A stretch of DNA of 56,640 nucleotides from Phenylobacterium sp. GTDB taxonomy: Bacteria; Pseudomonadota; Alphaproteobacteria; Caulobacterales; Caulobacteraceae. Shown piece after piece: positions 1-56,640 of this stretch. Every line of letters begins with the position of its first letter. Within the stretch, counting starts at the first letter, position 1. The stretch spans positions 1 to 56,640 of the forward strand of contig JADBYZ010000029.1 in the NCBI GenBank assembly GCA_020402745.1, read 5' to 3'. The notes below the pieces were generated by a model that was not told where the DNA came from, did no database searches, and was given only the letters and a program-made list of their open reading frames with translations. Made by a program: the position numbers and the translations under genes.

Positions 1-84
1 ACGCTGGTAAGCGTCTGCAGTCCAAGAGGCAGTCACCGATTCCGTTTTGTTCCCGGTTTTTTGATCGAGCGAGTCTTGCGCAGC
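1..84. repeat. 84-bp direct repeat, left copy
   Basis: Bases 1-84 are identical to the last 84 bases of the window (56557-56640). The block contains no gene. It is followed at 99-141 by an arm that recurs in inverted orientation at 56500-56541, just before the right copy. Exact end-to-end identity can come from a circular molecule, from assembly overlap, or from a dispersed repeat at which the contig stops. Confidence 0.95.
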
Positions 85-98
85 CAAGTCGTTCTATA

Positions 99-182
99 GG
101 CGGAATCTATATGCGATAGCCCTGCCCCAAGGGGGAGGTGGCGCGCGTAGCGGGCCGGAGGGGGTCAACGGCCCCTCAGCTG
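99..182 (+). repeat. Interspersed intergenic repeat, copy 1
   Basis: This intergenic unit has the pattern CCCCAAGGGGGAGGTGG, a short GC hairpin, then GGCCGGAGGGGGTCAACGG. Related units lie at 25709-25921, 41120-41252 and 56460-56541. All are outside genes, some direct and some inverted, and they are partly self-complementary. Bases 99-141 match 56500-56541 in inverted orientation, including a TATGCGAT core. Nothing else is visible in the 187 bases before the first gene. Confidence 0.85.
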
Positions 183-187
183 CCTCC

Positions 188-1927
188 TCAGCCCGCCAGG
201 GCCGCGGCGTCGAGGAGGGCGAGATCGGCGCCGCCGGCCATGACGCCTTCGGCGACGCCGGGCGCCTGGGCCAGGACCTGGTCGGCGAAGAGGCGGGCGA
301 GGGCGGCGCGGGAGTCCGCCAGCGCCGGGGCGCGGGTGCGGGCCAGGACGGCCTGGCGCGCCAGCATCCAGCCGCCGATGACATCCCCGGACAGTCGCAG
401 GTAGGCGGTGGCGCCGGCCAGGGCGTCTGCGCCCCGGTTCTGCTGCATCCATGTGGTGGCGGCGGAGAGGGCGGCGACCCCGGAGGCCAGCCGGCGGCCC
501 ACCCCTTCCAGGCCCGCCTCGGCGGCCAGGGCGGCGGCGTCAGCGGCCATCTCGGCGCAGAGGTCGGGCATCAAGGCGCCGCCCATCATGGACAGTTTGC
601 GACCCGCCAGGTCGACGGCCTGGACGCCGTTGGTCCCCTCGTAGATCGGGGCGATCCGCGCATCGCGGTAGTGCTGGGCCGCGCCGGTCTCCTCGATGAA
701 GCCCATGCCGCCGTGCACCTGCACCCCCATGGAGGCGACCTCGACGCCGATGTCGGTGGACCAGGCCTTGGCGATGGGGGTCAGGAGCTCCTGCCTGCCG
801 CGGGCCAGCTCCCGGGCGGCAGCGTCGGGGGCGAAGCGCGCCTGGTCGGCCAGCACGCCGGTCAGGAGGCAGATGGCCCGGGCGGCCTCCACCTTGGCGC
901 GCATCAGGCCCAGGCTCCGGCGGACGTCGGGATGGCCGAAGATGGCCTCGCCGCCCAGGGCCGGACGGCCCTGCACCCGGTCCTGGGCGTAGGCCAGGGC
1001 CTGCTGGAGGGCGCGCTCGGCGATGGCGACCCCCTGCACGCCCACCTGCAGGCGGGCGGCGTTCATCATGACGAACATGTGGGCCAGGCCGTTGTTCGCC
1101 TCGCCGACCAGCTCGGCCCGGGCGCCTTCGAACAGCATGACGCAGGTGGGCGAGCCGTGGATGCCGAGCTTGTGCTCGATGGAGGCCGGGCGCAGGGCGT
1201 TGGCCTCGCCCAGCCGCCCCTCTTCGTCGATCAGGCGCTTGGGGGCGAGGAAGAGGCTGATGCCCTTCACCCCGGGGGGCGCGTCCGGCAGGCGGGCCAG
1301 GACCAGGTGGCAGATGTTCTCGGCGGCGTCGTGGTCGCCCCAGGTGATGTAGATCTTCTGGCCCGTGATCCGGTAGCCGCCCGCGCCGTCCGGCTCAGCC
1401 CGGGCGGTGACCGCAGCCAGGTCCGTGCCCGCCTGGGGCTCGGTGAGGTTCATGGTGCCCGTCCACTCGCCCGAGACGAGGCGCGGCAGGACGATCCGCT
1501 TCTGGCGCTCGGTCCCGTGCAGGGTCAGGGCCTCGATGGCCCCCTGGGTGAGCATGGGGCAGAGGCCGAAGGCCATGTTGGCGGCGTGGACCATCTCGAA
1601 GACGGCCAGCTCCAGCACCTTGGGCAGGCCCTGGCCGCCGAACTCCGGGTCCGCCGCCAGGGAGTTCCAGCCCTGGGCCGCAAAGGCCTGGTAGGCCTGG
1701 GCGAAGCCCGGGGCGCCCGTGACCACGCCGTTCTCGAACCGGGCGCCGATCCGGTCGCCGTCACGGTTGAGGGGGGCGAGCTCGGCCTCGGCGAAGGCGG
1801 CGGCGGAGTCGAGGACGGCGGAGACGGTCTCCAGGTCCAGCTCGGGGTAGCCGGCGGCGATCAGCTCCGGAAGCCCGGCGGAGGCGAGGGCCAGGTCGAG
1901 GCTCTGCAGGGGCGCGCGGAAGGTCAT
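188..1927 (-). CDS. Acyl-CoA dehydrogenase, long DmdC-like type
   Basis: This is a 579-residue FAD-dependent acyl-CoA dehydrogenase. It carries the signature LTEPQAGTDL at about residues 161-170, and the catalytic glutamate is probably Glu430 in IYEGTNGVQ. The N-terminal extension and overall length place it with the roughly 590-residue family annotated as 3-methylmercaptopropionyl-CoA dehydrogenase (DmdC) or generic FadE proteins, which pass electrons to ETF. An etfBA operon lies at 44892-46582. The frame is open upstream of 1927, but the ATG at 1927 follows a CGGAG ribosome-binding site and begins at the usual family start (MTFRAP). The substrate cannot be told from sequence; an ordinary fatty acyl-CoA is as likely as the sulfur compound. 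Confidence 0.9.
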   Translation of the reverse strand: MTFRAPLQSLDLALASAGLPELIAAGYPELDLETVSAVLDSAAAFAEAELAPLNRDGDRIGARFENGVVTGAPGFAQAYQAFAAQGWNSLAADPEFGGQGLPKVLELAVFEMVHAANMAFGLCPMLTQGAIEALTLHGTERQKRIVLPRLVSGEWTGTMNLTEPQAGTDLAAVTARAEPDGAGGYRITGQKIYITWGDHDAAENICHLVLARLPDAPPGVKGISLFLAPKRLIDEEGRLGEANALRPASIEHKLGIHGSPTCVMLFEGARAELVGEANNGLAHMFVMMNAARLQVGVQGVAIAERALQQALAYAQDRVQGRPALGGEAIFGHPDVRRSLGLMRAKVEAARAICLLTGVLADQARFAPDAAARELARGRQELLTPIAKAWSTDIGVEVASMGVQVHGGMGFIEETGAAQHYRDARIAPIYEGTNGVQAVDLAGRKLSMMGGALMPDLCAEMAADAAALAAEAGLEGVGRRLASGVAALSAATTWMQQNRGADALAGATAYLRLSGDVIGGWMLARQAVLARTRAPALADSRAALARLFADQVLAQAPGVAEGVMAGGADLALLDAAALAG

Positions 1928-2045
1928 GCTGGGGCTCCGGAAGGACTGTCTGCAGGGTGATGACGCAGGGCGGGCGTTCCACGCAACCCCTTTCGGGCGC
2001 CGGGCGTTGACTCGCGCCGGGGCAGGGACTACCCCTCGCCCTACG

Positions 2046-2223
2046 TCAGGTTCTCCCGAGAGGGAGATGAAAAGGGAACTCGGGTGCAAGGCCCGGGCTG
2101 CCCCCGTAACTGTAAGCGGCGAGTCCGCGCGTCACGAAGCCACTGGCCTGGAACCTTCGGGAACCGGGCCGGGAAGGCGACGCGCAAGGGACAGTGACCC
2201 GCGAGCCAGGAGACCTGCCTGAC
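2046..2223 (+). promoter_or_regulatory. Cobalamin (B12) riboswitch
   Basis: The leader has the standard cobalamin riboswitch landmarks. GGTTCTCCC pairs with a downstream GGGA. The conserved core GCCCCCGTAACTGTAAGCGG is at about 2099-2118, the GTCACGAAGCCACTG segment at about 2130-2145, and the closing B12 box AGCCAGGAGACCTGCCT at 2204-2220. It lies 145 bases ahead of btuB on the same strand. By analogy with the family, adenosylcobalamin binding should reduce expression of the uptake operon. A GGGGTCTCTCCC hairpin just downstream (2264-2275) could form part of the expression platform. Confidence 0.95.
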
Positions 2224-2367
2224 GCCGTCGTCATCCGACGGGCCGGGGTGCGCCTGGAGGACGGGGTCTCTCCCGACCGGCGACAGTCATGACCGGTCCG
2301 CATCCGCGGGCTGGAAACGCCTGTTGCGGCCGCGCGCGCGGTCGCCTGTCGCTCGAAGGAGGGCGCG

Positions 2368-4260
2368 ATGAGTCTTGCAAGCCTGGCCGGGGCCGCCGTC
2401 CTGGCCGCCGCGGCGGACACGCCGGTGGAGCCGGTGGTGGTGGTCGCCAACCGCGTCCCGGTGGCCGTGTCCGAAAGCGGCCGCAGCATCACGGTGATCC
2501 CCGAGGCGACGATCCGGGACCGGCAGGCCCTGGTGGTCTCCGACCTCCTCGCCACCACCCCCGGGGTCGGGGTGACGCGCAATGGCGGCGCGGGTGGCGT
2601 CACGGCGGTGCGGATCCGGGGCGCCGAGGCCGAGCAGACCCTGTTCGTCATCGACGGCGTGCGGCTGAACGATCCCTCGGTCATCGGCGGCGCCTACGAC
2701 GCGGCTAACCTTCTGGTGGGGGACATCCGGCGGATCGAGGTGCTGCGCGGCGTCCAGTCGGCCGTCTGGGGCGGCCAGGCCATGGGCGGGGTTGTGAGCC
2801 TGGAAACTGGCCTGCCAGCGCCGGGGACGTTCTCCGGCGAGGCCGCCGCCGAGGCCGGAGGGCTGGGGACGGCCTATCTGCGCGGCGGGGTCGGCGGCGG
2901 ATCCGGCGCCCTGGCCTGGCGGCTGGCCGCGGACTCCTATTCCACCGAGGGCGTCTCGGCGGCCCGCAGCGGGACCGAGCGGGACGGCTATCGCCGCACC
3001 GGCGCCTCGGGTCGGCTCACGGCGGATCTGTCGGAGGCGGTGCGGCTCGACCTCCGCGCCGTCTGGTCCGACGCCCGCAACGCCTTCGACGGCTATCCCG
3101 CCCCGGCCTACGTCTTCGCCGACACCCGCGAGCGGGGCCGCACCCGCGAGGCCCTGGGCTATGCGGGCCTGACCTTTCCGCTGGCGGATGGCCGGGTGAA
3201 GAACCGGCTGGGCCTGGCCCTCACCGACACCCGACGGCGCACCTACGATCCCGACCAGGCGGTGACCGACTTGACCTTCCGCGCCGAGGGCCGGGTGGAG
3301 CGCTGGGAATACCAGGGCGAGGCGACCCTAACCCCGGCCTGGCGACTGACCTTCGGGGCCGAGAGCGAGCGCAGCCGGATGCGGATCGCCTCCCCCTCGC
3401 CCTGGAACCCGGAGCCTGAGGCCCTGAGCCGCTCCACCGGAGTGGACTCCGCCTATCTCCAGGCCTTGGGAACTCCGGCGGCGGACATGACCCTGACCCT
3501 GGCGGGGCGCCTCGACCAGCATGAGTCCTTCGGGCGCCACGGCTCCGGACAGGCGGCCCTGGCCTGGCGGCCGGGCGGTGGCGACACCCTCGTGCGCGCC
3601 AGCCTGGGGCAAGGCTTCCGGGCGCCCAGCCTCTACCAGCTCTACAGCGAGTACGGGAACGCCGGCCTGCAGCCCGAGACCGCCGTCGGCTGGGACCTGG
3701 GCCTCGAGCAGAGGGCCGGGGGCCTCCTGGTGTCCCTCACCCTGTTCGGGCGACGCACGGAGGACCAGATCAACTTCGCCGTCTGCTCAGGCGGCGGGGA
3801 CCCGAACTGCGCCGGAGGGCGCTTCGGCTACTACGCCAACCTGGACCGGACCCAGGCCGTCGGTCTGGAAGCATCGGCTTCAGGCCGGCTCGGCGGATTC
3901 GATCTCGACGCCAGCTACACCCGCACCCGGGCGCGGCTGGAGGGCCAGGACGGCGCCCCCGACCAGGATCTGGCGCGGCGCCCGAAGGACATGGCTTCGC
4001 TTGACGTCAGCCGCACCCTTGCCGGCGACCTTCGGCTGGGCCTGTCCCTGAACTATGCCGGGGAAAGCCTCAGTGATCTGTGGCGCGGCCCGCCCCTGAA
4101 GTCCCGCCTGACCGCCGGCCTGCGCGCCGAGGCGCCCCTGGGGGCCCGGCTCTCCGTGTACGGACGGATCGAGGACGTCACCGATGCGGCGCCCGAGACT
4201 GTCCGGGGTTACGGCGCCCCGGGGCGGGTCGCGACCCTGGGCCTGAGGGCGCGGTTCTGA
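2368..4260 (+). CDS. btuB: TonB-dependent outer membrane cobalamin receptor
   Basis: This 630-residue outer membrane receptor has a short hydrophobic leader. A plug domain follows (about residues 35-150, with TTPGVGVTRNGG and the IDGVRLNDP stretch), then a beta-barrel that ends in phenylalanine (LRARF). AAGGAGG ends six bases before the ATG, and a complete cobalamin riboswitch precedes it, which fixes the substrate more firmly than homology alone. It should import vitamin B12 and related corrinoids across the outer membrane using TonB energy. It is the first gene of a four-gene operon with BtuF-, BtuC- and BtuD-like proteins. The leader is short, so the exact cleavage site is uncertain. Confidence 0.92.
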   Translation: MSLASLAGAAVLAAAADTPVEPVVVVANRVPVAVSESGRSITVIPEATIRDRQALVVSDLLATTPGVGVTRNGGAGGVTAVRIRGAEAEQTLFVIDGVRLNDPSVIGGAYDAANLLVGDIRRIEVLRGVQSAVWGGQAMGGVVSLETGLPAPGTFSGEAAAEAGGLGTAYLRGGVGGGSGALAWRLAADSYSTEGVSAARSGTERDGYRRTGASGRLTADLSEAVRLDLRAVWSDARNAFDGYPAPAYVFADTRERGRTREALGYAGLTFPLADGRVKNRLGLALTDTRRRTYDPDQAVTDLTFRAEGRVERWEYQGEATLTPAWRLTFGAESERSRMRIASPSPWNPEPEALSRSTGVDSAYLQALGTPAADMTLTLAGRLDQHESFGRHGSGQAALAWRPGGGDTLVRASLGQGFRAPSLYQLYSEYGNAGLQPETAVGWDLGLEQRAGGLLVSLTLFGRRTEDQINFAVCSGGGDPNCAGGRFGYYANLDRTQAVGLEASASGRLGGFDLDASYTRTRARLEGQDGAPDQDLARRPKDMASLDVSRTLAGDLRLGLSLNYAGESLSDLWRGPPLKSRLTAGLRAEAPLGARLSVYGRIEDVTDAAPETVRGYGAPGRVATLGLRARF

Positions 4261-4262
4261 CC

Positions 4263-5120
4263 ATGGCGATGCGGAGTGGGCAGGAGATGAGCCGGCGTCT
4301 GGCGGCTGCAGGGCTGGCGGCGGCGGCCGGCCTGGGCGCGGGGCCGGCGGCGCCCGGGCGGATCGTCTCCCTCAATCCCTGCCTCGACGCCCTGCTGGTC
4401 CACCTGGCGGACCGACGCCAGATCGCCGGGATCAGCCGCCTGTCCCGGGACCCGGAGGCCTCGACCCTCGCCCCGGTCGCCGCGAGCCTGCCGGTGACCG
4501 GCGAGACCGCCGAGGAGGTCCTCCTCCTGCGGCCGGACCTCGTTCTGGCCAGCACCCACACCGCCCTCGCCACCCGGCGGGCCCTGCAGCGGATGGGCGT
4601 CGAGGTCGCCGCCTTCGGCGCTCCGGCGACGGTGGCGGAGAGCCTTGCGCAGGTTCGCCAGGTCGCCATGCGGGTCGGACGCCCCGCGCGGGGCGAGACC
4701 CTGGCCAGCCGGATCGAGGCGGCCCTTGCGGCGGCGACCGCGCCCGGACGCCGGCGGCCGGAAATGCTGGTCCTGCTCTCCGGAGGATTGGCGGCGGGAC
4801 CGGGCTCCCTGCCGGACGACCTCCTGCGGCGCCTGGGCGTCGTCAACGCCGCCGCCCGGCTGGGACTGAGCGGGTGGACCCCGGCGCCGGTCGAGGCCCT
4901 GCTCACCGCCCCGCCCGAAATCCTCGTCCGGGCCGGCGGCGGCGGGCAGGCCGGACGCCCGGACCGGATCACCCGCCACCCGGCCCTCGACCGGCTGGGT
5001 GAGCGGGTCCTGACCGCCGAGATCCCGGAGCGCCTGTTGTTCTGCGGCGGCCCCTCCCTGATCGAGGCGGCGGGCCGGCTGGCCGCCATCCGCGACCGGG
5101 CCCTGGAGCGGCGCGCATGA
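4263..5120 (+). CDS. btuF: Periplasmic cobalamin-binding protein (BtuF-like)
   Basis: A 285-residue periplasmic binding protein of the helical-backbone type (PF01497) used by B12 and siderophore importers. The fold is recognised from RIVSLNPCLDALLVHLA near residue 36 and a second-lobe stretch starting RRPEMLVLLSGG. An alanine-rich signal segment follows two arginines near residue 10. The ATG at 4263 lies two bases after the btuB stop; ATGs at 4269 and 4287 are alternatives, so the signal peptide length is not settled. Its stop overlaps the permease start (ATGA). Family membership alone cannot exclude an iron chelate, but the riboswitch-led operon argues for cobalamin. Confidence 0.85.
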   Translation: MAMRSGQEMSRRLAAAGLAAAAGLGAGPAAPGRIVSLNPCLDALLVHLADRRQIAGISRLSRDPEASTLAPVAASLPVTGETAEEVLLLRPDLVLASTHTALATRRALQRMGVEVAAFGAPATVAESLAQVRQVAMRVGRPARGETLASRIEAALAAATAPGRRRPEMLVLLSGGLAAGPGSLPDDLLRRLGVVNAAARLGLSGWTPAPVEALLTAPPEILVRAGGGGQAGRPDRITRHPALDRLGERVLTAEIPERLLFCGGPSLIEAAGRLAAIRDRALERRA

Positions 5121-6091
5121 GCCGGCGGGGCGTCGTCATCACCGGCCTCATCTCCCTGGTCGCGGCCCTGTCGGTCGCCAGCCTGATGGTGGGCCGCACA
5201 CCCCTCCCCCTGGGGGACATGCTGGCGCACCCCCAGGACCCCCTCTGGGCGATCCTTCTCCAGCTGCGCCTGCCGCGCACCCTCCTGGCCCTGCTGATCG
5301 GGGCGGGTCTGGGCCTTTCCGGCGCGGCCCTGCAGGGCTTCACCCGCAACCCCCTCGCCGATCCGGGGGTTCTGGGGGTCTCCGCCAGCGCGGCCCTGGG
5401 GGCTGTCCTGACCCTCTGGCTGCCCCTGGCCTTTCCCCTGCTCCAGCCCCTGGCCGCCATGGCGGGCGCCCTGGCGGGCGTGGGGCTCCTCCTGGCCCTC
5501 GCCGGCGGGGCGAGCTCCATGACCGTCTTCCTGCTGGCGGGCGTGGTCTTGAACACCATCGCCGGCGCCGGCGTCGCCCTCGCCCTGTCCCTGGCCCCCA
5601 CCCCCTGGGCGGTGAACGGGATCATCGACTGGCTGATGGGCTCCCTCGCCGACCGCAGCCCCCAGGACCTTGTCTTCGCCGGGCCCTTCATCCTGGCGGG
5701 GCTCGTCCTCCTGGTCCTGACCGGACGGGCCCTGGACGCCCTGACCCTGGGCGAAGCCGGCGCCGCCAGCCTGGGGATCGACCTGTCGCGCACCCGCGTC
5801 CTGCTGGCCGCCGGGACGGCCCTGGCCGTGGGCGCCGGGGTGGCGGTGGCCGGGGTGATCGGCTTTGCGGGCCTCGTCACCCCCCACCTGCTTCGCCCAT
5901 TGGTGGGCGCCCGCCCCTCAGGCCTGCTCTGGCCCTCGGCCCTTGGCGGGGCGGCTGTGGTGCTGGCGGGGGACCTGGCGGTCCGGCTCATTCCCTCGGC
6001 GGCGGAAGTCCGGCTGGGCGTGGCCATGGCCTGCCTGGGAGGCCCCTTCTTCCTCTTCCTCCTGCTTTCCCTGCGGCGGAGGCTAGGATGA
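5117..6091 (+). CDS. btuC: Cobalamin ABC transporter permease (BtuC/FecCD family)
   Basis: A 324-residue polytopic inner membrane protein of the BtuC/FecCD family, with about nine or ten hydrophobic helices. It includes the conserved stretch ALQGFTRNPLADPGVLGVS near residues 72-90 and the coupling-helix region GFAGLVTPHLLRPLVG near 250. It forms the channel that receives cobalamin from BtuF. It overlaps both neighbours by four bases (ATGA), indicating translational coupling within btuBFCD. Length is normal for the family. Confidence 0.9.
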   Translation: MSRRGVVITGLISLVAALSVASLMVGRTPLPLGDMLAHPQDPLWAILLQLRLPRTLLALLIGAGLGLSGAALQGFTRNPLADPGVLGVSASAALGAVLTLWLPLAFPLLQPLAAMAGALAGVGLLLALAGGASSMTVFLLAGVVLNTIAGAGVALALSLAPTPWAVNGIIDWLMGSLADRSPQDLVFAGPFILAGLVLLVLTGRALDALTLGEAGAASLGIDLSRTRVLLAAGTALAVGAGVAVAGVIGFAGLVTPHLLRPLVGARPSGLLWPSALGGAAVVLAGDLAVRLIPSAAEVRLGVAMACLGGPFFLFLLLSLRRRLG

Positions 6092-6858
6092 GCGGCCTTC
6101 ACGCCCAGGGCCTGACCCTTCGCCGCGGCCGCCGGGAGATCCTGGCCGGGCTGGACCTTGCCCTGCGCCCCGGCGAGGTGACGGTGCTGCTCGGCCCCAA
6201 CGGCGCGGGCAAGTCCACCCTTCTGTCTGCGCTGGCGGGACTCCTGACGCCCGCTTCGGGCAAGGTCCTCCTGGACGGCGAGGACCTTTCCGCCCTGGCC
6301 CCAGCCGCCCGGGCCCGGCGGATCGGCTTCCTGCCCCAGACCCCGGAGGTCGCCTGGCCCCTGGAGGTGCGGATCCTGGTCGGCCTTGGCCGCATCCCGC
6401 ACATCGGCGCCCGGGGGCTGTCGGCTGACGACGCCCGGATCATCGAGGCGGCCCTCGCCGAAGCCGGCGCCGCTGACCTTGCCGACCGGGACGCCTCCAC
6501 CCTGTCGGGCGGCGAGCGCGCCCGGGTGATGATCGCCCGCGTCCTGGCCGGCGAGCCCGACTGGCTGCTGGCCGACGAGCCCCTGGCGGGTCTGGACCCC
6601 GGCTGCCAGATCGATGCGGCTCAGACCCTGGTGCGGCGGGCGAAGGCCGGCGGCTGCGGGGTCGTCCTGACCCTTCACGACCTGTCCCTGGCGGCCCGCA
6701 TCGCCGACCGGGTGTTGGTGCTGGCGGAAGGCATGCTCCTGGCCGACGGGCCGCCGGACAGCGCCCTGGCGCCGCCGGTGCTCGACCGCGCCTTCGGCGT
6801 CCGGACCGCCCTGCGGCGGGGACCCGAGGGACTGTCCGTGGACGTCCTCGGGCGTTGA
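6088..6858 (+). CDS. btuD: Cobalamin ABC transporter ATP-binding protein
   Basis: A 256-residue ABC ATPase with Walker A GPNGAGKST (about 36-44), signature LSGGERARV (about 137-145), Walker B WLLADEP and the switch histidine in LTLHDLS. It powers the BtuC permease and is the last gene of the operon, starting inside the btuC stop codon. Iron-chelate ATPases look similar, so the assignment to B12 rests on the riboswitch and btuB upstream. No clear intrinsic terminator follows in the 24 bases before the convergent gene. Confidence 0.88.
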   Translation: MSGLHAQGLTLRRGRREILAGLDLALRPGEVTVLLGPNGAGKSTLLSALAGLLTPASGKVLLDGEDLSALAPAARARRIGFLPQTPEVAWPLEVRILVGLGRIPHIGARGLSADDARIIEAALAEAGAADLADRDASTLSGGERARVMIARVLAGEPDWLLADEPLAGLDPGCQIDAAQTLVRRAKAGGCGVVLTLHDLSLAARIADRVLVLAEGMLLADGPPDSALAPPVLDRAFGVRTALRRGPEGLSVDVLGR

Positions 6859-6882
6859 GCAGGGCGCCGGCCTCAGCGGGGA

Positions 6883-7587
6883 TCAGGTGATCTTCCGCAC
6901 CGCCAGGATCCCGGCGGCGCCGAGCCAGAACGGACCCGCGACACCGGCGACCAGGGGAATGATGTTTCCACTTGTCCCGAGCTGAAGACCGAAAAGCTCA
7001 GCCGACGACACCAGGTACAGGAAGCCGATCCCGGCGCCGATCCAACCCAGCAGGGCGGGCAGGCGTCGCGATGAGGCGATCGTCAGTCCGACCAGGACGA
7101 ACCATCCGCCGCCCAGGATGTTCACGGCGATGTCCTCCGTCGTCGTGTTCAGCAGGGTGTAGAGCATCTGGTAGGTCACGAACGTCGTTTGGGCCACGTC
7201 CGGATCGGCGTCGGGCCGGGACGCGGCGAGGAGCGCGGGCATCAATGTGATCAGGGCCGCCCACCAGAGCGGTCGCAGAGGCAGGGACGCCCAGACGAGA
7301 CCGAGCGCAAAGTCCCCGCGCCACCCCCGCGGAGCCTCGCCCCGAAACGTGGCTGCAGTGATGATCAGCATCATCGGGACCGCGATCAGATAGCCGACCA
7401 TGGCCGCCATCAGCGAGGCTTGAAGGAGCGAAAGGTTCTGGTTGAGGAAGGCCGCGACGTCGGCGGCCGGAGCGCCCTCGAGGCCGAAATAGTCCAGCAC
7501 AGAGAGCGTCGTCAGGCCGAAGGCGAGGCTGAGGAACCCCGTGACGACAACGACGTATCCGAGCAGTCGGTGAGACAGAGCAGGCAT
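6883..7587 (-). CDS. Uncharacterised six-helix membrane protein
   Basis: The 234-residue product has about six or seven hydrophobic segments and no recognisable catalytic motif. It loosely resembles the DUF4386-type membrane proteins, but I cannot assign it. In-frame ATGs lie at 7608 and 7587. The second is preferred because GGAG sits at a proper distance before it. It follows a tetR gene on the same strand, and an operator-like palindrome (7613-7624) matching one in the tetR promoter lies just upstream. It is therefore probably the target of that regulator. Base composition is somewhat lower in GC than in the flanking genes, which would fit acquisition of the pair by transfer. Confidence 0.7.
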   Translation of the reverse strand: MPALSHRLLGYVVVVTGFLSLAFGLTTLSVLDYFGLEGAPAADVAAFLNQNLSLLQASLMAAMVGYLIAVPMMLIITAATFRGEAPRGWRGDFALGLVWASLPLRPLWWAALITLMPALLAASRPDADPDVAQTTFVTYQMLYTLLNTTTEDIAVNILGGGWFVLVGLTIASSRRLPALLGWIGAGIGFLYLVSSAELFGLQLGTSGNIIPLVAGVAGPFWLGAAGILAVRKIT

Positions 7588-7612
7588 GTGTTCATCTCCA
7601 TGAATCATGTTA

Positions 7613-7624
7613 GTGAGTACACAC
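7613..7624 (-). promoter_or_regulatory. Operator-like palindrome ahead of the membrane protein gene
   Basis: Reading the minus strand the site is GTGTGTACTCAC, of the form GTGT-N4-TCAC. The same outline, GTGTTCGATCAC, covers the -10 region of the adjacent tetR gene (8165-8176). A pair of matching imperfect palindromes, one in the autoregulatory position and one before the partner gene, is the usual arrangement for a TetR-family repressor. Confidence 0.45.
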
Positions 7625-7642
7625 TTTCTAAATGGTCAAAAC

Positions 7643-8161
7643 TCATTGGGTTTCGCAAAGAAGCGCACTCTCCGGCATGTCGGCGGTCCTCGCGACCATC
7701 ATCAGGAGGCCGACGCCCAGGAAGTGCTTGATGGGGTCTCCCCCCCTCCCCGCGATCCTTTCGAGGACCGCGATCAACTCCATCCATCGACGCACGACCA
7801 GTGCACGCACTTCGGGGTGGTCACACGCCGCAAACCCCTGCAACAGCATCTGCATCTCTGAGCGGGAGAAGCTTTCGAACTCGTCGCCAACTTCGGAGAG
7901 GGTTTCAACTGACGGCGGCTTACCCTCAGCCGCCTTCTCAAACACGCTGATGATCCTGTCGTAGACCGTATCCAGGGAGGCGAGGAAGAGCAGGGATTTG
8001 CTCTTCCAGACCTTGAAGAGATACGGCTGCGAGATCCCTGCAGCGGCGGCGATCGCCTGGGAGGAACCTGCATCGAGGCCGCGTGAGGCGAACTCGGCGA
8101 TCGCGGCGATCACCAGGTCTTCCTTGCGCTCCTCTAAGGTATGCCGCGTCCGGGATGTCAT
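7643..8161 (-). CDS. TetR/AcrR-family transcriptional regulator
   Basis: A 172-residue TetR-type repressor. The N-terminal helix-turn-helix spans about residues 10-55, with the recognition segment AAAAGISQPYLFKVW. The ligand-binding half has no identifiable specificity. A GTG at 8176 is in frame, but its AAGGA lies only about two bases upstream. The ATG at 8161 sits six bases downstream of a -10 (TTCGAT) placed 17 bases from a consensus -35 (TTGACA, 8191-8196). I therefore predict leaderless translation from 8161. It very likely controls itself and the downstream membrane protein. Confidence 0.85.
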   Translation of the reverse strand: MTSRTRHTLEERKEDLVIAAIAEFASRGLDAGSSQAIAAAAGISQPYLFKVWKSKSLLFLASLDTVYDRIISVFEKAAEGKPPSVETLSEVGDEFESFSRSEMQMLLQGFAACDHPEVRALVVRRWMELIAVLERIAGRGGDPIKHFLGVGLLMMVARTADMPESALLCETQ

Positions 8162-8196
8162 GTAGTGATCGAACACTTTCCTTCTGTAGGTGTCAA
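8162..8196 (-). promoter_or_regulatory. Leaderless tetR promoter with operator
   Basis: On the minus strand TTGACA (8191-8196) is separated by 17 bases from TTCGAT (8168-8173), and transcription would start at or next to the ATG at 8161. The imperfect palindrome GTGTTCGATCAC (8165-8176) overlaps the -10, so bound TetR protein would block the promoter. Confidence 0.5.
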
Positions 8197-8269
8197 TGAA
8201 CCGCGGGAACGCGGCGCTTTCCCGGGAGCGGCGCCTCGGCGTCCGGAAGACCGCGTCATCCTGAGCGGC

Positions 8270-8866
8270 CTAGCGGCTGTCTCCAGAAAGGAGATCGGAA
8301 AGTGGCGCCGTCCCGTCCCAAAGAACGCCGCGCCAACCGGCCTCACGCGCGGCCAGGACATTCTCCATCCGGTCATCCAGAAGGGTAAGTTCCGCAGGCT
8401 CCAAGCCCGTGCGCTCAACGACCGCCCCGTAGAACTCCGGTGACGGCTTGGACCATCCGAGATCGGCGGAATAGTGCATTGCGGAGAAGACGGAACGCAA
8501 TTCCAGGTCGCGCCAGAGATAGGCGGCGCGCTCATGCTCCTGGTTGGTGGCGAGATGGAGCCCCACGCCGGAGGCTCTGAGCCCCTTCAGTTCTGAGATG
8601 AGGTCGAGATCAAGCTCAGCATCCATCCGGAACCAGTAGTTGATGAGTTCGCGCACCGACAGATTGGGCGCAAGTCGCTGCAGGACAGGCTGCAGTCTCG
8701 CCTCAAGCGCGGCGCGACCGTGCACCACGTCATCCCAATGCCTTTCGAAGAACTCCGCCCCAAGGCGCTCCGGCGAGAGGCCGAGGTCCAGCTCAAGGTT
8801 GCGGTCCCACCGCCCCGACTTCGGGCGGACAACCACGCCATCGACATCGACCATCAGGACCTTCAT
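8270..8866 (-). CDS. HAD-family hydrolase
   Basis: A 198-residue haloacid-dehalogenase-superfamily protein. Motif I is DVDGVV, with nucleophile Asp8; a Val replaces the usual Thr-type residue after the second Gly. Motif II is ATNQ, the motif III lysine is in SKPSPEFY, and motif IV is LLDDRMENV. The cap is small and alpha-helical. Together these predict a cytosolic phosphatase of unknown substrate. The frame is open further upstream, but the ATG at 8866 puts motif I at the extreme N-terminus, as in the family. Confidence 0.85.
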   Translation of the reverse strand: MKVLMVDVDGVVVRPKSGRWDRNLELDLGLSPERLGAEFFERHWDDVVHGRAALEARLQPVLQRLAPNLSVRELINYWFRMDAELDLDLISELKGLRASGVGLHLATNQEHERAAYLWRDLELRSVFSAMHYSADLGWSKPSPEFYGAVVERTGLEPAELTLLDDRMENVLAAREAGWRGVLWDGTAPLSDLLSGDSR

Positions 8867-8904
8867 GCGAAATCCAATCGACCCGCGAACAAGGCCTGAT
8901 GACC

Positions 8905-10323
8905 CTAGCTTCCCGCCAGCACGCTGTGGCGGCGGCTCCAGGCCAGATAGACGATCAGGCCCACCAGATTCCAGCCGAGGAAGAGCCAGCGGGTCAAGGC
9001 TGGCAGGCTCCAGAAGAGGTAGAGGCAGCCCGCCGCCGCCAGGGGGCCGACGATCCACCAAAGGGGCGTGCGGAAGGGCCGGGGAAGATCCGGTCTCTGG
9101 ACCCGCAGGATCATCATCGAGACCGCCGTGGCCACGAAGGCCGCCAGGGTGCCGGCGTTGGCCAGCTCTGCGATCAGCTTCAGGGGCGCCGCGCCGGCGA
9201 TGACCGAGGCCAGGACGGCGGTGAAGAGGGTCACCCGAACCGGCGCGCCCCGGGCGCTGACCTGCGCCAGGCTGCGGGGCAGGAGGCCGTCCCTCGCCAT
9301 GGCGAAGAAGACCCGGCTCTGGCCGAACATGAAGGCCATGATGACGGTGGGCAGGGCGATGACGGCGGCGGCGGCGATCAGGACGGCGGCCAGCTCATGT
9401 CCGCCCGACCTCAGGATGAAGGCCAGGGGCTCGTCGCTCTTCGAGAAGGCCTGCCAGGGCGAGGCGCCGAGGGCCGCTGCGGCCACGGCCATGTAGATCA
9501 CGGCGCAGGCGACCATGGAGCCGATGATGCCGAGGGTCAGGTCACGGCCGGGGTTCTTCGCCTCCTCGGCCGCCGTCGAGATGGCGTCGAAGCCATAGAA
9601 GGCGAAGAAGATCAGGGCGGCGGCGGCCATCACCCCCTGGGGGGCGCCGTCAGGCCCGGTGTGGGCGGCGAAGCCGAAGGGCAGGAAGGGGCTGAACCGC
9701 GCCGGGTCGAAGGCGGGCAGGGCCAGGACGACGAAGGCCGCGAGGGCCGCCAGCTTCAGGACCACGAGGGCGATGTTGGCGTTGGCGCTCTCGCGGACGC
9801 CGATGAGGAGGACGCCGGCGACGGCCAGGGTGATCAGGACGGCCGGCAGGTTGATGAACCCTCCCTCCTGACCGGTCAGGAGGCCGCTGGCCAGGGCGGC
9901 CGGCAGGACGACGCCGCGCGCCTCCAGGAAGCCCTGGGCGTAGCCGGACCAGCCCACCGCCACGGCGGAACAGACCACCGTGTATTCGAGGATCAGGCTC
10001 CAGCCGATCACCCAGGCGACCAGCTCGCCCATGCCCGCGTAGGAATAGGAATAGGCGCTGCCCGCATGGGGCATGAGGGTGGCCATCTCGGCGTAGCAGA
10101 GGGCGGCCAGCATGCAGACGAGGCCCGCGATGGCGAAGGACAGGATGACCCCCGGGCCCGCAAGGCCCGCGCCCACGCCCGTCAGGGTGTAGATGCCGGT
10201 GCCGACGATGGCGCCGACCCCCAGAGCGACCAGGTGCGGCCAGCGCAGGGTGGGTTGCAGGGCATGTTCGCCCTGCGCCGCCGGGCGCTGGTCGACGGCC
10301 CTGCGGCGCGTGATGAAGCTCAT
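8905..10323 (-). CDS. APC-family amino acid permease
   Basis: A 472-residue polytopic transporter of the amino acid-polyamine-organocation superfamily, with about twelve helices. Helix 1 carries the substrate-backbone motif GVGAIVGTGIYTLTG, and a helix-6 segment contains FFAFYGFDAISTAAEEAKNP, typical of the cationic amino acid (CAT/YfnA) subgroup. It should import amino acids in symport with protons; specificity is unknown. The start at 10323 follows a strong GGGGAGG. It diverges from the DUF885 gene at 10425 across a 101-base promoter region. Confidence 0.88.
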   Translation of the reverse strand: MSFITRRRAVDQRPAAQGEHALQPTLRWPHLVALGVGAIVGTGIYTLTGVGAGLAGPGVILSFAIAGLVCMLAALCYAEMATLMPHAGSAYSYSYAGMGELVAWVIGWSLILEYTVVCSAVAVGWSGYAQGFLEARGVVLPAALASGLLTGQEGGFINLPAVLITLAVAGVLLIGVRESANANIALVVLKLAALAAFVVLALPAFDPARFSPFLPFGFAAHTGPDGAPQGVMAAAALIFFAFYGFDAISTAAEEAKNPGRDLTLGIIGSMVACAVIYMAVAAAALGASPWQAFSKSDEPLAFILRSGGHELAAVLIAAAAVIALPTVIMAFMFGQSRVFFAMARDGLLPRSLAQVSARGAPVRVTLFTAVLASVIAGAAPLKLIAELANAGTLAAFVATAVSMMILRVQRPDLPRPFRTPLWWIVGPLAAAGCLYLFWSLPALTRWLFLGWNLVGLIVYLAWSRRHSVLAGS

Positions 10324-10424
10324 GGAAGGTCCTCCCCCTCGGCGGAACCATGGCCCGCATTGGCGCGCCCCGGCAAGGGGCGTAGGAAGGGCGCCTCGGT
10401 CATTGCCAGAGGAGGGCCTGCGGG

Positions 10425-12188
10425 ATGAGAACGCTTTGGGGAATGACCTGCGCCTGGCTGGTCCTGCTGGCCGCCATTGCGGGCCCGGCCAGGGCGGCCT
10501 CGCCCGGCCTGGACGCCCTGATCGCCGACTACGAGTCGTGGTCCCTGGGCGATGATCCCTTCGAGGCCGGCCGCCGGGGCGATCGGGAAGCCCTGGCCCG
10601 CCTGCCCGACCCCAGCCCTGCGGCCGACGCCCGCCGCAAGGCCGCCCTCTCGGCCTTCCAGGACCGGCTGGCGCGCCTTCCCGCAGCGACCCTGACGGCC
10701 GAGGATGCCCTGAACCGCGACGTCCTCGACTGGACACTGTCGCGGCGCTTGGCCAGTCTGGGGTTCGACGAAGCGCGCATGCCCTTCAGCTCGGACGGGG
10801 GTTTCGACCAGACCCTCGGCTATATCGCCGGCGGACTGCCCATGCGGTCGGAGGCCGACGCCCGGTCCTGGATCGCCCGACTGAAGGCCGCCCCCGCCTG
10901 GTACGACGCCCACATCACCAATGCGCGGCGGGGGGCGAAGGCAGGATTCACCCAGCCCCGGTCCACCGCCCTCCAGGTCCTGGAGCGGGCGCGCCGGATG
11001 GCGGCCCTGCCGCTGGAAGGCGACCCCCTGCTCGCGCCCCTGTCCCGGCTTCCGGCGACGATTCCGGATCCGATGCGCTCGGCCCTCCTGGAGGAGGCGC
11101 GGACCGCGGTGCGCGAGGGCGTCCAGCCCGCCCGCCGCCGGTATGCCGACTTCCTGGAGGCCGAGTACCTGCCCGCCGCCCGCAAGCGCCTGGCCGCCCG
11201 CAGCCTTCCGGGGGGCGAGGCCTATTATCGCTGGCTGGTCGCCGACCACACCACCACGAGCCTGACCCCGGACCAGATCCACCAGATCGGCCTCGACGAG
11301 GTGGCCCGTATCCGCCGCGAGATGGAAGGGGTGATGGCCGAGACCGGCTTCCAGGGCGACTTCGCCGCCTTCCTCGCCATGCTGCGCACCGACCCGCGCT
11401 TCTATGCGAAGAGCCGGGAGGAGCTGCTGGAGAAGGCCTCGCGGATCGCCAAGCGGATCGACGACGAGCTGCCCGCCTGGTTCGCCACCCTGCCGAGGCT
11501 GACCTATGGAGTCAGGCCGGTGCCCACCGACATCGAGGAGACCTACACCACGGGGCGTTACTTCGGCGGATCGGCCGCCCGGGGCGTGTCCGGCGGCTAC
11601 ATGGTCAACACCTCACGTCTGGACCAGAGGCCGCTCTATGAGCTGCCCGCCCTGACCCTGCATGAGGCGGTCCCGGGCCATCATCTGCAGATCGCCCTGG
11701 CCGAGGAGGCGCCCGGCGTCCCGGACTTCAGACGCAACGCCGACATCACCGCCTTCACCGAAGGCTGGGGCCTCTATGCCGAGAAGCTGGGCGGGGAGAT
11801 GGGGATCTACCGCGACCCCTGGGAACGGTTCGGCCGCCTGTCCTACGAGATGTGGCGCGCCTGTCGGCTGGTGGCCGACACCGGCCTCCACTGGAAGGGC
11901 TGGAGCCTGGACGAGGCCCGGACCTGCTTCACCCAGAACAGCGCGCTCTCGCCCCTCAACATCGAGGTGGAGCTGGCGCGGTACGTGTCCTGGCCCGGCC
12001 AGGCCCTGGCCTACAAGATCGGGGAGATGCGCATCGTCGCCCTGCGCGAGGGCGCCCGGCGCGAACTTGGCGATCGCTTCGACATCCGCCGGTTCCATGA
12101 CGCGGTCCTGCTGGCCGGCCCCTTGCCGCTCGACCGGCTGGAGGCCCGCATTCGCGACTGGACCGCGGCTGAGCGCCAGCGGAACTAG
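10425..12188 (+). CDS. Exported DUF885 metallopeptidase-like protein
   Basis: A 587-residue protein with a cleavable signal peptide (hydrophobic core about residues 8-20, AxA site near 25) and the DUF885 fold. It carries HEAVPGHH at residues 413-420 and a downstream glutamate in TEGWGLYAEKLG, which together look like a zinc site (HExxxGHH plus Glu). It is probably a periplasmic carboxypeptidase-like enzyme, but substrates for this family are mostly untested. GGAGG precedes the ATG at good spacing. Its stop overlaps the tail of the convergent tetR gene by four bases. Confidence 0.85.
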   Translation: MRTLWGMTCAWLVLLAAIAGPARAASPGLDALIADYESWSLGDDPFEAGRRGDREALARLPDPSPAADARRKAALSAFQDRLARLPAATLTAEDALNRDVLDWTLSRRLASLGFDEARMPFSSDGGFDQTLGYIAGGLPMRSEADARSWIARLKAAPAWYDAHITNARRGAKAGFTQPRSTALQVLERARRMAALPLEGDPLLAPLSRLPATIPDPMRSALLEEARTAVREGVQPARRRYADFLEAEYLPAARKRLAARSLPGGEAYYRWLVADHTTTSLTPDQIHQIGLDEVARIRREMEGVMAETGFQGDFAAFLAMLRTDPRFYAKSREELLEKASRIAKRIDDELPAWFATLPRLTYGVRPVPTDIEETYTTGRYFGGSAARGVSGGYMVNTSRLDQRPLYELPALTLHEAVPGHHLQIALAEEAPGVPDFRRNADITAFTEGWGLYAEKLGGEMGIYRDPWERFGRLSYEMWRACRLVADTGLHWKGWSLDEARTCFTQNSALSPLNIEVELARYVSWPGQALAYKIGEMRIVALREGARRELGDRFDIRRFHDAVLLAGPLPLDRLEARIRDWTAAERQRN

Positions 12189-12811
12189 CCCGGCCAGAGG
12201 TCCTGGGCCGCGCCCTTGCGGTTCAGGCCATGGACCGCGCGCTTGACCACGGCGATGAGGCGCCTGCGGCGATCATCGGCGTCGTAGGAAAGCCCGCCCC
12301 GGGCCAGGCCTTCCAGGAGGAAGCGGCCCAGGTCGCGGCTGGTCTGGAAGCGAGGATCCTCCCCCGCCTGGGCGACCGCGCCGAACCGCCCCCCCAGTCG
12401 TCCGGAATCGAAGTCCGCCAGCAGGTCCTCGATCGCGCCGGCCACCTCCGGGTCCGCGCGGGCCGCCGAGCGGAGTTCAGCGAAGGCGAGGAAGGGCGGC
12501 TCGAACAGAAGGGCCCAATAGGTGTCTATGGCGTGGTCCGAGGCGTCGATCCCGGGCGGCGGGCGGCCGGCGGCGTCGAAGAGGCGGGCCATGCCCTCGC
12601 GCAGGTGCGGTGCAAGAGCGGCCAGCAGGGCCGGGCGATCCGGGAAGTGATAGAGGTAGGCTGTCCTGGCCAGTCCCGCACGGGCGGCGATGGCGGCGGG
12701 CGTGACCGAGGCCAAACCTGACTCCGACAGCAGGTCCACGACGGAGTCCAGAAGCCGCAGGCGGGTGCGCTCGGCGCGCCTGGAAGGAGCAGGAGAGGCG
12801 GAGTTGGCCAT
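12185..12811 (-). CDS. TetR-family transcriptional regulator
   Basis: A 208-residue TetR-family protein with its HTH at about residues 10-58 (recognition segment AARAGLARTAYLYHF) and a variable C-terminal domain. A TTG 36 bases upstream is in frame, but the ATG at 12811 is the more usual start. It is divergent from the PlcP-type gene across a 117-base gap that also contains a Pho-box-like site. Targets cannot be inferred. Confidence 0.82.
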   Translation of the reverse strand: MANSASPAPSRRAERTRLRLLDSVVDLLSESGLASVTPAAIAARAGLARTAYLYHFPDRPALLAALAPHLREGMARLFDAAGRPPPGIDASDHAIDTYWALLFEPPFLAFAELRSAARADPEVAGAIEDLLADFDSGRLGGRFGAVAQAGEDPRFQTSRDLGRFLLEGLARGGLSYDADDRRRRLIAVVKRAVHGLNRKGAAQDLWPG

Positions 12812-12859
12812 GACCGGGCTTCTGTCCCCCGGAAGCGGTCTTGGCAATCCCCGGCGCCG

Positions 12860-12877
12860 GCGTCATCCGACTGACAC
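12860..12877 (+). promoter_or_regulatory. Pho-box-like site upstream of the phospholipase C gene
   Basis: The 18 bases GCGTCAT-CCGA-CTGACAC are two 7-mers 11 bases apart, as in the PhoB consensus CTGTCAT-N4-CTGTCAC (5/7 and 6/7 matches). The site is 52 bases ahead of the start at 12929 and has the right orientation. Better matches lie ahead of the porin and pstS genes in the same block, which raises confidence here. Confidence 0.55.
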
Positions 12878-12928
12878 GCAAGCAGCCTAGTGCGCAATCC
12901 ACGTTGGCATCCTGGGGGGCGATTGGCG

Positions 12929-13738
12929 ATGTCGCAGGGCGAGCACAAGTATCGGACCGTCTTCATTTCCGACATACACCTCGGCACAAAGGGGTGTCAG
13001 GCTGATCTGCTGCTGGATTTCATCCGGACGGCGGAGTTCGACACCCTCTATCTGGTCGGCGACATCATCGACGGCTGGAAGCTGCGCAACGGCTGGTACT
13101 GGCCGCAGGCCCACAACGACGTCGTCCAGAAGATTCTGCGCCTGGCCCGTAAGGGGGTGAAGGTCATCTATGTCCCTGGCAACCATGACGAGGCGGCGCG
13201 GGACTTCATCGGTCATCGGTTCGGCGACGTGTTGGTCATGCGGGACGCCATCCATGAGACGGCGGATGGGCGACGCTTTCTGGTCACCCACGGCGACGAG
13301 TTCGACGGCGTTCTGCGCCACGCCCGCTGGTTGGCCTTCGTCGGCGACTGGTCCTACCGATCGCTCCTGACCCTGAACACTGTGTTCAACCGCTGGCGGC
13401 GGCGGTTCGGCTTCGGCTACTGGTCCCTTTCGGCCTACCTGAAGCTGAAGGTCAAGAACGCGGTCCAGTTCATCGAGAACTACGAAGAGGCGGTCGCCGA
13501 GGAGGCTCGTCGCCGCGGTGTGGATGGCGTAATCTGCGGCCACATCCATAAAGCCGAGATCCGTCGTTTCGACGATATTCTCTACATCAACGATGGCGAC
13601 TGGGTGGAAAGCTGCACCGCTGTCGCCGAACGCGACGACGGCGAGTTAATCCTCCTGGACTGGAGCCAGGTGCGGCTTCAGCCTCGCCGCCTTTCGGAGC
13701 TCCGCGCAACGCGGCCGGCCACGCAACTTGCAGCTTGA
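12929..13738 (+). CDS. plcP: Metallophosphoesterase, probable PlcP-type phospholipase C
   Basis: A 269-residue calcineurin-like phosphoesterase with the full metal-ligand set: SDIHLG (14-19), GDIID (44-48), GNHDE (84-88), a THGDEFD segment, and GHIHKAE near residue 207. It belongs to COG2908, often annotated UDP-2,3-diacylglucosamine diphosphatase. In alphaproteobacteria, members next to a GT4 glycosyltransferase are PlcP, which hydrolyses phospholipids to diacylglycerol under phosphate limitation. A glycosyltransferase gene follows 47 bases later, and a Pho-box-like site lies upstream, so PlcP is the better call. The start at 12929 has GGGG upstream; an in-frame GTG at 12890 lacks a site. 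Confidence 0.75.
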   Translation: MSQGEHKYRTVFISDIHLGTKGCQADLLLDFIRTAEFDTLYLVGDIIDGWKLRNGWYWPQAHNDVVQKILRLARKGVKVIYVPGNHDEAARDFIGHRFGDVLVMRDAIHETADGRRFLVTHGDEFDGVLRHARWLAFVGDWSYRSLLTLNTVFNRWRRRFGFGYWSLSAYLKLKVKNAVQFIENYEEAVAEEARRRGVDGVICGHIHKAEIRRFDDILYINDGDWVESCTAVAERDDGELILLDWSQVRLQPRRLSELRATRPATQLAA

Positions 13739-13748
13739 GCCCAAGCCG

Positions 13749-13785
13749 TTGACCTTTCGTCAGATTTACTGGCAATATGTCTGAC
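13749..13785 (+). promoter_or_regulatory. Leaderless promoter with inverted-repeat operator
   Basis: TTGACC (13749-13754) and CAATAT (13773-13778) are 18 bases apart. The ATG at 13786 begins eight bases after the -10, so the transcript would start on the start codon. The arms GTCAGA (13759-13764) and TCTGAC (13780-13785) form an inverted repeat with a 15-base spacer that straddles the -10. That is the position expected of an autoregulatory TetR operator, and the downstream protein itself carries a TetR HTH. Confidence 0.5.
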
Positions 13786-15186
13786 ATGGCGACACTCAGG
13801 GATTTGCCGGAGAGCCTGTCCCGGGACCGGCGGAAGGCCCAGACGGAAACCCGTATTCTCGACGCCGCCGGCCGCCTGCTGGAGGAAGGGCGGCTGGAGG
13901 AAGCCTCCTTTTCTGAGATCGCCCGTCTGGCCGGGGTGGGCGACCGGACTGTTTATCGCTACTACCCCACCCGCGACGCCCTCATGGGCGCCTTTTGGGC
14001 GCGTTTGCAGACTGAGGGGCTACCGTCGCGAAAGCCCTCCATGCGCAGAGTGCGTCAGAGTGTTCGGACCGAGTTCGACGGCCGCAAGCCCATGCGGATT
14101 CTCATCGCCACCGACGCCTGGGAACCCCAGGTCAACGGCGTGGTGCGCACCCTGACCCGGGTGATCTCCGAGATGCAGGCGATGGGGCATACGGTGGAGG
14201 TCATCTCGCCGGATCAATTCCGGGGCTTCCCGCTTCCCACCTATCCTGAAATCAAAGTCGCCGTCGGGGCTTACGAATCCGTCCGGGAGCGCTTTAAAGC
14301 CTTCGAGCCGGAAGCCATCCACATCGCCACGGAAGGGCCCATCGGCCTCGCCGCCCGGCGGATTTGCGTGGAGTGGAAGCTGCCGTTCACCACAAGCTAC
14401 CACACGCGCTTTCCCGAGTACGTCTCGGCGCGTTTTCCCGTGCCCGTGTCGGCTGGCTACGCCTACATGCGCTGGTTCCATAAGCCCTCCGGGCGTCTCA
14501 TGGTGGCGACGCCGACCATGCGCGACGAGTTGGAGCAGCACGGGTTCCGGAACATCACAGCCTGGTCCCGGGGGGTCGACACCGAGCAATTCCGACCCCT
14601 GGGGGCTGGAGATCCCGACGTCTACGAAGGCCTGCCCCGACCGATCTTCCTGTCCGTGGGCCGGGTGGCGGTGGAGAAGAACATCGAGGCCTTCCTCGCC
14701 CTCGACCTGCCCGGCTCAAAGGTCGTCGTTGGCGACGGCCCCCAACGGGAGGAGCTGGAGAGCCGGTATCCCGGCGCGGTTTTCCGCGGGGCCCGCCTCG
14801 GGGACGATCTCGCCGCCCATTTCGCCGGCGCCGACGTCTTCGTCTTCCCGTCCCTGACCGACACCTTCGGGCTGGTGATCCTGGAGGCCATGGCGACCGG
14901 GACGCCGGTGGCGGCCTATCCCGCGCCCGGTCCCATCGACATCATTCCGGGGTCTGGCGCCGGGGTCCTGGCCCTGACGGCCACCGAGGGGCTGAAGGAG
15001 GCCTGCCTGGAGGCCCTCAAGCTGGACCGCACCACAGCGCGCCGATTTGCTGAGGGGTTCTCCTGGCGCGCTTGCGCCGAAGACTTCGTGCGCAACCTGC
15101 AACCCTGGCCGGAGCCGGAGAAGACCCGGTTTTGGCGGCGCCTGCGCCGGCTGGCCCGGCTCCGTCAGCGTCGCGACGACGTCTGA
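13786..15186 (+). CDS. TetR DNA-binding domain fused to a GT4 glycosyltransferase
   Basis: One uninterrupted 466-residue frame joins two unrelated modules. Residues about 15-75 are a complete TetR N-terminal HTH, with the recognition segment LAGVGDRTVYRYYPTRDAL. The TetR ligand-binding domain is missing. After a basic linker, a full GT4 glycosyltransferase begins at residue 103 (MRILIATDAWEPQVNG). It continues through the donor-site region VGRVAVEKNIEAF and a C-terminal ExxxxG(x)P-type stretch, LVILEAMATGTPVAAYP. The glycosyltransferase half resembles Agt, which adds sugar to diacylglycerol made by PlcP when phosphate is scarce. No convincing ribosome-binding site precedes the internal ATG at 14092. 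An ATG at 13777 is also in frame. Whether the HTH still binds DNA is unknown. Confidence 0.8.
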   Translation: MATLRDLPESLSRDRRKAQTETRILDAAGRLLEEGRLEEASFSEIARLAGVGDRTVYRYYPTRDALMGAFWARLQTEGLPSRKPSMRRVRQSVRTEFDGRKPMRILIATDAWEPQVNGVVRTLTRVISEMQAMGHTVEVISPDQFRGFPLPTYPEIKVAVGAYESVRERFKAFEPEAIHIATEGPIGLAARRICVEWKLPFTTSYHTRFPEYVSARFPVPVSAGYAYMRWFHKPSGRLMVATPTMRDELEQHGFRNITAWSRGVDTEQFRPLGAGDPDVYEGLPRPIFLSVGRVAVEKNIEAFLALDLPGSKVVVGDGPQREELESRYPGAVFRGARLGDDLAAHFAGADVFVFPSLTDTFGLVILEAMATGTPVAAYPAPGPIDIIPGSGAGVLALTATEGLKEACLEALKLDRTTARRFAEGFSWRACAEDFVRNLQPWPEPEKTRFWRRLRRLARLRQRRDDV

Positions 15187-15206
15187 GCCTCCCATCCACC
15201 AGACAG

Positions 15207-15239
15207 AAAAGCGCCGCAGACCGGAGAGGTCTGCGGCGC
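15207..15239 (-). terminator. Intrinsic terminator of the pstS transcript
   Basis: A perfect 12-bp stem (GCGCCGCAGACC and its complement, 15211-15239) with a five-base loop is followed on the minus strand by TTTT (15207-15210). It lies between the convergent glycosyltransferase and pstS genes. The T run favours termination of the pstS transcript, though the stem could act on both strands. Confidence 0.75.
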
Positions 15240-15265
15240 AGGCGCCGATGGCGGACGGCGGCGGG

Positions 15266-16315
15266 TCAGGCTGCGGGTCGGGCCATGGGGGTCAGGGTGC
15301 GCACAGCGGCCTTGTTAGCCTCGTGCTGGGAGGCGGGCAGGGGGATCAGACCGCGATCCTTGAGATAGCCCCCGCGCCCGGTGGCGGCGTCGGAAACAAA
15401 CTCGGTCACGTACTCCCGAAGTCCCTTTGTCACGCCGACGTTCGACTTCTTCACATAGATGAAGAGTGAGCGGGCCAGGGGGTAGGAGCCATCAGAGATG
15501 GACGCCAGCGAAGGCTTCACGCCGTTTACCGAGGCGCCTTTCACCTTGTCCATATTCTCTTCAAGGAAGGACCACCCGAAGACGCCCAGGGCCCCGGGGG
15601 TCTTGGTGAGGGTCTGGACGATGGCGTTATCGTTCTCGCCGGAGTCGATCCAGCCGTCCTTGCGGAGGGGATTGACCATTTCCTTGAACCGCTTTTCGTC
15701 CTTATCCTTCAGGGCTTTGTTCGCCGGATACCTGAGGGCGCCGGCCTCGATGGCCAGTTCGACAAAGGCGTCGCGGGTGCCCGAGGAGGGTGGCGGACCA
15801 TAGACCTGGATCCGACCTTTCGGCAGGCCGGCCCCAACCTCCGGCCAGGCCTTGTAGGGATTGGCCTGGTACTGGCCGTAGCGGAGCACCCTGGCCGCAA
15901 GGCCAAGGTAGAGGGCAGAAGTGCTGAAGGCGTAGTCTGGCGCGCGCTTGTCCACCGCGATGACGATGCCGTCGAAGCCGATCTTCAGCTCGATGATGTC
16001 CTTCACCCCCTTGGAGGCGCAGGCATCAAACTCGGAACGCTTCATCTGGCGAGAGGCGATGGCGATATCGGGATAGCTGTCGCCAACACCAGAACAGAAG
16101 AGCTTGATACCGCCCCCGGTTCCGAGGCTCTCGACCTTGGGCGCGCGATTGCCCGTCTTTCGGGCAAACTGTTCGGAAACCCGGGTCGCAAACGGAAAGA
16201 CCGTGGAGGAGCCGGCGGCCCAGACAAAATCTCGGGCGGCGTAAGCCGGAGCGGCGCCCAGACCTGCGGTGAGGAGGAGGCCCGCAGAGACGGCGGATAG
16301 GAAGCGCTTGATCAT
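15266..16315 (-). CDS. pstS: Phosphate-binding periplasmic protein PstS
   Basis: A 349-residue periplasmic binding protein with a signal peptide (cleaved near AYA at residues 24-26). It has the phosphate-site motifs GSSTVFPF and ASRQMKRSE, and an SGTRDAF loop near residue 180. It captures orthophosphate for a PstCAB importer, but no pstC, pstA or pstB lies in the window. AGGAG eight bases before the ATG at 16315 defines the start. A Pho-box-like site (16408-16425) lies about 92 bases upstream. It is the last gene of a minus-strand series that begins with phnC and ends at a strong terminator. Confidence 0.93.
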   Translation of the reverse strand: MIKRFLSAVSAGLLLTAGLGAAPAYAARDFVWAAGSSTVFPFATRVSEQFARKTGNRAPKVESLGTGGGIKLFCSGVGDSYPDIAIASRQMKRSEFDACASKGVKDIIELKIGFDGIVIAVDKRAPDYAFSTSALYLGLAARVLRYGQYQANPYKAWPEVGAGLPKGRIQVYGPPPSSGTRDAFVELAIEAGALRYPANKALKDKDEKRFKEMVNPLRKDGWIDSGENDNAIVQTLTKTPGALGVFGWSFLEENMDKVKGASVNGVKPSLASISDGSYPLARSLFIYVKKSNVGVTKGLREYVTEFVSDAATGRGGYLKDRGLIPLPASQHEANKAAVRTLTPMARPAA

Positions 16316-16407
16316 CGAAAAGGACTCCTGGATCGAAAGGTCCCGGATAGCGGACCAGACGGATCCGTTGCAACACGGCTCCCTTTCTGGACCTCTAACC
16401 GGATCAT

Positions 16408-16425
16408 GTGACACTTAGGCGACGC
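16408..16425 (-). promoter_or_regulatory. Pho-box-like site upstream of pstS
   Basis: Reading the minus strand: GCGTCGC-CTAA-GTGTCAC, two 7-mers 11 bases apart with a perfect TGTCAC in the second. It sits in the 111-base gap between the porin stop and the pstS start and points toward pstS. pstS can therefore be transcribed on its own under phosphate limitation. Confidence 0.6.
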
Positions 16426-16426
16426 A

Positions 16427-17671
16427 TCAGAACTCATACTGAGCGCGAAGCTGGAGAAGGCGAATCCGGACATCCGGCTGAGGTGTCGCAGGCTCGACTC
16501 GCGCCTCAGAGAGGTTGAGGACGAAGCGGAACCCAGGCTCCGGCCGCCAGACAGCCCCAAGCGTCATGCCGCGATAGTCTCCAGCCCGTCGGGCAGAGAG
16601 CCGTCCCGCATCCGTCGAAGCAGAGGCCCGGACATCTGTCAGGTCAGCGAAGTCGTAGCGCGCGAGGAGGTCCAGCGAGCCGAGCCCGCCCTTTGAGAGC
16701 GGAGAGCGCACTCTGGGGACGGCGACGAGGCCCCTCTGAGCATCGTATCCCCGGCCCTCCCCCATGAGGTTCCAGCCCGCGAAGACGTAACCGGCGACCA
16801 GAACAGGATCGCCACCCGCTGCGGCCCGGGGGCTGCGTTCCGCACGCAGACGGGCCGCTTCGGCCTGTAGCCAGAAAGGCCCGCTCATCCAGGCGAACTC
16901 CAGGGCGGCGGAGGAGTCCCCGCGCGAGAAGGACCCGGAACCCAGCCACTCGCCGGACCGCCCTGCGGACGTACCCGGGCGGGCGGCGTAACCGCGCAGA
17001 GCCTGATCGCCGAAATCGCGGCTTCGGACCCAGCCGCCCAGGTGAAGCCGACTGGTGTCCCCCATCTGCAAAGAGCCCGCCAGCCGCGCCGTCACCGCTC
17101 GACGGTCGCGCGCGCCTGCAGTGGCGGCGCCGTCGAAGTCCAGACCGAGGTTGTTGAAGGTATCCCCCTGCGCTGCGAGCGTCGCCACAACAGCGCCGGT
17201 GTTCACCCGGACCTGTATCGAGCTTGTGAAGGGATCTGTCACAAAGTCACCGTAGGGACCCCGTTCGAGAAAGGAGAGGGTTCGGGTCGAGGTCAGGTTT
17301 TCAAGTCCCGCCGCCTTCAGGTTTCCCGCCGCGAACAGGACATTGGGGCTGACCCGGTACTCCACCGCCACCTCGTCCCAGACAAAGGCGTCATTGTTCG
17401 ACGCCCCGCCCTCAAGCTTGATCAGAAGTCGATCCGAAATCCTTGCATCCAGGCCGAGGAAGGCCTGACGGACCCGCACAAGATCAATCCGCACCTCCCC
17501 GGCGCCTGCGGGCGAGGCGACCTGACTCACCGAGTCAACCAAGAGCCGTCCCTTGGGCCGGAGCTGGATGCTGCTCGACTCTGCGGCGCGGGCGTCCGGG
17601 ACGAGAAGAACAACCCCCGTCAGGGCGGCGAGCACCGCGAAGGCCTGGCGAGAAGTCAAGCGGATCGCCAA
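16427..17671 (-). CDS. Phosphate-selective OprO/OprP-type porin
   Basis: A 414-residue outer membrane beta-barrel ending in the C-terminal phenylalanine signature QYEF. The family is recognised from the N-terminal region (VRQAFLGLDARI, KLEGGASNNDAFVWDEV) and barrel pattern, and it fits the phosphate-selective porins O and P (PF07396). The frame is open to a GTG at 17749, but tandem Pho boxes fall inside that stretch. The TTG at 17671 has GGAG eight bases upstream and opens exactly on a signal peptide (MAIRLTSRQAF, AxA cleavage at DARA). I therefore choose TTG 17671. It should let phosphate cross the outer membrane to PstS, whose gene follows. Confidence 0.85.
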   Translation of the reverse strand: MAIRLTSRQAFAVLAALTGVVLLVPDARAAESSSIQLRPKGRLLVDSVSQVASPAGAGEVRIDLVRVRQAFLGLDARISDRLLIKLEGGASNNDAFVWDEVAVEYRVSPNVLFAAGNLKAAGLENLTSTRTLSFLERGPYGDFVTDPFTSSIQVRVNTGAVVATLAAQGDTFNNLGLDFDGAATAGARDRRAVTARLAGSLQMGDTSRLHLGGWVRSRDFGDQALRGYAARPGTSAGRSGEWLGSGSFSRGDSSAALEFAWMSGPFWLQAEAARLRAERSPRAAAGGDPVLVAGYVFAGWNLMGEGRGYDAQRGLVAVPRVRSPLSKGGLGSLDLLARYDFADLTDVRASASTDAGRLSARRAGDYRGMTLGAVWRPEPGFRFVLNLSEARVEPATPQPDVRIRLLQLRAQYEF

Positions 17672-17694
17672 GCTCAGGTCTCCGGCTGAGGGGG

Positions 17695-17760
17695 AGTATC
17701 GAGGCGTGTGACGACTCTGTGACCGCTCCATACGGTCCGTTCGTGACACTTTTATGACGC
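17695..17760 (-). promoter_or_regulatory. Tandem Pho boxes and -10 of the porin gene
   Basis: Two 7-N4-7 repeats lie on the minus strand. GCGTCAT-AAAA-GTGTCAC (17743-17760) closely matches the PhoB consensus, and CGGTCAC-AGAG-TCGTCAC (17708-17725) is a weaker copy starting 35 bases later. A -10-like GATACT (17695-17700) follows the second box by seven bases. This layout, Pho boxes replacing a -35, is that of PhoB-activated promoters. It also shows that translation of the porin must start downstream. Confidence 0.7.
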
Positions 17761-17762
17761 AC

Positions 17763-18566
17763 TCAGAGCAAGCGTGCGCGGATGGTCTGGCTGAGCAGAT
17801 CGATCAGAGTCACAGCCACCACGATGACAATCGAGATGGCGGCCGTCAGCGGGTAGTTGAAGCTATTCATGCTGTCGAACAGAATCTGACCAATGCCGCC
17901 GGCCCCGATCAACCCCAGCACGGTGGCGCTCCGACTATTCGATTCGAACCGGTAGAGGGCGTAAGAGGTCCACAGGGGCGCGACCTGGGGAATGACGCCC
18001 CAAACAATCTCCTGCAGCCGGCCGGCGCCCGTCGCCCGCACGCCCTCGACAGGGCCCTTGTCGATGGCCTCCACCGCCTCGGCGAACAACTTGGCGAGGA
18101 CGCCCCCCGTATTCAGGGCGAGGGCCATGACGCCGGCGAAGGGGCCCAGACCGACGGCGACCAGGAAGGCCGTGCCAATGACCAGGTCCGGCACGGAGCG
18201 GATCAGATCCATGAGCCGGCGGACGGGAAGCTGGATGAAGGATGGGGTCACATTCCGCGCGCCCAACAACCCCATGGGCACGGCGAAGAGGATGGCCAGG
18301 CATGTGCCCCAGATCGCCATCTGGATCGTCAGCCACATCTTCTCGATGAGGTCCCGCCAGTTGGAGAAGTCGGGGTTCACGAAGCCGGAGGCGAACTGCC
18401 GCATGTTCTCGGAGTTGGAGAACAGCAGGGGGAACTTGGCGATCTCCGCCGATCCGAAGGACGAGATCAGGAGGAGGATGATCCCCCCCCAGAGAACGAA
18501 GTCGAAGACCTTCTGCCCAAAGGGCTTGGACGGCGGAGCAAGCAGGATGGGCGCGGCCTGGGTCAT
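17763..18566 (-). CDS. phnE: Phosphonate/phosphite ABC transporter permease PhnE
   Basis: A 267-residue inner membrane permease with about six helices and the EAA-like cytoplasmic loop AVEAIDKGPVEGVRATGAG near residues 165-185, as in PhnE/PtxC proteins. It takes substrate from PhnD and is driven by PhnC. It starts three bases after the phnD stop. Family members import phosphonates, phosphite or phosphate esters; with no C-P lyase or phosphite dehydrogenase nearby, the substrate stays open. The gene ends just before the porin promoter. Confidence 0.88.
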   Translation of the reverse strand: MTQAAPILLAPPSKPFGQKVFDFVLWGGIILLLISSFGSAEIAKFPLLFSNSENMRQFASGFVNPDFSNWRDLIEKMWLTIQMAIWGTCLAILFAVPMGLLGARNVTPSFIQLPVRRLMDLIRSVPDLVIGTAFLVAVGLGPFAGVMALALNTGGVLAKLFAEAVEAIDKGPVEGVRATGAGRLQEIVWGVIPQVAPLWTSYALYRFESNSRSATVLGLIGAGGIGQILFDSMNSFNYPLTAAISIVIVVAVTLIDLLSQTIRARLL

Positions 18567-18569
18567 CGA

Positions 18570-19634
18570 TCAGGTCGCATCCGCCGGCTGGCCGGTGCGG
18601 GCCTGAAGGGCGGCCTCTTCGGCCTTGACCCCCTCAAGGGCCTTGCGGGCCTCGGCGAGACGGCGGGGATCACCGCTCCGTTCGGCCTGGAGGAGGTTCT
18701 CGGTCGCCTCCATCTCCCGGACCCGCAGAAGGTGATTGTCGTCGGCCGGCTTGAAGCCGCCGATAGAGAGCTTGGCCAGGAGACCGCGCTGCCGCTCGGC
18801 CTCCGCCCCCTCACCCTGGGCGTAGGTCAGGAAGAACTGTCTCAGCTTTTCCTTGATGGCCGGATCCAGGTCCTTGCGCCAGACGATAGGGTCCTCGGGC
18901 AGTCGCGGAGACGACCAGACCACCCGGACCTTGTCGCCCAGGGTGGGCTCGCCCTTGGCGGCGCGCTCGACGTCGCGCTCACGCTGCAGGCGCAGGCTGG
19001 TGGAATTGCCGGTGGCCGCATCCAGCACGCCGTTGGCGACGCCGACCAGGTTGGTGTTGTGATTGGCCGACTTCAGCGTCTTGAAGCAGGTTTGGACGTC
19101 GATGCCCTTGGGCGAGAACAGGTAGGTCTTGGGCGCCAGGGTCCCGGAGGTCGACTTGGCGTCGCCGATCCCGAAGTTGAGGGTCCGGTCGCAGCGGAGA
19201 ATGTCCTCAAGGGTGGTCTTGCTCTTCGCCGGGACCAGGATGACCGAATTGTAGCCGTCGTCGGCGCCGGGGTCGAAGGTGCGCGCGAAGACCTCGCCCC
19301 CGGCCCGGCGGATGGCCTCGAGCCCTGAAAGGTTGGTGAACCAGCCGAAGTGGGTCTGCTTGAACCGCATGGCCTCGACCAGGGCGGTGTAGTTGGCGCC
19401 GATGTAGGGCTCGATCTGCAGGCCTGTCGCCTTCTCCATGTCGGCGATGATCGGACGCCAGTAGGACTCCAGGCTGGAAGCGCTCTCGGGCGCCACGATG
19501 GAGAACTTCAGGACGCCCGTCGCGCCGTCCACGGAGGGCGGGCTCGGCGGACTGCAGCCCGCGAGGACCGCGGCGCCTGCGAAGGTCAGGAGCCCCCGGC
19601 GATTCAGGGCGGGGTCCTGGAGGATACGGTTCAT
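18570..19634 (-). CDS. phnD: Phosphonate/phosphite-binding lipoprotein PhnD
   Basis: A 354-residue binding protein of the PhnD/SsuA-like family. It has a lipoprotein signal (lipobox LAGC, Cys27) and the conserved binding-site region [12 protein letters not shown] plus [11 protein letters not shown]. It is anchored to the membrane and delivers phosphonate, phosphite or phosphate-like anions to PhnE. The start overlaps the phnC stop (ATGA). The C-terminal 60 residues form a charged, probably coiled extension beyond the core fold ([16 protein letters not shown]). Confidence 0.88.
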
Positions 19635-20425
19635 TTCGGGGCTCCTTCCCAGAAGACGTCCTCGAATTCAGGGCCGTAGATGTCGATCAGCCGGTCCTTG
19701 TCCAAGCCTTCGGCGGATCCATCGTAGACGATGCGGCCCGCCTTGAGGGCCACCACGCGGTCGCAATAGCGCAGGGCGTAATCCACCTGGTGCAGGGTGA
19801 CCACCAGGGTCAGGCCGTCCGTCCGGTTGAGGTCGCGCAGGATCTCCATCACCCGGCGGGCCGACACCGGGTCCAGGGAGGCGACGGGCTCGTCCGCCAG
19901 GATGATCTTCGCCCTCTGCACGAGGGCGCGGGCGATCGCGCCGCGCTGTTGCTGACCCCCCGACAGGGTGTTGGCCCTCTGCGCCGCATACTCCGCGACG
20001 CCGACGCGGGCGAGGGCGGCCATCACCGCGGCGGAGGTCTCGGCGGGCCAGGCGCCGAGAAATCCGCGCAGGAAGGGAATGCGCCCCAGCGACCCCAGGG
20101 CGACGTTGGTGAACAGGGAGAGGCGTCCGACCAGGTTGAACTGCTGGAAGATGAACCCGATCCGGATGCGGGCGTCCCGAACGCGCGACGACAGCTTCCC
20201 GGAGGACTGGACCGGAGCGCCGAAGGCCTCGATCACTCCGGCGCCCGGGTCGATCACCTGCAGGCCGGAAATCGACCGCAGAAGGGTGGACTTGCCTGAG
20301 CCCGAAGGCCCGATGAGGGCGATCATTTCTCCCCGCCGGACATCGAGTGAAACGTCGTCCAGGGCGCGGCGGGTCCCGAAGGTCCGCGACACGTTCCGGA
20401 TCGACAGAACCGCTTGATCGGCCAT
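19631..20425 (-). CDS. phnC: Phosphonate/phosphite ABC transporter ATPase PhnC
   Basis: A 264-residue ABC ATPase with Walker [10 protein letters not shown] (about 38-46), Q-loop FIFQQFNLV, signature [14 protein letters not shown] (about 152-165), Walker B IILADEP and switch His in VTLHQVD. The [20 protein letters not shown] stretch is characteristic of PhnC. The ATG at 20425 matches the family start ([17 protein letters not shown]). It heads the minus-strand order phnC-phnD-phnE-porin-pstS. Upstream I see only a single Pho half-site (TGTCAC at 20548-20553), so direct PhoB control of phnC is unproven. Confidence 0.88.
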
Positions 20426-20553
20426 GCGTGGCTGAGTCCCTGTTTCCGCAGGACGGCCCGCCGCGCCGCCCCTGCGGCTGCTTCTTCGCACGGCGTGGCG
20501 GCGCCGGTCCAGCCTGCAGCAAAGGACGCCCCGACCCCGGGATGAAATGTCAC

Positions 20554-20664
20554 TTTACATGGGGCGCGCGAGGCCCTAATGCGCACCGCTCCGGCGGACC
20601 CGATGTCCTCAAAAGCGCTGCTAACGCCGGATTGGGTTCAACAATCTTTTGGGGGTTGCGTGAG
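20554..20664 (+). promoter_or_regulatory. Promoter and structured leader of the decarboxylase gene
   Basis: TTTACA (20554-20559), a 17-base spacer and TAATGC (20577-20582) predict a transcript starting near 20589. Two stems can form in the 76-base leader. Stem 1 pairs 20590-20596 with 20625-20631 (7 bp). Stem 2 pairs 20607-20615 with 20646-20654 (9 bp with one G-U). They interleave as an H-type pseudoknot, and stem 2 captures the GGGG ribosome-binding site. Alphaproteobacterial ornithine decarboxylase genes are known to carry a conserved leader, the speF motif. I believe this may be an instance but could not compare it with the consensus. Confidence 0.5.
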
Positions 20665-21918
20665 GTGCAGACGTACCATACGCCCCTGGACCTGGTCCGT
20701 GAGCGGTCGCCTGAGCATCCCGTCGCCATTGCGCGGCCGGCTGCGGCGGCCCTAGCGGCCCGCTGGTTCCAGGACAATTTCAAGGGCGACGTCTTCTATG
20801 CGGTGAAGGCGAATCCGTCTCCGTGGGTCATCAAGGCCCTCTCGGAGAACGGCGTCTCCGCGTTTGACGTCGCTTCGGTTCCCGAGATCGAGCTCGTTCG
20901 GGCCCATGCGCCAAAGGCCAGGCTGGCCTTCATGCACCCGGTCAAGAGTCGGTCAGCGATCCGCGCCGCCTACTTCGACCATGGCGTGAAGACCTTCGCC
21001 CTCGACTCCCATGAAGAGCTCGAGAAGATCCTCGAGACCACCGAAGGTGCGCGCGACCTCAACCTGATCGTCCGTCTGGCGGTCCAGGCCGAGGGCGCCG
21101 CTTACTCCCTGGCCGGCAAGTTCGGGGTGGACCTTCACCAGGCTCCGCCGCTGCTGCTGGCCGCCCGCAGGGCGACCCAGGACCTGATGGGCGTGTCCTT
21201 CCATGTGGGCAGCCAGTGCATGCGGCCCACCGCCTACAGCGCGGCCATGGCCCAGGCTTCGCGCGCCCTGGTGCGCGCCGGCGTCCTGGCGGACGTGGTC
21301 GATGTCGGCGGCGGCTTCCCGTCCATCTATCCCGGCATGACCCCGCCGGCCCTGGACGACTATTTCGACGCCATCCAGCGCGGCTTCGCGGACATGATGG
21401 TGCACGAGACCACCGAGCTGTGGTGCGAGCCGGGCCGGGCCCTCGTGGCCGAGGCCTCCTCCATCCTCACCTGCGTGGAACTGCGCAAGGGCGACGCCCT
21501 CTACCTGAACGACGGCGCCTATGGCGGCCTGTTCGACGCCGCCCACGCGCGCTGGCCCTTCCCGGTCAAGGCGATCCGGTCGGCCGGCGGCGAGGTCCGG
21601 GAAATGGAGGGCGCCCTGCGGCCCTTCCGCTTCTTCGGGCCCACCTGCGACGCCATCGATCACATGCCCGGTCCCTTCTGGCTGCCCGAGGACATGGCCG
21701 AGGGCGACTTCATCGAGATCGGCATGCTCGGCGCCTACGGCGTGACCATGGCGACCCGGTTCAACGGCTTCGGCGATATCGACGCCGTGATCTGCGAGGA
21801 TGCTCCGGCCGCCTCCATGTTCGGCCTCGCCCGTCGGTCCATCCCGGCGCCCCGCAGCGACCTCCAGAACGTGGTCGGCTTCTCGAAGGCGCGCGGCCGC
21901 AAGCGGCGGAAGAGGTAG
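20665..21918 (+). CDS. Ornithine/lysine decarboxylase (alanine-racemase fold)
   Basis: A 417-residue PLP-dependent decarboxylase of fold III. It shows the PLP lysine in FYAVKANP (Lys48), HVGSQ, the glycine-rich phosphate site VDVGGGFPS, EPGR, and the catalytic cysteine in GPTCD (Cys328). It makes putrescine from ornithine (or cadaverine from lysine) in the cytosol. The GTG at 20665 has GGGGG nine bases upstream; a TTG nine bases earlier is possible. A deoxyhypusine-synthase-family gene follows, suggesting a polyamine pair in which putrescine feeds homospermidine. The specificity between ornithine and lysine cannot be read from sequence here. Confidence 0.9.
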   Translation: MQTYHTPLDLVRERSPEHPVAIARPAAAALAARWFQDNFKGDVFYAVKANPSPWVIKALSENGVSAFDVASVPEIELVRAHAPKARLAFMHPVKSRSAIRAAYFDHGVKTFALDSHEELEKILETTEGARDLNLIVRLAVQAEGAAYSLAGKFGVDLHQAPPLLLAARRATQDLMGVSFHVGSQCMRPTAYSAAMAQASRALVRAGVLADVVDVGGGFPSIYPGMTPPALDDYFDAIQRGFADMMVHETTELWCEPGRALVAEASSILTCVELRKGDALYLNDGAYGGLFDAAHARWPFPVKAIRSAGGEVREMEGALRPFRFFGPTCDAIDHMPGPFWLPEDMAEGDFIEIGMLGAYGVTMATRFNGFGDIDAVICEDAPAASMFGLARRSIPAPRSDLQNVVGFSKARGRKRRKR

Positions 21919-21938
21919 CCAGGGGCCGGAAGTCACCC

Positions 21939-21990
21939 GGCGCGGTCGGTCGCTCCGTCCCGACCGCGCCCTGTTCCTTCCGACGGGCGC
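21939..21990 (+). promoter_or_regulatory. Two mutually exclusive hairpins between the polyamine genes
   Basis: A perfect 11-bp stem joins 21939-21949 to 21960-21970 (GGCGCGGTCGG and its complement). A second stem, 21966-21971 with 21985-21990 (GCGCCC/GGGCGC), uses part of the same strand, so both cannot form at once. No T run follows either. The arrangement could be a partial terminator, an mRNA stabiliser or an attenuator controlling the downstream gene. Confidence 0.45.
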
Positions 21991-22015
21991 TCACCTCTCC
22001 GGAGACCTGAAGAGA

Positions 22016-23077
22016 ATGAACGCTGAGACCCCGAAGACCAACCGCAAGGAAGAGCTGCTGTCGACCAAGGTCGAGCACGTGGCCATCGACCAGTATGACG
22101 CCCGCCCGGTGATCGACGCCATGCGCGGCATGAGCTTCACCAGCCGCGACACCGCCCGGGCCGCCGACATCTGGTCCATGTCGCTGGAGGATGATGACTG
22201 CTCCACCTGGCTGACCCTGGCGGGTTCCACCAGCGCCGGCGGCTGCATGCACATCTACCGGGACATGGTGAAGTACGGGATGATCGACGCCATCGTCTCG
22301 ACCGGCGCCTCCATCATCGACATGGACTTCTTCGAGGCCCTGGGCTTCCGCCACTACCAGGCCAAGTCGAACGTCGATGACCGCGACCTGAGGGCGCTCT
22401 ACATCGACCGCATCTATGACACCTATATCGATGAGGAAGAGCTCCAGAAGTGCGATGCGGTGATCTACGAGATCGCCAACATGCTGGAGCCGCGCCCCTA
22501 TTCCAGCCGCGAGTTCATCCATGAGATGGGCCGCTGGCTGGCCGCCGGGAACGCCCGCAAGCCCACCTCGCTGATCGAGACCGCCTTCCACGAGGGCGTC
22601 CCGATCTTCTGCCCGGCCTTCACGGACTCCTCGGCCGGTTTCGGCCTGGTCAAGCACCAGGTGGAGCGAATGAAGGCGGGCAAGCCCTACCTGACCATCG
22701 ATTCCATCGCCGACTTCCGTGAGCTGACCGACATCAAGCTGGCGGCCGGGACCACCGGCCTCTTCATGGTCGGCGGCGGGGTGCCCAAGAACTTCGCCCA
22801 GGACACCGTCGTCTGCGCGGAAATCCTTGGCCACGAGGCCGAGATGCACAAGTACGCCGTCCAGATCACCGTGGCCGACGTCCGCGACGGGGCCTGCTCG
22901 TCCTCGACCCTCCAGGAGGCCTGTTCCTGGGGCAAGGTGGACGTCACCTGGGAGCAGATGGTGTTTGCGGAGGCCAGCACCGTGGTCCCGCTCATCGCCT
23001 CCGACGCCTGGCACCGCGGATCCTGGAAGACCCGCCGCAAGCGCCGCTGGGCGGACCTCTTCGCCAAGGCCGGCTGA
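22016..23077 (+). CDS. Deoxyhypusine-synthase-family protein, probable homospermidine synthase
   Basis: A 353-residue member of the deoxyhypusine synthase family with the NAD-binding fold. The active-site lysine is kept in CSWGK (Lys307, corresponding to Lys329 of the human enzyme). Bacteria have no hypusinated eIF5A. Bacterial homologues are thought to transfer an aminobutyl group to a free amine, giving homospermidine or a related polyamine. The position 97 bases after the decarboxylase gene supports a polyamine role. The ATG at 22016 is preceded by a purine-rich stretch (GAAGAGA); GGAG lies a little far upstream. Confidence 0.85.
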   Translation: MNAETPKTNRKEELLSTKVEHVAIDQYDARPVIDAMRGMSFTSRDTARAADIWSMSLEDDDCSTWLTLAGSTSAGGCMHIYRDMVKYGMIDAIVSTGASIIDMDFFEALGFRHYQAKSNVDDRDLRALYIDRIYDTYIDEEELQKCDAVIYEIANMLEPRPYSSREFIHEMGRWLAAGNARKPTSLIETAFHEGVPIFCPAFTDSSAGFGLVKHQVERMKAGKPYLTIDSIADFRELTDIKLAAGTTGLFMVGGGVPKNFAQDTVVCAEILGHEAEMHKYAVQITVADVRDGACSSSTLQEACSWGKVDVTWEQMVFAEASTVVPLIASDAWHRGSWKTRRKRRWADLFAKAG

Positions 23078-23098
23078 CCTCAGGGGCGCGGGGGTCGA

Positions 23099-23869
23099 TC
23101 AGATCCCCGCGTACCACTCATAGCCGCGGTCCTCCCAGAAGCCGCCCTTGCCGCCCGAGATGTGGCTGAAGTCGGCGACGGCCTCGATCCGCGAGATGTA
23201 CTTGGCGTGCTTGTAGCCCAGCTGGCGCTCCACCCGGAGGCGTACCGGCGCCCCGTGGGCGATGCTGAGGGGCGTTCCGTTCATCTCGTAGGCCAGCAGG
23301 GTCTGGTCGTGCAGGGCGTCCACCAGGTCGATGCTCTCGTAATAGCGACCGTCCTCGCCGGCCTCGGGGTCGAGGGTGTCGAAACAGTGGAAGACCAGGA
23401 AGCGCGCCTCGGGCTTCAGCCCCGCCTGGTCGAGGACGGGGGCGAGGCGGGCGCCGGTCCACCGGGCGATGGCGGACCAGCCCTCGACACAGTCATGGCG
23501 GGTGACCTGGCTGCGTGACGGCAGGGCCCGCAGGGCGGCGAGGTCCAGGGCCAGGGGCCGCTCCACCAGGCCGTCGACGATGAGGCGGTAGTCCGCGAAC
23601 CCCCCGGCCGCCAGGGCCCGATAGGTGGGATCGCCCGGACTGATGGACCCGTTGGCCGGGAAGTCCGGGGAGATGGCGCTGTCCGGATATTCCCTCGCCA
23701 GGGTCCGGCGGTCGAAGAACACCCGGTGAAGGCCCTGGTTGAGCCGCTCAGCGCCCTTGAGCCCGGCCCGCACGGCGGGGTCGCCGGCGATCCGGTCGCA
23801 GGCCGAGACGAGGGCGGCGGCGCCCGCGGCGGCGAGTCCCCTCAGCCAGGTGCGGCGCGAAGCGGTCAT
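23099..23869 (-). CDS. MsrP/YedY-like molybdopterin oxidoreductase
   Basis: A 256-residue protein of the sulfite-oxidase molybdopterin domain family (PF00174). The molybdenum-ligating cysteine is probably Cys127 in RHDCVEGWS. The N-terminus has a twin-arginine motif (SRRTWLRG) and also a cysteine after LVSA that could serve as a lipobox, so it is exported folded with its cofactor. The b561-like membrane protein next to it overlaps by four bases and should deliver electrons, as MsrQ does for MsrP. Substrate is unknown; methionine sulfoxide repair is one possibility. ModABC, about 5.4 kb away, could supply molybdate. Confidence 0.85.
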   Translation of the reverse strand: MTASRRTWLRGLAAAGAAALVSACDRIAGDPAVRAGLKGAERLNQGLHRVFFDRRTLAREYPDSAISPDFPANGSISPGDPTYRALAAGGFADYRLIVDGLVERPLALDLAALRALPSRSQVTRHDCVEGWSAIARWTGARLAPVLDQAGLKPEARFLVFHCFDTLDPEAGEDGRYYESIDLVDALHDQTLLAYEMNGTPLSIAHGAPVRLRVERQLGYKHAKYISRIEAVADFSHISGGKGGFWEDRGYEWYAGI

Positions 23870-24678
23870 GGTCGGGTCTCCCGCACGCCCAGGGTCATGC
23901 CCCGAAGCCGCCGGAGGGGTTGGTGGAGTACAAGCATGAGGAGGTGCACCCCGATGAAGAGAGCGAGGAGGCCGGCGCCCAGGAAATGCGCCGAGCGTGC
24001 CGACTGGCGGCCGCCGAAGACATCCCCCGTCCACGGGGCCGCCGCGTGGACAGCCGGCGACATGGCCAGCCCTGAAACGATCATCGCGGGCAGGACGAGG
24101 ACGACGACGGCGAGGTAGGCCAGTCGCTGGAGAAGGTTGTAGCCGCCGGACTTGGGCAGGCGCAGGGTGAGATGGGCGGCGAGGTCGGCCAGGACCGCCC
24201 GCGGCGCCAGCATGGCCCGGGTGGGAACCAGGTTTCTGCGGAGCCGTCCTCCGGCAAGGCCGCCGACCAGGTAGGCGGCGAGGCCGAGGCCCAACCCCCA
24301 GGCCGCCGCCAGATGCCAGTTCCGGCCGGTGGCGAGAGAGCGGTATCCGGGCAAGGTCGTCCAGGCGGGGAAGGCGCGCTTCTCTGCCTCACCCGGAGGA
24401 CCCGACCAGCCCAGCACGCCCGTTGTTTCGAACTCCCGCCCGCCGATCCGAAGGTACCCCTCCATGGCCTCGCCCCGCTCCCGGGCGCCGATCTCCAGCC
24501 AGGGGGCGTCGAAGCGCGAAACCTCACCCGTGTAGAGGGCGGGGTGGGCGTTGAAGATCTGCAACCCGCTGGGCAGGAGAAGGAAGACCGAGACGGCGAT
24601 CAGGGCGTGGGACAGGCGCGTCCAGAGCCTGGGCCGAAGGGTGGCTTCGGCGTCTGAACTGGCCGGGTCGGGCGACAG
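23866..24678 (-). CDS. Cytochrome b561-like membrane protein, partner of the molybdoprotein
   Basis: A 270-residue membrane protein with four main helices (about 23-43, 122-142, 184-208 and 230-255). Candidate haem histidines lie in LSHALIAV, NWHLAAAW and GVHLLMLVLH, as in b561/FdnI-like cytochromes. Between the first two helices lies a periplasmic region of about 75 residues. No ATG, GTG or TTG is suitably placed. A CTG at 24678 lies seven bases after a perfect GGAGG and opens a sensible cytoplasmic N-terminus (MSPDPASS). I predict CTG initiation. It runs into the molybdoprotein gene with an ATGA overlap. Confidence 0.75.
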   Translation of the reverse strand: MSPDPASSDAEATLRPRLWTRLSHALIAVSVFLLLPSGLQIFNAHPALYTGEVSRFDAPWLEIGARERGEAMEGYLRIGGREFETTGVLGWSGPPGEAEKRAFPAWTTLPGYRSLATGRNWHLAAAWGLGLGLAAYLVGGLAGGRLRRNLVPTRAMLAPRAVLADLAAHLTLRLPKSGGYNLLQRLAYLAVVVLVLPAMIVSGLAMSPAVHAAAPWTGDVFGGRQSARSAHFLGAGLLALFIGVHLLMLVLHQPLRRLRGMTLGVRETRP

Positions 24679-24744
24679 GACGTAACCTCCGGGGAATCGG
24701 ACGCGGCGCAGGCGCTGCGGAAGCTCAGAACGGGGGCGAGAAGC

Positions 24745-25677
24745 TTGGACAGGACCGTGGAGGTGTGGAGCGGCGGCGTCAACACCTGGGAATGCGACGA
24801 GATGGGTCACCTGAACGTCCGGTTCTGGGTGGCCAAGGCGATGGAGGCCCTGGCCGGCCTGACTCGCGTGATGGGCATGCCCGACGCCTTTGCGCGCAGC
24901 GGCGGGGCCACCCTCGTCATCCGCGACCTTCATATGCGCTTCCTGCGCGAGGCCAGGGCGGGCGCCTGCCTGTGGGCCTCAGGCGGCATTGTCGCCCTGG
25001 GCGAGGCCGACGCCGACATCCTGGTGGTCCTGCGCCATGCCGACGGCGCGCCCGCCGCCACCTTCCGCATTCGGGCCGGGCACGCCACGGCCTCGGACCT
25101 GCGCCCCTTTCCCTGGCCGGCGCGCATCCGCACCGCCTGCGCGGCCCTGGCCATCGAGGTCCCCGACTTCGCCGCCCCCCGCAGCATCGACCTGTCCCCC
25201 CTGCAGGAGACCCGGGCCAGCCTTGGCTTCGCCGAGGCCCATGGCATGACGCGGATCGGCCTTGGGACCGTCGGTGCGGACGAGTTGGACGTCTTTGGCC
25301 GGATGCGCCCCGAAATGTTCATTGGCCGGGTCTCGGACGGGGTGGGGAGGCTGTTCGGCCCGACCCGCCCCGGGCCTGACGCGGAGTCGGGCGAGACGCC
25401 CCTGCGCATTGGCGGTGCCGTCCTGGAGTACCGGGTCATACACCATGGATGGCCGGTCGCCGGCGAGCATGTGGAGGTCCGCTCCGGCTTTGCCGACTGC
25501 ACCGCCCGGACCCGGCGGGTCTTCCACTGGATGTTGGACCCGGTCTCCGGCAAGCCCTGGGCCAGCGCCGAGGCCGTGGTGATCAGCTTCGACCTCGACG
25601 CCCGAAAGGTGGTCGACATTTCCGAGGCCGCCCAGGCGGAGTACCGCCGGCTCGCCATCCCGGGACTGGGGCTCTAG
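24745..25677 (+). CDS. Double hotdog-fold thioesterase family protein
   Basis: A 310-residue protein with two hotdog domains (about 1-135 and 160-305), as in acyl-CoA/acyl-ACP thioesterases. The first contains WECDEMGHLNVRFWVAKAM, a typical 4-hydroxybenzoyl-CoA-thioesterase-like helix with its acidic residue. The TTG at 24745 is preceded by GGCGAG. A GTG at 24757 is an alternative. It diverges from the b561-like gene across 66 bases. The acyl substrate is unknown. Confidence 0.75.
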   Translation: MDRTVEVWSGGVNTWECDEMGHLNVRFWVAKAMEALAGLTRVMGMPDAFARSGGATLVIRDLHMRFLREARAGACLWASGGIVALGEADADILVVLRHADGAPAATFRIRAGHATASDLRPFPWPARIRTACAALAIEVPDFAAPRSIDLSPLQETRASLGFAEAHGMTRIGLGTVGADELDVFGRMRPEMFIGRVSDGVGRLFGPTRPGPDAESGETPLRIGGAVLEYRVIHHGWPVAGEHVEVRSGFADCTARTRRVFHWMLDPVSGKPWASAEAVVISFDLDARKVVDISEAAQAEYRRLAIPGLGL

Positions 25678-25708
25678 CGAACACAGCCCTCATCAGACCT
25701 TCGGTCGG

Positions 25709-25921
25709 AGCTCCCCCTTGCTGCGCTCAATTCCTCTCCCCAGGGGGAGGTGGACCGGGGCAAAGCCCCGGGCCGGAGGGGGGTCAGCTGAGCCGCCGTT
25801 GACCCCCTCAGTCAGCTTCGCTGACAGCTCCCCCTTGGGGGAGCAATTGGCTCCGTAATTCCTCCCCCCAGGGGGAGGTGGCGGGCGTCAGCGGGCCGGA
25901 GGGGGTCAGCTGAGGGGCCGC
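25709..25921. repeat. Interspersed intergenic repeat cluster, copy 2
   Basis: The 262-base gap between the thioesterase and a convergent hydrolase holds no gene. It contains two GGGGGAGGTGG units (about 25740-25790 and 25868-25921). They are joined by CGTTGACCCCCTCAG and a TCAGCTTCGCTGACAGCTCC palindrome. The segment 25797-25921 recurs, inverted and nearly identical, at 41120-41252. Confidence 0.9.
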
Positions 25922-25939
25922 AGGCCATGAACCTCGCCG

Positions 25940-26836
25940 CTAGAGCAGGTCGGTCAGGGTCTGGCGGACGAGGTGCGGTCGCTCCATGGGCAGGAAATGG
26001 GTCGTGCCCGGAATGACCTCCAGGCGGATCCGGCCGCTGGCCGTCAGCGCCGCCTCGTGGCCGTCGGAGCGGCAGGTCGATCCTGTCTCCGCCTTGAGGA
26101 TCCGGATCGGGACCGCCGCCGCCTGGAAGGACGGCCAGGGGTCATGACCGTGGCTGGCGAAGTTGGAGGCCTCCCAGGCCGGATTGCAGTTCAGCTCCAC
26201 CTCGCCAGACGGCGTGTCATGGAAGCCGTCCTCCACATAGTCGGCCAGCATGTCGGGGGTCCAGGCGCGGAAGGCGCCCTTGCCGCTGTAGGAGGCGATC
26301 ACCGCCGCCTTGCTGGCGAAGACAGGCCGCCGGCGCAGGGCCCCCTGCAGCAGGGGGTTGTCGCCGGTCAGGGGCCGGTTTCCATTCTCGGCCGCGAAGC
26401 CGGGGGCCATGATGACCGGATCGAAGAGGGCGATCCCCCGCACCCGGCCAGGGCTCTCCGCCGCCGCCATCAGGCTGATTGTGCCGCCCATGGAATGTCC
26501 GCCCAGGACGGCGTCGCGGATGTCGAGCGCCTCGAGCACGGCCTTGAGGTCGGGCACCAGGTCGTACCAGTTGCGGGCCGGGTCCTCGAGTCGGGGCGGC
26601 AGGCCGGACAGGCCATGACCGCGCTGGTCGACGGCGACGATTCTCAGCCGGTCGGACAGGGGCCCCAGGATCGACCGGTAGGTCAGGGCGTTGAAGCCGT
26701 TGGCGTGGGAGAAGACGATGTCGACCGGGCGGTCCTGAGGGCCCATCTCGATGGCGGTTCCCTGGCCGCCGACGGACGGAAGTTCAAAGCGCAGACGGCG
26801 AAATTCGAAACCCGGAACAGTGCTGGACATGGACAC
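25940..26836 (-). CDS. Alpha/beta hydrolase
   Basis: A 298-residue alpha/beta hydrolase with oxyanion region SHANGFN, nucleophile elbow GGHSMGG (about residues 112-118), and a C-terminal catalytic histidine in GTTHFLP. It is probably a cytosolic esterase, lactonase or thioesterase with no assignable substrate. GTG at 26836 (GGAG five bases upstream) and ATG at 26830 are both plausible starts. It is divergent from mnmC across about 97 bases. Confidence 0.82.
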   Translation of the reverse strand: MSMSSTVPGFEFRRLRFELPSVGGQGTAIEMGPQDRPVDIVFSHANGFNALTYRSILGPLSDRLRIVAVDQRGHGLSGLPPRLEDPARNWYDLVPDLKAVLEALDIRDAVLGGHSMGGTISLMAAAESPGRVRGIALFDPVIMAPGFAAENGNRPLTGDNPLLQGALRRRPVFASKAAVIASYSGKGAFRAWTPDMLADYVEDGFHDTPSGEVELNCNPAWEASNFASHGHDPWPSFQAAAVPIRILKAETGSTCRSDGHEAALTASGRIRLEVIPGTTHFLPMERPHLVRQTLTDLL

Positions 26837-26933
26837 ACAGTCTCCCCTTGGCCTGTTCTAGCGCCTCGCCGTCCGACGCGCACCCGGAAGGATCACCCTT
26901 GCGGACCTTCCGTCGCCGGGACTAGGTCGCGGC

Positions 26934-28709
26934 ATGACTGCGGACCCGCCGCCCATCGACTGGACCGAGGACGGACGACCCCGCTCGTCCCTCTACGGCG
27001 ACGCCTATTTCGGGGCGGACGACGGGCTGGCGGAGTCCCGGGCGGTCTTCCTTGAGGGCTGCGGCCTGCCCGGGGCCTGGGCCGGACGCCAGTCCTTCAC
27101 CGTGGCGGAACTGGGCTTCGGGACGGGGCTCAACATCCTGGCCCTCCTGGACCTCTGGCGGCGGGAGGGTCCTCAGGGCGGGCGCCTGCACCTCTTCAGC
27201 GTCGAGGCCCACCTGATGCCGCGGGAGGCCGCCGCCCGCGCCCTCTCCACCTGGCCGGAGCTGGCGACCCTGGCGGCGCCCCTCCTCGCCCAATGGCCCG
27301 GAAAGCGGCGGGGCTTCCACCGGATCGATCTGCCGGAGTCCCGCGCCAGCCTGGACCTCGCCCTCATGGAGGTCGGCGAGGCCCTCTCCCTGTGGGATGG
27401 GCCGGCGGACGCCTGGTTCCTCGACGGCTTCGCTCCAGCCCTCAATCCCGACATGTGGCGGGACGAGGTCCTCCAGGCGGTGGCTGCACGGTCCGCCCCG
27501 GGCGCCCGGGCCGCCACCTTCACGGTCGCCGGACAGGTCCGCCGGGGGCTGGCCGCAGCGGGATTTGAGGTGCGCCGGGCCCCGGGCCATGGCCGCAAGC
27601 GCGAGCGCCTGGAGGCTGTCCTCCCCGGCGAGGCCGGGGCTCCCGGTCCGGCTGGGCCGACCGCGGTGATCGGCGCCGGGATCGCCGGGGCCGCAGCCCG
27701 TCGGGCCCTTCTGGCCCTGGGCGTGGAGGTGGTCCAGTTCGAGGCGGAGGCTCCTGGGGCCGGCGCCTCCGGCAATCCCGCCGGCCTGGTGACGCCGCGC
27801 CTCGACGCCGGCCTCGGACCTGTCGCCCGTTTGGCGGCTCAGGCCTTCCTGCGAGCCCTGGATGCCTATTCCGCGATCCCGGGGGCGGTGATCTCCCGCG
27901 GCGTGCTCCAGCTGGCGGCGAGCGAGAGGGACCCGGACCGGTTCGACCGCATCGCCGGCTCGGACCTCTTTCCAGAAGGAGCGCTACGACGTCTGGATCC
28001 TGCCGAGGCCTCGCAACTGCTGGGAGAACCGACGCACAGGGCCGGCCTGGACCAGCCTGACGCCCTCAGCCTGGACCCCCGCCAGGTCCTCGCCCGCTGG
28101 TGTGACGCAGATCTCCGGGGGCGGGTCGAGCGCCTGGAAGCGGTGGAGGGGGGTTGGCGCCTGACGACCGCGGGTGGCGAGACGCAGACCTTCCGGACGG
28201 TGATCCTGGCGGCCGGGGCCGGGCTTGACCGCCTCTGGCCGAAGGCCCCCATCCTGCCCGTCCGGGGCCAGGCCAGCTGGATCGCCGCCCCAGACCCGGG
28301 GACGACCCGCGCAGCCGGTTGGGGCGGCTATATCGCCCCCATGGCGGGGGGCTTCCTCTTCGGCGCCACCTTCCAGCGTGGGGAGACCTCCACCGACCTT
28401 TCAGAAGAGGACCACCGGGCCAATCTTGAAAATCTCGCCCGGGTCCGGCCGGAACTCGCTGCGGCCCTGACCGGGACGTCCATCGACGGCCGGGCCCGGA
28501 TCCGCGCGACCACCCGGGACCACCTGCCCCTGGCCGGGGCGGTCCCGGAGGCGCCTGGACTTCTGGTGCTCGGCGGCCTGGGATCCCGCGGCCTGACCTG
28601 GGCGCCCCTGCTGGGCGAGCATGTCGCCGCCCTGGTCGCTGGCGCGCCTTCCCCACTCCCCGGCGACCTGGCGGCGCTGGTGGATCCCGCGCGCCGTTCG
28701 GCGGCCTGA
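26934..28709 (+). CDS. mnmC: Bifunctional tRNA U34 methyltransferase/FAD oxidoreductase MnmC
   Basis: A 591-residue two-domain enzyme. The N-terminal half (about 1-235) is the SAM-dependent methyltransferase, with ELGFGTGLN as the SAM loop and AWFLDGFAPALNPDMW. The C-terminal half (about 243-585) is the FAD oxidoreductase, with AVIGAGIAGAAARRALL and GLGSRGLTWAPL. It converts cmnm5U34 to nm5U34 and then mnm5U34 in tRNAs reading purine-ending codons. MnmH, which acts on the sulfur of the same nucleotide, is encoded about 4 kb downstream. The domain order and length are standard. Confidence 0.93.
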   Translation: MTADPPPIDWTEDGRPRSSLYGDAYFGADDGLAESRAVFLEGCGLPGAWAGRQSFTVAELGFGTGLNILALLDLWRREGPQGGRLHLFSVEAHLMPREAAARALSTWPELATLAAPLLAQWPGKRRGFHRIDLPESRASLDLALMEVGEALSLWDGPADAWFLDGFAPALNPDMWRDEVLQAVAARSAPGARAATFTVAGQVRRGLAAAGFEVRRAPGHGRKRERLEAVLPGEAGAPGPAGPTAVIGAGIAGAAARRALLALGVEVVQFEAEAPGAGASGNPAGLVTPRLDAGLGPVARLAAQAFLRALDAYSAIPGAVISRGVLQLAASERDPDRFDRIAGSDLFPEGALRRLDPAEASQLLGEPTHRAGLDQPDALSLDPRQVLARWCDADLRGRVERLEAVEGGWRLTTAGGETQTFRTVILAAGAGLDRLWPKAPILPVRGQASWIAAPDPGTTRAAGWGGYIAPMAGGFLFGATFQRGETSTDLSEEDHRANLENLARVRPELAAALTGTSIDGRARIRATTRDHLPLAGAVPEAPGLLVLGGLGSRGLTWAPLLGEHVAALVAGAPSPLPGDLAALVDPARRSAA

Positions 28710-28780
28710 GGTTCCGGGTGGTCATCTTCCCGCCGTGGTTCCAAGGTCTTATGGTCGCACCCCTCCAGAGGAGTCCTGCG

Positions 28781-29200
28781 ATGTTTCGAACCCTCGCCCT
28801 GGTCGCTGCAGCCACCCTGGGTCTGACTGCGGCGGCGCTGGCCCAGACTGAATCCAAGCCGCAGACCGACAAGGCGGACGGCAAGGCCGCCCCCGCCGCT
28901 CAGAAGAGCTGCTTTTTCAATCGCGACGTCCGCGGGTTTGCAGCCCCTGACGACAAGACCCTCTACCTCCGGGTCCGGACAAAGGACGTCTACAGGCTCG
29001 ATATGAGGGGGCGTTGCGCCGAGCTCGACTGGGAACACAAGATCGCCATCGACAGTCGCGGCTCTTCCGCGATCTGCAGCGCGATCGACATCACGGTCCT
29101 CGTCAAGAATCCCATCGGCGTGTCCCGGTGCTCGGTGGAGACGCTGACGCGTCTTTCGCCCGAAGAGGTCGCCGCCCTGCCCAAGAAGTCGCGGCCCTGA
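28781..29200 (+). CDS. Small secreted DUF6491-like protein
   Basis: A 139-residue protein with a signal peptide (hydrophobic core residues 4-20, cleavage near ALA). A short low-complexity Ala/Lys stretch and a compact domain with four cysteines follow (SCFFN, RGRCAEL, SAICSAID, VSRCSV). The pattern resembles DUF6491, common in Caulobacterales, of unknown function. The cysteines could form two disulfides in the periplasm. GAGGAG precedes the ATG at 28781. Confidence 0.75.
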   Translation: MFRTLALVAAATLGLTAAALAQTESKPQTDKADGKAAPAAQKSCFFNRDVRGFAAPDDKTLYLRVRTKDVYRLDMRGRCAELDWEHKIAIDSRGSSAICSAIDITVLVKNPIGVSRCSVETLTRLSPEEVAALPKKSRP

Positions 29201-29210
29201 CCCGGACCTC

Positions 29211-29240
29211 CCGGGCGACAGCGCTCACGCTTTCGCCCGG
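29211..29240 (+). terminator. Terminator-like hairpin
   Basis: A 12-bp stem with one internal mismatch (29211-29223 with 29228-29240, CCGGGCGA...TCGCCCGG) and a CTCA loop lies 11 bases after the DUF6491-like stop codon. No T run follows, so it may only stabilise or partly terminate the message before modA. Confidence 0.4.
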
Positions 29241-29296
29241 GGCGGAAGACGAATACGCTGGGTGGATAGCGTCCCATCTCACCCCGGAGTGCTTGC

Positions 29297-30070
29297 GTGT
29301 CCCTGACCCGGCGGACCCTGGCCGGCCTGATCGCCCTGGCGCCAACCCGGGCCTGGGCGTCCGAAGGCCCCCTTGTCGCGGCGGCGTCGGACCTGACAGG
29401 GGCGCTCCCCATCATCGCAGAGCGGTTCCGGCGCGCCGGCGGCGGCCCGGTCCGGCTGACCTTTGGGTCCTCCGGCGCCCTGACCCGTCAGATCGAGGCC
29501 GGGGCGCCCTTCGAGGTCTTCCTCAGCGCAGAGGCCAGCCTGGCGCGCCGCCTGGCGGCGGCGGGGCGCACCCAAGGCCCCGGCCGGGTCTATGGGCAGG
29601 GCCGGCTGGTGATCTTCGCGCGGACCGGGTCCAGGGTGCGCCCGGCCGGCGGGACCGCTGAGTTGATCCGAGCCCTGCGGGACGGTCGTATCCGCAGGCT
29701 GGCCATCGCCAACCCCGAGCACGCGCCCTATGGCCGGGCGGCCCGGGAAGCCCTCACCGCCCTTGGAGTCTGGCGCCTCGCCGAGCCGCGCCTTGTTCTG
29801 GGCGACTCCGCCGCCCAGGCGGCGCGCTTCGCCATGACCGGCGGCGCCGAGGCCGGCCTCCTGCCCCTGTCCCTGGCCCTCGGGCCGGAGCTGGCGCGGG
29901 CGGGCGCCCATGCGCGGATCGATCCGGCCCTTCACGCCCCCCTGGTTCAGACTGTGGTGCTGTTGCGGGGCGCCGGCCAGGAGGCCCGGGCCTTCTTCGA
30001 CTTCCTGGCCTCACCCCCGGCCCGGGCTGTCCTGAGGGACTTCGGCCTGGCCCCGGACGGAGACGCCTGA
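29297..30070 (+). CDS. modA: Molybdate-binding periplasmic protein ModA
   Basis: A 257-residue periplasmic binding protein with a short signal peptide (ending near WAS, residue 22). It shows the ModA motifs AAASDLTGALPII, FGSSGALTRQIEAGAPFEVFLSA and IANPEHAPYGRAAREAL. It captures molybdate (or tungstate) for ModB/ModC. GTG at 29297 has GGAG eight bases upstream. modB follows after three bases. The nearby molybdopterin enzyme is a likely consumer of the imported metal. Confidence 0.92.
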   Translation: MSLTRRTLAGLIALAPTRAWASEGPLVAAASDLTGALPIIAERFRRAGGGPVRLTFGSSGALTRQIEAGAPFEVFLSAEASLARRLAAAGRTQGPGRVYGQGRLVIFARTGSRVRPAGGTAELIRALRDGRIRRLAIANPEHAPYGRAAREALTALGVWRLAEPRLVLGDSAAQAARFAMTGGAEAGLLPLSLALGPELARAGAHARIDPALHAPLVQTVVLLRGAGQEARAFFDFLASPPARAVLRDFGLAPDGDA

Positions 30071-30073
30071 GCC

Positions 30074-30742
30074 GTGGACTCCGTCGCCTTCGCCCTGTCC
30101 TTCAAGCTCAGCCTGTGGACCGCCTGCCTGCTGACCCCGGTCGGCGTGCTGATCGCCCGGACCCTGGCCTATCAGGTCCGGCGGGGCCGGGCGGTGCTGG
30201 AGGGGTTGATCGCCCTGCCCCTCGTCCTGCCGCCCACCGTGCTGGGCTTCTACCTTCTGGCCGCCCTCGGCGACGCCTCGCCCCTGGGGGCGGTCTGGAC
30301 GGCGGTCTTTGGACAGGGGCTCGTCTTCAGCTTCGAGGGGCTGGTGGCCGCCTCCCTGATCGCCAACCTGCCCTTCGCGGTGCAACCCGCCCTGCGGGCG
30401 TTCGAATCGATCCGGCCCGAACTGAGGGAGGCGGCCTGGGTCAGCGGTCTGGGTCCCTGGCGCACCTTCTGGACGGTCGAGGCGCCCCTGGCCTGGCCCG
30501 GCGTCCTGACCGGCTTCATCCTCACCTTCGCCCACACCATGGGCGAGTTCGGGGTGGTCCTGATGATCGGCGGGTCGATCCCCGGCGAGACCCGGACGGC
30601 GGCCCTGGCCATCTACGACAAGGTTCAGGCCTTTGACGACGCTGGCGCCGGAATCCTGGCGGCGGCCCTGGTCGCCGTCTCCGTCGTGGCGATCATCGCG
30701 GTCCAGGCCCTGGGCTCACGGCTGGCGCGCCATGACCGGTGA
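30074..30742 (+). CDS. modB: Molybdate ABC transporter permease ModB
   Basis: A 222-residue inner membrane permease with about five helices. The PLVLPPTVLGFYLL stretch is typical of ModB, and the cytoplasmic EAA-type loop is LREAAWVSGLGPWRTFWTV. GTG at 30074 lies three bases after the modA stop. Its end overlaps modC by 11 bases. Confidence 0.92.
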   Translation: MDSVAFALSFKLSLWTACLLTPVGVLIARTLAYQVRRGRAVLEGLIALPLVLPPTVLGFYLLAALGDASPLGAVWTAVFGQGLVFSFEGLVAASLIANLPFAVQPALRAFESIRPELREAAWVSGLGPWRTFWTVEAPLAWPGVLTGFILTFAHTMGEFGVVLMIGGSIPGETRTAALAIYDKVQAFDDAGAGILAAALVAVSVVAIIAVQALGSRLARHDR

Positions 30743-31445
30743 CCCCGCCCTTAGCCTGTCCTTCCGGCGCGGGGGTCCGGCCGGCGTGTCCGCCGACCTT
30801 ACCCTGGCGCCCGGCGAGATCCTGGCCCTGACTGGACCCTCGGGGGCGGGTAAGACCACCCTCCTGCGGGTCGTCGCCGGCCTTGTCCGCCCGGGCGAGG
30901 GCCGGATCACCTGCGCCGGCCAGGTCTGGCTCGACACCGCCGCCGGCCTTTTCGTCCCGCCCTACCGCCGCCGGACGGGCCTCGTCTTCCAGGCCTACGC
31001 CCTGCTGCCGCACATGAGTGCCCTCCAGAACATCCTGATGGCCATGGGCGACCTGCCCGGGGACCAGGCCCGCGAGGAGGCCCGCCGCCTGATGACAGCC
31101 CTGGACCTGCCGGGCCTCGAGGACCGCAAGCCGGCCAACCTTTCCGGCGGGCAGCAGCAGAGGGTGGCCCTGGCCCGGGCCCTGGCGCGCCGGCCCTCGG
31201 TCCTGCTCCTCGATGAGCCCCTCTCGGCGGTGGATCGCCGCACCCGTGGTCGGGTCCGCGAGGAACTCGCCGCCCTGCGCCGTGCGGGGGGGCCCCCCGT
31301 CCTGCTGGTCACCCACGACCTGGAAGAGGCCGTCAGTCTGGCCGACCGGCTGGCGGTGATGGACGCAGGCCGGATCCTGCAGTGCGGGGCGCCGGGGGAG
31401 GTGTTGGCCGATCCCCGGATCATCGAGGTCCTCGACCTTGGCTGA
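30732..31445 (+). CDS. modC: Molybdate ABC transporter ATPase ModC, lacking the C-terminal sensor domain
   Basis: A 237-residue ABC ATPase with Walker A GPSGAGKTT (about 33-41), Q-loop VFQAYALLPHMSA, signature [14 protein letters not shown], Walker B LLLDEP and switch His in VTHDLEE. Typical ModC proteins are about 350 residues with a molybdate-binding Mop/TOBE domain at the C-terminus. This one stops at the ATPase domain with a normal stop codon. Trans-inhibition by molybdate may thus be absent. It is convergent with selD, with four bases between stops. Confidence 0.9.
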   Translation: MTGDPALSLSFRRGGPAGVSADLTLAPGEILALTGPSGAGKTTLLRVVAGLVRPGEGRITCAGQVWLDTAAGLFVPPYRRRTGLVFQAYALLPHMSALQNILMAMGDLPGDQAREEARRLMTALDLPGLEDRKPANLSGGQQQRVALARALARRPSVLLLDEPLSAVDRRTRGRVREELAALRRAGGPPVLLVTHDLEEAVSLADRLAVMDAGRILQCGAPGEVLADPRIIEVLDLG

Positions 31446-31449
31446 GGCC

Positions 31450-32520
31450 TCAGGCGCCGGGCGTCAGAACGATCTGCGCCAGCCCCTCGGCGAACCGGCC
31501 CACCCTCGAGGCGTCGAAGCCCGCCGCCCGCAGGCGCAAGAGGACGTCTTCCGCCGCGCCGGGCGCCGCCGCGACCAGCAGGCCGCCGCTGGTCTGGGGG
31601 TCGCTCAGCAGGTCCCGCCGCCAGGGCTCCAGGGCTTCTGCGCCCAGGACGTCCGCGCCGTAGCTGTCCCAGTTGCGCACGCTGGCGCCGGTCCGCACCC
31701 CGTCCCGTGCGAGGGCCTCCGCGCCGGGCAGGAGGCGCGGCGCCAGGGGATCGATCCGGAGGGTCAGGCCCGCGCCCCGGGCCATTTCCAGCCCATGGCC
31801 GAGCAGACCGAAGCCGGTGACGTCGGTCATGGCGTGGACACCCTCCAGCGCCGCTAGGTCCGGTCCGGGGGTGTTGAGCCGGGTCGCCGAGCCCACCAGG
31901 GCGGCATAGCCTTCCGCCTCCAGCCGGCCCTGCTTGAAGCCCGCCGACAGCACGCCCACGCCCAGGGCCTTGCCGAGGATCAGCTCGTCCCCCGCCCGGG
32001 CGGCGCGGTTGGTCATCACCCGATCGGGATGGACCAGGCCCAGGGCCACCAGGCCATAGATGGGCTCGACGCTGTCGATGGAGTGGCCGCCGGCGATGGG
32101 AATGCCCGCCTCGGCGCAGATCTCGGACCCGCCGGCCAGGATGCCGCGGATGGTCTCCACCGGCAGGACATTGATGGGCATGCCCACCATCGCCAGGGCC
32201 AGGATCGGCCGGCCGCCCATGGCGTAGACGTCGGACAGGGCGTTGGCGGCGGCGATCCGCCCGAAGTCCCGGGGATCGTCCACCATGGGCATGAAGAAGT
32301 CGGTGGTGGCGATCAGGGCCTGCTCGTCGTTCAGCCGCCAGACCGCGGCGTCGTCGGAGGTCTCGGTCCCCACCATCAGGCTGGCGAAGGGCGCGGAGGC
32401 CGGAGCGCCGGCCAGGATCTGCTGCAGGACGCCGGGCGCGATCTTGCACCCGCAGCCGCCGCCATGGGCCAGGCTGGTCAGCCGCACCGGCCCCTGCGTC
32501 CCTGTCGCGGTTTCCGCCAT
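31450..32520 (-). CDS. selD: Selenide, water dikinase SelD (cysteine form)
   Basis: A 356-residue selenophosphate synthetase. The glycine-rich N-terminal loop [11 protein letters not shown] carries Cys23 at the catalytic position, with Cys25 and Lys26, rather than selenocysteine. ATP-site stretches include [12 protein letters not shown] and [11 protein letters not shown]. It makes selenophosphate. No selA, selB or tRNA-Sec lies in the window. The divergent neighbour is the selenophosphate-using MnmH, so the selenium here is probably for tRNA selenouridine. The ATG at 32520 matches the family start. Confidence 0.93.
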
Positions 32521-32619
32521 GCCCCGAGCCTCCTGTTCAGACTGTCCGAGGGCGGGTGTATACCAGCGGCCCATGACCTGCGCTCTCGATTTCCCGTCGC
32601 CCCGACCGGACCTGGCCCG

Positions 32620-33681
32620 ATGAGCGGGCCCGAAACCGTCGCTTCCGCCGACGCCGCGACCCGGGCGCGCTTCGACATGGTGATCGACGTGCGCAGCCCC
32701 GGCGAATTCGCGGAGGACCACGTGCCGGGGGCGGTCAACCTGCCCGTCCTCGACAACGCCGAACGGGCCGAGGTCGGGACCCTCTATGTGCAGAAGTCAC
32801 GCTTCCTGGCGCGCAAGGTTGGCGGGGCCTATGTCGCGCGCAACATCGCCGGCCACCTGCTGGGCGCCCTGGCTGACCAGCCCGGCGGCTTCCGGCCCCT
32901 GGTCTATTGCTGGCGCGGCGGCATGCGCTCGGGCGCCATGGCCCACATCCTGTCCCAGGTCGGCTGGCGGGTCGGCGTCCTGGCCGGCGGCTATCGCACC
33001 TATCGCCGGGAGGTGACGACCCGGCTCTACGATTCCCCACCCGGCTTCCGCGCCCTGGTGCTCGACGGCCCGACGGGCTCGGGCAAGACCGAGGTGCTGC
33101 GGCGCCTGCCGGCCCTGGGCGTCCAGGTCCTGGACCTGGAAGGCCTGGCGGAGCACCGGGGCTCCCTGCTGGGCGCCCTGCCGGGCCAGCCCCAGCCGGC
33201 CCAGAAGATGTTCGAGAGCCGGCTCCTCGGCGCCCTGGAGGCCCTCGACCCTTCCCGTCCCGTGGTGATTGAGGCGGAGTCCAGCAAGGTGGGCGAGCGC
33301 ATGGTGCCCCCCGCCGTCTGGACCGCCATGACCGAAGCCCCCGCGATCCGGCTAGAGGCCCCGCCCGAGGCCCGCGCCGCCTACCTCGCCGGGGTCTACG
33401 CCGAGACCGCCGGGGACGTGGAGGCCCTGATGGCCCTCCTCTCCCGCCTGCCCAGCAAGCCCGGCGCCAGGCGCCTGTCCGAATGGCGCGCCCTGCTGGA
33501 GGCCGGCGACCTGGAGCCCGTGGCCCTCGGCCTCGTTGAGACCCACTACGACCCCGCCTACCGGCGGTCCTCGCGCCAGCACGAACGGCCGCAGGCGGGC
33601 CGCATCGACCTGCCCGCCGTCACCGGCCCGGAACTCGACCGGGCGGCCGAGGCGGTGGCGGCCCTTGTACGGGGATGCTGA
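32620..33681 (+). CDS. mnmH: tRNA 2-selenouridine synthase MnmH (SelU/YbbB)
   Basis: A 353-residue enzyme with an N-terminal rhodanese domain, catalytic Cys97 in [11 protein letters not shown], and a C-terminal P-loop domain, GPTGSGKT (about 150-157). It replaces the sulfur of s2U34 with selenium from selenophosphate via a geranylated intermediate, in tRNAs that also carry the mnm5 group made by MnmC. It diverges from selD across a 99-base gap, and the pair forms a selenium-for-tRNA unit. Confidence 0.93.
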
Positions 33682-33765
33682 GCACAGGGTTTCCCGGCTA
33701 GGCCTATTTTGGGGAGACCACTGTCGCCGCCCAGGCGCCGCCGGGGAATGTGCGTGGGGAACGAA

Positions 33766-33840
33766 TGGTGGACGTGACAGGGATCGAACCTGTGACCCCC
33801 TCGATGTCAACGAGGTGCTCTACCGCTGAGCTACACGTCC
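33766..33840 (-). tRNA. tRNA-Val (anticodon GAC), CCA encoded
   Basis: The minus strand folds into a full cloverleaf. The acceptor stem is GGACGTG with CACGTCC, the D arm GCTC...GAGC, and the anticodon stem CCTCG/CGAGG around the loop TTGACAT. The T arm is ACAGG/CCTGT with TTCGATC. Positions 34-36 read GAC, so it decodes GUC/GUU valine codons. The 3' CCA is encoded (33766-33768). Confidence 0.97.
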
Positions 33841-33930
33841 GGGGTCGGCTTCCCGGTCGGGAAGCGGAGGCGGGGATATACCGGCGGGGCGGGCCCGGCG
33901 CAAGCGGCCAAAGACCGGGAGCGTCGCGGC

Positions 33931-34287
33931 TCAGGCGGCCAGCATCCGCTCCACCTCCACCACGAGCTCGCGCAGATGGACCGGCTTGGCCAGGACCCGG
34001 GCGCCGGGCGGGGCGGTCTCCTCGGCCTTGAGGGCCACGGCGGCGAAGCCGGTGATGAACATGATGCGCAGGCCGGGGTGACGCTCGGCGGCCAGGCGGG
34101 CCAGCTCAACGCCGTCCATGCCCGGCATGACGATGTCGGTGAGCAGGAGGTCCCAGTCCCGGTCGATGCGGGCGGCGGCCTCTGTCCCATCGGCGCAGGC
34201 TTCGACCTCGTGACCCGCGCGTTGCAGGGCGCGGGCCAGGAAGCCACGCAGGGAGTCGTCGTCTTCGGCGAGGAGAATTCTGGGCAT
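33931..34287 (-). CDS. cpdR: Single-domain response regulator CpdR
   Basis: A 118-residue receiver domain with no output domain. The acidic pocket is EDDDS, the phosphoacceptor Asp51 lies in LLTDIVMPGMDG, and a conserved lysine in LAKPVHLREL. Length, Asp51 and sequence match Caulobacter CpdR. When unphosphorylated, that protein primes the ClpXP protease for cell-cycle substrates and is controlled by the CckA-ChpT relay. AGGAGG precedes the ATG at 34287. It diverges from an N-formylglutamate amidohydrolase gene, the same neighbour I recall in Caulobacter. Confidence 0.9.
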   Translation of the reverse strand: MPRILLAEDDDSLRGFLARALQRAGHEVEACADGTEAAARIDRDWDLLLTDIVMPGMDGVELARLAAERHPGLRIMFITGFAAVALKAEETAPPGARVLAKPVHLRELVVEVERMLAA

Positions 34288-34478
34288 AAAGCCTCCTGGG
34301 GCGACCTGAATCCTGTTTCGATACATGAAGGCGGGTAATCGAATCTAAACCCGACCTCACGCTGTGCGACAGAGCCGGTCCACTCCCTTTCGACGTCCTG
34401 TCCGCAGACAGCAAAATCCACAGCCTCCCACCTCAAGCCCGTTTGACCGGGACAGGCAAGAGGGACTCTTATGTCGCC

Positions 34479-35348
34479 ATGAGCCCGTCCGCTGCGAATC
34501 CGCAGATGTCCACAGCCTTCGACATCCGCTGGCCGGCGGGAGAGGCCGGTCGGCCGGCGACGCCCCTGGTGTTCGCCTCGCCCCATTCGGGCCGGCTCTA
34601 TCCGGAGGACATGAACCCAGCCCTGGATCCGCTCCGGATCCGGCGCAGCGAGGACGCCTGGGTGGACGATCTTGTCGCCGAGGGCCCGTCCCTTGGGGCG
34701 CCGCTGATCCGAGCGCTGACGGCCAGGGCCTATCTGGATGTGAACCGCGATCCGGCGGAGCTGGATCCCCGACTGTTCGCGGACGCTCTGCCCGCCCAGG
34801 CCCGCACCCTGACGCCTCGCGTAGCCGCCGGGCTGGGGGTGGTGGCCCGGGTCGCCTCTGGCGGGGCGGAGATCTACGATCGCCGGCTGAGCCTTGCCGA
34901 GGGCCTGGGGCGGATCGCCCAGGTGCATGCCCCCTATCACGACGCCCTGTCCCGCCTGCTGGCGAGCGCCCGGGCGGCGCACGGCTTCGCGGTTCTGATC
35001 GACTGGCACTCCATGCCCGCGACGGCCGCCCCCGGGGTCGACTTCGTCCTGGGGGATCGTTTCGGCGCGGCCTGCAGCCCGGCCATAACCAGCGCCGTGG
35101 AGTCGATGCTGACCGAGGCGGGCTATCGCACGGCCCGTAACGCCCCCTTCGCCGGCGGCTACACCACCGAGCACTACGGTCGCCCGGAGAGGCGAACCCA
35201 CGCCCTGCAGGTCGAGATCAACCGGGGGCTCTACCTGGATGAGGCGCGGCTCGAGACCACGGCGGATTATGAGCGGCTACGCCTGGACCTGGGTGGGGTC
35301 ATCGCCCGTCTGATCGCCGCCGACTGGCGAGGCCTGATCGGCGCTTGA
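34479..35348 (+). CDS. N-formylglutamate amidohydrolase family protein
   Basis: A 289-residue member of the FGase family (PF05013). Metal-ligand-like motifs are FASPHSGRLYPEDM near residue 32, SEDAWVDDL, DVNRDPAELD, and DWHSMPA near 187. The family hydrolyses N-formylglutamate in histidine degradation, but no hut genes are nearby and many members are unassigned amidohydrolases. The ATG at 34479 is chosen; a TTG at 34443 and an ATG at 34506 are in frame and none has a strong ribosome-binding site. Confidence 0.85.
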   Translation: MSPSAANPQMSTAFDIRWPAGEAGRPATPLVFASPHSGRLYPEDMNPALDPLRIRRSEDAWVDDLVAEGPSLGAPLIRALTARAYLDVNRDPAELDPRLFADALPAQARTLTPRVAAGLGVVARVASGGAEIYDRRLSLAEGLGRIAQVHAPYHDALSRLLASARAAHGFAVLIDWHSMPATAAPGVDFVLGDRFGAACSPAITSAVESMLTEAGYRTARNAPFAGGYTTEHYGRPERRTHALQVEINRGLYLDEARLETTADYERLRLDLGGVIARLIAADWRGLIGA

Positions 35349-35364
35349 AACATGGGCGGAGCGC

Positions 35365-35450
35365 AAAAAAAAAGCCGCGCCGGTGAAGGCGCGGCAGTTC
35401 ATTAGGGAGGAAACGCCCAGGAAGGGCAGAAGCGTCAGCGACGCCTCACA
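35365..35450 (-). ncRNA. Candidate trans-acting small RNA, MmgR/suhB (alpha-r8) type
   Basis: The minus strand predicts an 86-nucleotide RNA with three hairpins: GCGTC/GACGC, GCCC/GGGC, and an intrinsic terminator. The terminator is an 8-bp GCCGCGCC stem (35374-35395) followed by nine Ts at 35365-35373. Between hairpins 2 and 3 lies an unpaired GTTTCCTCCCTAATGAACT. It contains TTTCCTCCCT, which I recall as the invariant unpaired core of the alpha-r8 family (MmgR of Sinorhizobium, Rfam suhB). Such a core can mask Shine-Dalgarno sequences. MmgR limits polyhydroxybutyrate accumulation. The family call is from memory; the promoter-hairpin-terminator structure is directly visible. Confidence 0.7.
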
Positions 35451-35456
35451 GGTTGC

Positions 35457-35485
35457 AAATTAGATTGCAGCGCATCAAAGTTCAA
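35457..35485 (-). promoter_or_regulatory. Promoter of the candidate small RNA
   Basis: On the minus strand TTGAAC (35480-35485) is separated by exactly 17 bases from TAATTT (35457-35462), placing the RNA 5' end near 35450. TTGCAAATT occurs at the -10 and again about 40 bases upstream (near 35496), which could be a regulator site. Confidence 0.6.
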
Positions 35486-35512
35486 GGGCATACGATTGCA
35501 AATTCAGGCCCT

Positions 35513-35538
35513 GGATCATGAAAAAACGGAAATGATCC
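35513..35538. promoter_or_regulatory. Inverted repeat upstream of typA
   Basis: GGATCAT (35513-35519) and ATGATCC (35532-35538) are perfect inverted arms with a 12-base A-rich spacer, in the 337-base gap upstream of typA. It could be a protein-binding site or a weak hairpin. The rest of the gap downstream of the small RNA shows nothing else I can name. Confidence 0.35.
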
Positions 35539-35685
35539 TCACTTTCGGCACATCCCTGAAACAAATCTGTCGCCAGTGTGTGCTGCAATGCACAATTACC
35601 GCCTAACCGGGGGGAAACCCACAGGGCGTCTGGCGCTGGGGCGCGGAACCTCCTACAAGCGCGCGCTCCCACAGATAAGAACGTC

Positions 35686-37518
<1,833 letters not shown>

Positions 37519-37546
37519 GACCCCGGCGCCCGCCGGGAGGACCGCC

Positions 37547-38719
37547 ATGGTGCATCCGCTCTATGCGGCCATGCCGCCGACCGTGTTCGACGAGATGTCG
37601 GGCCTGGCGCGCGCCCATGGCGCCCTCAACCTGGGCCAGGGCTTTCCGGACGATCCGGGGCCCGAGGCCCTGCGCCGGGCCGCGGCTGAGGCGGTGCTGG
37701 ACGGCTACAACCAATATCCGCCCTCGCGCGGCCTGCCGGAGCTGCGCCGGGCCGTGGCCGCCCACTACGCCCGGACCCAGGGCCTGTCCTTCGATCCCGA
37801 CACGGAGGTCACCGTCACCTCCGGGGCCACCGAGGCCCTGGCGGCGGCCATCCTGGCCCTGGTGGAGCCTGGCGACGAGGTGATCCTCTTCCAGCCGGCC
37901 TACGACGCCTACGCCCCCCTGGTGCGGAGGGCCGGCGGGGTCCCGCGCTTCGTGACCCTGTCGCCGCCGGACTGGCGCTGGACCGCCGCCCAGCTGGAGG
38001 CCGCCTTCACCCCCCGGACCCGGGCGGTGATCCTGAACTCGCCGGTCAACCCCACCGGCGTCGTGGTCCCCCGCCAGGACCTCGAGCTTCTGGCCGCCGC
38101 CTGCCGGGCCCGCAGCGTCCCGGTGATCTGCGATGAGGTCTGGGAGCACCTGGTCTTTGACGGCGCCGTCCATGCGCCCCTCATCGCCCTGCCCGGCATG
38201 GCGGACCTGGCGGTCAAGATCGGCTCGGCGGGCAAGATGTTCGGCCTGACGGGCTGGAAGGTGGGCTTCCTCTGCGCCGGCCCGGCCCTGTCACCGGCCC
38301 TGGCCCGCGCCCACCAGTTCCTGACCTTCACCACGCCGCCCAACCTGCAGGCGGCCGTGGCCTTCGGGCTGGAGACCCCCGGGGACTGGTTCACCGCCAT
38401 GCCGGCCCGGATGCAGGCCAGCCGCGACCGCCTGTCCGAGGCCCTGCAGCGCGAGGGCTTCGCCGTGGCCCGGTCCCAGGGCACCTATTTCCTCACCATC
38501 GACCTGCCGGGCTCCGGCGTGGCCGAGGCCGACCGCGCCTTCGCCCTCAGGGCGGTGACGCAGGCCGGCGTGGCCGCCATCCCGGTCTCGGCCTTCTACG
38601 AGACCGAGGCCGTCACCCGGGTCCTGCGCCTGTGCTTCGCCAAGGCCGACGACGTGCTGGACGAGGCCGCGACCCGGCTGGCCCGGGCCCGCGACCTCTC
38701 CCTCGGCGCGGGGGCCTGA
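37547..38719 (+). CDS. Class I/II PLP-dependent aminotransferase
   Basis: A 390-residue fold-I aminotransferase with NLGQGFPDDPGPE near residue 28, PLP-site NSPVNPTG, CDEVWEHLVFDG, and the Schiff-base lysine in SAGKMFGLTGWKVG. It resembles the kynurenine/methionine aminotransferase (YbdL-like) group. It lies 28 bases after typA with GGGAGG ahead of the ATG, so it may be co-transcribed with it. Confidence 0.88.
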   Translation: MVHPLYAAMPPTVFDEMSGLARAHGALNLGQGFPDDPGPEALRRAAAEAVLDGYNQYPPSRGLPELRRAVAAHYARTQGLSFDPDTEVTVTSGATEALAAAILALVEPGDEVILFQPAYDAYAPLVRRAGGVPRFVTLSPPDWRWTAAQLEAAFTPRTRAVILNSPVNPTGVVVPRQDLELLAAACRARSVPVICDEVWEHLVFDGAVHAPLIALPGMADLAVKIGSAGKMFGLTGWKVGFLCAGPALSPALARAHQFLTFTTPPNLQAAVAFGLETPGDWFTAMPARMQASRDRLSEALQREGFAVARSQGTYFLTIDLPGSGVAEADRAFALRAVTQAGVAAIPVSAFYETEAVTRVLRLCFAKADDVLDEAATRLARARDLSLGAGA

Positions 38720-38723
38720 GGCC

Positions 38724-39488
38724 TCAGCTCGTCGAGCCGCCGTCCACCACCACGGTCTGGCCGGTCATCCAGCCGCCCGCCTTCGAGGCCAGGAAGACCG
38801 CCGCCCCGGCGATGTCGTCGGGCTCGCCCAGCCGGCGCAGGGGCGTGCCCGCCGACGACCGGACCTCGGCCTCGGGGGTGTCCCACAGGGCGCGGGCGAA
38901 GTCGGTCTTCACCAGGCCCGGCGCGATGCAGTTGATGCGGATGTTGTGGGGGCTCAGCTCCTGGGCGAGGTTGCGGGCCATCTGCATGTCCGCCGCCTTG
39001 GAGATGGCGTAGGCGCCGATCACCGCCGTGCCGCGGAAGCCGCCGATGGACGAGACGATGATGATCGCCCCGTCCTTGCGCTCGACCATCTCAGGCGAGA
39101 CCAGGTTCACCAGCCAGTTGTTGGCGATGATGTTGTTCTCGAGAATCTTGCGGAAGGCGTCGTCGCTGATGCCGCTCATCGGCCCGTAATAGGGGTTGGA
39201 GGCGGCGTTGCAGACCAGGATGTCGACCTTGCCGAAGGCCTTGCGGGTCTCGTCCACCAGCCGGGCCAGGTCATCCTTGGACGAGATGTTGGCGGGCACG
39301 GCGATGGCCGAGCCGGGCCAGCGGGCGTTGATGGCGGCGGCGACCTCGTCGCAGGGCCCGGCCTTGCGGGACGAGATGACCACCTTGGCGCCGTGTTCGG
39401 CCATCCGCTCGGCGATGGCCTTGCCAATGCCGCGCGACGAGCCGGTGATGATCGCCACCTTGCCGGTCAGATCGAAAAGTTCGCCCAT
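38724..39488 (-). CDS. Short-chain dehydrogenase/reductase
   Basis: A 254-residue classical SDR with cofactor loop TGSSRGIG (about 15-22), NAAS, catalytic Ser in VSSIGG, YAISK (Tyr and Lys) and the C-terminal VVVDGGSTS. It oxidises or reduces an unknown alcohol/ketone with NAD(P)(H). GGAGG precedes the ATG at 39488. It is convergent with the aminotransferase, five bases apart. Confidence 0.9.
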   Translation of the reverse strand: MGELFDLTGKVAIITGSSRGIGKAIAERMAEHGAKVVISSRKAGPCDEVAAAINARWPGSAIAVPANISSKDDLARLVDETRKAFGKVDILVCNAASNPYYGPMSGISDDAFRKILENNIIANNWLVNLVSPEMVERKDGAIIIVSSIGGFRGTAVIGAYAISKAADMQMARNLAQELSPHNIRINCIAPGLVKTDFARALWDTPEAEVRSSAGTPLRRLGEPDDIAGAAVFLASKAGGWMTGQTVVVDGGSTS

Positions 39489-39692
39489 GGGTTTCCTCCG
39501 CCTTCGGGTCCTGTTTCGGCGGCCATTTGCCGCCCCGCGCACCGCAGGGTCAAGCCGCCCGGCTTGTCGTCGGGGGCCGGGCGGGCTAGTCGGAGGGCAG
39601 CGGCGGATTTTTCCGGCCGCGGGGCGGACGCCCCCTTGCGCCGGGCGGCGCGGGGGCACAGCTTCCCCCCCTTGATCGATGGAGTGGTTCCC

Positions 39693-40301
39693 ATGCGCGA
39701 CTGGCGGCTTGAAGACGAGGAAGAGGGCGATGCGCCGAAGCCCGATGCGGCGGCCGCTGCGGGCGGACCGGTCGCCAGCGCCCTGTTCAAGTCGCGCACC
39801 GTCCTCGTCTTCGGCGAGGTCAACATGCGCATGGCCGAGCGGGTCACCGCCCAGCTCCTGGCACTGGCGGCCGAGGGCGACGGCGACATCCGCGTCATCA
39901 TCAACTCGCCCGGCGGCCACGTCGAAAGCGGCGACACCATCCACGACGTCATGCGGTTCTGCGGCCCGAAGGTGAAGGCCATCGGCACCGGCTGGGTGGC
40001 CAGCGCCGGGGTCACCATCTTCCTGGGCGCCGACCGCGAGAACCGGGTCTGCCTGCCCAACACCCGCTTCCTCCTGCACCAGCCGAGCGGCGGCGTGCGC
40101 GGCCAGGCCTCCGACATCCAGATCGAGGCCGAGGAGATCGTGAAGATGCGCCAGCGCATGAATCGGCTCATCGCCCGGGAAAGCGGCCAGACCTACGAAA
40201 AGATCCTCAAGGACACCCAGCGCAACTTCTGGATGAGCGCCGAAGAGGGCGTGGCCTACGGCCTGGCCTCGCGCATCGTCTCAAGCGCCATCGAGGTCTG
40301 A
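39693..40301 (+). CDS. ClpP-family serine protease homologue with altered catalytic aspartate
   Basis: A 202-residue ClpP-family protein. Ser104 (TGWVASAGV) and His129 (RFLLHQPSGG) match the ClpP nucleophile and base. The segment that normally reads DTxRD ends in Asn178 here (DTQRNFWMSAEEG), replacing the third triad residue. The first 30 residues are an acidic, Ala-rich extension unlike the usual ClpP N-terminus. It could be a low-activity or regulatory paralogue that mixes with the main ClpP, or a separate protease. There is no clpX beside it. GGAG nine bases upstream supports the start. Confidence 0.85.
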   Translation: MRDWRLEDEEEGDAPKPDAAAAAGGPVASALFKSRTVLVFGEVNMRMAERVTAQLLALAAEGDGDIRVIINSPGGHVESGDTIHDVMRFCGPKVKAIGTGWVASAGVTIFLGADRENRVCLPNTRFLLHQPSGGVRGQASDIQIEAEEIVKMRQRMNRLIARESGQTYEKILKDTQRNFWMSAEEGVAYGLASRIVSSAIEV

Positions 40302-40326
40302 GGCGGACGGCGGGGGGAGGCGAGCC

Positions 40327-41115
40327 ATGGCGACCTTCACCTCCGACGGCCTCCAGATCGCCTTTGACGCCCGCGATCCCGCGCCCGGGGGGTCCTGGCT
40401 GATCCTCGTCCACGGTTTTTCCTCCAACCGCCACGAGGGCTGGCGGCGGACCGGCTGGTACGCGGCCCTGGAGCGGCGCGGCATGGGCTTCGCCGCCCTC
40501 GACCAGCGCGGCCATGGCGAGAGCGCCAAGCCCCACGACCCGGCCCTCTACGGCCGCGCGGCCATGGCCCGAGACGTCCTCGCCCTGATGGATCACCTGG
40601 GCGCCGCCCGCGCCGACCTCTTCGGCTATTCCATGGGCGCGCGCACGGCGCTGGAAGTGGCCCTGACCGCTCCGGACCGGGTGTCGAACCTCATCCTCGG
40701 CGGCGTCGGCGACGCCCTCTTCAGCCCCCGGGAGACGGCCTCGGCCGGAACCCTGGCGGCGGCCATGCGGGCGGCGGACCCGGAAACCATCACCGAGCCC
40801 ATGCTGCGCAGCTTCCGCCAGTTCGCCGACGAACAGGGCGAGGATCTCGAGGCCCTGGCCGCCTGCACCGAGGCCGTGAACCCGCCCCTCGACCCCGACG
40901 CCCTGGGAACCCTGCCCATGCCCGTCCGCGTCATCGCCGGCATGCAGGACCGCCTCGCCGGCGCCCCCGAGGGCCTGGCCGCCCGCTTCGCCTACGGCAA
41001 GGGCGTGACCCTGCCCGGCTGCGACCACTTCTCCGCCATCCCCCACGGCCTGACCAAGGCCGCCGTCTTCGACTTCCTTGACGGGGTGGATGACGAGGAC
41101 CCCTGGGGGCGGTGA
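40327..41115 (+). CDS. Alpha/beta hydrolase
   Basis: A 262-residue alpha/beta hydrolase with oxyanion region VHGFSSNRH, DQRGHGES, nucleophile elbow GYSMGAR (about 102-108), an acidic residue near AGMQDRL and the catalytic His in GCDHFS. Substrate is unknown. It lies 25 bases after the ClpP-like gene with a strong GGGGGGAGG, so the two are probably co-transcribed. Confidence 0.85.
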   Translation: MATFTSDGLQIAFDARDPAPGGSWLILVHGFSSNRHEGWRRTGWYAALERRGMGFAALDQRGHGESAKPHDPALYGRAAMARDVLALMDHLGAARADLFGYSMGARTALEVALTAPDRVSNLILGGVGDALFSPRETASAGTLAAAMRAADPETITEPMLRSFRQFADEQGEDLEALAACTEAVNPPLDPDALGTLPMPVRVIAGMQDRLAGAPEGLAARFAYGKGVTLPGCDHFSAIPHGLTKAAVFDFLDGVDDEDPWGR

Positions 41116-41119
41116 GAGG

Positions 41120-41252
41120 GGTCAACGGCCTCTCAGCTGACCCCCTCCGGCCCGCTTCGCGGTCCACCTCCCCCTGATGGGGAGGAATTACCGAGCCCAT
41201 TGCTCCCCCAAGGGGGAGCTGTCAGCGAAGCTGACTGAGGGGGTCAACGGCG
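41120..41252. repeat. Interspersed intergenic repeat, copy 3 (inverted)
   Basis: This fills the 147-base gap between the hydrolase and a convergent GST gene. Read on the minus strand it matches 25797-25921 almost base for base: the TCAGCTTCGCTGACAGCTCC palindrome, the GGGGGAGC unit and the GGGGGAGGTGG unit. Two long near-identical copies in opposite orientation, 15 kb apart, suggest recent spread or gene conversion. Confidence 0.9.
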
Positions 41253-41262
41253 CCCGGCCCGC

Positions 41263-41892
41263 TCAGTCCTTCGGACCCATGTTGTAGGGCCCGCCCTTTT
41301 CCAGGGCGACGCGGTAGGCCGGGCGGTCCTGGCAGCGACGGACCCAGGCGGCCAGGTGCTCGTGGCCCCCGAGGCGGCCCAGCATGCCGCCGGCCTCGCC
41401 CACGAAGCTCATCTGGATGTCGGCCAGGCTGAACGCGCCGAGAAGGTAGTCGCGGCCCGCCAGCGCTCCGTCGACGAAGCCCAGGTGGTTGGCGATCTCG
41501 CTCTCGATGCGCGGCTGCAGGGGGGCGCCGGCCTCGCCCAGGCGGCGGACGTACATGTCCAGCATCAGGGGGAGCATGGCCGAGCCCTCGGCATAGTGCA
41601 TCCACTGCTGGTAGGCGTCGTACTCCGGCGAGGCGGCCGGCGGGGCCAGGCGGCCGTCGGCGCAGCGGCGCGACAGGTAGTCGAGGATGGCGCCTGATTC
41701 GAAGACCACCTGGCCCTCGTTCTCGATCACCGGCGACTTGCCGAGGGGGTGGATGGCCTTCAGCTCCGGCGGGGCTAGTCGCGTGACGGCGTCGCGGGCG
41801 TGGTGGCGGATCTCGTAGGGCAGGCCCAGCTCCTCCAGGGCCCAGAGCACGCGCTGGGAGCGGGAATCGTTCAGGTGGTGGACGATGATCAT
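41263..41892 (-). CDS. Glutathione S-transferase family protein
   Basis: A 209-residue GST with an N-terminal thioredoxin-like domain (residues 1-78; catalytic-site region HLNDSRSQRVLW, glutathione-site NEGQVVFESGAI with the cis-Pro in GKSPVI) and an all-helical C-terminal domain. It is probably of the beta/theta-like bacterial type. The substrate is unknown. Confidence 0.88.
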   Translation of the reverse strand: MIIVHHLNDSRSQRVLWALEELGLPYEIRHHARDAVTRLAPPELKAIHPLGKSPVIENEGQVVFESGAILDYLSRRCADGRLAPPAASPEYDAYQQWMHYAEGSAMLPLMLDMYVRRLGEAGAPLQPRIESEIANHLGFVDGALAGRDYLLGAFSLADIQMSFVGEAGGMLGRLGGHEHLAAWVRRCQDRPAYRVALEKGGPYNMGPKD

Positions 41893-41968
41893 GGTCTGAG
41901 ATCCCTGGTCTGCGCTGGGGTTCAGCGGGGTGTGTCGCGGGCCGAAAGCTTGGCCTATAAGGCCGGTG

Positions 41969-43621
41969 ATGAGCGAGACCCTGATCCTACCCCGAATGGT
42001 CCCCCTCTTGCACCAGTCGGCGCAGGCGGCCGACGCCGTGACCGCCAGGGTGCGCCAGGCCGTCGAGGCTCTTGTCGCCCCCGGCGGCCGGGTGGACCGC
42101 CATCGGCTGGATGCCGAGCAGCACGCCGCCCATGGCCTCGCCTGGTGCGCCTCCTATGCCGAGACCCTTCGCCAGGTCGCCCTGTGGGCGGAACGGCTGG
42201 AGGCCGCCGGCGCCCTGACCGAGGCCGAGGCCTTGCCGGCCCAGCTCCTGGCCTTCGAATACGTCTCACAGATGGCCGGCGGCCTGCCCATGAACCAGGG
42301 CGAGACCTTCCGTCCCGCCGACCTGGGCGTGGAGACGGGCGAGCTTGTCTCCCTCGCGGCCGACCTGCGCCCCGGCGCCTCCCAGGCGGTGAAGACCCGC
42401 ATCGTCGCCCTGCTGGAGGGGGTCTCCGGCCGCGCCTCCCTCGAGGCCTCGGGCCTGGACGAGACCCTTGAGGCCATCCGCGACCAGTTCACCGACTTTT
42501 CCCGCACCCGCGTGGCGCCCTTCGCCCAGGGCTGGCACCTGCGCGACGAGCTGATCCCCCTGTCCCTGCTGGAAGAGCTGGCGGGCCTTGGCGTCTTCGG
42601 CCTGACCCTGCCCGAGGCCTGGGGCGGGGCGGGGCTGGGCAAGACGGCCATGTGCGTGGTCTCCGAGGCCCTGTCCCGGGGCTGGATCGCCGCCGGTTCC
42701 TTAGGGACCCGATCAGAGATCGCCGCGGAGCTGATCCTGACCCACGGCACGGAAGACCAGCAGGCGCGCCTGCTGCCCGGCATCGCCTCGGGCGAGATCA
42801 TTCCCACCGCCGTCTTCACCGAGCCGGACACGGGCTCCGACCTCGGCGCCCTGCGCACCCGGGCCGAGCGATCCGGCGGCGCCTGGCGCATCTTCGGCGC
42901 CAAGACCTGGATCACCCACGGGGCCCGGGCCGATCTGATGACCCTGCTGGTCCGCACCGAGCCAGGCACGAAGGACCACCGGGGCCTGTCCATGCTGCTT
43001 GCCGAGAAGCCCCGCGGGACCGATGCCGAGCCCTTCCCCGCCCCCGGCATGAGCGGCGGCGAAATCGGCGTCATCGGCTATCGCGGCATGAAGGAATACG
43101 ACATCGCCTTCGACGGCTTTGAGGTCCCGGAGAGCGCCCTCCTGGGCGGCCAGACCGGCAAGGGCTTCTCCCAGCTCATGGCCACCTTCGAGAGCGCCCG
43201 GATCCAGACCGCCGCCCGCGCCGTCGGCGTCGGCCAGGCCGCCCTGGACGAGGCCGTGACCTACGCCTTCCAGCGGCGCCAGTTCGACCGGCCGATCGCC
43301 GAGTTCCCGCGGGTCGCCAACAAGCTGGCCATGATGGCCGCCGAGCTCCTGGGCGCCCGCCGCCTCACCTGGTTCGCCGCCGAGGCCAAGGACCAGGGCC
43401 GGCGCTGCGACCTGGAGGCCGGCATGGCCAAGCTGACCGCCGCGCGCATCGCCTGGGCCGCCGCCGACAACGCCGTCCAGGTGCATGGCGGGGCCGGATT
43501 CGCCACCGAGCAGGCCGCCAGCCGGCTGCTGGCCGACGCCCGCATCCTGAACATCTTCGAGGGGGCCGGCGAGGTGCAGGCCCAGGTCATCGCCCGCCGC
43601 CTGCTCGAGGGCGCCAACTAG
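41969..43621 (+). CDS. mcd: (2S)-methylsuccinyl-CoA dehydrogenase
   Basis: A 550-residue flavoprotein of the acyl-CoA dehydrogenase family with an extra N-terminal domain of about 150 residues. It includes APGGRVDRHRLDAEQHAAHG and GLPMNQGETFRPADLG, diagnostic for Mcd. The dehydrogenase core carries FTEPDTGSDLGALRTRA and the C-terminal FEGAGEVQAQV. It oxidises methylsuccinyl-CoA to mesaconyl-CoA in the ethylmalonyl-CoA pathway of acetate assimilation, with ETF as acceptor. The other pathway enzymes (crotonyl-CoA carboxylase/reductase, ethylmalonyl-CoA mutase) are not in the window. Downstream genes for cobalamin adenosylation and ETF fit the role. Confidence 0.92.
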   Translation: MSETLILPRMVPLLHQSAQAADAVTARVRQAVEALVAPGGRVDRHRLDAEQHAAHGLAWCASYAETLRQVALWAERLEAAGALTEAEALPAQLLAFEYVSQMAGGLPMNQGETFRPADLGVETGELVSLAADLRPGASQAVKTRIVALLEGVSGRASLEASGLDETLEAIRDQFTDFSRTRVAPFAQGWHLRDELIPLSLLEELAGLGVFGLTLPEAWGGAGLGKTAMCVVSEALSRGWIAAGSLGTRSEIAAELILTHGTEDQQARLLPGIASGEIIPTAVFTEPDTGSDLGALRTRAERSGGAWRIFGAKTWITHGARADLMTLLVRTEPGTKDHRGLSMLLAEKPRGTDAEPFPAPGMSGGEIGVIGYRGMKEYDIAFDGFEVPESALLGGQTGKGFSQLMATFESARIQTAARAVGVGQAALDEAVTYAFQRRQFDRPIAEFPRVANKLAMMAAELLGARRLTWFAAEAKDQGRRCDLEAGMAKLTAARIAWAAADNAVQVHGGAGFATEQAASRLLADARILNIFEGAGEVQAQVIARRLLEGAN

Positions 43622-43641
43622 CGGTCCGGAAAGGACACCCC

Positions 43642-43845
43642 ATGGACGTCGTCTTCACCTACCTGATCCCGGCGGCCCTCCTCGCCGTGCTTGTGACCCT
43701 CGGCTTCGGCCTCTACGCCCTGTTCCGGGGCGGGGACTTCGGGCGGTCCTACTCCAACCGGCTGATGCGCCTGCGGGTCCTGACCCAGGCCATCGCCGTG
43801 GCCATCCTGGCCGCCGCCCTCTGGTGGCGCCAGCAGGCGGGCTGA
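43642..43845 (+). CDS. Twin transmembrane helix small protein (HIG1-like)
   Basis: A 67-residue protein with two hydrophobic helices (about 5-27 and 48-64) joined by a short basic loop (FGRSYSNRLMRLR). It resembles HIG1-domain small proteins that in alphaproteobacteria commonly sit just before the cobalamin adenosyltransferase and etfBA genes. Its role is unknown; mitochondrial HIG1 proteins associate with respiratory supercomplexes. Confidence 0.8.
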   Translation: MDVVFTYLIPAALLAVLVTLGFGLYALFRGGDFGRSYSNRLMRLRVLTQAIAVAILAAALWWRQQAG

Positions 43846-43848
43846 GCG

Positions 43849-44421
43849 GTGGTCCTGATCAACCGCATCTACACCCGCACGGGCGACGCCGGGACCACCC
43901 GCCTGGCCACCGGGGCGGAGGTCTCCAAGGCCGACCTGCGCGTGGCCGCCTACGGCGACGTGGACGAGGCCAACGCCTGCCTGGGCCTGGTGCGCCTGCA
44001 CACCGCCGGTACGCCCCTCGATCCCCTGCTGGCCCGCCTGCAGAACGAGATGTTCGACCTCGGCGCCGACCTCGCCACCCCGCCGGGGCCGGCGGAGGAC
44101 CGGGCCCTGCGCATCCTCGATTCGCAGGTGGCGCGCCTGGAGCAGGAGATCGACGCCCTGAACGAAGGCCTGGGCGAGCTGACCTCCTTCGTCCTGCCGG
44201 GGGGAAGCCCCGCCGCCGCCTTCCTGCACCTGGCCCGCACCGTGGCGCGCCGGGCCGAGCGCAGCGCCGTCGCCCTGGCGTTCGCCGGCGAGCCGGTCAG
44301 CGGTCCGGCCCTGCGCTATCTGAACCGCCTGTCGGACCTGCTCTTCGTCGCCGCCCGCGTCGCCAACGACCAGGGCCGGGCCGACGTCCTCTGGCAGGCC
44401 GGAGCGACCCGGGAGGCCTAG
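43849..44421 (+). CDS. Cob(I)alamin adenosyltransferase, PduO type
   Basis: A 190-residue PduO-type ATP:corrinoid adenosyltransferase with YTRTGDAGTT (8-17), the ARTVARRAERSA arginine-glutamate motif, and the C-terminal LNRLSDLLFV. It makes adenosylcobalamin, needed by methylmalonyl- and ethylmalonyl-CoA mutases of the pathway to which Mcd belongs. GTG at 43849 is three bases after the preceding stop. Functionally it links to the B12-uptake operon at 2046-6858. Confidence 0.92.
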   Translation: MVLINRIYTRTGDAGTTRLATGAEVSKADLRVAAYGDVDEANACLGLVRLHTAGTPLDPLLARLQNEMFDLGADLATPPGPAEDRALRILDSQVARLEQEIDALNEGLGELTSFVLPGGSPAAAFLHLARTVARRAERSAVALAFAGEPVSGPALRYLNRLSDLLFVAARVANDQGRADVLWQAGATREA

Positions 44422-44422
44422 G

Positions 44423-44734
44423 TCAGGGCGCCGAGGTCAAGGGCGTCGAGGTCAAGGGCGCCTGGGTTGCGGCCGGAGGCGACTCGACCTTCCGGGCCTG
44501 GGCGTCGGCCTTGGCGGCGTCGTGGCTCTTGCGGTCGGTGATGGGCCTTCCGGTGATGTCCGAGATCAGGATCGGCTGGGCGCACGTGCGCTGGCGCCAA
44601 TCCCACCACTTCCCGGCGGCCTCGCACTCCTGGCCCGGGGTGACCCACACCACCTGGACGACCAGCAGGACCACGCAGGCCGCCAGGAAGACAGCCGCCG
44701 TGATGCGGAACACCCGCCGGATCAGTTTCGACAT
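44423..44734 (-). CDS. Small membrane-anchored protein of unknown function
   Basis: A 103-residue protein with one N-terminal transmembrane helix (about 11-31), two cysteines (GQECEAAG, RTCAQP) flanking a Trp-rich WWDWRQ, and a low-complexity tail ending APLTSTPLTSAP. The tail is encoded by an imperfect 15-bp DNA tandem repeat (44430-44460). GGGAG precedes the ATG. It is convergent with the adenosyltransferase gene, one base apart. No function can be given. Confidence 0.7.
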   Translation of the reverse strand: MSKLIRRVFRITAAVFLAACVVLLVVQVVWVTPGQECEAAGKWWDWRQRTCAQPILISDITGRPITDRKSHDAAKADAQARKVESPPAATQAPLTSTPLTSAP

Positions 44735-44859
44735 TCCGCTCTCCCGTCAGCCTTCCGGACGCCTGGCAAACCGCCCAAGGGCCGCTCCCGGACATCCAAG
44801 ATCACGCCCAAAGCTTGCAAACCGCGCCGGATTGGTTATGCCCCACCCGGTTCCATTTG

Positions 44860-44870
44860 TTGCAATGCAA
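44860..44870. promoter_or_regulatory. PhaR-like palindrome upstream of etfB
   Basis: TTGCAATGCAA is a perfect 11-bp palindrome of the form TGC-N3-GCA, lying 21 bases before the etfB start. PhaR-type repressors of polyhydroxybutyrate metabolism bind TGC-rich sites of this type. A longer version occurs upstream of hbd. Confidence 0.45.
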
Positions 44871-44891
44871 TTTTGAGGCGCAAGCGAAGCC

Positions 44892-45638
44892 ATGAAGGTC
44901 CTCGTGCCCGTAAAGCGGGTCATCGACTACAACGTCAAGGTGCGGGTCAAGGCCGATCAGACCGGGGTCGACCTGGCCAACGTCAAAATGGCCATGAACC
45001 CCTTCTGCGAGATCGCGGTCGAGGAGGCCGTTCGCCAGAAGGAGAAGGGCGCCGTCACCGAGGTGGTCGCCGTCTCCATCGGCCCGGCCCAGGCGCAGGA
45101 GACCCTGCGCACCGCCCTGGCCATGGGCGCGGACCGCGCCATCCTGATCCAGACCGACCAGGACCTCGAGCCCCTCGCCGTCGCCAAGGTGCTGGCGGCG
45201 GTGATCGCCGAGGAAGCCCCCGGCGCGGTCATCATGGGCAAGCAGGCCATCGATGGCGACAACAACGCCACCGGCCAGATGCTGTCGGCCCTTCTGGACT
45301 GGCCCCAGGCGGCCTTCGCCTCAGAGATCGTCCTGTCCGCCGACTCGGCCAAGGTGACCCGCGAGATCGACGGCGGGCTACAGACCGTCGATGTCGCCCT
45401 GCCGGCGGTGATCACCGCCGACCTTCGCCTTAATGAGCCGCGCTACGCCTCCCTGCCCAACATCATGAAGGCCAAGAAGAAGCCCCTCGACGTGAAGGAG
45501 CTTTCGGCCCTCGGTGTGGACACCGCACCCCGCCTCACGGTGGTGAAGGTGGCCGAGCCGCCCAAGCGCAGCGGCGGCGTCAAGGTCGAGAGCGCCGCCG
45601 ACATCGTTTCCAATCTCAAGACCAACGGGGTGATCTGA
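44892..45638 (+). CDS. etfB: Electron transfer flavoprotein beta subunit
   Basis: A 248-residue EtfB with the start [19 protein letters not shown], the AMP-binding region, and the conserved loop in [15 protein letters not shown]. With EtfA it passes electrons from acyl-CoA dehydrogenases, including Mcd and the enzyme at 188-1927, to ETF:ubiquinone oxidoreductase. Its stop overlaps the etfA start (TGATG). Confidence 0.96.
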
Positions 45639-46582
45639 TGGCTGTTCTGGTTTTCGCCGATCACGACAACGCGTCCCTCAAGGACAGCACGCACAAGACG
45701 GTCACCGCCGCCCTCGCCCTCTCCGGGGACGTCGACGTCCTCGTGGCCGGCAAGGGCGCCGGCGATGTGGCCAAGGCGGCCGCCGGCATCGCCGGGGTCC
45801 GCAAGGTCCTGCACGCCGAGAGCGACGCCCTGGGCCAGGGCCTGGCTGAGGCCATCGCCAGCCTCGTTACGCCGCTGATGGCGGGCTACGACGCCCTGCT
45901 GACCCCCGCCACCTCCCTGGGCAAGAGCTTCTCGCCCCGCGTGGCGGCCAAGCTCGACGTGGCCCAGATCACCGAGGTGGTCGAGGTCGTCGACGGGTCC
46001 ACCTTCGTGCGGCCGATCTATGCGGGCAACGCCCTGGAGACCGTGAAGTCCTCCGACGCCAAGAAGGTGATCACTGTCCGGGCGACGAACTTCAAGGCCG
46101 CCGGTGAAGGCGGTTCCGCCGCCATCGAGACCATCGAGGCCGGCCCCGGCCCGGGCAAGACCACCTTCGTCGACCAGCAGATCGTCAAGTCGGCCCGTCC
46201 CGAACTGGCCGCCGCCAAGATCGTCGTCTCCGGCGGCCGGGCCATGGGCTCCGCCGAGGAGTTCCAGCGGGTCATCGAACCCCTGGCCGACAAGCTGGGC
46301 GCGGCCGTCGGCGCCAGCCGGGCCGCCGTCGATGCGGGCTACGCCCCCAACGACTACCAGGTCGGTCAGACCGGCAAGGTCGTGGCCCCCGAGCTCTATG
46401 TCGCCATCGGCATCTCCGGCGCCATCCAGCACCTGGCCGGCATGAAGGACTCCAAGGTCATCGTGGCCATCAACAAGGATGGCGACGCCCCCATCTTCCA
46501 GGTCGCAGACCTGGGCCTGGTGGCCGACTACAAGTCCGCCGTACCGGAACTGATGGACGCCCTGGCCGCCGCCGGAAAGTAA
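45638..46582 (+). CDS. etfA: Electron transfer flavoprotein alpha subunit
   Basis: A 314-residue EtfA. The C-terminal FAD domain contains [49 protein letters not shown] and [10 protein letters not shown]. It carries the FAD of the EtfAB dimer. It is translationally coupled to etfB and followed by a strong intrinsic terminator. Confidence 0.96.
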
Positions 46583-46611
46583 GCCGGCCGCAGGCTTCGA
46601 TCTCCAGAAGA

Positions 46612-46639
46612 GGGGGTGCGGTCGCCGCGCCCCCTTTTT
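46612..46639 (+). terminator. Intrinsic terminator of etfBA
   Basis: A 10-bp stem (GGGGGTGCGG with CCGCGCCCCC, one G-U pair), a TCG loop and TTTTT begin 30 bases after the etfA stop. hbd therefore has its own promoter. Confidence 0.9.
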
Positions 46640-46659
46640 CATGCCCGGGACCCCATTGC

Positions 46660-46697
46660 GCTGCGATGCAGCAAATCGCTTGGCGGCGCTGCAGCGC
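46660..46697. promoter_or_regulatory. PhaR-like palindromes upstream of hbd
   Basis: GCTGCGATGCAGC (46660-46672) is a perfect CTGC-N3-GCAG palindrome apart from the spacer. GCGCTGCAGCGC (46686-46697) is a perfect 12-bp palindrome. Both are TGC/GCA-rich, the type of site reported for PhaR, and lie 57-94 bases before hbd. Confidence 0.45.
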
Positions 46698-46753
46698 GGC
46701 ACTAGGGTGCGCCCCTTACGCGGCCGGAGAGCCGCCTTCGCGGGGTCACAAAC

Positions 46754-47632
46754 ATGGCGGGTATCAGGACGGTCGGCGTCATCGGCGCAGGTCAGATGGG
46801 GTCGGGCATCGCCCATGTGGTGGCGCTGGGCGGCTATGACGTCCTGCTGCATGACGTCAGCCCAGATCGCATCACCACCAGCCGCGAGCTGATCGGCCGC
46901 AACCTGACCCGCCAGGTCTCCCGCGAGATCATCACCCTGCAGGAAATGGAAGCCGCCCAGGCGCGCATCCACGCCTCTCCCGAACTCCAGGCCGTGGGCG
47001 GCGCGGACCTGGTCATCGAAGCGGCGACGGAGAGCGAGGAGGTCAAGAAGTCGATCTTCCGCGCCCTGGCGCCCCACCTCGGCCCCGACACCCTCCTGGC
47101 CTCCAACACCTCGTCCATCTCCATCACCCGGCTGGCGGCGGCGACCGACCGGCCCGAGCGGTTCATCGGCCTGCACTTCATGAACCCCGTGCCGCTGATG
47201 AAGCTGGTGGAGATCATTCGCGGCATCGCCACCGACGCGCCGACCTACGAGACCGCTGTCAGCTTCGCCAAGTCCCTGGGCAAGACCACCGCCAACGCCG
47301 AGGACTTCCCGGCCTTCATCGTCAACCGCGTCCTGGTGCCGATGATCAATGAGGCCATCTACACGCTCTACGAGGGCGTCGGCACGGTGGAGGCCATCGA
47401 CACCGCCATGAAGCTGGGCGCCAACCATCCGATGGGACCGCTGGAACTGGGCGACTTCATCGGCCTCGACACTGTCCTGTCGATCATGAACGTCCTCTAC
47501 GAGGGCCTTGCGGACTCCAAGTACCGGCCCTGTCCCCTCCTGACCAAGTACGTCGAGGCCGGTTGGCTGGGGCGCAAGGCCGGGCGCGGCTTCTACGACT
47601 ATCGCGGCGAGGCGCCTGTCCCGACCCGCTGA
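46754..47632 (+). CDS. hbd: 3-hydroxybutyryl-CoA dehydrogenase
   Basis: A 292-residue 3-hydroxyacyl-CoA dehydrogenase. The NAD site is GVIGAGQMGSGIAHV (6-20), and there is ENASE-like IEAATES, SNTSSISI, the catalytic His in GLHFMNPVPLMKLVE, and the C-terminal GANHPMGPLELGDFIGLD. It interconverts 3-hydroxybutyryl-CoA and acetoacetyl-CoA in butyrate, beta-oxidation or ethylmalonyl-CoA metabolism. Its upstream PhaR-like sites tie it to storage-polymer control. Confidence 0.94.
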   Translation: MAGIRTVGVIGAGQMGSGIAHVVALGGYDVLLHDVSPDRITTSRELIGRNLTRQVSREIITLQEMEAAQARIHASPELQAVGGADLVIEAATESEEVKKSIFRALAPHLGPDTLLASNTSSISITRLAAATDRPERFIGLHFMNPVPLMKLVEIIRGIATDAPTYETAVSFAKSLGKTTANAEDFPAFIVNRVLVPMINEAIYTLYEGVGTVEAIDTAMKLGANHPMGPLELGDFIGLDTVLSIMNVLYEGLADSKYRPCPLLTKYVEAGWLGRKAGRGFYDYRGEAPVPTR

Positions 47633-47715
47633 CCCGCAGCGCCTGAGGGGATAAGCCCAGAGCGATCCGGGCGAACCCCCTGACAGGGCGTGATTTTCCC
47701 GTTCGACACCCCGTC

Positions 47716-47723
47716 ATGGTTAA
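47716..47723 (-). promoter_or_regulatory. CtrA half-site upstream of tipF
   Basis: The minus strand reads TTAACCAT, the 8-base CtrA half-site known from Caulobacter, 37 bases before the tipF start. A full TTAA-N7-TTAA box is not visible. Control of tipF by the cell-cycle regulator would make sense, but eight bases is weak evidence. Confidence 0.3.
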
Positions 47724-47759
47724 CGGATACTCCGGAGTGATTCGGGGACGGGCGGGACC

Positions 47760-49019
47760 ATGAGACGCCTCATTCTGCCGCTGTTGACCGCGAGCTATTT
47801 CAGCTTGTCGCTGATCTTTGCGGTCCTGATCTGGCGTAACGGCGGCGGCTGGGGCGCCGGCGTGGCCGGGCTCGCCGGCGCCCTTGGCCTCTGCTTCACC
47901 TTCCACGGGCTGATCACCGGCGTTCTGGGCCAGTCCTCACTCCGCAAGGAGATCGAGACCCTCCGCCACGCTCACCGCCTTCTGGTCGGCCAGATTGAAC
48001 AGATCGACGCCCGGGTCGCCGAAGTCCTTGAGACCGTCGCCCTCGACGCCCAGCGCCGTTCGCAGGAGCTCAGCACCGAGGTCCAGCTTCTGGAAGACCT
48101 CGTCACGCGCATGAGCGAGCGCCTTGATGAGCGTCTGGATTCCGGTCCGGGCGGGCGTCCGGGTGAGGGTGTCAGACCCGGCTGGCGGGAGCGCCTGCAG
48201 ACCGTGCGGGAAGCCCTGGTCTCCGGTCGGGTCGATCTCTACCTCCAGCCTGTGGTCAGCCTGCCGCAGCGGCGGACGGTCTTTTATGAAAGCTACACCC
48301 GCCTGAGGGACGAGACCGGGCGCGTCCTCATGCCGGCCGAGTTTCTGACTGTGGCCGAGCCGGAGGGCCTGGTGGCGGCGGTGGACAACCTCCTGCTCTT
48401 CCGCTGCGTCCAGATCGTCCGCCGTCTGGCCCAGACCGACAAGCAGGTCGGCATCTTCTGCAACATCTCGATCAGCTCTCTGTCTGACGAGGGCTTCTTT
48501 CCGCAGTTCCTGGAGCTGATGGCCGAGAACCGAGACCTCGCAGGTGCGGTCATCTTCGAGATCGGCCAGTCCGCCTATGACAACCGAACCGCCACCGCCG
48601 TGCGCAACATGACCCGGCTGGCTGAACTGGGTTTCCGCTTCAGCCTCGACAAGGTCCGTCGCCTGGATGTGGATTTCCAGGAGCTTGCCCGAAGCGACAT
48701 CCGCTTCCTGAAGATCGGCGCCCAGTCGCTGCAGGACGAGATCATCGAGAGCGGCGAGGGGCCGGTCTTCCGCGCCCTGCCCGACCTGGCCGCCGAGGAC
48801 TTCACCTCACTGGCCCGGCGCTATGGCGTGGACATCATCGCCGAGAAGATCGAGGACGAGCGCCAGACAGCCGATGTGCTGGAGCTCGATGTCGCCTTCG
48901 GCCAGGGGCACCTCTTCGGCGAGCCCCGGGCCATCCGCGGGGCGATCCTGGCCGAGACCGATCCGCCTGCCGACTACCTCCAGGCGCCCTTGCGCCGGCG
49001 CGCCCGCGAGCGGGCCTGA
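47760..49019 (+). CDS. tipF: TipF-like degenerate EAL-domain protein, flagellum assembly regulator
   Basis: A 419-residue membrane protein with two N-terminal helices (about 4-25 and 33-57), a coiled coil (about 60-125) and an EAL domain (about 145-400). Catalytic motifs are eroded: EAL is ESY, the DDFGTG segment is DKVRRL, and DxLKID is RFLKIG. IAEKIE and FGQGHLFGEP remain. This suits a c-di-GMP receptor rather than an esterase, as described for Caulobacter TipF, which is recruited to the pole to place the flagellum. Gene context (HAD-MaoC-ribF-ileS) agrees with my recollection of Caulobacter. Translation starts at ATG 47760 after GGGCGGG. Confidence 0.85.
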   Translation: MRRLILPLLTASYFSLSLIFAVLIWRNGGGWGAGVAGLAGALGLCFTFHGLITGVLGQSSLRKEIETLRHAHRLLVGQIEQIDARVAEVLETVALDAQRRSQELSTEVQLLEDLVTRMSERLDERLDSGPGGRPGEGVRPGWRERLQTVREALVSGRVDLYLQPVVSLPQRRTVFYESYTRLRDETGRVLMPAEFLTVAEPEGLVAAVDNLLLFRCVQIVRRLAQTDKQVGIFCNISISSLSDEGFFPQFLELMAENRDLAGAVIFEIGQSAYDNRTATAVRNMTRLAELGFRFSLDKVRRLDVDFQELARSDIRFLKIGAQSLQDEIIESGEGPVFRALPDLAAEDFTSLARRYGVDIIAEKIEDERQTADVLELDVAFGQGHLFGEPRAIRGAILAETDPPADYLQAPLRRRARERA

Positions 49020-49043
49020 GAGCGAGCCTGAGAGGGGGCCTGA
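49008..49043 (+). repeat. 12-bp tandem repeat over the tipF stop codon
   Basis: Three units of GAGCGGGCCTGA-type sequence (49008-49019, 49020-49031, 49032-49043) follow each other, differing by one or two bases. The tipF stop TGA is the end of the first unit, so the stop codon is repeated in frame three times. Confidence 0.8.
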
Positions 49044-49093
49044 GAGTCCTGGCCGGTTGACCGGCGGCGGCGAGGCGGCTACCGCCCCGGGTC

Positions 49094-49990
49094 ATGAGCC
49101 TTCCCGAGCCGATCCAGGGCCTGGACGAGATCGCCGACCGCTACGACGTGGTCCTGTCGGACGTCTGGGGCGTCATCCACAACGGCCGGGAGAGCTTCGC
49201 CCCCGCCTGCCGGGCCCTGGCCGCCTTCGCCGAGAGCCGCGGGCCGGTCATCCTGATCTCCAACGCCCCGCGCCCGGCCGCCGACGTGGTTCCCCAGCTG
49301 GACGCCCTCAGCGTACCCCGGGCCGCCTGGAGCACCATGATCACCTCAGGCGACGCCACGCGGACCCTGCTGGCCGAGCGGGCGCCCGGCCCGGTCTGGG
49401 CCATCGGCCCAGAGCGCGACGCCCCCCTCTACGCCGGTCTCGACCTGGAGCTGTCCGGCCCCGAGACCGCCGCCCTGATCTGCGTCACCGGCCCCTACGA
49501 CGACGAGACCGAGACGGCGGAGGACTATCGCGAGCGCTTCGAGGCCATCCTGCCGCGCCGCCTGCCCCTGCTCTGCGCCAACCCCGACATCGTGGTGCAG
49601 AGGGGCGACCGGCTGATCCCCTGCGCCGGCGCCCTGGCCCGGCTCTACGCCGACCTGGGCGGTGAGGTGCGCATGGCCGGCAAGCCCCACGCCCCCATCT
49701 ACGACCTCTGCATCGCCGAGGCCGAGGCCCGGCTCGGCCGGCCGGTGGACCGGCGGCGGATCCTCTGCATCGGCGACGGCATTCCCACCGACATCCTCGG
49801 CGCCAACGCCCAGGACCTCGACGTCCTCTTCGTGGCCGGCGGCATCCACAGCGCTGAGCTCCTGGGGCCGCAGGGCCTGGACATGGACGCCGCCCGCGAC
49901 CTCCTGGCCCAGGCCGGAGGCGGCGCGCGCTGGGCCAGCGCCGGCCTGGACTGGCGTAGCCCCTTTCGCGCCGGCGGCGACGCCCGCTAG
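49094..49990 (+). CDS. HAD-superfamily hydrolase, subfamily IIA-like
   Basis: A 298-residue HAD phosphatase with motif I SDVWGVIHNG (22-31), motif II ISNAPRP, the motif III lysine in AGKPHAPIY and motif IV GDGIPTDILGA. The fold is that of the NagD-like class IIA, and it fits the TIGR01459 family frequent in alphaproteobacteria next to ribF. Substrate is unknown. Confidence 0.87.
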   Translation: MSLPEPIQGLDEIADRYDVVLSDVWGVIHNGRESFAPACRALAAFAESRGPVILISNAPRPAADVVPQLDALSVPRAAWSTMITSGDATRTLLAERAPGPVWAIGPERDAPLYAGLDLELSGPETAALICVTGPYDDETETAEDYRERFEAILPRRLPLLCANPDIVVQRGDRLIPCAGALARLYADLGGEVRMAGKPHAPIYDLCIAEAEARLGRPVDRRRILCIGDGIPTDILGANAQDLDVLFVAGGIHSAELLGPQGLDMDAARDLLAQAGGGARWASAGLDWRSPFRAGGDAR

Positions 49991-50015
49991 TTTGTCCGAG
50001 CCAGGGGAGAGCCAC

Positions 50016-50444
50016 ATGCCGGGACGCGTCTTCGAGGACCTTTCCGTCGGCGACAGCGCCGGCATGACCCGCATCGTCACCGCCGCGGTGATCGAGGCCT
50101 TCGCCGACGTCTCCACCGACTCCAACCCCGTTCACCTGGACGCGGCCTATGCCGAGGGCACGATCTTCAAGGGCCGCATCGCCCACGGCATGCTGTCGGG
50201 CGCCTACATTTCGGCGGTGATCGGCATGCAGCTGCCGGGACCGGGAACCATCTACCTGTCCCAGGCCCTGCGCTTCCGGCGGCCGGTCCGCCTTGGCGAC
50301 GCCGTGGATGTCCGGGTCACGGTGGAGGCCCTGGATCCCAAGCGGGGCGAGGTGACCCTCTCCACGGTCTGCGAGGTGGGCGGCAAGCGGGTGGTCGAGG
50401 GCGAGGCCGTGGTCCTGGCCCCCCGGCGCGAGGCGGCGGGCTGA
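50016..50444 (+). CDS. MaoC-family (R)-specific enoyl-CoA hydratase-like protein
   Basis: A 142-residue single hotdog domain with the hydratase-2 motif: Asp and His in DSNPVHLDAAYAEG, then IAHGML. This is the PhaJ/MaoC signature for hydration of enoyl-CoA to (R)-3-hydroxyacyl-CoA, a route to polyhydroxyalkanoate. GGGGAG lies before the ATG at 50016. It is two bases ahead of ribF. Confidence 0.88.
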   Translation: MPGRVFEDLSVGDSAGMTRIVTAAVIEAFADVSTDSNPVHLDAAYAEGTIFKGRIAHGMLSGAYISAVIGMQLPGPGTIYLSQALRFRRPVRLGDAVDVRVTVEALDPKRGEVTLSTVCEVGGKRVVEGEAVVLAPRREAAG

Positions 50445-50446
50445 CC

Positions 50447-51397
50447 ATGCGCATCGTCCGGGAATGGCGGGGACTGTCGCAGGACGACCGGGGCGCCAGC
50501 ATCGCCCTGGGCAATTTCGACGGCGTCCATCGCGGGCACCAGGCGGTGATCGGCCTGGCCGCCGCCGCCGCCCGGGACCAGGGCCTTCCCCTCGGCGTGG
50601 TGAGCTTTGAGCCCCACCCCCGGCGGATCTTCCAGCCCGACGCCCCGGCCTTCCGCCTCATGAAGCCCGAACAGCTGGCCCGGGCCCTCGACGCCCTGGG
50701 CGTGGACCTGCTCTACCTCCTGCCCTTCGACGAGGTCATGCGCGAGCTGTCCGACGAGGCCTTCGCCGAGCAGGTCCTGCACCAGGGCCTGGGCGTCCGC
50801 CACGTGGCGGTCGGCTTCGACATCTCCTTCGGCAAGGGCCGCTCGGGAAGTCCGGCGACCATGCAGGCCTATGGCGGCGCCCTGGGCTTCGGCGTCTCGG
50901 TGGCCGAGGCGGTCGGAGAGGGGGGCGGCGACGGCGAGAGCGAGGGCAAGTTCTCCTCCACAGAGGTGCGCAACGCCCTGCGCGAGGGCCGCCCGGAGCT
51001 GGCCGCCGGCATCCTCGGCCGGCCCTTCGCCATCGAGGGCGAGGTGCGCCACGGCCGCCAGCTGGGCCGGACCCTCGGCTATCCCACCGCCAACGTCGAG
51101 CTGGACGACTATGTCGCCCCCCGCTTCGGCGTCTACGCCACCCGCACCCGCCTGTCCGACGGCCGCACCCTGGCCGGCGTGGCCAATATCGGCGTCAACC
51201 CCACCGTCGCCGGCGAGATCGCCCCCCGCCTGGAAGTCTGGCTCTTCGACTTCGACGAGGACCTCTATGGCCAGGTGATCGAGACCGACCTCATCGCCTT
51301 CCTCCGCCCCGAGGCCAAGTTCGCCTCCCTCGAGGACATGACCGCCCAGATCGACGACGACGCCTCCATGGCGCGGATGATCCTGTCGGCGGGGTAG
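50447..51397 (+). CDS. ribF: Bifunctional riboflavin kinase/FAD synthetase
   Basis: A 316-residue RibF. The N-terminal nucleotidyltransferase domain has GNFDGVHRGHQAVI (24-37) and the SSTEVRNALREG segment near 167. The C-terminal flavokinase domain has GRTLGYPTANVELD and GVANIGVNPTV. It makes FMN and then FAD, the cofactor of the many flavoproteins in this window. It lies two bases after the MaoC gene. Confidence 0.95.
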   Translation: MRIVREWRGLSQDDRGASIALGNFDGVHRGHQAVIGLAAAAARDQGLPLGVVSFEPHPRRIFQPDAPAFRLMKPEQLARALDALGVDLLYLLPFDEVMRELSDEAFAEQVLHQGLGVRHVAVGFDISFGKGRSGSPATMQAYGGALGFGVSVAEAVGEGGGDGESEGKFSSTEVRNALREGRPELAAGILGRPFAIEGEVRHGRQLGRTLGYPTANVELDDYVAPRFGVYATRTRLSDGRTLAGVANIGVNPTVAGEIAPRLEVWLFDFDEDLYGQVIETDLIAFLRPEAKFASLEDMTAQIDDDASMARMILSAG

Positions 51398-51409
51398 GCC
51401 GGCCAGGGC

Positions 51410-51721
51410 TCAGACCAGCTGGATTTCCACCCGTTTGCCGCAGGCCTTTGCGTAGCGCCGGATCGTCTCGAAGGTCGGCGAGTGCCGGGGGTCCCGCAGC
51501 GAGCTTTCCAGGCGCGAAACGGCGCTCTTCGAGGTTCCCATCCGGACGGCGACTTCCTCCTGCGTCAGGCCCGCCGCCTTGCGCGCCTCGAGCAGCGCCC
51601 GCAGCGCGGCGTACTCATCGGCGCCGGCTTCCCAGGCCTCTCTGAAGCCAGGCCTCTGCATCGCCCTTTCGAGGGCGGTCTTCCCGTCGTGACGGACAGG
51701 CTTGAAACCGGGGTCGCTCAT
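51410..51721 (-). CDS. HigA-type antitoxin (XRE-family HTH)
   Basis: A 103-residue protein with a C-terminal Cro/CI-type HTH (about 48-98: GLTQEEVAVRMGTSKSAVSR) and an N-terminal helical stretch. The upstream gene encodes a RelE/HigB-like toxin and overlaps by four bases (ATGA). This toxin-first order is characteristic of higBA. The antitoxin should neutralise the toxin and repress the operon. Confidence 0.85.
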   Translation of the reverse strand: MSDPGFKPVRHDGKTALERAMQRPGFREAWEAGADEYAALRALLEARKAAGLTQEEVAVRMGTSKSAVSRLESSLRDPRHSPTFETIRRYAKACGKRVEIQLV

Positions 51722-52038
51722 GACTTCACTTCCTTCAAACGCCTGCGAGCCAGCTTGAGGTCCTTGTCGGGCGTCGCCTGGCTCTTCTTCACAAGGCTGT
51801 GGAGGATCACCAGCTCGCGGCCGACCTGCGTACAGTAAAACGCACGGCCGATCCCCTCCGGTCCCTTGCACCGCAGCTCGAACAGTCCACCGCTCATCGC
51901 ACGCGAGTGAGGCATCCGCAGATCGAGGCCATCTTCTTCCAGCCACTCCACGAGGCGCAGGAAGTCGGCATAGATGCCGACCGGCCATTCCTCGATCTCC
52001 CGCCTCACACGGTCGTTGTAGTAGAGAACCGTCCACAC
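51718..52038 (-). CDS. HigB/RelE-like toxin (phage Gp49-like)
   Basis: A 106-residue basic protein of the RelE/HigB superfamily (DUF891/Gp49-like). It has RAMSGGLFELRCKG, GIGRAFYCTQVG, ILHSLVKKSQATPDKD and the terminal ARRRLKEVK. Members cleave mRNA in the ribosome. It starts with GTG and has only a weak ribosome-binding site. An operator-like inverted repeat lies just upstream (52046-52067). Confidence 0.85.
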   Translation of the reverse strand: MWTVLYYNDRVRREIEEWPVGIYADFLRLVEWLEEDGLDLRMPHSRAMSGGLFELRCKGPEGIGRAFYCTQVGRELVILHSLVKKSQATPDKDLKLARRRLKEVKS

Positions 52039-52045
52039 GCCGTGA

Positions 52046-52067
52046 AGGTTATCATTCTTGGTAACCT
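52046..52067 (-). promoter_or_regulatory. Inverted-repeat operator of the HigBA-like pair
   Basis: AGGTTA (52046-52051) and TAACCT (52062-52067) are perfect inverted arms with a 10-base AT-rich spacer, 8 bases from the toxin start. This is the usual place for antitoxin-mediated autorepression. Confidence 0.5.
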
Positions 52068-52109
52068 CTGTCGATGGGGTGAGGGGCGGGGCGTCGCGAT
52101 CTGGCCGGC

Positions 52110-52145
52110 TTGCTTCCCGGACGTCGCGGACGTAATTACATTCGT
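52110..52145 (+). promoter_or_regulatory. Putative leaderless promoter of the AbrB-Doc pair
   Basis: TTGCTT (52110-52115), a 17-base spacer and TAATTA (52133-52138) end seven bases before the ATG at 52146. The palindrome GTAATTAC (52132-52139) overlies the -10, and GGACGT is repeated just upstream. Both are candidate sites for the AbrB-like antitoxin. The -10 is far from consensus. Confidence 0.35.
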
Positions 52146-52376
52146 ATGAACCTGACGATCAAACTCACCCGGGTTGGGAACTCGACCGGGGCTGTCTTCC
52201 CCAAGGAACTGCTGGCGCGTCTTCGCGTCGGGCCGGGCGATACCGTCTATGTCAGCGAAACGCCGGACGGCGGGGTCAGGCTGACAGCGAGCAATCCGGA
52301 CTTCGAGGCGAAGATGGCCGCCGCGGAAGCCATCATGCGTGAAGATCGGGACATCCTCCGCGTCCTGGCCAAGTGA
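52146..52376 (+). CDS. AbrB/MazE-family antitoxin
   Basis: A 76-residue protein with an N-terminal SpoVT/AbrB swapped-hairpin DNA-binding domain (TRVGNSTGAVFPKELLARL) and a C-terminal helical tail (AKMAAAEAIMREDRDIL) expected to wrap the toxin. The doc-like toxin gene follows with a GTGA overlap. There is no ribosome-binding site, consistent with leaderless translation. Confidence 0.87.
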   Translation: MNLTIKLTRVGNSTGAVFPKELLARLRVGPGDTVYVSETPDGGVRLTASNPDFEAKMAAAEAIMREDRDILRVLAK

Positions 52377-52804
52377 CGACCCAGATCGTCGGGGAGCCGG
52401 TTTGGCTGGAACCCGAGGTCGCCCTCGCCATTCACGACCGCCAGTTGGCGGAGCACGGAGGCCTGCAGGGGCTGCGGGACCCGGACGCCTTGCAGGCGGC
52501 GCTGGAGCGCCCCCGGCACAAGTGGGCTTACGGAGAAACCGATCCGGCCAACCTCGCCGCCGCCTATGCCTGGGGACTGGCGAGAAGCCATCCCTTTGCC
52601 GACGGCAACAAGCGCACGGCTTGGGTCCTGGCGCGCCTTTTCCTGGTGCTCAACGGATTTAGGCTGGACCACGGGGCCGAGGAGACCATCCGGATCGTCC
52701 TGGCGCTTGCCGGCGGCGAGTTGGAGGAAGAGGCCTTCGCCGCCTGGCTCCGCAACCGCCTCTCCCCCTCCCCTGCTGACAGCCGCCCCGCCGGTCTGCT
52801 ATAG
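52373..52804 (+). CDS. Doc-type death-on-curing toxin (Fic fold)
   Basis: A 143-residue Doc-family protein with the Fic-type motif HPFADGNKR (73-81) and the N-terminal HDRQLAEHGG segment. Doc phosphorylates and so inactivates elongation factor Tu. The motif is intact, so it should be active. It is translationally coupled to the AbrB-like antitoxin. With the HigBA-like pair it forms a 1.4-kb toxin-antitoxin insert between ribF and ileS. Confidence 0.88.
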   Translation: MTTQIVGEPVWLEPEVALAIHDRQLAEHGGLQGLRDPDALQAALERPRHKWAYGETDPANLAAAYAWGLARSHPFADGNKRTAWVLARLFLVLNGFRLDHGAEETIRIVLALAGGELEEEAFAAWLRNRLSPSPADSRPAGLL

Positions 52805-52931
52805 CCCCGCGCCATGACCCTGGTCCGGACCCCAGCGCGAATTACCCGCCCGGCGTGACGCCGCCGGACGACCTCCAGCGCGCGCCGGGAATTCCTCACC
52901 CCCCCTGATCCGGTCCAACCTGGAAGGTCCC

Positions 52932-55900
52932 ATGGCCGACGACGCCGCTCCCGCCTCGCGCGACTACCGCGAAACCGTCTTTCTTCCCGACACCCCCTTT
53001 CCCATGCGCGCCGGCCTGCCGGTCAAGGAGCCGGAGATCCTGGCTCGCTGGGAGGACCTGTACGCGCGCCTGAGGGCCGACCGTCAGGGCCGGGGGGCGC
53101 CCCTCTTCGTCCTGCATGACGGCCCGCCCTACGCCAACGGCGCCATCCACATCGGCCACGCCCTGCAGAAGACCCTTAAGGACTTCGTGGTCCGCTCGCG
53201 CTTCGCCCTGGGCTTCGACGTCGACTACGTCCCCGGGTGGGACTGCCACGGCCTGCCCATCGAGTGGAAGATCGAGGAAGAGCTCCGCGGCCAGGGCCGC
53301 CGCAAGGAGGACGTCTCCAAGGCCGAGTTCCGCGAGCGCTGCCGCGCCTACGCCGCCCAGTGGATCGAGGTCCAGAAGGCCGGCTTCCGCCGCCTGGGCG
53401 TGCTGGGCGACTGGGATAACCGCTACGCCACCATGGACTTCTCGTCCGAGGCGGCCATCGTCAACGAGTTCCATAAGTTCGTGGTCTCGGGCCAGCTCTA
53501 CCGGGGCTCCAAGCCCGTCATGTGGAGCCCGGTGGAGCGCACCGCCCTAGCCGACGCCGAGGTGGAGTACCACGACCATTTCAGCCCCACCGTCTGGGTG
53601 AAGTTCCCCGTCGTCGAGGGGCCGTCCGCCGCTGACGGCGCCGCGGTGGTCATCTGGACCACCACCCCTTGGACCCTGCCGGCCAACCGGGCCGTCGCTT
53701 ACTCGCCGGAGATCGCCTACGCCGTCTATGAGGTCGAGGCCATGGAGACGGGGCTGGACTTCGAGCCCTGGGCCAAGGCGGGCGACCGCCTCATCGTCGC
53801 CGACGCCCGCGCCGCCGACGTGGCGGCCGGCGCAAAGATCGCCCGCTGGAAGCGCCTGGCGGACGTCGACCCCTCGGGCATGTCCTGCCGCCATCCCCTG
53901 GCGGCCCTGGACGACCACTACGGCTTCGCCGTGCCCCTCCTGTCCGGCGACCATGTCACCGACGACGCCGGCACGGGCTTTGTCCACACGGCCCCCGGGC
54001 ACGGGGTGGACGACTACCTGGTCTGGCTGGCCCACGGCCACCGGGAGATCCCCGAGACCGTCGACGCCGACGGCGCCTACCAGCCCCACGTGGCCCTCTT
54101 CGCCGGCCTCAAGGTGCTGGAGACCGAGGGCAAGAAGGCCGGCAAGTTCGGGCCCGCCAACGGCGCGGTCATGGAGAAGCTGGTCGAGGCCGGGAACCTG
54201 CTCGCCCGCGGCCGGCTGGAGCACAGCTATCCGCACTCCTGGCGCTCCAAGGCGCCGGTCATCTTCCGCAACACGCCCCAGTGGTTCATCCGCATGGACG
54301 CGGCGGTGGACACGCCGGAGCTGAAGGGCGCCACCCTGCGCGAGACGGCCCTGAAGGCCATCGCCGCCACCGCCTTCTATCCGGAGGCCGGACGCAACCG
54401 CATCCGCTCCATGGTCGAGGGCCGGCCGGACTGGCTGATCAGCCGCCAACGGGCCTGGGGCGCGCCCCTGGCCATGTTCGTCGACCGCGACACCTTCCAG
54501 CCCCTGGTGGATCCCGAGGTCAACCGCCGCATTGTCGAGGCCATTGCGGCCCGGGGCGCCGACGCCTGGTTCACCGAGCCGGCGGAAAGCTTCCTCGGCG
54601 GCCATGATCCGGCGCGCTTCGAGAAGGTCGAGGACATCCTCGACGTCTGGTTCGATTCCGGCTCCACCCACGCCTTCACCCTGGAGGGCCGGGAGAACAC
54701 CCGCTGGCCCGCAGACCTCTACCTCGAGGGCAGCGACCAGCACCGCGGCTGGTTCCAGTCGTCCCTGCTGGAAAGCGCCGGCACCCGGGGCCGGGCGCCC
54801 TACGACGCCATCATGACCCACGGCTTCACCGTCGACGAGAACGGCGAGAAGATGTCGAAGTCCAAGGGCAACACCCTGGAGCCCGACACGGTCATCCGCG
54901 AGTCCGGCGCCGAGATCCTCCGCCTCTGGGCGGCCATGGTCGACTACGCCGAGGACCAGAAGATCGGCAAGACCATCCTGGCCACCACCACCGACGCCTA
55001 CCGCAAGCTGCGCAACACCCTGCGCTACCTGCTGGGCGCCCTGGCGGGCTTCTCCGAGGCCGAGCGGGTCGATCCCGCCGACATGCCGCCCCTGGAGCGC
55101 TACATCCTGCACCGGCTCCACGAACTGGACGGCCAGGTGCGCGAGGCCTACGGCCGCTATTCCTTCCAGGACGTGGCCCGGCCCCTGACCGAGTTCTGCC
55201 AGACCGACCTGTCGGCCCTGTTCTTCGACATCCGTCGGGACGCCCTCTACTGCGACCAGCCCGACAGCCTGAAGCGCCGGGCCGCCCGCACGGTGATGGA
55301 CCTCACCTTCGAGCGTCTGACGATCTGGCTGGCGCCCCTGATCCCCTTCACCATGGAGGAGGCCTGGACCACCCGCTTCCCCGAGGCCGGGTCCAACTGC
55401 CTGCGCATCTTCCCCGAGACCCCCGCCGCCTGGAGCCATCCGGCCGAGGCGGACCGCTGGGCCAAGGTCCAGGCCGTGACCTCCGTGGTCATGGGCGCCC
55501 TGGAGGCCGAACGCCGCGAGAAGCGCCTGGGCGGTCCCCTGGAGGCCGCGCCGGTTGTTTATATCGCGAACCTGTACTTGCTCGCCGCCTTCAAGGGATT
55601 AGACTCTGCAGAGGTTTTCCGGACATCTCAAGCTGCTCTAAAAGCTATCAAAAGCTCAGGAACAGACTTAGTGTTTCCAGACTTAGGCCTACTGCCGGAT
55701 GGAACGGCGGACTTTGCCGCCTCCAACCCATCGGGGTCGGACCTCCCGGACCCTCAGACTGGGGCACGACTGTTTTCACTGCCTGAGGTTTCGGGAGTTT
55801 GGGTCGAAGTGCGCAAGGCCGAGGGCCGCAAGTGCGCCCGCTCCTGGCGCATTCTGCCCGAGGTGGGCCAGGACCCGCGCTATCCGGACCTGTCCCTGAG

Positions 55901-55943
55901 GGACGCCGAGGCCGTGGCCGCCTGGGACGCCGCCCGTGTCTGA
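52932..55943 (+). CDS. ileS: Isoleucyl-tRNA synthetase
   Basis: A 1003-residue class I synthetase with IHIGHAL near residue 72, editing domain motifs (WTTTPWTLPANRAVAYSP, DDAGTGFVHTAPGHG) and MSKSKGN near 640. It charges tRNA-Ile. It is longer than the roughly 970 residues usual in alphaproteobacteria. The excess falls in a low-GC segment at about residues 875-957, just before the C-terminal AEGRKCARSWRILPEVG. The frame stays open through this patch. It overlaps lspA by eight bases. Confidence 0.95.
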   Translation: MADDAAPASRDYRETVFLPDTPFPMRAGLPVKEPEILARWEDLYARLRADRQGRGAPLFVLHDGPPYANGAIHIGHALQKTLKDFVVRSRFALGFDVDYVPGWDCHGLPIEWKIEEELRGQGRRKEDVSKAEFRERCRAYAAQWIEVQKAGFRRLGVLGDWDNRYATMDFSSEAAIVNEFHKFVVSGQLYRGSKPVMWSPVERTALADAEVEYHDHFSPTVWVKFPVVEGPSAADGAAVVIWTTTPWTLPANRAVAYSPEIAYAVYEVEAMETGLDFEPWAKAGDRLIVADARAADVAAGAKIARWKRLADVDPSGMSCRHPLAALDDHYGFAVPLLSGDHVTDDAGTGFVHTAPGHGVDDYLVWLAHGHREIPETVDADGAYQPHVALFAGLKVLETEGKKAGKFGPANGAVMEKLVEAGNLLARGRLEHSYPHSWRSKAPVIFRNTPQWFIRMDAAVDTPELKGATLRETALKAIAATAFYPEAGRNRIRSMVEGRPDWLISRQRAWGAPLAMFVDRDTFQPLVDPEVNRRIVEAIAARGADAWFTEPAESFLGGHDPARFEKVEDILDVWFDSGSTHAFTLEGRENTRWPADLYLEGSDQHRGWFQSSLLESAGTRGRAPYDAIMTHGFTVDENGEKMSKSKGNTLEPDTVIRESGAEILRLWAAMVDYAEDQKIGKTILATTTDAYRKLRNTLRYLLGALAGFSEAERVDPADMPPLERYILHRLHELDGQVREAYGRYSFQDVARPLTEFCQTDLSALFFDIRRDALYCDQPDSLKRRAARTVMDLTFERLTIWLAPLIPFTMEEAWTTRFPEAGSNCLRIFPETPAAWSHPAEADRWAKVQAVTSVVMGALEAERREKRLGGPLEAAPVVYIANLYLLAAFKGLDSAEVFRTSQAALKAIKSSGTDLVFPDLGLLPDGTADFAASNPSGSDLPDPQTGARLFSLPEVSGVWVEVRKAEGRKCARSWRILPEVGQDPRYPDLSLRDAEAVAAWDAARV
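55553..55800 (+). other. Low-GC, foreign-looking patch inside ileS
   Basis: Within the otherwise roughly 70 % GC ileS gene, about 250 bases drop to near 50 % GC. The patch uses codons rare in the rest of the window: TTA three times, CTA, ACA, TCA, CCA. It encodes about 80 residues of the C-terminal region, including a stretch (SSGTDLVFPDLGLLPDG) I do not recall from other IleS proteins. The reading frame is intact on both sides. Recombination, an inserted element or a chimeric assembly are all possible. Confidence 0.7.
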
Positions 55944-56439
55944 GGGTGGAGCGAGGGTGACCCCGGCCGGACGCCTGGCCTTTGGCCTCGCCGCCGCCGT
56001 CCTGGCCGCCGACCAGGCGGTCAAGGCCTGGATCCTCTACGGCCTGAACCTGCCCCTGCGCCTGTCGGTGGAGGTGCTGGGCCCCTTGAGGCTGACCATG
56101 GTCTGGAACGAGGGGGTCAGCTTCAGCCTCCTCCAGGCCCGGCATGACCTCGCCCGCTGGGGGCTGACCGCCTTCGCCCTGCTGGTCGCCCTGGCCCTGG
56201 CGTTCTGGGCGCGGCAGGCTGACCGGCGCCTGCTCGGCGTCTCCCTGGGCCTGATCATCGGCGGCGCCGTGGGCAACGCCATCGACCGGGCCCGGTTCGG
56301 CGCTGTGGCCGACTTTATCGACGTCAGCGCCCTGGGCTTCTTCCCCTGGGTGTTCAACATCGCCGACAGCGCCATCACCATCGGCGTCATCCTGATGCTG
56401 CTGGACTCCTTCCGCCGCGAGACCCCTCCGGCCCGATAG
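55936..56439 (+). CDS. lspA: Lipoprotein signal peptidase (signal peptidase II)
   Basis: A 167-residue inner membrane aspartic peptidase with four helices. The catalytic aspartates lie in GNAIDRARFG and FNIADSAI, and VWNEGVSFSLL is also conserved. It removes signal peptides from prolipoproteins, for example PhnD in this window. GTG at 55936 lies within the end of ileS, the usual ileS-lspA coupling. Confidence 0.95.
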   Translation: MSEGGARVTPAGRLAFGLAAAVLAADQAVKAWILYGLNLPLRLSVEVLGPLRLTMVWNEGVSFSLLQARHDLARWGLTAFALLVALALAFWARQADRRLLGVSLGLIIGGAVGNAIDRARFGAVADFIDVSALGFFPWVFNIADSAITIGVILMLLDSFRRETPPAR

Positions 56440-56459
56440 GCCAGACCGATCGCCCCAAA

Positions 56460-56541
56460 CCGCCGTTGACCCCCTCCGTCCCGGGGCTGACGCCCCGGGC
56501 CACCTCCCCCTGGGGGCAGGGGAATCGCATATGCCGCCGCC
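56460..56541 (-). repeat. Interspersed intergenic repeat, copy 4 (inverted)
   Basis: Read on the minus strand this has the same outline as the other copies: CCCCAGGGGGAGGTGG, an eight-base GC hairpin (CCGGGGC with GCCCCGG), then GGAGGGGGTCAACGGCGG. Its 56500-56541 arm is the inverted counterpart of 99-141. Confidence 0.85.
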
Positions 56542-56556
56542 TCTGACAGGAAACCG

Positions 56557-56640
56557 ACGCTGGTAAGCGTCTGCAGTCCAAGAGGCAGTCACCGATTCCG
56601 TTTTGTTCCCGGTTTTTTGATCGAGCGAGTCTTGCGCAGC
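56557..56640. repeat. 84-bp direct repeat, right copy
   Basis: This is identical to bases 1-84. If the molecule were circular its length would be 56,556 bp. The block would then sit once between two inverted repeat arms (56500-56541 and 99-141), with 15 and 14 bases between the arms and the block. Confidence 0.95.

Follow-up and report, generated by a model that had tools for sequence, protein, structure and literature searches.

Within a 56,640-nucleotide stretch of DNA from Phenylobacterium sp. (the window, meaning the whole stretch that was analysed), a single open reading frame joins the HTH of a TetR regulator to a GT4-type glycosyltransferase. This TetR–GT4 fusion is real and bears no sign of decay, and we consider it likely that its product is bifunctional, an enzyme that is also its own repressor and in which the glycosyltransferase has replaced the ligand-binding and dimerization domain of TetR.

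The fused protein and its distribution

The frame is open from 13777 to 15186 on the forward strand (469 amino acids). The in-frame ATG at 13777 lies at a place that is not conserved among the aligned relatives; the start they share in the upstream alignment is the ATG at 13786, counted from which the coding sequence (13786–15186, forward strand) specifies 466 amino acids. The initial annotation had read the frame as a TetR HTH at about residues 15–75 and a GT4 enzyme from residue 103, with no TetR ligand domain: its numbering fits a start at 13786, and Pfam together with structural modeling confirmed the composition. The HTH (residues 9–77; 13810–14016, this and the following segments on the forward strand) matches positions 1–46 of the 47 in PF00440 (TetR_N) with 36.6 bits against a cut-off of 24, and its helices are modeled with block means of pLDDT of about 80–95 from residue 11 onward. 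It is followed by a linker (residues 80–98; 14023–14079) that is predicted to be disordered, with a pLDDT below 50, and that varies in length and sequence between species, then by the Agt-type GT4 domain (residues 103–444; 14092–15117), which matches Glyco_transf_4 in full (1–170 of 170) as well as Glyco_trans_1_4, and finally by a predicted cationic amphipathic helix (residues 445–465; 15118–15180), whose residues 445–462 have a hydrophobic moment of 0.61 and a net charge of +8. Since matches to unfused relatives extend through residue 465, these proteins seem to have the helix too. Neither Pfam nor the structure model yields a TetR ligand-binding or dimerization domain in the fused protein: the linker leads into the glycosyltransferase fold. 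The model, computed from a 69-sequence alignment of fused, unfused and TetR proteins, has a mean pLDDT of 88 and comprises the HTH, the low-scoring linker, the glycosyltransferase and the last helix; it superseded a poor first model with a pLDDT of 59.7. The best Foldseek matches in the PDB include MshA, BshA, PimA and glycogen synthases, with TM-scores by query length of 0.3–0.6 in the best 50, and a profile of 54 fused proteins finds solved TetR and solved GT4 chains, each of them, among the matches listed, by one part of the profile.

For the enzyme half, GTcp of Pelagibacter offers a functional reference, as the excerpted report describes 13 residues at which mutations left no or almost no activity (PMC8231724). 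Their equivalents, assigned from motifs and spacing rather than from the GTcp sequence itself (six spacings are equal or off by one, and Arg163 and Trp320 are placed by motif only, with spacings that differ by 3 and 4), are invariant for 12 of the 13 in 67 fused sequences, and that of Asp256 is D in 65 and E in two. The equivalent of Thr162 is Ser in 64 sequences and Ala in three, and the dimer residue Leu56 corresponds to Val158, which is V in 65 and L in two. The two sequences with Glu at the catalytic Asp256 position (L047 and L048, both of the genus g15) also differ in their recognition helix; in GTcp, the exchange of Asp256 for Glu lowered activity by more than 90% according to the same excerpts (PMC8231724). 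The sequence data support an intact Agt-like GT4 lipid glycosyltransferase with diacylglycerol as the predicted acceptor and membrane lipids free of phosphorus as its probable products. All NCBIfam models stay below their cut-offs (the best at 70.9 bits against 480), and we know of no Agt model in that collection.

Among other Caulobacteraceae, the search for the same domain pair proposed in the initial annotation revealed a fusion that is genus-wide in Phenylobacterium and present in g15. The family search covered 249 genomes, 240 of which matched (absence was judged from a separate Caulobacterales search), and included 55 other genomes of the window's genus. All 54 of these with an enzyme match carry the fusion, with the HTH in frame in the locus DNA; in G220 and G238, contig ends split the fused gene and leave the HTH and part of the enzyme visible. 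The sole same-genus genome without a match, G235 (440 contigs), has a distant glycosyltransferase only. All three g15 genomes are fused. In the Caulobacterales search, whose full listing contains the enzyme in 149 of 150 genomes, the six Phenylobacterium genomes are fused (five by the match itself, G059 from its locus DNA) and none of the 143 genomes of other genera is, their matches beginning no earlier than query residue 62 (g15 lies outside this sample). The class search matched 156 of 385 genomes, and among the matches listed none from outside the genus begins before residue 50. Because the frame is likewise open in relatives of two collections, a sequencing error can for practical purposes be excluded. 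A tree built from 33 selected fused enzymes and 47 unfused ones unites the fused Phenylobacterium enzymes in one clade (support 99/97) and does not place the g15 enzymes beside them; one origin for both fusions is neither rejected nor shown by this comparison (p-AU 0.40). One genome, G277, has two distinct fused genes (L147, C23; L148, C131), each with an operator, which points to a duplication or a mixed assembly.

Locus, operator and related TetR proteins

In the window, a plcP-like metallophosphoesterase gene (12932–13738, forward strand; Pfam Metallophos, synteny) lies directly upstream of the fused gene, and a terminator-like hairpin of 12 pairs (15211–15239, reverse strand) separates the latter from a convergent gene for a PstS-like phosphate-binding protein (15266–16414, reverse strand; Pfam, context). 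PstS- or Phn-type genes also occur in the locus DNA of many fused and unfused relatives. A Pho-box-like repeat 72 nucleotides before plcP (12860–12877, forward strand) is a weak candidate; such a repeat recurs at a similar place in many relatives, with a mean best score of 9.2 of 14 against 8.3 for shuffled sequence (82 regions). Divergent from plcP is a separate gene for a full-length TetR (12185–12847, reverse strand; Pfam, synteny), which is kept in fused and in many unfused relatives. An Rfam scan of 12000–16500 gave no match. Excerpts of a study on Methylosinus report that a plcP-agt mutant lost the glycolipid of phosphate limitation (PMC9239053). Among 58 distinct unfused loci, plcP is present in 38: The two genes overlap by a single base (TGATG or TAATG), plcP stop on agt start, in 30 and by four bases in three, and are otherwise spaced in four. 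At one further locus (L125, from G176 of the genus g22), the plcP frame continues into agt over 656 amino acids, either as a plcP–agt fusion or through a one-base error; the closely related L060 shows the common TGATG overlap. In Phenylobacterium, the HTH lies downstream of plcP and ahead of the enzyme. The 78 fused loci, a count that includes g15 and duplicates shared by the collections, have plcP in 53 cases, and in 25 it was not found in the 1.5–4.0 kb of upstream DNA; these 25 (e.g., L014, L017, L019, L046 and L101) belong to more than one lineage and retain HTH, enzyme and operator.

The DNA preceding the fused gene contains a −35-like hexamer, TTGACC (13749–13754, forward strand), and a palindrome, TGGCA-N7-TGACA (13770–13786, forward strand; TGGCAATATGTCTGACA), which overlaps the −10 region, the presumed +1 and the first base of the start codon. 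The expectation in the initial annotation of a TetR-type operator over the gene's own promoter and start codon was thus borne out, with TGRCAG-N5-CTGYCA as the genus consensus, whose final A opens the start codon. The repeat named there, GTCAGA-N15-TCTGAC, does exist in the window but was rejected as a conserved operator, as both of its arms occur in only one of 69 distinct upstream sequences, that of the window itself. In the underlying alignment of 78 upstream sequences of fused genes (69 distinct), the TTGAC columns near −35 have the majority base in 57–64 of the 69, and the operator columns −15, −13, −12, −4, −3 and −1 are invariant; column 0 is always A because the rows were aligned on the ATG. 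Each palindrome arm agrees with the reverse complement of the other at a mean of 5.23 of 6 bases, compared with 0.30–2.07 when slid. The site in the window is degenerate, its left arm reading TGGCAA, and fails the strict pattern. A strict sigma-70 scan of the window called no promoter, and the −10 hexamer is poor. At L101, L103, L106 and L109 (from G074, G232, G205 and G202), a second palindrome or near copy lies upstream of the first.

Among 60 genomes of the genus, 39 contain TGRCAGTNNNNCTGYCATG at one site each, against 0 for the reversed control, and all 29 of the 39 sites that were located lie at the fused gene. Class-wide, operator sites were found in 12 of 385 genomes versus 4 for the reversed control, none of the former at a tetR as judged by eye. 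The operator combined with the −35 box occurs in 52 of 298 genomes family-wide: Matches comprise the fused genes and the TetRs of G009 and G098, and also sites in G034, G105, G145 and G043 and an extra site in G264, of which those in G034, G105 and G145 are not at tetR genes and that in G105 precedes a gene for an XRE-type regulator. The bare palindrome without the ATG is not enriched (in 45 genomes, a count by eye gave 63 sites versus 80 for the reversed control), so that a large regulon is not seen. Among the fused genes, there is no clear case of co-variation between recognition helix and operator: Two g15 genomes have IAERT for VGERT in the helix and the right arm CTGACA, which also accompanies the normal helix in the window and in L095.

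A search of 118 Caulobacteraceae genomes with the HTH only gave its best non-fused matches in G009 (62 bits), G093 (55) and G098 (54). The matches in G009 and G098 are TetRs of full length, and TTGAC and the palindrome have the same layout at the starts of their genes, with two copies at the G009 gene (L219); the TetR of G098 belongs to the window's genus. G093 has a variant site, TGTCA-N6-TGACA, outside the pattern. TTGAC plus a palindrome ending in the start codon is the layout of leaderless, self-repressed tetR genes. In an HTH tree that is weak with its 70 columns, the fused HTHs grouped with those of G009, G098 and G019, apart from the divergent tetR. This neighbour, on the other branch of the weak tree, was rejected as the source of the HTH, and so was L002, the best other HTH match in the window's own genome, whose locus has no TGNCA-N7-TGNCA site. 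The separate tetR and agt genes that the initial annotation had envisaged in relatives did not appear: in the unfused relatives examined, no gene with a fused-type HTH stands beside agt, and the HTH matches there are to the divergent tetR.

Proposed mechanism and alternative readings

Across 67 complete fused genes, the median pairwise dN/dS, obtained by simple counts over gene pairs that are not independent, is 0.34 for the HTH, 0.65 for the linker and 0.18 for the glycosyltransferase; after the synonymous-distance filter, 1898 of 2211 pairs remained for the HTH and for the glycosyltransferase and 1791 for the linker. Within the recognition helix, R54, Y57, R58, P61 and T62 are invariant, and T55 and V56 are found in 66 of the 67. 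By these sequence measures, the HTH is under purifying selection.

From the architecture and the upstream region we infer that the fused protein would bind its own promoter as a dimer, repress it and be translated from a leaderless start. In the course of events that we propose, a leaderless, self-repressing tetR and its operator would have come to precede agt in a Phenylobacterium ancestor, whereupon the TetR ligand-binding domain would have been lost and the HTH joined to Agt via a flexible linker. The GT4 part would then supply the dimerization formerly given by the lost domain: GTcp elutes as a dimer in the excerpted report (PMC8231724), which removes the main mechanical objection to an HTH without the TetR dimerization domain, and by analogy we infer that the fused protein dimerizes as well. 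Two HTHs could thus occupy the 17-bp palindrome, which lies over the −10 region, +1 and the start codon, and block transcription, by which the fused enzyme would limit its own supply. For the least supported step, the most likely course would be that the enzyme leaves the DNA for a membrane loaded with diacylglycerol and that its gene is thereby derepressed in a PutA-like manner. The acceptor diacylglycerol would be the product of PlcP under phosphate starvation, and contact with the membrane would be made via the cationic C-terminal helix; that membrane or diacylglycerol releases the protein from DNA through this helix is speculative and drawn from analogy.

A plainer reading, which overlaps with the autorepressor just described, holds that the HTH binds and represses purely as a concentration thermostat, with no substrate or membrane signal; we regard it as possible though doubtful. 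The linker, disordered and not conserved, offers no evident allosteric path, and excerpts of a study on Caulobacter report lysis when its two sphingolipid glycosyltransferases are overproduced at high phosphate (PMC6445935), which makes a need for tight control plausible and would be reason enough for plain homeostasis. The cationic amphipathic helix, which unfused relatives seem to have too, could however let the membrane compete with DNA. It is improbable, in our judgment, that the operator is instead bound by another TetR, be it a full-length relative or the divergent neighbour, and that the HTH of the fusion serves as a tag for expression or folding that has kept its fold: The operator is indeed shared by full-length TetRs of this subfamily, one of them within the genus (G098), but the recognition-helix residues beyond the core residues are nearly invariant in the fusion, the divergent tetR belongs to a different branch of the HTH tree, and the palindrome found with the fusion is absent within 400 nucleotides of the unfused agt at all 58 loci (two of them with less upstream DNA).

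The initial annotation had itself offered the alternative that a dying tetR became linked to agt through a deletion and that the HTH provides only a promoter and a start codon. Unfused relatives have mostly a tight plcP–agt pair, so a new promoter was perhaps useful at first, but the dN/dS of the HTH relative to that of the linker and the nearly invariant recognition helix in the 67 genes contradict this account, the frame is open throughout the genus, and the HTH is retained where plcP is not adjacent; we find it hardly credible. Very unlikely, too, is an annotation artefact in which translation would begin only within the gene, for instance at the ATG at 14092. This codon is kept in 64 of the 67 fused genes and is CTC, CTC and CTG in L035, L037 and L097, respectively; its loss in these three makes an internal start less likely, although other in-frame ATGs 17, 35 or 36 codons before the equivalent codon preserve the possibility there. 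Moreover, 61 of the 67 genes have no Shine–Dalgarno-like stretch before the 14092 ATG, and an internal start would leave the selected HTH unexplained. Translation solely from 14092, as considered in the initial annotation, is weakened by these observations.

Known systems and a second candidate target

In BirA, NadR and MocR-type proteins, an enzyme domain is the sensor of a transcription factor, with other HTH classes and other enzymes; to our knowledge, no glycosyltransferase is found among these enzyme–HTH proteins. The fused protein resembles Agt and GTcp in that the essential residues are kept, plcP adjoins it in the window and phosphate-uptake genes lie around it, whereas the Agt enzymes described in the excerpts have no DNA-binding domain and the fused gene has gained a TetR HTH and an operator, with 466 residues compared to 334 in GTcp (PMC8231724, PMC9239053). 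The arrangement of promoter and operator has a counterpart in the TetR-family regulator AcuR of Rhodobacter, which, according to the excerpted paper, represses its own leaderless operon via an inverted repeat over the promoter, with the start codon at +1 and no ribosome-binding site; the TetR of Tn1721 is likewise named leaderless there (PMC3017554). Both of these keep the ligand-binding and dimerization domain, in place of which an enzyme stands here, and the +1 of the fused gene is presumed. With respect to the switch, the closest likeness is to trifunctional PutA, a self-repressor that turns into a membrane enzyme: Excerpts of the literature describe an N-terminal DNA-binding domain with which PutA represses its own regulon, and a graft of this domain onto a bifunctional PutA that conferred DNA binding and proline-induced lipid association (PMC5293562). 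In the fusion, too, a DNA-binding domain is N-terminal on an enzyme that meets the membrane, and an operator-like site lies at its gene. PutA differs in its ribbon-helix-helix domain and its role in proline catabolism, and switching is demonstrated for PutA and presumed for the fusion.

Self-repressing enzymes are hence known, and the combination of a TetR HTH with a lipid glycosyltransferase appears to be new, as judged from open-licence full texts. If our reading is correct, the fused protein would be a natural one-component sensor whose catalyst doubles as receptor, the TetR ligand domain having been replaced by a membrane-lipid enzyme, and an example of a regulator that changes its signal by a swap of sensors with HTH and operator retained. 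It would also offer a handle on how bacteria sense their supply of membrane lipids, with membrane composition read directly by the enzyme that alters the membrane.

In one clade, the gene of an L,D-transpeptidase is a candidate second target of the fused protein. The widest version of our proposal is tentative, and we think it rather unlikely in its entirety: the glycolipid synthase would act as the sensor, bound to its promoter when diacylglycerol is scarce and drawn to the membrane under phosphate starvation, and in this one clade it would control the L,D-transpeptidase gene as well, which would tie membrane remodelling to cell-wall cross-linking. The palindrome lies 129–165 nucleotides before the gene, which Pfam assigns to the YkuD type (for example at 2501–2517 of L142), with sites also in L160–L163, L167–L169, L171 and L172. 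Of 19 orthologues examined, nine have 11 or 12 of the 12 arm bases and the other ten have 7–10; six of the nine sites were found via the site itself and three (G156, G244 and G132) via the orthologue. All nine site-bearing genomes belong to a single clade in which the fused gene has no plcP beside it, and the site may therefore represent a single event.
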